From NCBI GenBank assembly GCA_027488755.1, contig JAIYAZ010000013.1, forward strand, positions 1 through 40,865: 40,865 nt of DNA. The letters are read 5' to 3'. Below are positions 1-40,865 of this stretch, piece by piece; positions within the stretch are counted from its first letter, which is position 1, and every line of letters begins with the position of its first letter. The DNA comes from Verrucomicrobiaceae bacterium. GTDB taxonomy: Bacteria > Verrucomicrobiota > Verrucomicrobiia > Chthoniobacterales > JAATET01. The translations under genes and the position numbers were made by a program. The notes below the pieces were generated by a model, which did not search any database, was not told the DNA's origin, and saw only the letters and a program-made list of their open reading frames with translations.

Positions 1-519
1 ACGCCCCTCGGCCACTACGGCCTCGCGAAGGCCAACTACACCCACTTCACGAGCCCCATCCGCCGCTACGCCGATCTCCTCGTGCACCGCGCCCTCGAGC
101 GACACCTCGGCCTCACGAAATCCGCCCCCGCCTCGAACGAACTCGGCGGCATCGCCGAGCAGATCTCCACCACCGAACGCACCGCCGCCGACGCGGAACG
201 CGAATCCGTGCGCCTGAAAAAGCTCGAGTTCTTCCAGCGCCAGATCGCCAGCCGTGGCGGCGAGAGCTTCCCCGCCCGCATCCTCGAGGTGCGCAACTAC
301 GGGCTCTTCGTCGAGCTGCCCGAGTTCCTCATTTCCGGCCTCGTGCACGTCTCCACCCTCGACGACGACTTCTACCTGCACGACCCCGCCCGCGGCCGCT
401 TCGTCGGGCGCAAGACGAAGCGCACCTACTCGGCCGGCGAGACCGTCGACGTCGTCGTCGCCCGCGTCGACATGTTCAAGCAGCAGGTCGACTTCAAAAT
501 CGTCGGCAAACCGCGGTGA
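1..519 (+). CDS. rnr: Ribonuclease R, C-terminal part (cut by window edge)
   Basis: This is the last 172 residues of an RNase II/R-family 3'-to-5' exoribonuclease, which degrades structured RNA in the cytoplasm. The frame is open from base 1. The visible start carries the family signature HFTSPIRRYADLLVHR, the end of the RNB catalytic domain. A linker rich in charged residues follows, then an S1 RNA-binding domain (about FPARILEVRNYGLFVELPE through LISGLVHVSTL to VVVARVD). The protein ends shortly after the S1 domain, without the long lysine-rich tail of Escherichia coli RNase R. The catalytic aspartates lie upstream of the window. RNase R is preferred over RNase II because of the motif context, but the N-terminal domains that would decide it are not visible. 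Confidence 0.93.
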   Translation, partial: TPLGHYGLAKANYTHFTSPIRRYADLLVHRALERHLGLTKSAPASNELGGIAEQISTTERTAADAERESVRLKKLEFFQRQIASRGGESFPARILEVRNYGLFVELPEFLISGLVHVSTLDDDFYLHDPARGRFVGRKTKRTYSAGETVDVVVARVDMFKQQVDFKIVGKPR

Positions 520-648
520 TCCCCCGCCCCGCCCGCGCCCCGCGCGGTTTGCGAATTCGCAGGGCCGCGCCGCATTTCCACTTGTCCCCCGTGGGTCCGG
601 CGCGATATTGCCACGGGCTCCCTTATCCCAAGTTGTAACTTTTTCGGC

Positions 649-861
649 ATGGACAACATCATCCTGGCGCGTGACTTGCAAATCGAACGCAAGCACTTCT
701 TCATCGAATACCGCGAGAACGAGCGCGGGCGGTTTGTCCGCATCACCGAGGAGGCGCACGGCCGCCGCAACTCGATCATTATCCCCAGCACGGGCCTGGA
801 GGAATTCGCCCGCTACTTCCAGGAGGCCGCCACCGCCGCGACCACCGACCAGCCCGCCTAG
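649..861 (+). CDS. PUR-domain nucleic-acid-binding protein, 70 aa
   Basis: This small cytoplasmic protein consists of essentially one PUR repeat. The pattern IERKHFFIEYRENERGRF, then VRITEE, then RRNSIIIPSTGLEEFARYF, matches the beta-beta-beta-beta-alpha layout of the Pur-alpha family (PF04845 or the related DUF3276), which binds single-stranded DNA or RNA as a dimer. The start is the ATG at 649. The protein stands alone between RNase R and the nucleotidyltransferase pair, with 129 bases of non-coding DNA before it. An RNA-related role next to RNase R is tempting but is only inference from position. The last ten residues are alanine/threonine rich and probably disordered. Confidence 0.72.
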   Translation: MDNIILARDLQIERKHFFIEYRENERGRFVRITEEAHGRRNSIIIPSTGLEEFARYFQEAATAATTDQPA

Positions 862-903
862 GGCCGGCTTGCCAGGCCCGGAGCGATTTGCCATCTTCTA
901 CTC

Positions 904-1125
904 GTGTGGCAGCCGGAAAACGAAGAACTGCGCGAGTGGTATTCCCTTTCCCCGCTGGAACGCTGGCGGGAAAGCGAGCGTCTCTGGACCACCTTTCTGA
1001 CGCTGGGGGGCCGCCTTGATCCCGAACCCGATTCGCAAAGTCCTTTCGACCTTCCGCCTCCACGACGTGAGGGCGCTGCTCATGGGCGGGCAGGCCTGCG
1101 TGTTTTACGGCGGAGCGGAGTTTAG
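904..1125 (+). CDS. Short conserved-looking protein, 73 aa, overlapping the nucleotidyltransferase gene
   Basis: The function is unknown. The ORF starts at GTG 904 and encodes a Trp/Glu/Arg-rich N-terminal helix region (EWYSLSPLERWRESERLW) followed by a GGRLDPEPDSQSPFD segment. From memory this resembles small proteins annotated as hypothetical and found next to nucleotidyltransferase-fold genes, but I cannot verify that here. The last 37 codons overlap the next gene in another frame, so the C-terminal tail (HGRAGLRVLRRSGV) is partly dictated by the GGQACVFYGG stretch of the neighbour. The arrangement suggests a two-gene unit such as antitoxin plus toxin, or partner plus nucleotidyltransferase. 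It could also be fortuitous beyond the first 40 codons. Confidence 0.55.
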   Translation: MWQPENEELREWYSLSPLERWRESERLWTTFLTLGGRLDPEPDSQSPFDLPPPRREGAAHGRAGLRVLRRSGV

Positions 1126-1771
1126 CCGCGACACGGATTTTGCGGTCCTCACCGCACCGGAAAACATCGTCCGCCTCGACCGCGCCCTTGCTGAGTTGCA
1201 GGCCGAACGAATCGCGGTGCCCCCCTACGAGGTTGCCCTGCTCGAACGCGGCCACGCCGTTCACTTTCGCTGCCGCCACCCCGAGGCGGCCGGCCTGCGC
1301 ATCGACCTCATGGCCCGCATGCGCGGGGTGGCGGACTTTGCGACGCTTTGGGAACGCCGCACCACGCTTGAGGACGCGGCCACCGGCGAGCGGTTCGAAC
1401 TCCTTTCCCTGCCCGATCTCGTGCAGGCCAAGAAGACCCAGCGCGACAAGGATTGGCCCATGATCCGCCGGCTCATCGAAGCCCATTACCTCGCCCACCA
1501 GAACGATCCAACCCCGGAACAAATCGCCTTCTGGCTTCTTGAGGCCCGCACTCCGGAGATTCTTTGCGAGGTCGCCGCCGCCCACCCGGAGCACCTTGCC
1601 GCCGGCCAACTCCGCCGCCCCGCCCTCGCCGCCCTCCCCGATCCGCCGGCTCTCTCCCTCGCCCTCGAAGCCGAGGAACGCGCGACCCGCGCCGAAGACG
1701 CGCGCTATTGGATACCGCTCAAAGCCGAGTTGGAGGCGTTTCGCCGGGCCGAGCGGCAACCGCCGGCTTGA
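1016..1771 (+). CDS. Nucleotidyltransferase-fold protein (AbiEii/MNT-like), 251 aa
   Basis: The N-terminal part has the core of the polymerase-beta-like nucleotidyltransferase superfamily: a strand leading into LLMGGQACVFYGG, then the metal-binding pattern SRDTDFAV (Asp-x-Asp). A second acidic strand, RIDLMARMRGV, and a helix containing LPDLVQAKKTQRDKDWPMI follow. Such proteins include the toxin half of AbiEii- and MNT-type modules, which transfer nucleotides to RNA or protein partners. I chose the TTG at 1016 because the downstream ATG at 1082 would remove the strand and helix before the GG motif; a G-rich stretch (1005-1010) sits just upstream. The C-terminal 80 residues are helical, Ala/Glu/Arg rich and unassigned. 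It overlaps the preceding short ORF by 110 bases. Confidence 0.75.
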   Translation: MIPNPIRKVLSTFRLHDVRALLMGGQACVFYGGAEFSRDTDFAVLTAPENIVRLDRALAELQAERIAVPPYEVALLERGHAVHFRCRHPEAAGLRIDLMARMRGVADFATLWERRTTLEDAATGERFELLSLPDLVQAKKTQRDKDWPMIRRLIEAHYLAHQNDPTPEQIAFWLLEARTPEILCEVAAAHPEHLAAGQLRRPALAALPDPPALSLALEAEERATRAEDARYWIPLKAELEAFRRAERQPPA

Positions 1772-1894
1772 TTCCCCATTCCGGCCGCGGCCCGAATTTG
1801 CGCTTGGTCAAATCCCGCCCCGCCGCGCCAAGTTTGCCCTTTTGCGGGTCCCGGGGAGTGCTACGTTCAGGGTCCCCTCCCTGATCTCCTGAAC

Positions 1895-4705
1895 ATGTCC
1901 AAAAAATCGGCCAAATCGGCGGCGAAAGCCGCGTCCCAGCGCAAGAAACACAAATACGTTTACACCTGGGGGGCCGGCCGCGCGGACGGCGACGGGAGCA
2001 TGAAACCCCTGCTCGGCGGCAAGGGCGCGAACCTCGCCGAGATGACCCGCATCGGCCTGCCCGTGCCGCCCGGGTTCACCATCACCACCGAGGTCTGCAC
2101 CTACTTCTACGACCACAAGCGCACCTACCCCGCCGAACTCCAGGGCCAGATCGAACGGGGCGTGGCAAACATGGAAGCCATCATGGGCTACCGCTTCGGC
2201 GACGCCACCGCCTTCCCGCTCCTCGTGGCCGTGCGCTCCGGCGCGCGCGACTCCATGCCGGGCATGATGGACACCATCCTCAACCTCGGCCTCAACGACG
2301 AGACCGTGCTCGCGCTCGCCCGCGCGACGAACAACGAACGCTTCGCCTGGGACTGCTACCGCCGCTTCATCCAGATGTATGGCGACGTCGTGCTCGGCGT
2401 GCAGAAGCGCGAGGGCGAGGATCACGAGCCCTTCGAGGTGCTCATCGAGGCCTACAAACACGAAACCTACCAGGCCGACATCGACGACGCGAAGCTCACC
2501 GCCGACGACCTCCGCGAACTCGTCGCCCGCTTCAAGGCCCTCGTGAAGGACCGCACCGGCAAAGGCTTCCCCGCCGATCCCTGGCAGCAGCTCAAGGGCG
2601 CCATCGGGGCCGTCTTCGGCTCGTGGATGAACGACCGCGCCATCGTCTACCGCCGCAAATACAACATCCCCTGCGAATGGGGCACCGCCGTCAACGTCCA
2701 GGCCATGGTCTTCGGCAACACCGGCGAGCAGTCCGGCTCCGGCGTCGCCTTCACCCGCAACCCCGCCAACGGCGTGAAGGAATTCTACGGCGAATTCCTC
2801 ATCAACGCCCAGGGCGAGGACGTCGTCGCCGGCGTGCGCACGCCCGAGCCCGTCGCCCAGCTCAAGCGCCATCTGCCCAAGCCCTTCGCCGAGCTCGAAA
2901 AGGTCCGCGCCACCCTCGAGCGCCACTTCAAGGACGTGCAGGACTTCGAGTTCACCATCCAGGACGGCACCCTCTACATGCTCCAGACCCGCAACGGCAA
3001 ACGCACCGCCGCCGCCGCGCTCAAGTTCTCGATGGACATGCACCAGGAGAAGCTCATCGACTGGGAAACCGCCGTGCTGCGCAACCCCGCCGACCAGCTC
3101 GACCAGCTCCTCGCGCCGATCTTTGACGCCGCCGAGGAACGGCAGGCCCCCGTCATCGCCACCGGCCTGCCCGCCGGCCCCGGCGCGGCCTCCGGCAAGG
3201 TCTACCTGAACGCCGACCGCGCCGCCGCCGCCGCCGAACGCGGCGAAAAGGTGCTCCTCGTCCGCAACGAGACCAGCCCCGAAGACCTGCGCGGCATGAT
3301 CGCCGCCGAGGGCATCCTCACCGCCAAGGGCGGCGTCTCCTCCCACGCCGCGCTCGTCGCCCGGCAGATGGGCAAGGTCTGCATCTGCGGCGCCAGCGCG
3401 CTGCACATTGACTACGATCACAAAACGATCACCGTCCCCGGCCTCACCACCCACGAGGGCGATTACCTCTCCATCGACGGCACCGCCGGCACCGTCTTCG
3501 CCGGCCAGCTTTCCTCCGCCCCGTCGGAGATCATTGCCGGCATGCTCCACGGCGACAAGGCCGCCCAGCGGACCGAGAAGTTCCGTGCCTTCCAGCAGCT
3601 TATGGAATGGTGCGGCAAAGCCGCCCGCCTCGCCGTGCGCACAAACGCCGACACCCCCGAGCAGGCCGAACAAGCCATGGCCTTCGGTGCCACCGGCATC
3701 GGCCTCACCCGCACCGAACACATGTTCTTCGAGGGCAACCGCATCGACGCCGTGCGCGAAATGATCCTCGCCGACACGCCCGAGGCCCGGCAGGCCGCGC
3801 TCGCAAAAATCCTCCCCTACCAGCGCGAGGACTTCGTCGGCATCTTCCGCGCCCTCAAGGGCCACCCCGCCACCATCCGCCTGCTCGATCCCCCGCTCCA
3901 CGAGTTCGTCCCGCACGACGCCGCCGCCCAGGCCGACCTCGCCGCCAAGCTCGGCATCACCGCCGAGCGCGTCGCCCGCCGCGTCGCCTCACTCCACGAA
4001 TTCAACCCCATGCTCGGCCACCGCGGCTGCCGCCTCGGCATCGCCTACCCCGAGATCACCGCCACCCAGGCCCGCGCCATCTTTGAGGCCGCCGCCCAGG
4101 TCCAGCGCGAAGGCATCAAGGTCAAACCCGAGGTCATGATCCCCCTCGTCGGCTTCAAGCGCGAACTCGACCTCCAGGTCGAGGTCGTCCAGCGCGTCGC
4201 CGCCGAGGTCCAGCGCGAGACCGGGCAAAAGCTCACCTACCAGGTCGGCACCATGATCGAAGTTCCCCGTGGCGCCCTCATCGCGGACGAGATCGCGCAG
4301 ACCGCCGAGTTCTTCAGCTTCGGCACGAACGACCTCACCCAGACCGCCCTCGGCATCAGCCGCGACGACATGGGCAACTTCCTCGTGCCCTACACCGAGC
4401 ACGAAATCTTCAAAAAGAACCCCTTCGCCAGCCTCGACCAGGAAGGCGTCGGCCAGCTCGTCAAAATCGCCATCGAACGCGGCCGCGCCACCCGGCCGAA
4501 GATCAAGCTCGGCGTCTGCGGCGAACACGGCGGCGACCCCGACAGCGTGAAATTCTTCCACCGCGTCGGGCTCAACTACGTGAGCTGCTCCCCCTTCCGC
4601 GTGCCCGTCGCCCGCCTTGCCGCCGCCCAGGCCGCCATCGAGGAAAAACGCGCCGCCCGCGCCAAGGCGACCAAGACGACGGGAAAAAAGAAGCGGAAGA
4701 AGTGA
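1895..4705 (+). CDS. ppdK: Pyruvate, phosphate dikinase, 936 aa
   Basis: This cytoplasmic enzyme reversibly interconverts pyruvate + ATP + Pi with phosphoenolpyruvate + AMP + PPi. All three domains are present. The N-terminal ATP-grasp domain contains [12 protein letters not shown] and [16 protein letters not shown]. The central phosphohistidine domain contains [17 protein letters not shown] with the phosphocarrier His at residue 484. The C-terminal PEP/pyruvate barrel contains [27 protein letters not shown] and [10 protein letters not shown], with the catalytic Cys at about 875. The length exceeds the usual 870-890 because of lysine/alanine-rich tails at both ends: about 25 residues before KYVYTWG and about 20 at the C terminus. 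It is transcribed alone, converging on the small membrane genes. Its role is probably glycolytic or gluconeogenic PEP balance with PPi recycling. Confidence 0.97.
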
Positions 4706-4742
4706 TTCGAGCCGCTCGCCGGGAACGGGCACTTACCCTTTC

Positions 4743-5204
4743 TCAAGCGGGGGCGAGGCCTCTCGGACGCGGCGTTGGGCTTGGCGGACTTGCCTTCACG
4801 AACAGGTCCACGATCTTCATCACCGCCAACCCGAGCGAGAGAAGGTAGACGATCCGAAACCATTTTCCGGAAATCCGAATCAGCCGGTCGATCTCATCTT
4901 CGTCCGCCTCGCCTCGCTGGGTGAACATTTTGAGATCGTAGCGCGAGAGATCCATACTCCCCGGCATCGGCAGCAGGGCACCTGGTTCCCAGGAACCATC
5001 GACCCGAATGGCCTGCACCGACCCCCATTCCACGGGAGGAAACCAGATCGGCAAGGCGCGAATTTTCGCTGACCATCCGCGGTCGTCCCCGCCTTTCGGC
5101 CCGCCCGCTTGAGCCGTCGCCATACCCAGCAAAAAAACAGCCACGACGGCTCCCCAGCCCAACCGCCAAGGGCTACCAATGTCTTTCCCCAGATTCTCGC
5201 TCAC
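4743..5204 (-). CDS. WFPP-family exported membrane protein, copy A, 153 aa
   Basis: The function is unknown. I chose the GTG at 5204 because a strong ribosome-binding site (GGGGAGGGG) lies five bases upstream; the open frame continues to a TTG at 5288 without support. The protein has a signal peptide or anchor (about residues 12-33, ending ATAQA), a short extracytoplasmic domain with the motif WFPPVEWGSVQAIRVDGSW at residues 54-72, an acidic stretch (EADEDEIDR), a transmembrane helix at about 114-136 and a proline-rich cytoplasmic tail. The gene at 10299-10757 encodes a protein of nearly equal length with the same motif at the same position, so the two are paralogues. It follows two other small membrane-protein genes on the same strand, 74 bases downstream of the last. 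Confidence 0.7.
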   Translation of the reverse strand: MSENLGKDIGSPWRLGWGAVVAVFLLGMATAQAGGPKGGDDRGWSAKIRALPIWFPPVEWGSVQAIRVDGSWEPGALLPMPGSMDLSRYDLKMFTQRGEADEDEIDRLIRISGKWFRIVYLLSLGLAVMKIVDLFVKASPPSPTPRPRGLAPA

Positions 5205-5278
5205 AAATCCCCTCCCCTTTGAGATTTTCGGCCGGGCTAGAAAATTCCGGCCCAACCAAATCGAGGATGGAAGCAATT

Positions 5279-5701
5279 CTAAGGCCAATTTTTGGCGGGA
5301 ACACTCACCTGAACCTCACCCGTCGGTTTTCCCGGCGCGGAGTTGGGCAGCAGATCCGTCAGGCGTGAAGAATTGAGGGCCAGGGCCAGCGTCGAAACCC
5401 CCAGCAGCAAGATTCCCCCGACCAGGAGATCGGGCGACCGTTCACGCGTGCGATGCCAGATACTGTCCCGCGTCTGCAAACCCCGGCCAACCAAAACCAG
5501 CCCCACCAGCGCGAGTCCCAAGCCGAGAGGCGGAAAAGCATTCGCCAGCGGATACAGCAGCCCGGCAACAAGCGTCATGCCCCCCCACCGCAGCCAGCGC
5601 CCGCCGCGGCCATTTTCCACCGGTCGCCCCGTCGAACGCCTACGACGCCGCACGCGCACCTCCGGCAGGTCCTGGGGTTCTAAATCATCCGCCTCCGCCA
5701 T
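5279..5701 (-). CDS. Small multi-span membrane protein, 140 aa
   Basis: The function is unknown. The N-terminal 35 residues are charged and probably cytoplasmic (EVRVRRRRRSTGR). Hydrophobic segments then follow at about residues 40-55, 57-75 and 92-110. Between the last two lies the loop RGLQTRDSIWHRTRERSPD, and the C-terminal tail ends in VSVPAKNWP. The stretch from this loop to the end of the last helix aligns with the 68-residue protein encoded just upstream (5837-6043): both read D-x-IWH-x-x-R, then LL-x-GG and a hydrophobic helix. The start is the ATG at 5699-5701; no clear Shine-Dalgarno precedes it. It is probably co-transcribed with its neighbours on both sides. Confidence 0.62.
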   Translation of the reverse strand: MAEADDLEPQDLPEVRVRRRRRSTGRPVENGRGGRWLRWGGMTLVAGLLYPLANAFPPLGLGLALVGLVLVGRGLQTRDSIWHRTRERSPDLLVGGILLLGVSTLALALNSSRLTDLLPNSAPGKPTGEVQVSVPAKNWP

Positions 5702-5836
5702 GGTTCGTGGTTAATGCGCTTACTCGCAGGTCTTTGGGCAACCTATCGCGCAAATCCGGCCAGAGGCCAGTCGATTTGCTTTGCACCTTTGGCCTCCCCT
5801 CAAGGGGCGTCCACACCGCCGCCGCGTCCGCGGGCG

Positions 5837-6043
5837 TCAGCTCAGGAGCCCGCGGAACCCGGGCGAAAGCACGATCACCACCACCGAGACCAGGGCAATC
5901 AACCCGCCCGCCAGCAGGCACCGCTGCGCCTTCACGCGGCGCGTGTGCCAGATGTTATCAATCCTCAGGAGGGCGTAGGCCACGAGCGCAACCCCGGCCA
6001 GAAACCCCATCGAACCAAATGTCAAATACACGAAAGCAAACAT
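5837..6043 (-). CDS. Two-span membrane protein, 68 aa
   Basis: The function is unknown. The protein is almost entirely two hydrophobic helices (about residues 3-25 and 42-61) joined by the basic loop RIDNIWHTRRVKAQR. The hairpin resembles the C-terminal half of the 140-residue neighbour at 5279-5701, with the same IWH motif and the same LL-x-GG start of the second helix. The ATG at 6041-6043 is preceded by AGGGGA at good spacing, which supports translation. It is the first gene of a three-gene minus-strand set of small membrane proteins; 135 bases separate it from the next one. The track of related pieces suggests local duplication. Confidence 0.6.
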   Translation of the reverse strand: MFAFVYLTFGSMGFLAGVALVAYALLRIDNIWHTRRVKAQRCLLAGGLIALVSVVVIVLSPGFRGLLS

Positions 6044-6361
6044 ATTCCCCTAAAACGCAAAACTAAGACCTTTTTTCTGAGAAAGCAAATCCTGTGCCGC
6101 GAGTTTTTGCATCATCGCCGGCCGCGGAGCCGGGACACCTGAGAGAGATTCAACCATGGAGGGCATGGATAACATGGAGGAGGTTGTTTGTTCATGATTC
6201 CTGGTTCTCGCGCGGAGGCATCCACTCACTCAACCAGAAACCACGAACGAGGAACCAAGAACTGCCGCCTCCGGAGGCTCCCCCCACAAACCAAAAACGG
6301 CCAGAGCGTCGCGCGCCACCGGCCGTTTTGGGAAGGTTTTGTTGGTTGGGATTGCCGCGGG
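6044..6361. other. Intergenic region, no gene seen
   Basis: No credible coding region is present. The left end holds the start region of the 68-residue protein gene. The middle contains runs reading GGAACCAAGAAC and TTCCTGGTTCTCG, an imperfect inverted pair of a type often seen in spacer DNA. The right end holds the terminator of the beta-repeat protein gene, listed separately. Confidence 0.6.
6291..6331 (-). terminator. Rho-independent-type terminator of the beta-repeat protein gene
   Basis: CCAAAAACGGCC at 6291-6302 pairs with GGCCGTTTTGG at 6321-6331 around an 18-base GC-rich loop. Read on the minus strand the hairpin lies 31 bases after the stop codon of the 844-residue protein, and its 3' arm ends in a TTTTT run, so the U-tract is part of the stem. 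It would also work partly in the other direction, but no plus-strand gene ends here. Confidence 0.75.
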
Positions 6362-8896
6362 CTAGCTCGACCGGGCCTCGCGGCGGCGACGCAGGACCAC
6401 CAGCAGGACCAGCAATCCGGCCACGCCCAGCGCATACTCATGCGGCTCGGGCACGACGGTGAGGGTCAAGACGCCCGCCGAAAAATCCGCTGAAGCCGAG
6501 AGAGTGTTGCCCAAGTTTGCATAGGTGAACCCCGTAAAACTGTTACCCGAGGAAGCAAACCCACTAGCCAACGTGTAGGAGCCTTGGCCGAGGCCAGTAA
6601 GGTCAAGGGTAGTCCCAGAAATACTGAAGACGCTCGTGTTGGTCGCCGCCGTAAAGCTATCGCCATTGGTGTAGAACCACGTGCCACCCGTGAGCGAGAG
6701 ATTGTTTCCTCCAGTAATGGAGACCGTGCCGGCCGAAGCCCCGTTCAGCGTGAAGTTACCGCTCGACATGGTAAACCCAGCCGCACTGACGCTGGCTACA
6801 CCCGTGGTAAGCGCACCGCCGCTGATCGTCACGTTGCCGGTGCCGAGAGCCGTCGCATTGGTCACCGTCAACGTGCCACCTTTGATCGTCGTGCCACCGG
6901 AATAAGTGTTTGCCGCAGAGAGGAGAATCGCTCCTGTCCCATTTTTCTCAAGCGTTGAAGAGCTGCCAGTTACCGTCCAGCCTACGGTGATTTCTGGCGT
7001 GCCGCTCGCGAGAGTGGTCGAATCCGCCACGTCGAACACCCGCGTAACCGAGCTACCAAGATCGAGGCGACCGATGCCGGCCAGCGAGTTCGAGAACGTA
7101 GTCGCTCCCGTGTTTGTAGCGCTATAGGAGACATTCCCGCCAAGAGCGACCGTGAGGGTGCCCGCACTGGTTCCCGAATCGAAGCTGAAAGTCGCTCCGC
7201 CCAAGGCCAAATTACCCTGAGTTGTAATACGAGAAGATCCAGAACTCGTGAAGTTCAACGTGCCGCCGGTAATCGACGAGTTCCCGGCGAGGGTAAGTAT
7301 CGCGCCACCGCGAGAGAGCGTGCCACCGGTCATGTTTAACGCCCCAATAGTTTCAGCACGTGCACCAAGATCAAATCCACCGGCCGACATCGACACCGTT
7401 ACGGTGTCATTGATTTGATTGGCGGTAGACCCATAAGACAAAGTGCCGCCCGTGATGATAACATTTCCGGAGATTGCGTTTGTGCCACTTACTCCGGTGT
7501 TTAATGAAAGCGTTCCCTCGTTCACATACGTGGTGCCGTTAAAAGTATTTGCACCTGTGAGCAATAAGGTCTGAGCCCCCGCTTTCACCAAAGAGACAAC
7601 GTTGGAACCATTGTTAGCGATAATCGCTCCGATTGTTTGCGTTCTCGACGTTGCGCCAGTGGTATGGACGTAAAGCATGTATTCCCCACCGGCTCCAGAT
7701 GTAATGCTTCCGGGACCGTTGATCAGATGGTTCGCTCCAGTCATGATTAGACCGCCCGAACCAATTGTTAGAGTTCTAGTTGAGTTAATGACGTTGGTCC
7801 GAGCGGTGGTCTCGAAAAGAACCAGCGAATTAACTGAGCGGTCCGAGCCGACTGTGAATGCACCACCACCCGAAGCAACGCGGACATTTTCCGTGGCGGC
7901 CCAGTTTGAGGTTCCAAAACTAGTTTCATCAGCAGTTACAGCTTGGACTGTCCCGTTATTTGTCCCGCTTAACGCGGCAAAATTGGATGGGTCAAAGGTA
8001 AACCATCCTCCGACGATATTGTTTGTCTCAGTGTAAGCGGTTACAGACACCGCACCGTTAGCATCATTCTCAAAGCTAAGGGTGCTTCCAGCACTGAGCG
8101 AAAATCCCGCCGTCGCATTTCCCAAGGTAAGCGTTCCTAACTGAGCGCCCGATCCAGTCGAACTCGCCAAGGAAAGGGTCGAGGCCCCCGAACCGAGGAC
8201 AATTCGGTTGATGGATTCGCTACTACCGGACGCCGCCTGAATTCCCACAAAATTCAAAGTCCCAGCATTCAAGGCGACGTCGACATTTCCCAGCCGGTTG
8301 TTGTTATTGTTACCTACCGAAGAATTATTCAGCTGAAGCGTTGCGCCGCGCGCCACAGATACCCCGTTAACATTAACCAAACTTCCCGTCGAAGTTCCCA
8401 AGGACACGGTGCCTCCGTTGATGGTAAGGTTCCCGGACAGCGTCGATGCACTTTGAATAACCAGAGTTCCCGCCCCGGTTTTCGTGAGCCCGCCGCTGCC
8501 CGCGATGACACCGGTCGAGAACGTGGCCGTCGCAGCCGAGGCCACGTCAATGGTGGGGGTGGTGCCACCAAGCGTAAGCGCGTTCGCCAGCGAATCGGCA
8601 ACAGTGTAGCCATCAACCGTAAAGGCGAGACTGTTGGCCACAAGTCCGCTCGAATTGAGGGTCACAATTCCAGCCGTGCCGCTGAATATCGCAGAGCTGC
8701 TGGTCGTGTTTCCCCAGGCCGTGGCTGTGCCGGTTCCGTTGGAGGAATTCCAGTTTGCGGTAGAACCATCCCAGTTACCTGTCCCCCCCAAGCCGGAGGT
8801 GGCCCCGTTGGTATCCCAATACTGGGCTTGGGAATATCCGACCGATAAAGAAGTCGCAGCGAAGGCAAATGCGGCAAGAATTTTTCGTTTTTTCAT
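6362..8896 (-). CDS. Autotransporter-type beta-strand repeat protein with PEP-CTERM signal, 844 aa
   Basis: This is a secreted surface protein. Residues 1-24 form a signal peptide (MKKRKILAAFAFAATSLSVG, cleavage near SQA). The body is Gly/Ser/Thr/Asn rich with repeats of the passenger-associated type (PF12951): LTKTGAGTLVIQSAS, LLLTGANTFNGTTYVNEGTL and LLSAANTYSGGTTIKGGTL, which predict a beta-helix. There is no autotransporter barrel. The C terminus is a PEP-CTERM signal: VVPEPHEYALG, a hydrophobic helix, then RRRREARSS. PEP-CTERM proteins are processed by exosortase and are typically linked to exopolysaccharide production, matching the locus to the right. Exosortase itself is not in this window. 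The gene is monocistronic with a clear terminator. The GC content of its middle third looks lower than in its neighbours. Its ligand or role is unknown; adhesin or matrix scaffold is plausible. Confidence 0.92.
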   Translation of the reverse strand: MKKRKILAAFAFAATSLSVGYSQAQYWDTNGATSGLGGTGNWDGSTANWNSSNGTGTATAWGNTTSSSAIFSGTAGIVTLNSSGLVANSLAFTVDGYTVADSLANALTLGGTTPTIDVASAATATFSTGVIAGSGGLTKTGAGTLVIQSASTLSGNLTINGGTVSLGTSTGSLVNVNGVSVARGATLQLNNSSVGNNNNNRLGNVDVALNAGTLNFVGIQAASGSSESINRIVLGSGASTLSLASSTGSGAQLGTLTLGNATAGFSLSAGSTLSFENDANGAVSVTAYTETNNIVGGWFTFDPSNFAALSGTNNGTVQAVTADETSFGTSNWAATENVRVASGGGAFTVGSDRSVNSLVLFETTARTNVINSTRTLTIGSGGLIMTGANHLINGPGSITSGAGGEYMLYVHTTGATSRTQTIGAIIANNGSNVVSLVKAGAQTLLLTGANTFNGTTYVNEGTLSLNTGVSGTNAISGNVIITGGTLSYGSTANQINDTVTVSMSAGGFDLGARAETIGALNMTGGTLSRGGAILTLAGNSSITGGTLNFTSSGSSRITTQGNLALGGATFSFDSGTSAGTLTVALGGNVSYSATNTGATTFSNSLAGIGRLDLGSSVTRVFDVADSTTLASGTPEITVGWTVTGSSSTLEKNGTGAILLSAANTYSGGTTIKGGTLTVTNATALGTGNVTISGGALTTGVASVSAAGFTMSSGNFTLNGASAGTVSITGGNNLSLTGGTWFYTNGDSFTAATNTSVFSISGTTLDLTGLGQGSYTLASGFASSGNSFTGFTYANLGNTLSASADFSAGVLTLTVVPEPHEYALGVAGLLVLLVVLRRRREARSS

Positions 8897-9237
8897 GGTT
8901 ATGGAAGCAGCAGTGTTTTGCCCGCATTTACGACTCCATCACCTCGAAGATTTTCCCCTCCCAAGAGATGCGCCAGCGGCGGGACGCCAGCTTTGTTGGT
9001 TTGATACGTAGCAAGAGCGGGGCCAACAACGGGAATGGTGTGACAATTTTGCCATGCCAACTTCAGGTAACCCGGGAGGGCAGGGAGCGCAGGGAGAGGC
9101 GCCAAATCGGCCGAGCGCCCTGTATTTGAGCCACTTAGACACCGGGGATAACCCCGATACGCGATGAGGGAAATGGGAAGAAAATCTTAGGAACATCTGC
9201 CATTCGCACCCCCGGGGAGCAGGGTGCGACCGGGGGA
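8897..9237. other. Intergenic region with a small hairpin, no gene seen
   Basis: This stretch holds the upstream region of the beta-repeat protein gene; I see no convincing promoter. TCGCACCC at 9204-9211 pairs perfectly with GGGTGCGA at 9222-9229 around ten bases. It is not followed by a T-run, so it is not a typical terminator. The first repeat copy begins immediately after, at 9238. Confidence 0.5.
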
Positions 9238-9396
9238 GGAGGTCGAACGAAACAGGATGAACGGGATTTTGGAGATTCACGGGATGGGATGCCGGTGAAG
9301 GTGGAGCGCGTTGGCCCAACGCGTTTTCGAATCCTATCCCTCGCGCCGCGCAGGTGATCTCACCCAAGCGCGTTCGAGCCAAAGCGCTCCACCGAC
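9238..9396. repeat. Palindromic direct repeat, copy 1 (left of the toxin-antitoxin pair)
   Basis: The first 66 bases, starting GGAGGTCGAACGAAACAGG, match the copy at 10004 with one mismatch. Similarity then continues with gaps to a shared end, GCGCTCCACCGACG. Within the copy, GGTGGAGCGCGTTGGCCC near the middle and AGCCAAAGCGCTCCACC at the end are imperfect inverted arms, so the unit can fold into a long hairpin. It ends 11 bases from the stop of the toxin gene. The structure resembles a REP- or MITE-like element; no mobile-element gene is nearby. Confidence 0.8.
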
Positions 9397-9407
9397 GACG
9401 ACGCGCC

Positions 9408-9710
9408 CTAGCGGTCCAGCCTTCCCTGCCAGTGGCGGGGATGCCGGCGGCCATGCATGACCGCCACGATGGAAATCGTTTCCGGGAAAACGCAGTAAAT
9501 CACGAGGTAGGGGAATTTCCGCGGCAGCCCCATCCGGGCCTGGCGATGAACGACGGGAAAAATCTCCGGCTCGCGGCCAATGAGCGTGAAGCAGGCATCG
9601 AGGCTTCGGACGAACTCCGCGCCCAAACCGGGGCTGCGCCGCTCATACCATGCGGCCGCCTCGGCAATGTCGGCCTCCGCCTCGGCGCGAAGGATCACCG
9701 GAAGACTCAC
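9408..9710 (-). CDS. ParE/RelE-superfamily toxin, 100 aa
   Basis: The length and pattern are those of ParE-like toxins: LRAEAEADIAEAAAWYERRS (slightly more than one helix), then LGAEFVRSLDACFTLIGREP, FPVVHRQARMGLPRKFPYLV and a final strand with ISIVAVMHGRRHPRHW. The ending HGRRHPxxW is typical of this branch. Such proteins poison DNA gyrase (ParE) or cleave translated mRNA (RelE); the subgroup partnered with short PF09720 antitoxins is mostly unassigned. The GTG start at 9710 overlaps the antitoxin stop in GTGA, so translation is coupled to the upstream antitoxin. The pair is bracketed by direct repeats, which suggests movement as a unit. Confidence 0.88.
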   Translation of the reverse strand: MSLPVILRAEAEADIAEAAAWYERRSPGLGAEFVRSLDACFTLIGREPEIFPVVHRQARMGLPRKFPYLVIYCVFPETISIVAVMHGRRHPRHWQGRLDR

Positions 9711-9925
9711 AGCCCCGCCAGAAGGCGTTCCCGGGCAAGCGCCCAGGGCGTTCCCGCGGTCGGCTGGGATTCCACGGCATCGAGCCGACGATCAAGTTCC
9801 TCGAGATGCGCGGGGTGCAGCCCAATGTCCGGGGACTCTTCGGCAATGGAGTCCCAAAGATCCTCCACCAGCTGAATGCGCTCGGAAAGGGGGAGTTGCC
9901 GCAGGTGACTCAAGGCTGGGCTCAT
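9707..9925 (-). CDS. Addiction-module antitoxin of the PF09720/TIGR02574 type, 72 aa
   Basis: The protein carries the family pattern LRQLPLSERIQLVEDLWDSI near the N terminus, then HPAHLEELDRRLDA and a short C-terminal region (GTPWALARERLL), as in small antitoxins paired with ParE/RelE toxins. They neutralise the toxin by direct binding and often repress their own operon. I chose the ATG at 9925 because the family normally begins close to this motif. ATG 9943 and an in-frame start near 9997 are alternatives, and none has a good ribosome-binding site. It is the first gene of the pair and overlaps the toxin gene by four bases. Its upstream region runs directly into repeat copy 2, which may hold the promoter. 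Confidence 0.85.
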   Translation of the reverse strand: MSPALSHLRQLPLSERIQLVEDLWDSIAEESPDIGLHPAHLEELDRRLDAVESQPTAGTPWALARERLLAGL

Positions 9926-10003
9926 GAGGTCAGGTTGAAGCATGCCGTGCAGCCGGGCAAATCCTTTTTGCCAGCAGGGAAGTTCCTCCAAAGTCACGGA
10001 GGG

Positions 10004-10153
10004 GGAGGTCGAACGAAACAGGATGAACCGGATTTTGGAGATTCACGGGATGGGATGCCGGTGAAGGTGAAACGCGTTGGCCCAACCCGTTTCTGAATCA
10101 AATCCCGCGCGCCGCGCGGGTGAGCGCGATGGGGCCAACGCGCTCCACCGACG
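10004..10153. repeat. Palindromic direct repeat, copy 2 (right of the toxin-antitoxin pair)
   Basis: This is the second copy of the unit at 9238, in the same orientation, with 65 of the first 66 bases identical. The distal half is more diverged, but keeps ACGCGTTGGCCCAAC and the terminal arm GGGGCCAACGCGCTCCACC, which pair imperfectly as a hairpin. It starts 78 bases upstream of the chosen antitoxin start. The rest of the gap up to 10298 contains no gene that I can support. Confidence 0.8.
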
Positions 10154-10298
10154 CACGATTTCAGCCTTCCATCCTTCCCACGATGGGGTCGCGGCTTTTC
10201 CGTCGTAATCCAAGCGACGCAACGGGTCATGGGGCAAAGGGCACGCCCCGCGCGCTCGCCTGGTCGCAGAACGTTCCGCCGGCCGGCGATTCGCTCCG

Positions 10299-10757
10299 TC
10301 AGCGGGGGGGCGGGGCGTCGCCGGGGGGATCCGGGGGGCGGGCGTTGAGGAATGCCCGGAGAATCAGCCCCCCGACAAGGAGAATGAGGAGCGCGGTGAT
10401 CATGAGCAGCGGGCGTTTCTGGGCGAGCAACTTGGTCAGAAAGTCGTCTTCCGCCGTTGGGCGCAGCGCGCCGGAGGCATGCTGCGTCTCGGCCGCATTG
10501 CCCGTGAGGACCGCGGCCGAAGCATTGACCGCGGGATCCCAGTTGCCGTCCCAGCGGATGGCGTCGGGCGATCCAGATTCAGGCGGAGGAAACCACACCT
10601 CGCCGGAAGTGGAGCCGGGCGCGGGCGAAGAGTCCGGAGTCGCGAGTAGGCCCGCGCCAGACATCGCCACCCCCAGGGCCAGCCAGACGGCAAGGACCCG
10701 CAGCGGCAAGAGCATAAACAACTTGCGTATTCTCGATGGATTTTTGGGATGGGCCAT
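10299..10757 (-). CDS. WFPP-family exported membrane protein, copy B, 152 aa
   Basis: The function is unknown. I chose the ATG at 10757; the frame runs open to a start-like codon at 10814 but without added domain content. Residues 14-36 are a signal anchor (LRVLAVWLALGVAMSG). The motif VWFPPPESGSPDAIRWDGNW lies at residues 54-73, followed by a threonine/alanine-rich linker. A transmembrane helix at about 116-138 (LLMITALLILLVGGLIL) and a proline-rich tail (RPPDPPGDAPPPR) complete the protein. Motif, spacing, length and topology all match the protein at 4743-5204 although overall identity is low. It lies divergent to the 64-residue exported protein gene at 11090, with 332 bases between them. 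Confidence 0.68.
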   Translation of the reverse strand: MAHPKNPSRIRKLFMLLPLRVLAVWLALGVAMSGAGLLATPDSSPAPGSTSGEVWFPPPESGSPDAIRWDGNWDPAVNASAAVLTGNAAETQHASGALRPTAEDDFLTKLLAQKRPLLMITALLILLVGGLILRAFLNARPPDPPGDAPPPR

Positions 10758-11089
10758 TCCGCAGCCTTGAAGAAATCGCAACTTTGTTTCTAGCGGTTTC
10801 CCGAGAAGTTCCAAGCATCTTCTGGACCAGACGAGCCGGGGGAAAAGGTTTCATCCCCCCGGCCAACTTGAGCCCCGCCGCCATAGATTGCTTAGCGCGA
10901 GTAACTTATGGGAAAGAATGGATGACCAAAGGATGCGCCTTTGACGGGGAACGCGGCTCTGGCGTGTAAACAAACCGTCACCTGGCTCCAGATTTCTAAA
11001 AAATTGCCGACAAATGGCCTCCCATCTGCTTCGCTTTCTCTCGAACCATTCAATTCACCACGATTCGTTCACGTTAACCTGGGGGGGAA
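10758..11089. other. Divergent intergenic region with a perfect 8-bp hairpin, no gene seen
   Basis: The region separates the minus-strand WFPP gene from the plus-strand 64-residue protein gene and should hold both promoters. GCCGGGGG at 10835-10842 pairs with CCCCCGGC at 10856-10863 around a 13-base loop. There is no T-run, so a leader structure or operator is more likely than a terminator. A short open frame at 10736-10969 lacks any protein-like feature and is not called. Confidence 0.45.
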
Positions 11090-11284
11090 ATGAGAACACA
11101 CCTGCAAAAAACGCTTTCACTGGCAGGAATGCTGCTGCTTCTAGGGCTGGCCACGGCCCAAGCGCAGCCAAACCATGTCGAGGAGCCGGGCGGTCCGGGG
11201 CGCACGGAAGTCGTGCTCGCCGGATGCATCGCCGTGCTCAGTGCGACGCTGCTCCTGCGGCGGAACTCGCAGTCTCCGAGCTAG
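11090..11284 (+). CDS. Minimal exported single-span protein, 64 aa
   Basis: The function is unknown. The ATG at 11090 follows a GGGGGGG run at three bases, a usable ribosome-binding site. The N terminus is a textbook signal peptide (LSLAGMLLLLGLATAQA, cleavage before QPNH). The mature part is only about 39 residues: a short polar stretch with EEPGGPG, a hydrophobic segment (VVLAGCIAVLSATLLL) and RRNSQSPS at the end. This tripartite C terminus looks like a sorting signal of the PEP-CTERM kind but lacks the PEP motif. The gene stands just upstream of the outer-membrane beta-barrel gene in the same direction, 230 bases away. It may be a small component of the export machinery or an independent peptide. 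Confidence 0.6.
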   Translation: MRTHLQKTLSLAGMLLLLGLATAQAQPNHVEEPGGPGRTEVVLAGCIAVLSATLLLRRNSQSPS

Positions 11285-11319
11285 GGACTTCGCGTGGTCT
11301 TGCGACGACGGGATATTTA

Positions 11320-11348
11320 TTGACGGTGCTGGCGCGCCTCCCTAATTG
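11320..11348 (+). promoter_or_regulatory. Possible sigma-70-like promoter for the exopolysaccharide export genes
   Basis: TTGACG at 11320-11325 is five of six to the -35 consensus. Seventeen bases later stands TAATTG, a weak -10 match. CCTCC and GGAGG flank CTAATT and could form a small hairpin over it. The distance to the chosen start at 11515 is about 165 bases. The -10 element is poor, so this is only a candidate. Confidence 0.25.
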
Positions 11349-11514
11349 GAGGTCACGCTGGTATGTTTGCTCCGTCATCCGTTTAGAAGCTAACCGCACA
11401 TGATTTCGCGCTCCGCCTTCCTTGCCTCCATTCTGGCACTCCGATCCATGGAACCTGCGGTTTTGCCTTCCACCGCCATGGCGTGATTGGCTGAAAGTTG
11501 TCGTTGTGAGAGGC

Positions 11515-12972
11515 ATGGGTAACCGGCAAAAACTGCTGACCCGGGGGCTCGCCGCCCTGCTTGGGGTGGGTGTGTTTTGGACCGCGCCCGCGCGAGCCGC
11601 CGGCACCGCGCCCGAAGAGCCGCACTGGCAGGCCGGAGAAAGCCCCATGCCGTCTCCCGGGGAGGTCCCGGCCAATGATGAGCCCGCCCGCGCAACGGAG
11701 GTGTCCGCCCCGGAGGCAAACCCGGCTTCCCCCGCCCCGACGCCTTTTCCGACCGACGGGATGTTTTCCGACGCCGAGGCGGCGGCGGAGTCCGGCCTGG
11801 ATGACGAGGATAGCTTGGGCGTGCCCGCGCCGGTGGGCGATTTCCTCCCCAGTTTCGAGTATCAGGGCAAGGGGTGGTTTGAACGCGATGGGTTAAAGTT
11901 CCGCTTCGGCCCAATGAATCTCCGGTTTGCGCTGGGGGTTGGGCTGGAATACAACGACAACATCTTCGGCACCAGCGTCGACCCGGTCGCGGACGCCATC
12001 GCGACCGTTTATCCCACCATCCTCTTGGGGGCAGGCGACTTTCAACGGGGCGAGGATGACTACCTCAGCCTGAACTATTCCCCGGCCTTCAATTACTATT
12101 ATGAACAGAAAGAGCGAAATCAGGTGAATCAAAACCTGGCCATCGCCGGACAGGCCACCTTCTCTCGCTTCTCTACCAAGCTGGCGGTGAGTTACACGAG
12201 CAGCGACCAACCAAATGCCACGCAGTCGGGAGGGCAGAATTACACGAACTTCAGTTTCGCGTCGGAGAACCGCTACTTCCTGACGAACAAGGTTTTCGCA
12301 CAGGCCACGGTCAACGCTCTCATTCAGAGCTCGGAGAATGAGAGTAATGATTCGCAAACCTTCAGCCTTGCCCCCCAAATGGGTTATCAACTCAGCCCCA
12401 AGACCACCGTGTTTGCCGGCCCCTACGCGGGCATCGCCTTCGTTGGCGAGGGAGGAACCCAAACCTTTCAGGGACTCTCGGTAACCCTCCAATACGACAC
12501 CCTGCGGAAGCTGGCGTTTGATGGCACCGTCGGGGTGCAGGGACGGCAATATCAGGGCATCAACGCGGTGGGGGCCAAAAACTTCATCACCCCAGTGTTC
12601 AATTTCGGCGTGACATGGAAGGCTCGCGAAAAAACCACGGTCAATCTGGAACTCGCGCGCGATGTCGGCATTTCCGACCTTGCGCAGGGGCTCACCTACA
12701 CCAGCACGGGCTTCTCGGGCGGCATCCAGCAGCGGATCTGGGTACTGGGATTTAACCTTAGTGGCGGCTACCAGCTCCTGGAATACCAGGGCGACGAACC
12801 CTTCGGCCGCACCGAGAATTTCCTCTACGCCAACGCCTCTCTCGATTACCGTTTCTGGCGCGACGCCTTCACGATCTCGATCTACTACCGGCGGCAAAAC
12901 CGCACTTCCGACGTGTCGACGTCTGATTATCTACAGAATGTCTACGGGGTCCGATTCAATTACAGCTTCTAG
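11515..12972 (+). CDS. Outer-membrane beta-barrel protein (BBP2_2-like), 485 aa
   Basis: A signal peptide (RGLAALLGVGVFWTAPARAAG) precedes a Pro/Ala/Glu-rich low-complexity linker to about residue 100. A long region of alternating amphipathic strands follows, starting LRFALGVGLEYNDNIFGT and ending in VYGVRFNYSF, with the terminal Phe that outer-membrane proteins use for BAM-dependent insertion. This is the pattern of the barrel family PF10082, common in exopolysaccharide loci with exosortase. Its likely role is in polymer passage through, or anchoring at, the outer membrane. I chose the ATG at 11515 because the signal peptide begins there; the frame is open further upstream (11422) with no protein-like sequence. 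Six bases separate it from the WcaJ-like gene, so the two form an operon. Confidence 0.85.
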   Translation: MGNRQKLLTRGLAALLGVGVFWTAPARAAGTAPEEPHWQAGESPMPSPGEVPANDEPARATEVSAPEANPASPAPTPFPTDGMFSDAEAAAESGLDDEDSLGVPAPVGDFLPSFEYQGKGWFERDGLKFRFGPMNLRFALGVGLEYNDNIFGTSVDPVADAIATVYPTILLGAGDFQRGEDDYLSLNYSPAFNYYYEQKERNQVNQNLAIAGQATFSRFSTKLAVSYTSSDQPNATQSGGQNYTNFSFASENRYFLTNKVFAQATVNALIQSSENESNDSQTFSLAPQMGYQLSPKTTVFAGPYAGIAFVGEGGTQTFQGLSVTLQYDTLRKLAFDGTVGVQGRQYQGINAVGAKNFITPVFNFGVTWKAREKTTVNLELARDVGISDLAQGLTYTSTGFSGGIQQRIWVLGFNLSGGYQLLEYQGDEPFGRTENFLYANASLDYRFWRDAFTISIYYRRQNRTSDVSTSDYLQNVYGVRFNYSF

Positions 12973-12978
12973 CGCGCC

Positions 12979-14391
12979 ATGATTCGCTCCCGGGAAATCG
13001 GCCTCTTCAACGCCTACGCCTTTGCGGCGGCCGGCGTGCTGACCGCCTGTTTTTGGAGTTGCGTCATGCTCATTGAGGGCCTTGGGCTGCGTAGCCTCAC
13101 CGAGAATGTCGAGCCATACCTCGCCTATAACCTCATCTCGATCGGCGGGCTGCTCCTCCAGCTTTATCAGACCGACCACAGCCGTGTGAACATCCTCTCA
13201 CTCGACTTCGTGCAAAACCTGCGCCTGTCCATCAGCCAGACGCTACACGTCGCCATGGCCCTGGCGATCATGCTCGTGCTCACGAAGGACCTCGCGATCT
13301 CCCGCTTCTTTTTCATCGTTTATCTCGGAGTGCTGCCATTCGTGTTTTTCGCCGCGAACGGCTCGATTCCCCCCGGACTGAGCCGTGTCTTTTTTTCCGG
13401 CCACAACCAGACACCAGCGCTGCTCGTTGGGCGGGTCACGCGCGTGGGCCGCATGCGCCGGTGGATCCGCCGCATGGAAAAATACGGCGTGCAGATGGTG
13501 GGCCTGCTCACCGAGGAGGCGACGACCCGCACAAACACCCTGCAGAAGCTGCCAATTGTCGGAAACGCGGAGGATCTGGAGAGCATCCTGAGCAAGATCC
13601 GCATCGACATGGTCATCCTCATGGACGTCCCGCGAAGCCCCGAGGTGCTTAGCCGCATCATTACCACCACGGAGCGCGCCGGCGTGCGCATGATCGTCGC
13701 CAACAATCTTTCCGAGACCTTCCGCCACCCGCTGCGCTTCTACCGCCAGTTCGGCCTCGACTTTATCACGCTGCGCGAGGAGCCGCTGCAGGATCCGCTC
13801 AACCGCATCACCAAGCGCGCCCTCGACGTCGCCGTGGCCCTGCCGGTCGTCCTCTTCCTGCTTGCGCCGCTTGCGCTCGGCGTGTGGCTCATCCACCGCG
13901 CGCAATCCCCGGGGCCGCTGTTCTTCCGGCAAATCCGCGCCGGGGTGCAAAACCGCCGCTTTGAGATCATCAAATTCCGCACGATGCGCTGCGACAACGA
14001 CGACGAGTCCCGCCAGGCAAGCCAGCACGACGACCGCATCTTTCCCCTGGGCCGGATGCTGCGCAAAACCAGCATTGACGAGATCCCGCAGTTCCTCAAC
14101 GTGCTGCGCGGCGAGATGAGCGTGGTCGGCCCGCGCCCTCACATGATCGAGCACAACGACAAGTTCGCCGAGGCCCTCGCGCATTACCACGTGCGCACGC
14201 TGGTGAAGCCGGGCGTCACCGGGCTCGCGCAGGTGAGCGGCTTCCGCGGCGAGGCGCAGACCGTAGCCGCCATCAAAAAACGCGTCGCCTGCGACATCGA
14301 CTACATCGAGCGCTGGTCGCTGCTCCTCGACGTTTTTATCATCGCCCAGACCGCCTGGCAGGTCATCCGCCCGCCGAAGAGCGCGTATTAG
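12979..14391 (+). CDS. Polyprenyl glycosylphosphotransferase (WcaJ-like priming enzyme), 470 aa
   Basis: This inner-membrane enzyme transfers a hexose-1-phosphate, typically glucose, from UDP-sugar to undecaprenyl phosphate, the first step of exopolysaccharide repeat-unit assembly. Four transmembrane helices occupy about residues 10-130, followed by a CoA-binding-like cytosolic domain (LLVGRVTRVGRM through VGLLTEEATT). Another helix (ALDVAVALPVVLFLLAPLAL) leads into the catalytic bacterial sugar transferase domain, with PLFFRQIRAGVQNRRFEIIK, FRTMRCDNDD, LRKTSIDEIPQFLNVLRGEM, VVGPRPHMIEHN and KPGVTGLAQVSGFRGE. The domain order and 470-residue length fit the WcaJ/EpsE group (TIGR03023/TIGR03025). 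The sugar specificity cannot be read from sequence. It probably initiates the polymer assembled by the convergent minus-strand array. Confidence 0.93.
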   Translation: MIRSREIGLFNAYAFAAAGVLTACFWSCVMLIEGLGLRSLTENVEPYLAYNLISIGGLLLQLYQTDHSRVNILSLDFVQNLRLSISQTLHVAMALAIMLVLTKDLAISRFFFIVYLGVLPFVFFAANGSIPPGLSRVFFSGHNQTPALLVGRVTRVGRMRRWIRRMEKYGVQMVGLLTEEATTRTNTLQKLPIVGNAEDLESILSKIRIDMVILMDVPRSPEVLSRIITTTERAGVRMIVANNLSETFRHPLRFYRQFGLDFITLREEPLQDPLNRITKRALDVAVALPVVLFLLAPLALGVWLIHRAQSPGPLFFRQIRAGVQNRRFEIIKFRTMRCDNDDESRQASQHDDRIFPLGRMLRKTSIDEIPQFLNVLRGEMSVVGPRPHMIEHNDKFAEALAHYHVRTLVKPGVTGLAQVSGFRGEAQTVAAIKKRVACDIDYIERWSLLLDVFIIAQTAWQVIRPPKSAY

Positions 14392-14407
14392 CGCGCCGGG
14401 GGCGCGC
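14391..14407 (+). terminator. GC hairpin after the priming-enzyme gene
   Basis: GCGCGCC, loop GGG, GGCGCGC form a perfect seven-base-pair stem that begins at the last base of the stop codon. A TTTTT run occurs only 15 bases later, so it is a non-canonical terminator for the plus-strand pair. Confidence 0.5.
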
Positions 14408-14454
14408 GTTCTTCGTTCCTGGTTTTTATTTACTCGTTCGCCAGGATGCGGGCA

Positions 14455-14482
14455 CAAAAAAACCGCCGGTGAATTCCGGCGG
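14455..14482 (-). terminator. Intrinsic terminator at the end of the exopolysaccharide array
   Basis: CCGCCGG at 14463-14469 pairs with CCGGCGG at 14476-14482 around TGAATT. On the minus strand the stem is followed by seven T residues (14462-14456). It lies about 40 bases after the stop of the WecG-type gene and is the clearest terminator in the window. Confidence 0.85.
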
Positions 14483-14522
14483 CTCTGGCTCCCATCAACG
14501 CTCAACGCTCAACCAACAACCG

Positions 14523-15287
14523 TCACCCCTCCCCCGGCACAGGAGAACTCGCGCGATGGCGCACGATCAGGCCCACGAGACCGACGGAGTTCCAGTAGCG
14601 GCGGGAAAACTTTCCGGGTTCGCGGAGGATGCGGAGCAGCCAGCCGAGGTAATGGCGGTCGGCCCACGGGGGGATGGTGGCCTGTCCGCCAGTTAGGAAC
14701 GCGATGGCCGCCCCCGTGCAGAGGATGGTCGGCCTGAACGAAAGGTGGCGGCGGAGATACCAGCCAAGCGGTTCCTGGGTGCCCCCGCCGATGTTGAGGA
14801 AGATCACCTTCGGGCGCCGCGCCTCCAGCCGGGCCAGCAGCTCCGGATCCTCGACGGCTCCCGAGGCCGCGACTTGGTAGAACGGGGCGACGTAACAGTG
14901 CTCCTCTGTAAGGTGAGGGTAGCCGTTCTCGCGCAGCCAGGCGAGGTTGCGGGTCTGCTCGACCGCGCTGGGCATGATCCAAAACGTGGCTTCGGGCTCA
15001 TGCAGGCGGCGCAAGGGCAGCACCTCACGCAGGAGCCGCAGGCCGGAGTAACGCTGTATGCGGCGCTCGGCGGCGAAAGCGTGAAGCGCATTCCACACGA
15101 GCACCATCAGCCCGCTGTCGGGGATCACCCAATCCGCGCCGCGCAGGGCCTGGCGGTAGGTCGTGCTCTGGAGCAGATCGACGGCGAGCCCGGGGCCGGA
15201 GGGCACGACGACGAGCCCCGCCTCCTCGATGAGCGCCGGGAGGTCCGGACCGTCGGTGCGAAAATCAATGCCGAGAATGCGAATCAT
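14523..15287 (-). CDS. WecG/TagA/CpsF-family glycosyltransferase (GT26), 254 aa
   Basis: This membrane-associated enzyme adds a sugar, often an N-acetylmannosamine-type residue, to a polyprenyl-linked acceptor. Family signatures visible are GADWVIPDSGLMVLVW near residue 50-65, corresponding to the catalytic Asp region, then KVIFLNIGGGTQEPLGWYLR, ILCTGAAIAFLTGG and IPPWADRHYLGWLLRILREP at the C-terminal half. The length of 254 is normal. The start is the ATG at 15285-15287. It is the last gene of the minus-strand array, followed by a strong terminator; 111 bases separate it from the glycosidase gene upstream. The donor sugar cannot be inferred. Confidence 0.88.
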   Translation of the reverse strand: MIRILGIDFRTDGPDLPALIEEAGLVVVPSGPGLAVDLLQSTTYRQALRGADWVIPDSGLMVLVWNALHAFAAERRIQRYSGLRLLREVLPLRRLHEPEATFWIMPSAVEQTRNLAWLRENGYPHLTEEHCYVAPFYQVAASGAVEDPELLARLEARRPKVIFLNIGGGTQEPLGWYLRRHLSFRPTILCTGAAIAFLTGGQATIPPWADRHYLGWLLRILREPGKFSRRYWNSVGLVGLIVRHRASSPVPGEG

Positions 15288-15398
15288 GAAGTGCGAAAGA
15301 AAAGGGAAACAGTGGATGGGGCAAGGGTTTCTGATTCCTTGGTGCGGCGAAGAGGGAGTTAAGGTCCCACTCCGCGCGTTGGATATCGGGCTCCTGCT

Positions 15399-17495
15399 CT
15401 ATTGCCCAATGTCGCCCGGCGTTGCCTTCGGGAACGAGACGGCGTCGAGTCGCACGCGATATGCCTTGCTGGCCCCCGCGCCGACGAAGCGAAGCTGAAT
15501 TTCTCGGATAGCGGCGGGATCGAACGGGCTGAAGGGGTGGACGCGACCGAACACCCACGGGTGAAAATCCGCGTAACCGAGCAGGACGGTATCGCCCTCG
15601 TCGCGGAAGTAGTTGCGACCGAAGTTTTCTACGAGACTCCACCTCTGCCCGTCGCGATCAACAAGGTCCACTCGCACGAGTGGCGGATCGCCACCGGCGG
15701 GATTGATCACCCGAAGTCGCAGGAACCCAGGAATCAGCCCGGGCAGGCCGGCGGGTGTGGCAGCGACGGCCATCGGCGGAGTGACGGCGTCGAGGTTGCG
15801 GTCGCAAACGAAGAATTCCGCTGAGCCATCTGCGGCAGGAGCGCGACAAAACACGCCATTGAGACCGAGCCAGGGTGCGCGCCGGCTTGTCTCGGTAACC
15901 GGGGCCGGGCCTCCAATGCGGTTCCAGGTCGTTCCGGGATCCGCGAGGGTGAGCGGCACGACAGCTCGAGGGGTCAATTCTCCCGCCGGGGTTTCGACCA
16001 CAAACTCCACGCCAGTGGTCATATTCTTCCCAACCCTTGCAAACCCGCGCAGCGCGACCCTCGCGTAACCCTCGACCGGCGGCGTAATCGTAATCAGCCG
16101 GGTAACTCGGGTGAAAGACGGCACCCGCAGCGTGACGGCCCCGCCGCCCTCCACCCGAACGGTTGCCGCAGCGACGGCTAACGGCTCAAGACGCACGTCC
16201 TGCGCTTGTGGCGAGAGATTATAGATCCGCAACTCGCCCCGCATCGGCTCGCGGACGCCCTGCGCGTCCCGCCGGAACCAATAACTGCGCGTGACCTTGC
16301 TGGGCAGAGCGCTCGCGGCGGCGGGCAACCATTGCAGCACCACCGGGCATGGAGTGGGCGGGGGTTGGGCAAAAATACCGCCGGGCGGCACCAACCGGTT
16401 GGCCCGCGTGAAGGCGGCATAACGGGCCCATGCCGGGTGGACATCGCGGGCGGACTCCGTCATTCCGAAAGGCTCTCCCCGCCAAACCAAAATGAACGGC
16501 ATAAAGACCGCGGCTTTAGCGATGATCGCTTGGCGGGCACATTCGAGCAGGTAGTCCGCCTGCTCGGCCCGAGCAACCGGGTCGCCCCAGTCATCGCGGG
16601 GGATGTTATTGTGTCCCGCTTCGGTCACCCAGACCGGCAGCGTTCGGCCACCCGACCAGAACTGGGAAAACTCGCGGTGAGCGTCAATCAACGCCGCCAT
16701 CTCACTTGCGAACCCATAGTGGTGGATATTGATGGCATCGGTATAATAATATAGTCCGTTGCGGGCGGCCAAATCCAACCAAGGCCCCGGAGGGTAGGCG
16801 AGGGCACCCATTAGCACGGCAGGAATTGCAAGCAGCCTGCTGCTCTGAGGAATTGAAGTCTTGTCCGTTTTTTGGCTTTCCAGTTTTTTAGAAATTGCCC
16901 CCACTTTAAGACCGAGGTAGACCGCTTTTTGGTAGGCGGCGACGCGGTCGGGGAGATCGCGGCAATAGAGTGCATCTGGCTCGCCAACCATTTCCCACGC
17001 GTCCACAAGACCGGTAGTGGCACGAGCCGATTCGCAGTGCGCGAGGTAAACAGCCAAGAGATCCTCGGGCAATTGATTGAACGGTCGCTCCACGCGCGCA
17101 GGCGCGCCCGCAAACGCCACCACGCGAAATCCCGCACGGCGTTCCGCCGCCCAGACGCGGGAGGCGGGAAAGTCTGAAAGTCTGAAATCCTGCGATTCCG
17201 ATATCCTATCCGCATTTCGCCTACTCAGCTTTTGAGTCCGGCTGTCTCCATTTTGCTGCGGCTCATCTTTTTTTCCCAGCCCTCTTTCCCGCAGCCAGAC
17301 AATGCGCGACTCCCGCTCAAGCATGCGGAGATAGGCGGGGACCTCCCGTGGGAGCACATGGCAGGACAGGCACGCATCAATGCCCCAGCCGGATGGCCGA
17401 TTAGCGATCGAAGAAGAAGAATGGGAGGCGAATCCGCCGAGCACCGCGATGGCGAGCAGGGCAAATGCGGCAAGAATTCGAATGAGGGTTCTCAA
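15399..17495 (-). CDS. Secreted clan-A glycoside-hydrolase-like protein, 698 aa
   Basis: An N-terminal membrane segment (LIRILAAFALLAIAVLGG) indicates export. A TIM-barrel catalytic region follows, with VDAWEMVGEPD (putative acid/base Glu at residue 172) and LPVWVTEAGHNNIP (putative nucleophile Glu at 292), plus YTDAINIHHYGF. These are the paired glutamates of clan GH-A families such as GH39 or GH5; I cannot assign the exact family. The C-terminal half is beta-rich (LRIYNLSPQAQDVRLEPLAV and later segments) and may bind polysaccharide. The TTG at 17495 is chosen because GGGAGG stands eight bases upstream; TTG 17519 is the longer option. Residues 74-112 and 201-222 look like in-frame insertions of spacer-like DNA. 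A CLSCH motif occurs near residue 42. Its likely role is trimming or degrading the exopolysaccharide. Confidence 0.72.
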   Translation of the reverse strand: MRTLIRILAAFALLAIAVLGGFASHSSSSIANRPSGWGIDACLSCHVLPREVPAYLRMLERESRIVWLRERGLGKKDEPQQNGDSRTQKLSRRNADRISESQDFRLSDFPASRVWAAERRAGFRVVAFAGAPARVERPFNQLPEDLLAVYLAHCESARATTGLVDAWEMVGEPDALYCRDLPDRVAAYQKAVYLGLKVGAISKKLESQKTDKTSIPQSSRLLAIPAVLMGALAYPPGPWLDLAARNGLYYYTDAINIHHYGFASEMAALIDAHREFSQFWSGGRTLPVWVTEAGHNNIPRDDWGDPVARAEQADYLLECARQAIIAKAAVFMPFILVWRGEPFGMTESARDVHPAWARYAAFTRANRLVPPGGIFAQPPPTPCPVVLQWLPAAASALPSKVTRSYWFRRDAQGVREPMRGELRIYNLSPQAQDVRLEPLAVAAATVRVEGGGAVTLRVPSFTRVTRLITITPPVEGYARVALRGFARVGKNMTTGVEFVVETPAGELTPRAVVPLTLADPGTTWNRIGGPAPVTETSRRAPWLGLNGVFCRAPAADGSAEFFVCDRNLDAVTPPMAVAATPAGLPGLIPGFLRLRVINPAGGDPPLVRVDLVDRDGQRWSLVENFGRNYFRDEGDTVLLGYADFHPWVFGRVHPFSPFDPAAIREIQLRFVGAGASKAYRVRLDAVSFPKATPGDIGQ

Positions 17496-17584
17496 ACCAA
17501 AATCCTCCCTAAAGAGCAATCATCCGGGACATGGTTGATTGGTTTCGATTGCACCGAATCCAAAGAGGCCTGCATTTCAAGACG

Positions 17585-18139
17585 TCAAGTCCAACGGGGA
17601 CGCAAAACTTTGCAAGGATTGCCCCCTGCGACCATTCCAGAGGGCAAAGGCTTCGTGACCACTGAGCCAGCCGCAATCATGGCATCAGTCCCAATCAGGC
17701 AATCAGGGCCAACAAAAGCCTGAGCACCAACCCAAACCCCATCACCAAGCATAATGGGGCCGTTTCGGTAACTCATTGCCTGATCGCGGTAGTTGTGATT
17801 TCCCGAGCAGAGGAAGGCACGCTGGGAAATGCATGCGTGGGCTCCAATGCGCACTAGCTCAAAGTTCAAAATGCACACCTCCTCCCCAATCCAGGCGTGA
17901 TCTCCGATGGAAAGCTTCCACGGAAAATGAATATTGATTCGGGGCTTCAGAACGACATGTCGTCCCACCTGCGCCCCAAAAACTCGCAACAAAGCTGCCT
18001 TGAACCTAGAGGGCCAAGGCAAGGCCGAAAGAAAAAAGGCGACCTTACAAAGATACCAAACCGCCTCGACCCAGTATGGGCAACCACGCTCAAACCCGAG
18101 ACGGGGATCAAACAAATCGTTTCGAACCCGCGTATTCAT
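17585..18139 (-). CDS. WcaF-type polysaccharide O-acetyltransferase, 184 aa
   Basis: This cytoplasmic left-handed beta-helix acetyltransferase would use acetyl-CoA to O-acetylate a sugar of the repeat unit. The family pattern is clear: a hydrophobic N-terminal part with LFDPRLGFERGCPYWVEAVW, hexapeptide repeats (VGRHVVLKPRINIHFPW, LSIGDHAWIGEEV), the catalytic His in LCSGNHNYRD, then GDGVWVGAQAFVGPDC, IGTDAMIAAGSVVTK and the ending GNPCKVLRPR. The length is normal for the colanic-acid WcaF group. The ATG overlaps the stop of the upstream membrane-protein gene in ATGA, so translation is probably coupled. The acceptor is unknown. Confidence 0.9.
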   Translation of the reverse strand: MNTRVRNDLFDPRLGFERGCPYWVEAVWYLCKVAFFLSALPWPSRFKAALLRVFGAQVGRHVVLKPRINIHFPWKLSIGDHAWIGEEVCILNFELVRIGAHACISQRAFLCSGNHNYRDQAMSYRNGPIMLGDGVWVGAQAFVGPDCLIGTDAMIAAGSVVTKPLPSGMVAGGNPCKVLRPRWT

Positions 18140-18858
18140 TCTTTCGACTCGTTCACCAGCTTTGCAATCCCAAGCACACTCAACGCCAGAACTGAACTAA
18201 CAATCCATGCCCCGCCTAGGATCCCAAATGTCACGTAAACTTGCATCGTGCTCGCCCTCGCATTTTTAGCCAGGTGATCAATGCTCTCTGCGTTAAACGT
18301 CGCCCCTCGTCGAACATTCAGCCGCAGCTCTGTTCCAAGACCAAATGCTTGCCTCCAGTCCCCAGGTTGGGACTCTCCATTTACAAGCCGCTCGAGCGCT
18401 TCCATGTAATCTCCGGCGGAGTGGGTGATCGCGTTCACCATCGTCTTTTCATCGGACAAAATGACACCCTCTTGGTAACGCTTGAGTGCCATTTCAAATT
18501 TGTCATTAAATCTCCGGAGCACTGATTCAGGCAGTCGAATCTCTCCTCCGGGTTGAATCTCAACCAACGACGCCTGTGTTTCGGTGATCACGGACCCCAT
18601 TTTCAAACTGGCATCGACTCCGGCCAAGCTGTCGGCAAGCAGAATCCTCATGGCTTGGTCCACACGGCTAACGGACCAAAGGCAAACGATCATTAAAACT
18701 GCAGATGCTACTGTAAAAAGGCGGAGAACCATCCGAAGCCGGTCAAACTTACCCATGCGCTGAAAAGCGAGAGCCATATCGAGCATCCCAAGACCCACCG
18801 CGATCACTCCAACGCCCAGTCGAAAAAGGATCGAGAAAGAAGTCGACTTCGGAATCAT
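18136..18858 (-). CDS. Membrane protein with periplasmic helical sensor-like domain, 240 aa
   Basis: I do not recognise a family. The ATG at 18858 overlaps the stop of the GT4 gene in ATGA; the open frame upstream is the shadow of that gene. Predicted membrane helices lie at about residues 9-31 and 43-63, and again at about 210-232 near the C terminus. Between them is a roughly 140-residue, probably helical, extracytoplasmic domain (MRILLADSLAGVDASLKMGS through MEALERLVNGES). This layout recalls the ligand-binding half of methyl-accepting or histidine-kinase sensors, but the output domain is missing. Its position among glycosyltransferase genes suggests a role in assembly or regulation of the polymer; that is inference. 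Confidence 0.6.
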   Translation of the reverse strand: MIPKSTSFSILFRLGVGVIAVGLGMLDMALAFQRMGKFDRLRMVLRLFTVASAVLMIVCLWSVSRVDQAMRILLADSLAGVDASLKMGSVITETQASLVEIQPGGEIRLPESVLRRFNDKFEMALKRYQEGVILSDEKTMVNAITHSAGDYMEALERLVNGESQPGDWRQAFGLGTELRLNVRRGATFNAESIDHLAKNARASTMQVYVTFGILGGAWIVSSVLALSVLGIAKLVNESKE

Positions 18859-19955
18859 AAGTTCACGCAGGCCTCGGAGATTTGACCGCATAAGCGCGGC
18901 CATGAAAACTCCCGGGCAACTAAGTCGATGCCAGCCTGTCCCCGCTGATGACGCTCCAGGTCTGAGGCATGCAGGGCCTGCCCCAATGCGCGATGCACCG
19001 CTTGCTCTTCCGCTTCCGCAACCCAACCCGCCTCTGCACGCTCCACCTGGGGGATGCGACATTCCCGCGTTACCACAACCGGACATCCTGCGGCCATCGC
19101 CTCCAACACTGCCATTGGAAAACCCTCCGAGTAGGAAGTAAGCGCAAACACGCCGGCCGATGACAAAAGTCTAAGTTTGGCCGCCCCAGATACTGTCCCT
19201 GGGAGCTCAACGCGGGCAATCTGTTCCCGCCGAAGAGTCTCTCGGATTGTGGCCGCATAGCCACCTTCATCCGGCCCGGCAAGGACTAGGCGCCACTCCG
19301 GAAAATGTGGCCCCCAGCTGCTCCAAGCACGCAGTAATAGGTCGATCCCCTTCTTCGGGTGCAAACGTCCAAGGAATAAAATGGTGCGCTCACGCGGATC
19401 ATTACGAAACGGTTGAAAGTCAAGGGGATCGATTCCATTGGGGACAACGATGACCTGCGCCCGAATTCCTTGAGCGCGGATTTGGTCGGCTTCGACCTGC
19501 GTCAAAGCCCGCCAGAGGCGCGCCGCCTTCCAATTTGCTCGTTCAAAAAGCCACCCGGCAACGCGCTTTCTCAATTTGGAGCGACGAAGAATCCAGGGTT
19601 CCAACATCCCGTGAGGGTGAATCACCATGGGGCGCCGGTTGGCGCGGGCGTGGTGTCCACAAACCGCCTGCGGGTAAACGTAGAACCCGTGACTATGGAA
19701 CACTGCCCCCGACTCGCGGGCCAATTCACGCCCGCGTCGCCCGAGCCCCGGCGCAAAAAACGCCCGCTCGGGACCGCATCGCAAAAACTCCTCCGCATCT
19801 TTATTCGGAATCGTCTGCCGCCCTCGGGTCGAGAGCAAGGTGGATCGTTCTCCTTGGGCACGCATGGCGCAGTGCAGCGCATGTGCGGCGACGCCGAGCC
19901 CACCACCTTGCAGAGGTTCAAGTGACTGCACGTAATGAACGTGGTGCGGGCTCAT
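18855..19955 (-). CDS. Glycosyltransferase family 4, 366 aa
   Basis: This cytoplasmic or membrane-associated GT-B enzyme probably adds one sugar to the lipid-linked repeat unit. The N-terminal acceptor domain has GGGLGVAAHAL and HSHGFYVYP. The C-terminal donor domain has VVPNGIDPLDFQPF, ILFLGRLHPKKGIDLLLRAW, LVLAGPDEGGY and the E-x7-E signature in TSYSEGFPMAVLEAMAAGCP, followed by PVVVTRECRIPQV. The retaining mechanism is typical of GT4. It lies 13 bases downstream of the tandem glycosyltransferase and overlaps the next gene by four bases. Donor and linkage are unknown. Confidence 0.92.
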   Translation of the reverse strand: MSPHHVHYVQSLEPLQGGGLGVAAHALHCAMRAQGERSTLLSTRGRQTIPNKDAEEFLRCGPERAFFAPGLGRRGRELARESGAVFHSHGFYVYPQAVCGHHARANRRPMVIHPHGMLEPWILRRSKLRKRVAGWLFERANWKAARLWRALTQVEADQIRAQGIRAQVIVVPNGIDPLDFQPFRNDPRERTILFLGRLHPKKGIDLLLRAWSSWGPHFPEWRLVLAGPDEGGYAATIRETLRREQIARVELPGTVSGAAKLRLLSSAGVFALTSYSEGFPMAVLEAMAAGCPVVVTRECRIPQVERAEAGWVAEAEEQAVHRALGQALHASDLERHQRGQAGIDLVAREFSWPRLCGQISEACVNL

Positions 19956-19968
19956 GTTCGAATGGCCA

Positions 19969-22272
19969 CTACTTCCTCGGCATGCGAGCTACCGCCGCCG
20001 CGTTCGTAGCAAATCGTTGCAGCCCCCATTCGCCCACGATCTCACGTGAAGCGCGCCCCATTTCCTCCGCCCGGCGGAGATCCGTCCCAATCGAGTGGAG
20101 GTGCGCAGCCAGTTCGTCAATCGAATCGGGATCGAACTGAAAGCCATTCCTGCCGTGGTGAACAAGATCGGGCGCGCAGCCAGCAATGTTCGACACTACC
20201 ACCGGCAATGAACTCGCCATCGCCTCGTTGACGACGAGACCCCATTCCTCCCAACGACTTGGAAGAATAAATGCTGTCGCCAAACCGTAAAAAACCACCA
20301 GTTCAGCCGCCTGTCGAAACCCATAGAAATAGACATCCCCCGACGCCTTCCGACCAGTAAACGACCGGGGGCAGCTTCGCAAGTCCACGAAGGATAAACC
20401 AAGTTCCCCGCAAAGATCTCGGAGTTCATCCTCCATGGGACCGGAGCCGACGAAAACAAGCCGGGGCATTGCTTCGTTCGTCGAGATCACTCGCGCATAC
20501 GCCTTGATGAGATTCTGGAGGTTTTTTTTAAGCACCATTCGGCCTATATTTAAGAAGTAGGCTGGAGGCAACTCATAGACCTCTCGTAAGCGTTGCGCCT
20601 CACTGCGGCAACGATCCGCCTCTCGGGCAAAAAACTCGTTATCCACTACGTCGTAGCCGTCAACGATCCGATCGGGAGGAAACCCAAGACTCGAGAAATA
20701 GGCGATTTGCGGCGATCCCCCAACCAGCGCGGCATCAAAAGAGCTCACGAGTGCGCGTTTGATCGCCAAACTTAACCCTTTTGCTCGTGACGTGTGGCCA
20801 TGAGATTCGTTCATCATCACGATAGACGCCCCGACCATTTTTGCGGCCAACAGGATTCCCATTGATGCTTCGGGCCAGTAGCTGGGCACAAAAACGGTCC
20901 GAACCCGCTCACGGCGAAAAATTCGGACCGCCCGCAGAAATGCCTTAAAGGTCGGAGCAGTTTCCGCCGTCGAATCCGGCAGAAGCGTAAGCAGAGGCAA
21001 GCCAGGGTTTTCACGATTCCAAGCGTAGTCTGAAGTCTGGCTGGCGATCTCCACTCCGATGTAGCGCGTCTGCCCATCAAACTCCCGCACCGCTTGAAGC
21101 CGCGCGAGGTGGTAGGGGCCATACTGGGCCCACACGAGCGCAACGGTGGGGCGATGCGCTTTTTCGAAAAAGAAGTCCGCGGCGAGCAAAAACCGGTTTA
21201 CCATCTGCTCAATGCTGTATCGTCGGGCGATGAACTCAGAGATCTCCCTCCGACGGGAGTGCCAGATGACCGCCTGGGCAAAAAAATGCCTCAACCGAAT
21301 GCCAAGGTCTTTTGTGCTATCCGTTTCAAAAAACTCGGCGGTTTCACCGGGAAGACAGGCTTCGATCTCCGGAGAGTGAGGTTCGTCGCTAGAAATGAGC
21401 ATCGGAACGCCAAATGCCATACACTGAATGGCCGATAGCCCCACGTATCCCGGGGATACCGCCACCAAAGCGGCCGCATACAAATCTCTCAGCCGCTCGG
21501 TCTCGCTTACATGGCCGACGAAACGCACCCGATGACCAAAGCCTGATTTTCTGGCCCGCTCCTCAAGGGGCACCCGCTCGCTCCCCTCCCCGACAAAAAC
21601 AAGGGCGGCATCCTCCGGCAAGAACTGCGCCGCTTCCAAAAACGCCTCGAGGAGCAACCTTGGCTTCTTTTCGCCCACCAGCCGACCAACGTAGATGATG
21701 TTTTGAGCCGTTCCATGGGGAGCAACGCATTCGTCCCTTCGCACGCAGCTGTTTGGTGCCGCGAAAACCGGAACATGCCCCCGCATGCGTAAGTCTATTT
21801 GCCGGGCCTGCGTTTCGGAGTATGCAACGATCCCATCAACAAGACGCCCCATCAGAATGCGCCCCAAGGTGTAAACGCTTTTCCTCCCAATGCGACCCCA
21901 AGCATGCCCCCACAGGAGGGTGGGACGACCTGCCAAACGGCGCCGAAGCAACAGCCACCACGAACTCAAAATGCGCGGGTTAAACTCGCAAATCAAAGCT
22001 CCGGGGAAATCGGCCAGTGCATCCACCCCGCGTTGCCAGAGAAATCGCCTCCCGAGGAAAAACCGATTTTCAACGGGGCGATACCAATCCTTTTGCTGGG
22101 CACAGGTTCGAATTTCACTCGAGAAGAACGAATCACCGGCCCACACCTTCAACCCCGGTGAACGCTCCGCCAGCGCGTCAAAGACCGCCAAGCGGTAATC
22201 TGGCACGCACGTTTGAAGAACGGCCACCGATTCTTCCGTATCGGTCGGCTGGCATGCATTGGTTGTCTTCAT
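19969..22272 (-). CDS. Tandem double GT4-type glycosyltransferase, 767 aa
   Basis: Two complete GT-B units are fused. The N-terminal unit (about residues 1-370) contains YVGRLVGEKKPRLLLEAFL and VFVGEGSERVPLEERARKSG, but at the usual E-x7-E position it reads SPGYVGLSAIQCMAFGVPML, lacking the first Glu. The C-terminal unit (about 376-767) starts VALVWAQYGPYHLARLQAV and contains LNIGRMVLKKNLQNLIKAYA, FVGSGPMEDELRDLCGELG and a standard PSRWEEWGLVVNEAMASSLP. Two linked sugar additions by one polypeptide are plausible. I chose the ATG at 22272, four bases after the stop of the upstream gene; the longer frame is a shadow. The GC content in the second half appears lower than in its flanks. Alternatively the N-terminal half may be a non-catalytic acceptor module. 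Confidence 0.88.
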   Translation of the reverse strand: MKTTNACQPTDTEESVAVLQTCVPDYRLAVFDALAERSPGLKVWAGDSFFSSEIRTCAQQKDWYRPVENRFFLGRRFLWQRGVDALADFPGALICEFNPRILSSWWLLLRRRLAGRPTLLWGHAWGRIGRKSVYTLGRILMGRLVDGIVAYSETQARQIDLRMRGHVPVFAAPNSCVRRDECVAPHGTAQNIIYVGRLVGEKKPRLLLEAFLEAAQFLPEDAALVFVGEGSERVPLEERARKSGFGHRVRFVGHVSETERLRDLYAAALVAVSPGYVGLSAIQCMAFGVPMLISSDEPHSPEIEACLPGETAEFFETDSTKDLGIRLRHFFAQAVIWHSRRREISEFIARRYSIEQMVNRFLLAADFFFEKAHRPTVALVWAQYGPYHLARLQAVREFDGQTRYIGVEIASQTSDYAWNRENPGLPLLTLLPDSTAETAPTFKAFLRAVRIFRRERVRTVFVPSYWPEASMGILLAAKMVGASIVMMNESHGHTSRAKGLSLAIKRALVSSFDAALVGGSPQIAYFSSLGFPPDRIVDGYDVVDNEFFAREADRCRSEAQRLREVYELPPAYFLNIGRMVLKKNLQNLIKAYARVISTNEAMPRLVFVGSGPMEDELRDLCGELGLSFVDLRSCPRSFTGRKASGDVYFYGFRQAAELVVFYGLATAFILPSRWEEWGLVVNEAMASSLPVVVSNIAGCAPDLVHHGRNGFQFDPDSIDELAAHLHSIGTDLRRAEEMGRASREIVGEWGLQRFATNAAAVARMPRK

Positions 22273-22276
22273 CAAA

Positions 22277-23500
22277 TCAGGCCCCCGGGCTGAAAGAGCA
22301 AACGGCCCGGCGAAAATCCTCCCACCTGCGCGTACGCGCGAAGGCTTGCACCTCGGCGGGATCGACCGCGCCCGCGGCACTTCGGGCAACCAACCGGGCC
22401 AGCGCGGCCTCCAAGGCATCGATATCACCGGGCGGAACGAGGCTCACGTGATCGGGATTGGGGGAAAGATCGGGCAGTCCAGTGTTCGCGGTGCCGAGGA
22501 CAAGACATCCCGCCGCAAAGGCCTCAAGATACACGAGCCCAAACCCTTCAATCAGGGAAGGCATGGCAAGAATATCCGCCCGCGCAAAAAGATCGTTTAG
22601 CTCGGCGCGAGACACCGGCGGCGACACTCGCACGCTTGCCCCCAGAGCCTCGGCAAGCGCACGGATTCCGGGATCCAGCTTTCCGGCGACCACAACGAGA
22701 TCGGCACCCCACTCCGCCCGGCGCTTCCAAGCCTTGAGGAGATGGTGGAGACCCTTACGCTGCACCCCCTGCCCGGCGAAGAGAACAAGCGGGCGACCGT
22801 CCCGCGAGGCCTTGCGGGAACCCGGTTGGACCGAAACTTCCGAGCACCCATAGGGAGCCACCACGACCGGCTTACCCGGGACGACGCGTTCAATCGCTCG
22901 ATGCGTAAAGGAGCTCGCGCACACCACCCGATCCGCCAGCCGCAACTCCGCCTCGACCCGACCAGCGTCGCTCTCGGCCATCTCCCGGAGATGCAGACGG
23001 TGAGACCAGCCCACCTCGGGATGGCGATCGAAATCCGCCTCCAGAATCTCCCGGCAGAGAGTTGCCGGGGGATGAAAAACAAAAAGAATTTTTTCCCGAT
23101 CACGGGAGTCGGGCGCAGAGAACGCCTCCAGCGCATAGCCGCTGTAGGTGAAAAAACCCGCTCCCGTGCGACGGGCAATCTCCAGCGATTGTCGGCTCAA
23201 TCCCTCATCGAGCCGCTTGAAGACTCGCACCCGCTCCTCCTCGTTGCGGGCAAGTTTAAGTCCGACCATCTGCCGCAAAAGGGCGAGCGGCGAGCCTTGG
23301 ACTCGCCTCGACGGGAGGCCCGGGGCCCTTCGGTGGCCGAGGCGCAGACGTTGCACTATGGAGTGATTTGCCAGCGCATCCGGCACGTAAAGATCAGTGA
23401 CCAGACGTTCCAGGCAACCCGCCTCCTCCAGGGCAAGGGGCACCTGGTAAAAGTCCCGGTCTCGGTTGAATGCGCAAACGTATCTCGGGCGAGTGTTCAT
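22277..23500 (-). CDS. Glycosyltransferase family 4, 407 aa
   Basis: This is a GT-B glycosyltransferase. It starts MNTRPRYVCAFNRDRDFYQV with the ATG overlapping the Wzy stop in ATGA. The acceptor half includes FVFHPPATLCREILEADFDR and ELRLADRVVCASSFTHRAI. The donor half has VVVAPYGCSEVSVQPG, LVLFAGQGVQRKGLHHLLKA, LVVVAGKLDPGIRALAEAL and an intact E-x7-E in MPSLIEGFGLVYLEAFAAGC. The N-terminal part, with a His/Pro-rich acceptor site, suggests a distinct acceptor from the other GT4 enzymes here. It is one of at least four GT4 modules in the array. Confidence 0.91.
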   Translation of the reverse strand: MNTRPRYVCAFNRDRDFYQVPLALEEAGCLERLVTDLYVPDALANHSIVQRLRLGHRRAPGLPSRRVQGSPLALLRQMVGLKLARNEEERVRVFKRLDEGLSRQSLEIARRTGAGFFTYSGYALEAFSAPDSRDREKILFVFHPPATLCREILEADFDRHPEVGWSHRLHLREMAESDAGRVEAELRLADRVVCASSFTHRAIERVVPGKPVVVAPYGCSEVSVQPGSRKASRDGRPLVLFAGQGVQRKGLHHLLKAWKRRAEWGADLVVVAGKLDPGIRALAEALGASVRVSPPVSRAELNDLFARADILAMPSLIEGFGLVYLEAFAAGCLVLGTANTGLPDLSPNPDHVSLVPPGDIDALEAALARLVARSAAGAVDPAEVQAFARTRRWEDFRRAVCSFSPGA

Positions 23501-25005
23501 GCCGGGACGGAACGAGACAAGGACCGGCCGGGAAGGCGGCGACTGCTTCCAAAATACACCATGGCGTTGTAGACCAGAGCCGGCACAAAAAAGATCATAA
23601 ACCCATAGAAGGACTGGTAAGGCAGATATCGCACCGTCACCAAAGCGGTTAGAAAGAATGCGGACCACGTCACGATCCGCAGTTCATAGGTCCTGAGTCG
23701 CTCGGTCCAGAGCTGCCAAAGCCGCATGAACCAGCCAAGGAGCCCCATCACGAGAAGCATGTAGAGCTTGCCCCCATCGTCGTTAATGAAGCCGATGATT
23801 CCCGGGCTGTAGGGAATGCCGTAGGTGTAGGACACATCGGCCAGCACGCCGCCCCGGGGCTTGCCGGGCCAGACCTTGCGGGGCACCCAATGCACCAGGG
23901 GATATACATACGAAAAAAAGTAAGGCCGCCAGCGGTGCCGCCAATTGAGGGAGGCAATCAAGGTGTCGAGCATATTGATGTCGGACGCATAACCAAACGC
24001 GCGATCCATGCCTTCCTTCGTGTAGGAATCCCCGGGTTTGAGAATGACCTCTTCAATGACCTGCTCGTTTGAGAGAGAGCGATCCGACCCGAGCGTCTTG
24101 AAGAAGGGGTAGATGGCAAAGAGGGCCACTAGCAGCCACACGCTGATTTTCCCGCGGAAGATCAGGAACGTCGCCAGCACTACAGTGAATACGCCCACGG
24201 TGTAGAACCCGCGGAAGTTGCTCATATTGTAGAGGAAAAAGGCGTCGACGAGCACGATCGCAAAAGACACCAAGAGCAGAAAAATTCCGATCTCCGAGGG
24301 TCGCTCCCGCACCCGCCGCGCGACGTAAACATACGCGTAGAGATTAAAGCCGTGAACCAAGGTGGGCAGGAGATAGATGTAGGCGTTGTCGGAGGTATTC
24401 GTGAGCGCGATGCGGCGCCCACTCAACCCCAAGGGAGCCAGGGCCGCCGCCGCCGCAACTTGAAGCAGCAAAAAGACAAGGGTGAGGTCCCGCCCCCGCG
24501 GCAGAAACCCCTGCACGCTGCGGTGCCAGGCCGCATGGGCGGCGCGCTGCTCATTGAACAAGGCGCCGAAGATAAAGCACCCGAGACCGGAGACGACCCA
24601 CGCGAGGGCGTCCACGAAATGATTGATGCCCACCGGCACGGGCAATCCAAGGCGCAGGATGATGGAATAATCGTTATTCGCGATCACGTAGATCGCCCGC
24701 GCGGCGAAAACAAAGCAGGAAACGGCAACGAAGCACGAGGCGAAGGTCACTCCGCCAAAGGCCCTGGCATCGTGCCGCACAAACCATACCGACATGGCAA
24801 TGAGCAGCCCCGTAAGCACGCTCGCCCCCGTGTGATCGCGCAAAGCCAGCGCGACTATCACCGTCACAAAAAGAATCGGCAGCAATCCGTATTGCAGGAA
24901 TACCAGCGCCGCCCGGCGGTCATTCGGTGATGCCGCGAGGTGCGGCGGTCGGAGGGCCACGGGCACCTGGCGTCGGTCGGTCGGCGTTGCGGAGAAAGCG
25001 GTCAT
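23497..25005 (-). CDS. O-antigen/exopolysaccharide polymerase (Wzy-like), 502 aa
   Basis: This polytopic inner-membrane protein would join lipid-linked repeat units at the periplasmic face. About ten to twelve hydrophobic helices are visible, for example LQYGLLPILFVTVIVALAL, GLLIAMSVWFV, FVAVSCFVFAARAIYVIA, LVFLLLQVAAAAALAP and ISVWLLVALFAIYPFF. A large loop before the last helices contains YPLVHWVPRKVWPGKPRGG, like the IPR-x3-P-x-KP pattern of oligosaccharide repeat-unit polymerases, and then PYSPGIIGFINDDGG. The start is the ATG at 25005, overlapping the GT2 stop in ATGA. Wzy proteins diverge strongly, so the call rests on topology, this loop and context beside GT and Wzx genes. Confidence 0.85.
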   Translation of the reverse strand: MTAFSATPTDRRQVPVALRPPHLAASPNDRRAALVFLQYGLLPILFVTVIVALALRDHTGASVLTGLLIAMSVWFVRHDARAFGGVTFASCFVAVSCFVFAARAIYVIANNDYSIILRLGLPVPVGINHFVDALAWVVSGLGCFIFGALFNEQRAAHAAWHRSVQGFLPRGRDLTLVFLLLQVAAAAALAPLGLSGRRIALTNTSDNAYIYLLPTLVHGFNLYAYVYVARRVRERPSEIGIFLLLVSFAIVLVDAFFLYNMSNFRGFYTVGVFTVVLATFLIFRGKISVWLLVALFAIYPFFKTLGSDRSLSNEQVIEEVILKPGDSYTKEGMDRAFGYASDINMLDTLIASLNWRHRWRPYFFSYVYPLVHWVPRKVWPGKPRGGVLADVSYTYGIPYSPGIIGFINDDGGKLYMLLVMGLLGWFMRLWQLWTERLRTYELRIVTWSAFFLTALVTVRYLPYQSFYGFMIFFVPALVYNAMVYFGSSRRLPGRSLSRSVPA

Positions 25006-25925
25006 GCGCGAGGGCGGAAGATCAAACTCGTGAGGCTGACGGCAGCTTTGTAAAGGCGGTGCCACATTTCGAGCCGACCATCGTCGTTCGGAGCCGGGCA
25101 GACAAGGCCGGACTCCTCCACCGCCCGGGTAAAGGCATCGGCGACTTCCGGCAGATCGGCGGCAAGGTGGGCGCGCCGCCGGGCGATCCAGAGTTTTAGG
25201 ACCGGCCGCGAAATCCCCGGCGGCCAGCAATCGAGCCGGCTGCGCAGCCAGCGGACCTCCTCCAGGGCAAAGTTGAGGCGGTTCTGGGGGCGGAGCGGGG
25301 TGTCGCGATACTGACCCACGGTGCGCGGGATGTAGATCGCGTCGCCCTGGTGGGCGAGCTGATGGTAGAGCTCCATGTCTTGGTAAAAGTCGTAGGCCCC
25401 TTCAAACCCCCCCACCCGGCGAAACGCTTCCACGCGAAAGGCGGTGCCCACCACGGTGACCGCGTTGAGCAGGGTTTGGAGCCGGTCAAACGCCCGACCA
25501 CCCAGCCGGTAGGCAAACGGCCACCCGCGCCGGGCCCGGACGCTTTGCCCATCGACCGAGAGCCCATCATGGTTGGCAAAGTAGAGCGCGCCACCGGGCG
25601 AACGCTGGATCGCCGCATCCAGCGTCTCCAGCGCATGGGGGTAAAGAACGTCGTCGCTGTGCAGCATCACGAAGAATTCCGCCTCGGGTGCCGTCGAGAA
25701 GGCCCGGTTCCAGTTCTCGGTCTTGCCCACGCACTTCTCCGCGATGGCGACCCGGAGGCGTGGATGCGAGAGGCCCCGCAGATAATCCGCCGATCCGTCG
25801 GTGGAGCCATTATCGCTCACATAAACCTGGAAATCCCCGTGCGCCTGGGCCAGGGCCGATTCCACTGCGGCGGGCAAGGTCGCGACGGATTGAAAGGTCG
25901 GAATGACAATGCAAAAACGCGTCAT
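25002..25925 (-). CDS. Glycosyltransferase family 2, 307 aa
   Basis: This inverting GT-A enzyme begins with FCIVIPTFQSVATLPAAVES, the nucleotide-binding strand of GT2, and continues with VYVSDNGSTDGSADYLRGL. The metal-binding DxD equivalent is in FFVMLHSDDVLYPHALE. The acceptor side has VVGTAFRVEAFRRVGGF and DFYQDMELYHQLAHQGDAIY (ED-type catalytic base region). About 60 C-terminal residues form a helical tail with Trp/Arg-rich stretches. The ATG at 25925 overlaps the preceding gene stop in ATGA. It is probably one of the enzymes that build the repeat unit. Confidence 0.92.
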   Translation of the reverse strand: MTRFCIVIPTFQSVATLPAAVESALAQAHGDFQVYVSDNGSTDGSADYLRGLSHPRLRVAIAEKCVGKTENWNRAFSTAPEAEFFVMLHSDDVLYPHALETLDAAIQRSPGGALYFANHDGLSVDGQSVRARRGWPFAYRLGGRAFDRLQTLLNAVTVVGTAFRVEAFRRVGGFEGAYDFYQDMELYHQLAHQGDAIYIPRTVGQYRDTPLRPQNRLNFALEEVRWLRSRLDCWPPGISRPVLKLWIARRRAHLAADLPEVADAFTRAVEESGLVCPAPNDDGRLEMWHRLYKAAVSLTSLIFRPRA

Positions 25926-26827
25926 GGGCGGAAAAAGCGCTGCCGCAACCGGCGAAGTTGGTTCATCCAAGGGTTGCGAAACGGATCCCGCGCAGCGGAC
26001 CAATTTTGGGCCTGGTCGGCGCAGACCGCGACCTCCTCCTCGGCCCGGCGAAAGGCCCCGGGTCGCAAAAAGAGATCCTCGAAACGGCCCTGTTCGATGA
26101 GCTCCCGCGTCCACGGCACGTCGGTTGGCCGCGGCGGCGCGTAAACGAGATGGTAATGGCGGTAACGCTCGATGACCTCCAGAACCCTCGTCTCCGCCGG
26201 GAGCCGGGTATCGAGGAGGTGCTTGAGCGTTTTTTCGGGGTTGCGCTGCCCCCGGTCAAAGGCCTCGTAAAGTTCCTCCACCCGCTCGATCGAAAAAATT
26301 TTCAGGAACGTCTCGGCGGGCGCATAGAGCACGTGGTCCGACACCCACCCTTCTTTCGGCAGACCGACATCGCGAGCAAGCAACACCGCCTCCGCATCCC
26401 GCGCGAGCACGGACGCCAGATCATCCGAGGTAAACGCGCAATCCGAGCGCACCCGGAGAACGTGCGAAAACGTCGCCCGGTCGGGCAGCGCCCGAAAGAC
26501 GGCGCACAGTTGCGCCAGCCCAAGGAACATCCCCATTACGGCATTCACCGTGGAATGCGTGTTGACCTCCTTACCGATCCGTTTCGCGTAGAAGTCTTCG
26601 TCGTAGGGGTCGTGGAAAAGACAGACTTTGGTCTCGGCCCGCGGGGGCAACTCCCGCCAGTCGGACTCAAACCCCTGCCGCTGCTTGTTCCCCAGGTCAC
26701 TCTTCCAAAGATGAAAAAAGAACGCCGGATTCCTTTCCGCGAGCAGGGCGGATAGGCGCGTCTGCACCAGCCCGGCATATCGAACCGGGCCGGAGACAAA
26801 TATGGCAATGCGACGAGACGAATTCAT
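25922..26827 (-). CDS. Putative polysaccharide-biosynthesis glycosyltransferase-like protein, 301 aa
   Basis: There is no firm family match. The N terminus IAIFVSGPVRYAGLVQTRL followed by FFFHLWKSDLG resembles proteins in capsule loci that begin with a (V/I)SG-x-R strand and an H-x-W motif. A later segment, FSHVLRVRSDCAFTSDDL, has the R-x-R-x-D pattern seen at the metal site in such GT-A-like proteins. WavE-family neighbours to the right have analogous GP and R-x-D motifs (LRMRADC, KLRTDA), so distant relationship is likely. It lies between a GT2 gene (4-base overlap) and a WavE gene (nine-base gap). Probable role: glycosyltransferase of the repeat unit. Confidence 0.6.
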   Translation of the reverse strand: MNSSRRIAIFVSGPVRYAGLVQTRLSALLAERNPAFFFHLWKSDLGNKQRQGFESDWRELPPRAETKVCLFHDPYDEDFYAKRIGKEVNTHSTVNAVMGMFLGLAQLCAVFRALPDRATFSHVLRVRSDCAFTSDDLASVLARDAEAVLLARDVGLPKEGWVSDHVLYAPAETFLKIFSIERVEELYEAFDRGQRNPEKTLKHLLDTRLPAETRVLEVIERYRHYHLVYAPPRPTDVPWTRELIEQGRFEDLFLRPGAFRRAEEEVAVCADQAQNWSAARDPFRNPWMNQLRRLRQRFFRP

Positions 26828-26836
26828 CTCCGAGGC

Positions 26837-27841
26837 CTAGCCGAGGCGCCGCCAAAGTTTTCTCAGCAAACTTGCCTTCCAAGCTTTCGCCGGGGGAGAC
26901 CAATCGAAACAAAGGGGCATCACCTTATATTTCCACATAACCAAGAGCCACTGCCACCACGCTTTTGTGACCAAGCCGACACCATGCGCCAGCGGCGCTT
27001 GAGAGAGCCTTGCGGCGCACCGTTCAAAATCCTCCGGCGTATAACAGCCCGCAGGGTCCGCCTGGGTTTCGAAAGGCTTCTTGAAGCGCAGCCCAAGTTC
27101 CCCAAAGGTGCCCACCATAAAGTTTGCGCATAGGGTCTTCTCCGACAGTAAAATGAGCCGCGGATCGGCGGTGTGCTCGTAAGCAAGCCGGATCGAAAAT
27201 CCGTTCGCGTTCAGGAAAGAAAGCCAAATCATTTGCTCCGAGTTGAGAGCCCCTCCCGCCCGAGGCAACAAGCGGGAGCGATAATAGGGCCCCTGGATCG
27301 CGGCCCCGAACAGTCGCAGGAAATCCTCTCGCAGGCCGAGGTGCAAAAGATCGCTGGGGTGAAAGGTTCGGCCACCTTTCCGGGGATTGCGCGTGTATAA
27401 ACTCGGAACAAGCATGGGAGCCTGAAATCGCGGGCCCTCGCTCACGGTGAAGGAACGCAGCTTGCGCGAATAGACCTCCAGCGCCGCGGTGGTTTCCAGC
27501 ACGCAATCCGCCCTCATCCGCAGAAGCCATCGCCGGGTAGCGACTTGCCCCCCTTCAAACGCGGCCAGAACCATCCGCGCGAAGTTATTTTTCACCTCCA
27601 GACCCGAAAGCTTTTCCAAAATCGTGGGGCCGGGATCCTTTAGAAACACGATGTTATCAAAGACTTCCCGGCAACTTAACGATGCCTCGCATGCCTCCCA
27701 GGTGACCAGGATGATTTCCGCCCTCGGCAGCAATCCCCGAAGACGCACCGCGGCTTTACAGGTGCCCATGAAGGCCGGCGTCTCGACCTCGATCGGGCCG
27801 CAGACAATTACCGACAGGTCGTCGCCCTGGCCTCTAATCAT
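26837..27841 (-). CDS. WavE-like polysaccharide synthesis protein 1, 334 aa
   Basis: WavE (PF07507) was named in Vibrio cholerae lipopolysaccharide core synthesis and is probably a glycosyltransferase. Visible family traits are LSVIVCGPIEVETPAFMG at the N terminus, LPRAEIILVTWEACEA, IVFLKDPGP, NFARMVLAAFEGG and RRWLLRMRADCVLET. The C-terminal half includes NSEQMIWLSFLNANGF and a basic tail ending RKLWRRLG. It is a diverged paralogue of the next gene (27914-28855): GPI, TWE/TWK, DPG and R-x-D motifs occur in the same order. The start is the ATG at 27839-27841. Confidence 0.75.
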   Translation of the reverse strand: MIRGQGDDLSVIVCGPIEVETPAFMGTCKAAVRLRGLLPRAEIILVTWEACEASLSCREVFDNIVFLKDPGPTILEKLSGLEVKNNFARMVLAAFEGGQVATRRWLLRMRADCVLETTAALEVYSRKLRSFTVSEGPRFQAPMLVPSLYTRNPRKGGRTFHPSDLLHLGLREDFLRLFGAAIQGPYYRSRLLPRAGGALNSEQMIWLSFLNANGFSIRLAYEHTADPRLILLSEKTLCANFMVGTFGELGLRFKKPFETQADPAGCYTPEDFERCAARLSQAPLAHGVGLVTKAWWQWLLVMWKYKVMPLCFDWSPPAKAWKASLLRKLWRRLG

Positions 27842-27913
27842 AGTTCGGTTTAAGTTTTGGAACTTTCACGACATCGCGCTTCACGGCTAGTCTGGCCCAG
27901 GGAGTCTGGTTTG

Positions 27914-28855
27914 TCACCGCTGCACCCCCAGCGAAAGTGGCAATCGAGTTTTCACCCCTAGCATCAACAGCGAAACCCGCGCCCAAGCATTGCTTGCCAG
28001 ACTTGAGAGCCCAAGATGCAGAGCATAGCGAATGGGGCGAACCCGAGCATCCTGCTCATAACGCACCAACTCCGCCGGCGAATAGCAATCCTGCACGGAG
28101 GTGCCGAATTGCTTCGAGAACTCAAGCCCGACCGCCGCGGACTCAAGGATTTTGACGTTCGCCGCCGCGGCACGGTCGTAAACAAGCACCTTGCGCACCC
28201 CGTAAGCGAAGCCATGAGCAAGGCTTACGCCGGAAGTTCCTCGGAGGGTGGGAAACCAAAGAAACTGCTCCGGGCATAGCCAGGGAATTGGCGTTTCGGA
28301 ATTCGACTCCAACTCGCCCACCCACCGGCAAGCCCGTTCAAAAAGGGACAAAAGGTCCGTTCTTTCGCCCGCCAACAGAATATCGCTGAGGTGAAAAAGA
28401 AGCGCACTGCGGCGCGGATTACGGGAGAAAAGGCACCCGACCGCCACCCTTCGGGAGAATATTGCCGCTTCGGGCTCTAATGCCGAAAGACCTGCCATCT
28501 CCCGACGGATGCTTTCGCCGTTGACCCGTGCATCCGTGCGCAGTTTTACCGCAAACTCGCGGCCCCCCGCGCGCAATCCCTCGAGGCTCGAAATAAGCAT
28601 CCTCTTTGTATTCTGGTTACGAAATCGGAATCGATTCCACCACAATGGAGTTGTTGCCAATGCTCCAGGATCGTCGAGCTGCAGAAGCTGATCTGCATGG
28701 ACGCCATCGAGCGCAGCGCCCTTCCAAGTCGCGACGACAATTTCTGCCCCGGGGCATGTGCGCCGGATGGCAGCAATCGACTCGCCGAGATAGGCCGCCG
28801 CCTCCAGGTTCGAAATTGGCCCTTGAAAAACGAAGCTAATTTGGTCCGCGTTCAT
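27914..28855 (-). CDS. WavE-like polysaccharide synthesis protein 2, 313 aa
   Basis: This is a clearer WavE-family member than its neighbour: ISFVFQGPISNLEAAAYLG, IRRTCPGAEIVVATWKGA, LLQLDDPGAL, RNQNTKRMLISSLEGLRAGG and FAVKLRTDARVNGE match the expected order. A long central region with FSRNPRRSALLFHLSDILL corresponds to TRNPRKGGRTFHPSDLLHL in the 26837 protein, confirming paralogy. The start is the ATG at 28853-28855, overlapping the end of the flippase gene by 20 bases. Its probable role is glycosyl transfer during repeat-unit assembly; donor unknown. Confidence 0.85.
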   Translation of the reverse strand: MNADQISFVFQGPISNLEAAAYLGESIAAIRRTCPGAEIVVATWKGAALDGVHADQLLQLDDPGALATTPLWWNRFRFRNQNTKRMLISSLEGLRAGGREFAVKLRTDARVNGESIRREMAGLSALEPEAAIFSRRVAVGCLFSRNPRRSALLFHLSDILLAGERTDLLSLFERACRWVGELESNSETPIPWLCPEQFLWFPTLRGTSGVSLAHGFAYGVRKVLVYDRAAAANVKILESAAVGLEFSKQFGTSVQDCYSPAELVRYEQDARVRPIRYALHLGLSSLASNAWARVSLLMLGVKTRLPLSLGVQR

Positions 28856-30212
28856 TGCCCTTTTTGCTTAAAGTCCATTCCCGAAAAAGCACCAAAACGC
28901 TGACGCAAAAAATCAACGTCACGACGCCAAGCTTTCCGTCTGCAATCCTTCCCGCGCCAAAAGGCGCAAGCATAGGATACACGACCAGCGCGATCATGGC
29001 CCCAGCCCCACTCATCACCAAAACCACCTTTTGCCGGTCGATTAAGACTAAAGCCGAGGAAACGATTGCGTAGGCCACCCCGATAAAGAAGCAACTGATC
29101 AAGGCGGCAAAGGGGTGACTTGCCCCCACAAACCGCTCTCCCAGCAGCAAAGGCAGCCCGAACTCCGCGCCGGCCAGAGCGGCAAGATAGATCATCGGGG
29201 TTGCCACCAAAATTGCCACGGCCACCCAGCCCGAAATGCGAAGCATCCGCTCCGGCGATTCCCGGTGCCACACAATCATGCGGGGGAAAAGGACTGCGGG
29301 AAGCAGGGCGATAAAGGCATTCGCGGCGTTGCACAGAGTCATCGCCGAACCGTAGAGACCAATCTCATAGTGACTGGCAAAAAACGCAAGAAAGACGCCG
29401 TCGCTGGTATAGAGGCCGAAGATCACGATCACATTCAGCATCATGGGCCATGCCTCCCGCACGTGCCCTGGCAGCATGGCCAGCAAGTCCCACCGCGGCC
29501 TCAAGGGAATGGTGACCGGCCCCAGACAGAACACGATCACCGCTACGGTGAGCATGCCAATCGCTTGAATGGCGAGAAATACCTGAGCGCTTGGCCAGAG
29601 GGACATGAGACTCACAAAGAGCCCCGCCATGACAAGTGAAGAGGCAAACTGCGCATTACCAAACTGCCGCAATCGATCGAGACCTTGCGAGACGGGCTGC
29701 GGATTCAACGCCGCGCAGAACAGCACCGCATAGGCCGCCAGCCAGACCCAGCCATGCTCCAGTGACGTCTGGGAAGGGGCGAACCGGCTGGCCCCTAACC
29801 AGATCGCCAGCATAAGGGGTAGACAGAAGAGAACTAGGAGAAGGCGGAGCGAATAGTATCGCCCCGCAATTTCCCGTCGGCCTCCGAGGTCATCGGCCCG
29901 AGCCATGAATTTTGGCAGCAGGGCGTCGTAACCAAGGTTGGTCGTAAGCCCCAGCAGGCTGACGATGGACATCGGCAGCCCGGCGACCCCGAGACCATCC
30001 GGGCCGAGCTTCCGCATCGCATACGACATTGCAAAGAAAGACACGCACTTGATCCCGAGCTGGCGAACAACGAGATGCGTGAGATCTTCCGCCAGTTTTG
30101 AGTGGCGAAACTTGGAGAGGTGGGAAATCAAGGCAAGGGTGGAAAACCGTGCAGCAGGGGATGAAGGCAACTTCGCCAACCCCTGATTTGGCGTTTCAAC
30201 TTCGGAGGGCAA
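28836..30212 (-). CDS. Oligosaccharide flippase (Wzx-like, MOP superfamily), 458 aa
   Basis: This inner-membrane transporter moves lipid-linked repeat units to the periplasmic face. Twelve or so helices are apparent, including LLLVLFCLPLMLAIWLGA, WVWLAAYAVLFCAALNP, FLAIQAIGMLTVAVIVFCLG and ILVATPMIYLAALAGAEFG. Typical MOP features are MSYAMRKLGPDGLGVAGLPM in the first helices, EIGLYGSAMTLCNAANAFIA and LLPAVLFPRM around the middle and the MLRISGWVAVAI segment after it. The TTG at 30212 is assumed; GGGAT stands eight bases upstream, and another TTG lies 11 codons later. It is followed by WavE2 with a 20-base overlap. Confidence 0.88.
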   Translation of the reverse strand: MPSEVETPNQGLAKLPSSPAARFSTLALISHLSKFRHSKLAEDLTHLVVRQLGIKCVSFFAMSYAMRKLGPDGLGVAGLPMSIVSLLGLTTNLGYDALLPKFMARADDLGGRREIAGRYYSLRLLLVLFCLPLMLAIWLGASRFAPSQTSLEHGWVWLAAYAVLFCAALNPQPVSQGLDRLRQFGNAQFASSLVMAGLFVSLMSLWPSAQVFLAIQAIGMLTVAVIVFCLGPVTIPLRPRWDLLAMLPGHVREAWPMMLNVIVIFGLYTSDGVFLAFFASHYEIGLYGSAMTLCNAANAFIALLPAVLFPRMIVWHRESPERMLRISGWVAVAILVATPMIYLAALAGAEFGLPLLLGERFVGASHPFAALISCFFIGVAYAIVSSALVLIDRQKVVLVMSGAGAMIALVVYPMLAPFGAGRIADGKLGVVTLIFCVSVLVLFREWTLSKKGNERGPN

Positions 30213-30255
30213 TATTTATCCCGGTAATGCCACCGCCCGAAATGGAACCGGCTAA

Positions 30256-30343
30256 GGAAACGCAGATTTAAGCCAGGGATACACCCGGATGAGCACGGAT
30301 TTCAGACAACGTCCGTTTCCTTCTCACTTTGAAAATCTGCGTT
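30256..30343. repeat. Spacer inverted repeat before the flippase gene
   Basis: AACGCAGATTT at 30259-30269 is the exact reverse complement of AAATCTGCGTT at 30333-30343. Nested arms GGAAACG (30256-30262) and CGTTTCC (30314-30320) overlap it. The inside contains CCCGGATGAGCACGGATTT, similar to GGAGCACGGATGACACGGATT near 31506. This looks like dispersed spacer-repeat debris rather than a regulator. Confidence 0.5.
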
Positions 30344-30386
30344 ACTCTGCGGACGCGATTTCTTGCGCGATTTATTCAGCGCTTCT

Positions 30387-31490
30387 TTAATACAAATACG
30401 CCCTGAGCGCCTGAATCTGCTGGCCGGCCCATTCGATGACGTCGGTGCCGACGAGCTTTTTCCCGTCGAGTTCGAGTGCGAACTCGATGACGCTGGCGTT
30501 TTCCTCGGCGACGATTTTTTTCGGCTCGAAGGAGAGCTGGGCGAACTTCGCGAACAGCTCGGCCACAAAGGCCTCGATGGCCTCGCGGCCGGCGAGGTCC
30601 ACGGTGGGGTCACTGAGCCGGGCGTCGGGGGCGAGCATGGCGCGCACGCCGGCGATGTTTTTGTCGTGAAAGAAGCGGGCGTAGAGGCGGCTGAGTTCGC
30701 GCGTGAGTTCGGCGCCCTCGCGATCCCCGGGCTGCGGCGCGACGCGACCGGCGCGGTAAACCTCGGTGGTGAGGAAAAAGTCGAGGTCGCCGGGCGTGCC
30801 GAGGCCATACATGCCGTCGTATTCGCGGCCGGTATCGGCGATGACGACCTTCGAACCTTCATCGATAAGTTGGTCGTAGGCGGGGGCGACGTAGAACTCG
30901 TTGTTCACCCGGAGGTTCTTGGCGATCATGGCGTCGGCGGCGCGCACGAAGTCGCGCCCGCGGCGGAAGTTGTAGATGCCGACGGTGGCCTCGTTGCTCA
31001 CGACCTGTTTCTCGACGACGGCGGCCACGGTGCCATCGGGCTTCATCCGGCAATAGGACCACTTCGGGTGGTCGGCCCAGAAGGTCATGGTGAGGCCGTC
31101 GGCCTGCTCGCGCTCCATGGTGGCGAGGTAGTCGTCGATGGGCAGGCGCACGTATTGGTCGGCATTGGCGATCATGAGCGGCTCGTCGTTGTCGATGAAC
31201 GCGCGGGCGAGCAGCACGGTGCAGGCGGCACCCTCCGTGACCTGGGCGACTTCGACGATCTCGCAGCCGGGGCAGAGACGGCGGAGGGTGGCCGGCACCT
31301 CGGGATAGGTCACGAGGTGCTCGGCGAGGCAGATGAAGATAAACCGATGCGGCTGCGCGGGCCGCACGTTTTCAATGACCCACTGGATCATCGGCTTGCC
31401 GCCGACGGGGATGAGGGGCTTCGGGATGGTGTAACCGGCGTTGGCAAAACGACTGCCACGCCCCGCCATGGGGACTACGATGTTGAGCAT
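30387..31490 (-). CDS. Sugar nucleotidyltransferase fused to an NTF2-like domain, 367 aa
   Basis: Residues 1-245 are a sugar-1-phosphate nucleotidyltransferase: VVPMAGRGSRFANAGYTIPK with the G-x-G-x-R nucleotide loop and PKPLIPVGGKPMI, then LMIANADQYV (metal Asp) and EKQVVSNEATVGIYNFRRG. Such enzymes make NDP-sugars from NTP and sugar phosphate. Residues about 262-367 (LSRLYARFFHDKNIAGVRAM through VIEWAGQQIQALRAYLY) look like an NTF2/SnoaL cone domain, usually a small-molecule pocket or dimerisation unit. I do not know this fusion from well-studied pathways. A second, unfused nucleotidyltransferase lies at 37297. The ATG at 31488-31490 starts it; 256 bases of spacer lie upstream. Confidence 0.86.
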   Translation of the reverse strand: MLNIVVPMAGRGSRFANAGYTIPKPLIPVGGKPMIQWVIENVRPAQPHRFIFICLAEHLVTYPEVPATLRRLCPGCEIVEVAQVTEGAACTVLLARAFIDNDEPLMIANADQYVRLPIDDYLATMEREQADGLTMTFWADHPKWSYCRMKPDGTVAAVVEKQVVSNEATVGIYNFRRGRDFVRAADAMIAKNLRVNNEFYVAPAYDQLIDEGSKVVIADTGREYDGMYGLGTPGDLDFFLTTEVYRAGRVAPQPGDREGAELTRELSRLYARFFHDKNIAGVRAMLAPDARLSDPTVDLAGREAIEAFVAELFAKFAQLSFEPKKIVAEENASVIEFALELDGKKLVGTDVIEWAGQQIQALRAYLY

Positions 31491-31746
31491 AAAGCGAGTT
31501 GGAGCACGGATGACACGGATTTGTCCGACCAGATTGAAGAATGAATCAGAAGGAACCGGTTCCGCAGATTTTCACAGATTTTCTTTGTGAATTTCCTGAG
31601 TTCCAGATTCGCCCCGATTTTTCTCAAGTTAGGTATCAGAGAGGAAAAGGGGCAGCGAGATTTAAGCCGCAGACTTCCTCGCGAGGAGCCACGGATGGCG
31701 AGGACCATGCTGTCTTCTAGACCCGGCCGCGAGGTCTTCGAGGCGA
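31491..31746. other. Intergenic spacer with repeat-like motifs, no gene seen
   Basis: The stretch contains GGAGCACGGATGACACGGATT, CGCAGATTTTCACAGATTTT and GAGATTTAAGCCGCAGACTT, phrases that echo the spacer at 30256-30343. No coding potential or clear promoter is visible. It separates the PEP-CTERM-like gene from the nucleotidyltransferase fusion, so a promoter for the downstream half of the array may lie here. Confidence 0.4.
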
Positions 31747-32454
31747 TCAGCGGATGGAGGCCGGCGCTCCCAGGGTGCTTCGATTCTCGCCCGGCTTGAG
31801 CCTTCGGCGCGCGACCCCCAAGAGCAGGAGCAGCCCAGAGAGGATCGGCCCGAAAGCGCCGGACTCGGGCACCACGACAAAGTTGGCGGTAAAGGCCGAC
31901 TCGGGGATGGCCGGCTCGCCACCCAGGGCGGCGTCGAGGGAAAAGAGACTGTGGTTCGTGCCGTCGCCGGGCGCGATCCAAGCCATGGTCCCAAGGGCGT
32001 CGATGCTATCGGTGCGGAACTTACCGTAGGCGGCCCCGGCAGAAACAGATGCACCGGGCGTGTCGCTCGCGGGAAACCACACCAGCCAGAGAGGGACTCC
32101 GGCATCGAAAGCGCCGCCGTAATCGAACGTTGTGGCGCTCAGATCGAGACCGAACTGCGATTCCCCAAGGTCCAGGGTCTGATAGACGCCTAGGATGAGA
32201 TCGTCGCTGTCGCCCCCGAGGGAGGACTCTACCACCAGGGTGGTGCCAAGGGGGTCGGTGAGACCGTCCCCCGAAACGTCGGCGACGAGCAGACCAACGC
32301 GCCCGGCCGGCAGCATGGCCCCAATTTCGTCGCGCAGGATGCCGACGGCACCGGAAGTGATGGTCACGCTACCCCAAGCCAGCGGCGCGGTGGCCAGCCA
32401 ACCGGCGAGAAGCGCGGCGGCCAGACGGTTCGGGGGAAGGTCGCGCCGGCTCAT
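31747..32454 (-). CDS. Secreted PEP-CTERM-like protein, 235 aa
   Basis: The protein has a signal peptide ([20 protein letters not shown]), a beta-rich body with many Gly/Asp/Ala/Leu residues ([40 protein letters not shown]) and a C-terminal signal: [20 protein letters not shown] then [11 protein letters not shown]. The PES replaces PEP, a variant that exosortase substrates can show. It starts at ATG 32454, overlapping the SGNH/TIGR02597 gene stop in ATGA. In Verrucomicrobiota, TIGR02597-type genes often have such a small exported partner; that is from memory. It is likely anchored or released at the cell surface with the polymer. Function unknown. Confidence 0.78.
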
Positions 32455-35400
32455 TGGGCGGAATCCTGGTTCCAAATGGACGAGGCCCCGCTGGCGGTGC
32501 GGAACTTGCGCACAATCATACCCGCCGCCGGCGGGAACGTCTCGCCGCCGGCGTTGAGCGCATCCGCCCCGGCGCGGCGCCACGTCCCGGCAGTGCGGTA
32601 ATAGACCCGGGCGGCGGACTTATTGTAGCCCGACTTCGAGTTGTCGAACACGAAGAGCTGGTCTCGCCGGTGGAGCGGAGACGTGCTTGGACTCGCCACA
32701 AAGGCACTCTCAAGCCCGAGCTGATCAAGTCGCAGCGACAAGGCGCGCGGAAGGGCCACCCAGTTATCCTGCGCGGATGTGGGGGTGGTGGTAAGGGGGG
32801 TGGTAAAGCGCCCGCCCCAGACCGATCCAACCTGGCTCCAAAGACGATCCCCGACGCCAAGGGGCTGACGGATAATGATCGGCTGCTCCGGGTAGATGGG
32901 CTCGTTATCGACGATCTGATTCGTGGCGGCGGCATACCAGTGCGAAGCCGTGAAGTAAAACGCCCGCGAGGCAGCGAGGTTAATGCCCGCAGCCATCGGC
33001 GGAACCATAAGCAGCTGACTTTTTCGCGCGAGGGGCGAGGTCGATGCCGAAGCCACCAGCGGGTTAACCGCCGTGCCCGACTGACCGGTCGGGAAAAGCG
33101 TCGCAAGCGTCCAGTATCGCCCGATCTCCACCAGATCGCCTGGGGCAACCGGGGAAAGGTTATCCCCATGGGAATCGATGGTGACGCTCCCCGACGTGTT
33201 GGCCACGATCTCGTAGTCCATGCCCCGTTTTGCTCCACTTAGAAGGCGAACGTAACCTCCCGCGGCCAGCGCGTTCACCGCAAAGCCGGCGTCGGTCGCG
33301 AGGTCAAAACGGCATTGGGAGGTTCCCACCGTCGTCGCTCCAGCAATGCTTGCCTTTACCGCGCCGGGCCGGCCGAGGGGCACGCTGACGATGGAGTCCG
33401 AACCCGCCTTAACGGGAATGCCAGAAACCCCAACCACGGACACGTCAAATCCAGCAAGCTGCTGAAGCTCCCACGCTAATCTCGCGGCGTAGTATGCATG
33501 CCCGGCGGTCGAGGGATGGGTGCCATCGCTGGGAGCGGAAAAACTCACCGAAGGGGCACTCACGTAACCAACCCCAGGAGCAGACACGGTCGCGCCGATT
33601 ACGACGTATCCAAACCCTGCCACCCCCGCGGCTCCACACCCACCGCCCCCGACAAGACTCACCCGGGGCTCGCACGTGTAGCCTGCGCCCTGATTCGTAA
33701 CGGTAATCCCCGTGAGTGAGCCCTCCGAGACACTCGCCACCGCAGTCGCTCCGGAGCCGGTCGTATCGCCGGGGGCGTTGACGATTTCCACGGTGGGCGC
33801 GCTGGCATAGCCCCGCCCACCCGCCAGGGGCGTGACCGAAAACACGCGCCCATCCACGAGGGCAGTCGCCGTCGCCCCGGTTCCGCCCCCGCCCGTGAAG
33901 GTCACTGCGGGGACGCGGTCGTAGCCCGATCCCCCGTTGGTGACGCTGAGGGATACGACCGAACCTCCGCTGACCTGCGCCTTGCCCGCGGCGGCGATTG
34001 TGGGGTGATAGGATTGTTTGTTTGCCGCGGTGATCCAGAAGTTGCCGGGTTCGGTCGGATCGATGAACGGCAATCCCCGCGCCTCCGCCGCGGCCTTGAT
34101 GCCCGCGCGGACCTCACCGAGGCCCGGAACCGCCGACGCATTGGGCCACCAAGGCCCAACCACGACGATCCGGGTATTCGGCAGAGCGGAAAGAATCTCG
34201 TCGTAAAGCAGGCCGGCCTCAGAATATAACGCCGCCTCGCCGTAGCCGCCGTCGTTGGTGCCGCCCGCGATGATCACGAGATCGGGATTTTGCCTGATGA
34301 TGTCGGTCTGCACACGGTCGCGAAGCTTCTTTCGCCCATTCGGGCCGGGGTTGAGATAGCCGGTGCCTCCGCTGCCGCTCATCCAGGTATCCCAGCCAAA
34401 TTTCTGCCGCAGCGAGAGGGCAAAGCCCCGCCAGGTGCCAAGCGCGCCGGTCCCCTCGGTGTAGGAGTCGCCGACGATGATCACCCGGGGCGGACGATTG
34501 GCCGCCGAGTAGCCCGGTGCCGCCCCGCCGCCGCCAACGGGGAAGCGCAGGGCCGAGAGGCGCACGAGGTAACTTTCCACGCGAATCCGTCGGGAGGCCG
34601 CATGGGGGAACGTGAGCCGGACGAAGCGCGGGAAACTCCCCGGTGTGCCCTCGACCGGCAGGCCGTTCGGCGAGGTCACCAGTTGGCCATCGACCCAGAT
34701 GCGCAGATACGGTGAGCCACCTTCCCGTTTGAAAACCATTTCCAAATCGGCGGCACCGGTCTGGAACTCGAACGCCCCGGGCATGACCGAGTTGGTCGAG
34801 TCGAGTCCCGTCGGCGCGAGGCAAAGGTCATTCGGATATCCGCTGCCGACCACCCAGACCGCGCTCTCAAGGTTGACGAAATCCGCGGGCGTGCCAGTGT
34901 AAAGAGAGGCTTGGGTCGCGTTCGCAAACGCGCTGGAGCCGGACTGGGCGATCACGGGTTTGCCGCTCGCCTCGGGTTGCCAGCTTTCGGCCGTCAGACC
35001 CGGAGTGCGCGGGGTGAACAGTCGCGCACAGTTCTCCCCAGTGAGCGTTCCCCCGCGACTCACCCGCAGTCGAAAAAAACGACTTGCCCCCGCAGCGGGC
35101 GCGGCGTTGTCCACGGCGGTGACATTGACCGGGGCGGACCCGACTTCAATGACCGACACTGCGGGCGATGTGGCGAGTGCCGCCCCCCCCCACGAACTGG
35201 CCTCGGTGCACCACGTCTTTAAATCGGAAGAACTCTGAAGGTGGTAGGCCACACCGGCGCGGTCGGAAAATCGGGGAAATTCGACGCGCAAGGATCTGCC
35301 GGAGAGGGAGGGTAACAACGAATTCGTGGAAGCGGCGGAAAGCGGATCGCCGCCCACGGCATACTCGAAAAAATTGGGCAACCCGTCCCAGTCGGGGTCG

Positions 35401-35567
35401 GCGTCGTTGGCGGCGACCCCGGAATTTGCGGACGCCCCGAAATGGGCGCTTCGCCACGCCTCGACGGCCGGTTCGGCCCCTAAGTCTGCACTCAAAGCAC
35501 CGAGACCGACCAGCAGTGCACGCGCAAGCCAACCACAACGGATCCCCACCCGCGAAGCGCAGCTCAT
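32451..35567 (-). CDS. Secreted SGNH hydrolase with inserted repeats and TIGR02597-like C terminus, 1038 aa
   Basis: The signal peptide ([20 protein letters not shown]) leads to [20 protein letters not shown], a Ca-binding-type repeat common in planctomycetal and verrucomicrobial proteins, and a beta domain. The SGNH catalytic domain follows: VGDSYTEG with Ser at residue 368, GGTND with Asn at 438, and [10 protein letters not shown] with Asp 681 and His 684. The Asn-to-Asp spacing of 243 residues is far longer than usual, because four G-x-GY-x3-P-x-V repeats are inserted. Residues from about 715 to the end match the TIGR02597 layout: [32 protein letters not shown] and twice S-x-STSPL-x-R. The start ATG 35567 fits the signal peptide; GTG 35594 is an alternative. 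Likely activity: sugar ester or acyl hydrolysis, such as deacetylation. Confidence 0.85.
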
Positions 35568-35614
35568 AAATCTGCGGCCAGAAAGCAAATCCACCTATCT
35601 TAACGCAAACCAAT

Positions 35615-36955
35615 TCATCGCGGAAGAGGAAATGCCCCAGAAAAATAGTTGAAATTGGAACTGTCGTCCGCGTCGCTAATGGCGCGCTCACCTGAGTGCT
35701 TCAAGATGGTTTTGCCGTCGCGCAAGAGCCGGAAGCAGGGCACCCCGGGAGAGAAAAAGGGAGCACGCAGATGATGGACTCCGGCGGGGAGGTCCCAGGC
35801 TGCAGATTGTCTACCGAGCAGCATCTCAAAACGACCGGGCGAAGTCAAAAACACTGTTGCAAAGATCCCTTCCAGCAGATTCCCAACCCCCGAAGGAAAG
35901 GCCCGTCCCTCCGGGAACGCGTGCCCCAACGTCCGGGGATGCAGGCGGTAGAAGTAGCAGATGCGGTCATCGTCAATCGCGGGCGGCTTCCCTTTCTTGA
36001 ACCAATCGATGTAGTAGCGGGAGGCAGCCAGATACCCATCGTGGGGAATCACCTTCTGCGGGTAAGCCGGTTCGGCGGCGGGGTCGCCGGTCATCGCCAC
36101 GTAGGGCATCACGTAGCTGGCTTCCTGCCAATCGTTCCAGGTGACGATTTCCACCCATGGGGCCCCGAGGGCGATGGCGCTTTCCCACTCGGAGGCCATT
36201 GCTTCGAAGCCGTTGGTCTCAAACAGTCGATAGTTCGGAGGGTGGGAACCCCGGTAATACGGCGTGACACTCGCCATGTAGAGCTTACGGTTCGCCAGCC
36301 AAGTGCGGCCGATCCGCTCATTGCTCGCGCGGATTTGGTCCACCGTGCCGGCCGCCCCAAAATAGAAAAAACCATCGGAGCCCTGCCAGCGCCGAAAGAC
36401 GGCATTGATCTCGTCGCCTCCCGGGTGCTCGCTGGCTGGGTCGGGAAAATGGTAGGGGACGAAGAAAACTCCGTCGCCAAACCGTTCGCGCACGAAGGCC
36501 AGGACATTCCGCTGATCCCCGCCATAGGTCGAGAGCACCGGCTTCCCATCGACCTTGAGTTGGTTCGGATGGTCGCGAAACGATTCCACCATGTCGGTGG
36601 TCTCGTCGAACGTAAGGCCGGTTGTGAAATCCGCCGAAAGAAAGAGTTTAAACCCGGTGCCGAGCCGCGCGGCCGCCTCATAGAGCATCCGCGCGCGCGC
36701 CTTGTAGTGCGGCTCGCGTTTGCTCCACCCGCCGCAATTGAGGGCAAATCCGTCCAGCCCATAGGCTTGGGCAATGCGAATCTCGCGCTCAAAATCGCCG
36801 ACCGTGACCGTCCCGCCCGCAAACGGGCAGCAGACCATGTAGTGCGCAAAAACCATCTTGCGCACGGGCTGGGCCAGGGCTTTTGGCCCCCATATCCCTA
36901 GGCTGGCGACAAGCAGGATGGCGGCATGCCCGACGAAATTCGACGGATTGCGCAC
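35615..36955 (-). CDS. Secreted GH71-like alpha-1,3-glucanase family protein, 446 aa
   Basis: After a signal peptide (AAILLVASLGIWGPKALAQP) the protein reads MVFAHYMVCCPFAGG, ERE-I-RIAQAYGLDGFALNCG and FKLFLSADFTTGL, the start of the TIM barrel in glycoside hydrolase family 71 (endo-alpha-1,3-glucanases or mutanases). Later segments include GKPVLSTYGGDQRN, APWVEIVTWNDWQEASYV and a C-terminal beta domain ending NYFSGAFPLPR. The GTG at 36955 is the only start that gives a signal peptide and avoids the upstream cupin gene, eight bases away. Its location in an exopolysaccharide locus suggests an alpha-linked glucan or a trimming function. The catalytic residues are not pinned down here. Confidence 0.82.
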   Translation of the reverse strand: MRNPSNFVGHAAILLVASLGIWGPKALAQPVRKMVFAHYMVCCPFAGGTVTVGDFEREIRIAQAYGLDGFALNCGGWSKREPHYKARARMLYEAAARLGTGFKLFLSADFTTGLTFDETTDMVESFRDHPNQLKVDGKPVLSTYGGDQRNVLAFVRERFGDGVFFVPYHFPDPASEHPGGDEINAVFRRWQGSDGFFYFGAAGTVDQIRASNERIGRTWLANRKLYMASVTPYYRGSHPPNYRLFETNGFEAMASEWESAIALGAPWVEIVTWNDWQEASYVMPYVAMTGDPAAEPAYPQKVIPHDGYLAASRYYIDWFKKGKPPAIDDDRICYFYRLHPRTLGHAFPEGRAFPSGVGNLLEGIFATVFLTSPGRFEMLLGRQSAAWDLPAGVHHLRAPFFSPGVPCFRLLRDGKTILKHSGERAISDADDSSNFNYFSGAFPLPR

Positions 36956-36963
36956 GGGACAGG

Positions 36964-37290
36964 TTACTCGCCGCGGAGATACTTGTCGTTGGTCGCGCCG
37001 GGGATTTTCACCACGGTGGTGCTGACGGGAGTGAGGGTCCTGAAGTCGGTCCCCTCGCCCGGCGGGATGACGATGATGTCTCCCTCGCCGTAGCGGACGC
37101 CGTTCATTTCGACCTCGCCACGCACGATCACGGTGAACTCGGTGGCGATCTTGTGGTAATGCCACTCTTCGCTAAAGCCGGCGGGGTATTCCTTGACGGC
37201 GATTTCGACGGCCTCGGTGGCGAGGAGCGTGGGCTGGAAATTACCGATGAACCAGCCCTTGGTCATCTCGGAGAGTTTGGCGACTTGCAT
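36964..37290 (-). CDS. Cupin-domain protein, 108 aa
   Basis: This is a single small cupin barrel. The first cupin motif contains EEWHYHKIATEF, with His44, His46 and Glu51 as likely metal ligands. The second, GEGDIIVIPPGEGTDF, lacks the usual histidine and has Thr/Asp there instead. Such proteins are often sugar isomerases, epimerases or lyases, or small-ligand binders. The gene sits six bases after the nucleotidyltransferase gene and just before the GH71 gene, in a run of sugar-activation genes, so a role in sugar-nucleotide modification is likely but not proven. The start is the ATG at 37288-37290. Confidence 0.85.
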   Translation of the reverse strand: MQVAKLSEMTKGWFIGNFQPTLLATEAVEIAVKEYPAGFSEEWHYHKIATEFTVIVRGEVEMNGVRYGEGDIIVIPPGEGTDFRTLTPVSTTVVKIPGATNDKYLRGE

Positions 37291-37296
37291 GGGAAT

Positions 37297-38040
37297 TTAG
37301 TGGTGGGCTTCGCGCAGAAAATCCTCGTAGGCCGCGACGTCTCCGGGGGTCGCCAACGAGTGGTAGGCAGAGCGCGGAATCGCGTGCACGCCGATGCGGC
37401 GCTGGCGGAGAATGAGCTCATTATAGGCCGGGCAGATGAAGAAATGGCCGCCCACTTGAGCGTCCTTCTTGATCATCTCGGAGGCGGCGAGCACGAAATC
37501 CGCGCCTCGGGCGAAGTAATAGAAGCCGGCGGTGGCGAGCTTGCTGATCGGGCGCTTTTCCGCCGTCTCAATGACCAGGCCCTGCGCATCGGTCTTCACG
37601 AACGACCAGCGGGGATGCACATCCTCGAAGACGACGATGCCGCCATCGAGCGCGGCCTCACGGAACCCTCGCACAATCGCGGGAAGGTCGGCGTCAAGAA
37701 TCTGGTCGCCATTCACGATGATGAGCGGATCGTCGTTGTCGATGTGACTGACGGCCAGCAGGGCACTGCAAGCGGCACCGGCGTTCTCGCCGCGAACGTC
37801 GAGCACGAGGGCGGCTGGGTCGAGCAGATGGACGACCGCCCCGATGTGGTGGCGGCGATTTTCCTCGGCCCGCAGGAGGCAAAGGAACCGGGCGCCCTCG
37901 TCCTGAAGCGGCGAGAGATGATCGAGCACATGGCGAATGAGCGGTGCTCCGGCGATCTCGACGAGGTTCTTTGGATAGAGGTGGCCGGCGTCGGCAAATG
38001 CTTGGCTGCCCCCGGATAAAAGAATAAGGACATTGATCAT
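37297..38040 (-). CDS. Sugar nucleotidyltransferase-like protein with altered G-loop, 247 aa
   Basis: The protein has the Rossmann-like fold of sugar-1-phosphate nucleotidyltransferases: MINVLILLSGGSQAFADAG, YPKNLVEIAGAPLIRHVL, AACSALLAVSHIDNDDPLII and VNGDQILDADL, with the metal Asp. The nucleotide loop reads GGSQAF instead of G-x-G-x-R-F, losing the Arg that contacts the triphosphate. It resembles the first 245 residues of the 30387 fusion (AAC-x-x-LLA, IDNDDPL and HPRWSF/HPKWSY are shared), so the two are paralogues. It starts at ATG 38040 overlapping the HAD gene stop in ATGA. It could be a cytidylyl- or guanylyltransferase, or a catalytically altered partner. Confidence 0.82.
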   Translation of the reverse strand: MINVLILLSGGSQAFADAGHLYPKNLVEIAGAPLIRHVLDHLSPLQDEGARFLCLLRAEENRRHHIGAVVHLLDPAALVLDVRGENAGAACSALLAVSHIDNDDPLIIVNGDQILDADLPAIVRGFREAALDGGIVVFEDVHPRWSFVKTDAQGLVIETAEKRPISKLATAGFYYFARGADFVLAASEMIKKDAQVGGHFFICPAYNELILRQRRIGVHAIPRSAYHSLATPGDVAAYEDFLREAHH

Positions 38041-38669
38041 AATACGGACTCCGCGCGTTGAATTTCGTTCTGGATGTTGGCGTAGGTGACGTCGGTGGTT
38101 TCCTGCACGACGAGGAGGTGCGCCCCGGCGGCGCGCGCGGCGGCAATACCGTGCTCGTTGTCCTCCACGACGAGCGTCTCCTCAGGGGCGACGCCGAGAA
38201 TCGACATGGCCTTCACGTAGATTTCGGGGTCAGGTTTTCCTTGCGTGACGTCTTGATTACTGACGATGGTATCGAGATAGCCCTTGAGCTCGCTCTTTTC
38301 CATCATGACCTCGATGGAATTGCGGATCGAATTCGACGCGACGGCGAGCCTGTAACCCTCGGCCCGCAGGCGGGAAAGGGCGTATTCGTGCTGGAACACA
38401 GGTTTGCACCGCGCGTGGACGAGCTCCATGGTGTAGAGTTGCTTGAGGTCGTTTAGCATGCGATGCAGGCCGGCGGGCAACCCCTGCTCCCGGGTGAGCA
38501 TCTCGAGTTTCTTCCGAGTCGGCAGCCCGTCGAAAGTCACGAGATGGTCGTAGCGGCTAATATTGAACCCGAAAAGGTTCAGTGCCCGATTGAGGGCCTC
38601 GTAGTGCCAATCCTTGGCGTCGATAAGGACGCCGTCCATGTCAAATATGACTGCTTTGATCTTACTCAT
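38037..38669 (-). CDS. HAD-superfamily phosphatase or mutase, 210 aa
   Basis: This is a cytoplasmic haloacid dehalogenase-family enzyme. Motif I is VIFDMDGVLID with nucleophile Asp10 and acid/base Asp12; motif II is LAVASNS; the Lys is in QGKPDPEIYVKA; motif IV is VVEDNEHGIAAARAAGA. A helical cap lies at about residues 17-85 (C1 type), as in beta-phosphoglucomutase and sugar phosphatases. The neighbourhood of nucleotidyltransferases, cytidylate kinase and epimerase suggests dephosphorylation or isomerisation of a phosphorylated sugar or polyol that becomes part of the polymer. It overlaps both neighbours by four bases (ATGA). Confidence 0.9.
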   Translation of the reverse strand: MSKIKAVIFDMDGVLIDAKDWHYEALNRALNLFGFNISRYDHLVTFDGLPTRKKLEMLTREQGLPAGLHRMLNDLKQLYTMELVHARCKPVFQHEYALSRLRAEGYRLAVASNSIRNSIEVMMEKSELKGYLDTIVSNQDVTQGKPDPEIYVKAMSILGVAPEETLVVEDNEHGIAAARAAGAHLLVVQETTDVTYANIQNEIQRAESVL

Positions 38670-39298
38670 AGTTCAAAAAAGGCGACCGCTTCCTCCGGCA
38701 CATCACTGCAGAGCAGAAGCCCGTCCCAAGCGGCGACCCCAGCCTCACGCAGGCGGGTCCAAAGCGGGAGGTGGGGGCGGCGGTGGAGTTCGGGCGAGAC
38801 CAGACAAACCTGCTTGCCGGCGTCGAGATGCGCTCGAATCGCCAAGGGCGTGATCCAAGAATCGTCGAAAAACGCATCCACCCACACGCCCGACGATTCC
38901 GCGTAAAGCACCGGTGCGGGCTCAACGTCGCTGTGGCGGGTAAAAACGCGAAGACCGGCCTTGATCGACTGGATCGCGTCGGGGATCGACATATCGAAGA
39001 GAAAGTAGTTATCGACGCCATAGTCAGCAAACGCCTTGCTGAGAAGTTGCTGTAGACCGTCGGCTTTAATGTTGACGGCTAGAGGCAGATGGGCGTTTTC
39101 GGCGGCCATTTGATGGAAAAAATTCTCCGCGTCCAGTGCCTCCGCTCCCGGAAGATCGTGCGCGACAACCAGTCGGCCTTGCCGATCACGAAAGTCAGTT
39201 TCCGTGCCGAAGCCAAGCCGGAAAGAGCGCTCAAAAGCTTCGATTGAGTTTTTTTCGGAGGGATCTCTCCAGTAACCACGATGGCTAAGAATTTGCAT
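38666..39298 (-). CDS. Glycerophosphodiester phosphodiesterase-like protein, 210 aa
   Basis: This is a short PI-PLC-like barrel of the GDPD family. Visible residues are SHRGYW (His6, Arg7), KNSIEAFERSFRLGFGTETD with metal ligands Glu33 and Asp35, and GRLVVAHD with the second catalytic His47. Classical GDPDs cleave glycerophosphodiesters to glycerol-3-phosphate and alcohol. There is no signal peptide, so it acts in the cytoplasm. Placed between cytidylate kinase and a HAD phosphatase, it may process an alcohol-phosphate intermediate for the polymer; similar GDPD-like genes occur in some capsule loci. At 210 residues it is slightly shorter than the usual 240-250. The substrate is unknown. Confidence 0.82.
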   Translation of the reverse strand: MQILSHRGYWRDPSEKNSIEAFERSFRLGFGTETDFRDRQGRLVVAHDLPGAEALDAENFFHQMAAENAHLPLAVNIKADGLQQLLSKAFADYGVDNYFLFDMSIPDAIQSIKAGLRVFTRHSDVEPAPVLYAESSGVWVDAFFDDSWITPLAIRAHLDAGKQVCLVSPELHRRPHLPLWTRLREAGVAAWDGLLLCSDVPEEAVAFFEL

Positions 39299-39318
39299 TT
39301 TTTGAAAATTAAGTGACT

Positions 39319-39954
39319 TCAGTTCCCCGTATCCTTATCGCCGCGGGGAGAACGGACGTGAGTCATGATGAAATTCACGACGCCCGCAAGGTCATAGAGC
39401 CCGGTGTCGACAAAGACTGCGTCGGGTGCCATCGATGTGCGGCTACGGTCTCGTTCATCGCGGGATTGAATGGCATCGACGATGCCTTCTGCATCGCGCC
39501 TTTTCTGGCGAATCGCCGGCGAAGCATCGAGGAAGAATTTGTATTCGGCGTCCGGAAAAACCGCCGTCCCCATGTCGCGTCCTTCGGTCACACAATCTTC
39601 CCGGGCGGCAATTTCCCTCAGCAAACTCCCGACCCGGCGTCGAACGGCCGGGAATTGCGAAACGATCGACACTGCAGAGTTTACAGCTGGCAGGCTGAGT
39701 TCTGAGCCAAGAATGTGGCCTTCACACTGGATGATTTGAACCCCATCCCGCACATGGACGTGAAACTTCCATATCTTGAGTCGTTCCGCAATCCTCACCG
39801 AATCAGCGGGATCTATTCCTTCCCGAAGAACTGCCCAAGTTATCATGCGATACAGCAAGCCGGAATTCAAACATGCAAAGCCTAACTCTTTGGCCACCGC
39901 CGCAGAAACACTTGTCTTTCCTGACGCTGCCAACCCGTCAATCGCAATAATCAT
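39319..39954 (-). CDS. Cytidylate kinase-like protein, 211 aa
   Basis: The enzyme phosphorylates CMP or dCMP with ATP. The P-loop is IAIDGLAASGKTSVSAAVA at the N terminus, followed by LNSGLLYRMITWAVL. The nucleoside-binding segment is VTEGRDMGTAVFPDAEYKFF with FLDASPAIRQKRRDAEG (GRDMGT is diagnostic), and the C-terminal helix follows DRSRTSMAPDAVFVDTG. I chose the ATG at 39954 because GGAAGGA sits just upstream and the P-loop begins immediately; the longer frame to 40128 is not protein-like. At 211 residues it is a little shorter than E. coli Cmk (227). Its place inside a sugar locus, rather than beside rpsA, suggests a dedicated paralogue that recycles CMP from CMP/CDP-activated precursors. 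Confidence 0.88.
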   Translation of the reverse strand: MIIAIDGLAASGKTSVSAAVAKELGFACLNSGLLYRMITWAVLREGIDPADSVRIAERLKIWKFHVHVRDGVQIIQCEGHILGSELSLPAVNSAVSIVSQFPAVRRRVGSLLREIAAREDCVTEGRDMGTAVFPDAEYKFFLDASPAIRQKRRDAEGIVDAIQSRDERDRSRTSMAPDAVFVDTGLYDLAGVVNFIMTHVRSPRGDKDTGN

Positions 39955-40145
39955 TTTTTCCTTCCATTTTTTAACAGTTACTTCCGATTTTCTTTTACCA
40001 ACTTGAAAGAGCATAAAATCAGCCTTTGGCTTCCAAACGATGGGAGCCATCCTTGCAAATCGCCGGTGACGTTTCTCAAACCTCTCAACTTCTCCACCCC
40101 GCCATGCTTTCTGCGGGGATATTCTCAATAGGCATCAGCTGGAGG

Positions 40146-40865
40146 CTACGTCGCGAGGCGGGTGCGCCAGGCTTCGACGATCTGGCGGATGGTTTCCTCG
40201 AGGGAGATGGTGGGGTCCCAGCCGGGGTAGTGGGCGCGCATTTTCGAGAGGTCGCTGTAGTAGCAGATGTGGTCGCCGATGCGGTTTTCCTCGACGTAGG
40301 TGTGGCGCTGCGGCTGGCCGGAGAATTGTTCCGCCAGGGCGAAGGCCTCGAGGATGGAGCAGCTGTTCGCCTTGCCGCCGCCGAGGTTGTAGACCTCCGC
40401 GATGCGGGGGGCGGCGATGAAGGCGTCCATGAAGCGGGCGACGTCGAGGGAGTGGATGTTGTCGCGCACCTGCTTCCCCTGGTAACCGAAGACCCGATAC
40501 TCGCGGCCCTCGAGATTGCACTTCACGAGGTAGCTGAGGAAGCCGTGGAGCTCGACGCCGCTGTGATTGGGCCCCGTGAGGCAGCCGCCGCGGAGGGCGC
40601 AGGTGGGCAGGTTGAAGTACCGGCCGTACTCCTGGACCATCACGTCGGCAGCGACCTTGGAGGCGCCGAAGAGGGAGTGCTTCGACTGGTCGATGGTGAA
40701 GGTCTCCGCGATGCCCCCGGCGTAGGCGGGGTCGGCGTAGTCCCAGCGGGTGGGCAGTTCGCGCAGCGCGATCCGGTTGGGAGCGTCGCCGTAGACCTTG
40801 TTCGTGCTCATGTGCACGAAGGGCGATTCCGGGCAGGCCTGGCGGGCGGCCTCGAGCAGGTTGAG
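40146..40865 (-). CDS. NAD-dependent sugar epimerase of the SDR type (cut by window edge)
   Basis: The C-terminal 239 residues of an extended SDR enzyme are visible, entering from beyond the right edge. The frame continues through [18 protein letters not shown] and then [11 protein letters not shown], like CDP-paratose/tyvelose 2-epimerases and related enzymes. The catalytic YxxxK is changed: [12 protein letters not shown] has Phe where Tyr is expected. Later segments are [40 protein letters not shown] and [13 protein letters not shown]. The NAD-binding G-x-x-G-x-x-G loop lies outside the window. It is probably the first visible step in making the unusual sugar of this locus. The stop is followed by 191 bases without any gene before cytidylate kinase. 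Confidence 0.9.

Follow-up and report, generated by a model that had tools for sequence, protein, structure and literature searches.

The 40,865-nucleotide stretch of DNA analysed here (the window; contig JAIYAZ010000013.1 of a Verrucomicrobiaceae bacterium) carries on its minus strand a gene for a putative SGNH hydrolase in which the Asp and His of catalytic block V lie far beyond the rest of the domain, behind a series of GxGY-x3-PxV repeats. Do the two parts still form one enzyme and, if so, what is the repeat-bearing insert? We favour, with a probability of about 0.6, a secreted SGNH/GDSL serine esterase, most like the CE2-type carbohydrate O-deacetylases, with a mobile beta-repeat domain inserted before block V. 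The features of the locus are as follows:

32451..35567, minus strand: complete gene, one open frame from ATG, 1038 aa (ORF reading of the minus strand)
35043..35510, minus strand: N-terminal region, residues 20-175 (36-46% identity to sites of its own genome)
34518..34778, minus strand: jelly-roll-like beta region, residues 264-350, preceding the hydrolase (common to phage esterases and CE2)
34002..34493, minus strand: SGNH domain, first part, residues 359-522 (Pfam PF13472, aligned columns)
34002..34013, minus strand: SYHP, residues 519-522, a block V look-alike without the Asp (similarity to block V not significant)
33528..34001, minus strand: GxGY-x3-PxV repeat domain (the insert), residues 523-680, four repeats, predicted all-beta (alignment, model, repeat homologues)
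33444..33527, minus strand: block V and C-terminal helix completing the SGNH fold, residues 681-708 (alignment, model)
32466..33434, minus strand: TIGR02597 domain, residues 712-1034 (NCBIfam)
31747..32583, minus strand: next gene downstream, small protein with a PEP-CTERM-like tail recognised by eye (ORF reading)

The 1038-aa protein is predicted to be secreted, its hydrophobic N-terminus being judged by eye to be a signal peptide. A surface-protein N-terminus is followed by the jelly-roll-like segment, the SGNH hydrolase (residues 359-708) and the TIGR02597 domain, which was assigned with 186 bits (E=1e-54) against a curated cut-off of 50. Residues 16-173 of the N-terminal region have look-alikes at ~10 other sites of this genome, several within frames of more than 1000 residues.

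Lipase_GDSL_2 (Pfam PF13472) matched at residues 365-523 (E=6e-18). To place the catalytic blocks, the protein was aligned with nine hydrolase relatives; deep joint alignments of hydrolase and repeat rows were discarded because hydrolase rows were misaligned onto the repeats. Ser368 of block I (34464-34466), Gly400 of block II, Asn438 of the GGTND of block III (34254-34256), and Asp681 (33525-33527) and His684 (33516-33518) of block V all fall in invariant or nearly invariant columns, as expected of SGNH/GDSL hydrolases, which are marked by GDS in block I, Gly in block II, GxND in block III and DxxH in block V. The block V Asp and His are kept in every row of this alignment, where they are aligned to 681 and 684 and not to 519-521.

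The alignment also locates the insertion point. The over-long gap between Asn438 and Asp681 pointed out in the sequence-only reading is real: 243 residues, compared to 76-108 in the nine relatives. The excess length is confined to a single loop which, measured from the conserved Trp511 (WIT) to the block V Asp681, spans 170 residues against 9-23 in the relatives. As had been counted from the letters, GY-x3-P-x-V occurs exactly four times in the protein, always within the insert (at 548, 586, 629 and 667); shuffled sequences contained it at most twice (5000 shuffles of the whole protein) or once (5000 shuffles of the insert).

Two AlphaFold models were then compared with solved structures. The model computed with hydrolase rows only was weak overall (mean pLDDT 52), although complete SGNH chains could still be aligned to its hydrolase core across the insert. 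Once two repeat rows had been included in the alignment, the model of residues 320-712 reached a mean pLDDT of 76 and a pTM of 0.67. In this model the insert is all-beta, with ten strands and pLDDT blocks mostly of 76-91, and the block V helix follows it at 687-705; block V itself has a pLDDT of about 61, that is moderate confidence, and the predictor's input alignment already had block V after the insert. Compared with complete SGNH chains (Z ~16-21), the models show the alpha/beta/alpha fold with block V ahead of the C-terminal helix. Alignments bridge the insert from model residue 39 to 387: 7bxd gave a Z of 20.2 (185 residues, 2.7 A), the CE2 enzymes 2WAO, 2WAB and 2WAA 17.5-18.3, and Ape1 (4K3U) 16.2; SsfX3 was also among the matches.

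A model failing to assemble an SGNH triad from both sides of the insert would have argued against a split hydrolase. This outcome was absent, because solved SGNH structures align across the insert and over the Asp681/His684 segment too (Z up to 20). The alignment, the model and the structural alignments thus support the proposal that a repeat insert splits an SGNH hydrolase whose catalytic Asp and His come after it. These predictions have both sides of the insert joined in a single SGNH fold, Ser368, Gly400, Asn438 and Asp681/His684 each occupying a conserved block position; an SGNH esterase would then be able to accommodate a whole beta domain of ~150 residues in its loop before block V.

SGNH enzymes act on lipids, thioesters and non-carbohydrate esters as well as on carbohydrates, and acyltransferases exist among them. 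In a Foldseek search with a larger model, whose jelly-roll part has only low to moderate pLDDT, CE2 acetyl esterases ranked top. They (2WAO, 2WAA, 4XVH, 3U37) have a jelly-roll domain followed by an SGNH hydrolase, a layout that the window protein probably shares, but identity is only ~15-20% and, to judge from aligned lengths, they have no repeat insert ahead of block V. Many CE2 enzymes use a Ser-His dyad (PMC9487903). SGNH enzymes are known to carry accessory domains N-terminally (CE2), C-terminally (CE17) or within the SGNH domain itself, as in the Neisseria peptidoglycan O-acetylesterase Ape1 (PMC9487903; PMC6174289). The carbohydrate-binding-like domain of Ape1 (4K3U) lies within its SGNH domain at residues 104-221 (PMC9487903; PMC6174289); it is CBM35-like and occupies another site, whereas the insert described here directly precedes block V. 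An insert in this loop, of a different domain kind from that of Ape1, is an addition to the known SGNH architectures. Each piece is already known; the searches made here turned up no second case of the combination.

What is the inserted domain? It matched the phage virion families PHROG 701, 19630 and 460 over residues ~528-679 (E 7e-23, 3e-21 and 1e-19), a membership that covers the repeat only and not the virion protein: the PHROG proteins have the repeat in common with the insert but serve as structural or connector proteins of the virion and are no hydrolases. Further matches were found in an Opitutaceae autotransporter-like protein, in one actinomycete and one archaeal protein, in many viral contigs and in 26 of the 210 genomes of the order searched for the repeat. 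A tblastn search of phage records with the insert as sole query returned nothing, probably because the low-complexity filter masks it: relatives do turn up in profile and unfiltered searches. The insert matched no Pfam family. The repeats were suggested in the sequence-only reading to bind polysaccharide above the active site, and profile searches of the protein matched no carbohydrate-binding family. A literature search returned no paper naming TIGR02597 and none recognised as dealing with the GxGY repeat. Against solved structures the insert gave no match by sequence; by structure its fold was not identified among them because the listings were filled by SGNH chains, a result that says nothing in favour of a new fold. 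Against viral models, the long M4SQ89 and I3UL95, which have no listed name, came first (156-161 aligned columns, 37-39% identity), the aligned part being probably the repeat part; phage esterases ranked after them.

We also looked for the repeat in other secreted hydrolases, as the sequence-only reading had suggested. The repeat proved common in surface proteins, but an SGNH domain of this kind was absent from ~50 other repeat loci, most of them examined with ~1.5 kb on either side. The same genome encodes a second GxGY-repeat protein of 2193 aa with a similar type of N-terminal region (L091, 3178-10698; C55), directly followed by a weakly TIGR02597-like protein. For a repeat domain without a Pfam family, so far met chiefly in phage virions and large surface proteins, the window protein offers an enzymatic context in which its role could be tested.

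Such a distribution fits a possible, though tentative, alternative in which the insert has no catalytic role and serves as a structural spacer or display module that landed in a loop able to tolerate it. In phage virions and long surface proteins the same repeats would have a scaffolding role, and their many unrelated contexts, like the failure to match a carbohydrate-binding family, agree with this. However, the insert adjoins catalytic block V, where a bulky domain should affect access. In the esterase that we favour, the repeat domain may instead form a rigid wall or arm on the active-site rim, positioning a polymer or selecting its size. The fullest version of this idea is distinctly speculative: the GxGY domain, a scaffold module that phage virions and bacterial surface proteins have in common, would act as a lid over the active site or as a guide for the polymer, having become part of the catalytic loop of an esterase that TIGR02597 and a PEP-CTERM-type partner tether in the exopolysaccharide matrix.

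The relatives of the hydrolase bear on a second alternative, that of a captured phage tail or virion esterase. For region 180-545, the closest relative found was the tail protein of Bacillus phage Mater (YP_009151128.1; 36% identity, E 2e-33), bacterial collections having been searched less deeply than phage; others came from Streptomyces phage LibertyBell and from Gordonia, Bordetella and Erwinia phages. These esterases (Mater, Gordonia JKSyngboy gp23) have the jelly-roll and SGNH unit in common with the window protein at 32-36% identity, but their loop ahead of block V is short and their context is a tail or virion. General SGNH relatives are common across the phylum, and a search of 213 genomes of the order, among them three of the same genus, gave no close homologue. 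Capture of the jelly-roll and SGNH unit and of the repeats from a phage structural protein, followed by fusion to host surface domains, would account for these relatives and for Erwinia phage Joad, where a similar GxGY-like repeat lies N-terminal to the SGNH domain. We nevertheless consider it rather unlikely: no phage protein was found with an insert at this site, TIGR02597 and the N-terminal domains are host-type, base composition is even along the whole gene, and the depth of the searches favoured phage relatives.

In Joad gp137 (L038, 1560-1900) the repeat lies ahead of a unit of jelly-roll and SGNH domain. A Pfam match below threshold to tail sheath Gp18 domain I hints at a possible relationship between the GxGY repeat and a tail sheath domain.

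It is improbable that the enzyme is catalytically dead, or an acyltransferase instead of a hydrolase: the existence of SGNH acyltransferases and the structural match to SsfX3 point that way, but all catalytic block residues are present. Least probable of all is an origin of the insert by duplication of the surrounding block V segment. The two look-alike segments flanking the insert are indeed present as letters, but their similarity does not exceed chance: the best exact DNA match is 7 bases, and 666 of 930 other stretches of the gene do as well or better; the protein score was reached in 476 of 2000 shuffles. A duplication that carried the insert in, as had been proposed, is therefore unsupported and was rejected; moreover, its first copy, SYHP, has no Asp. 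SYHP does sit at the block V position of short-loop relatives such as that of Gordonia phage Clown, which leaves a slight chance that it is an ancient decayed copy.

The genomic setting concerns the substrate of the proposed esterase. Genes of the window encode a bacterial sugar transferase, a group 1 glycosyltransferase, WavE-type proteins, a flippase-type polysaccharide biosynthesis membrane protein and a nucleotidyl transferase. Within this polysaccharide locus, a GH71 family glycosidase gene (35615-37165, E 1e-63) lies immediately upstream on the same strand. The locus and the GH71 gene favour, without proving, a polysaccharide substrate, from which the putative esterase would remove O-acyl groups. 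The N-terminal and TIGR02597 domains would anchor the enzyme to the cell surface or within the exopolysaccharide matrix, perhaps helped by the downstream PEP-CTERM-like protein. The tail of this protein was undetected by NCBIfam and missed by a simple motif. Across TIGR02597 loci of the order, the same simple motif detected a PEP-CTERM-like neighbour in 22 of 31, compared to 5 of 62 control loci, which suggests that a TIGR02597 gene and a PEP-CTERM-like neighbour usually form a conserved surface gene pair.
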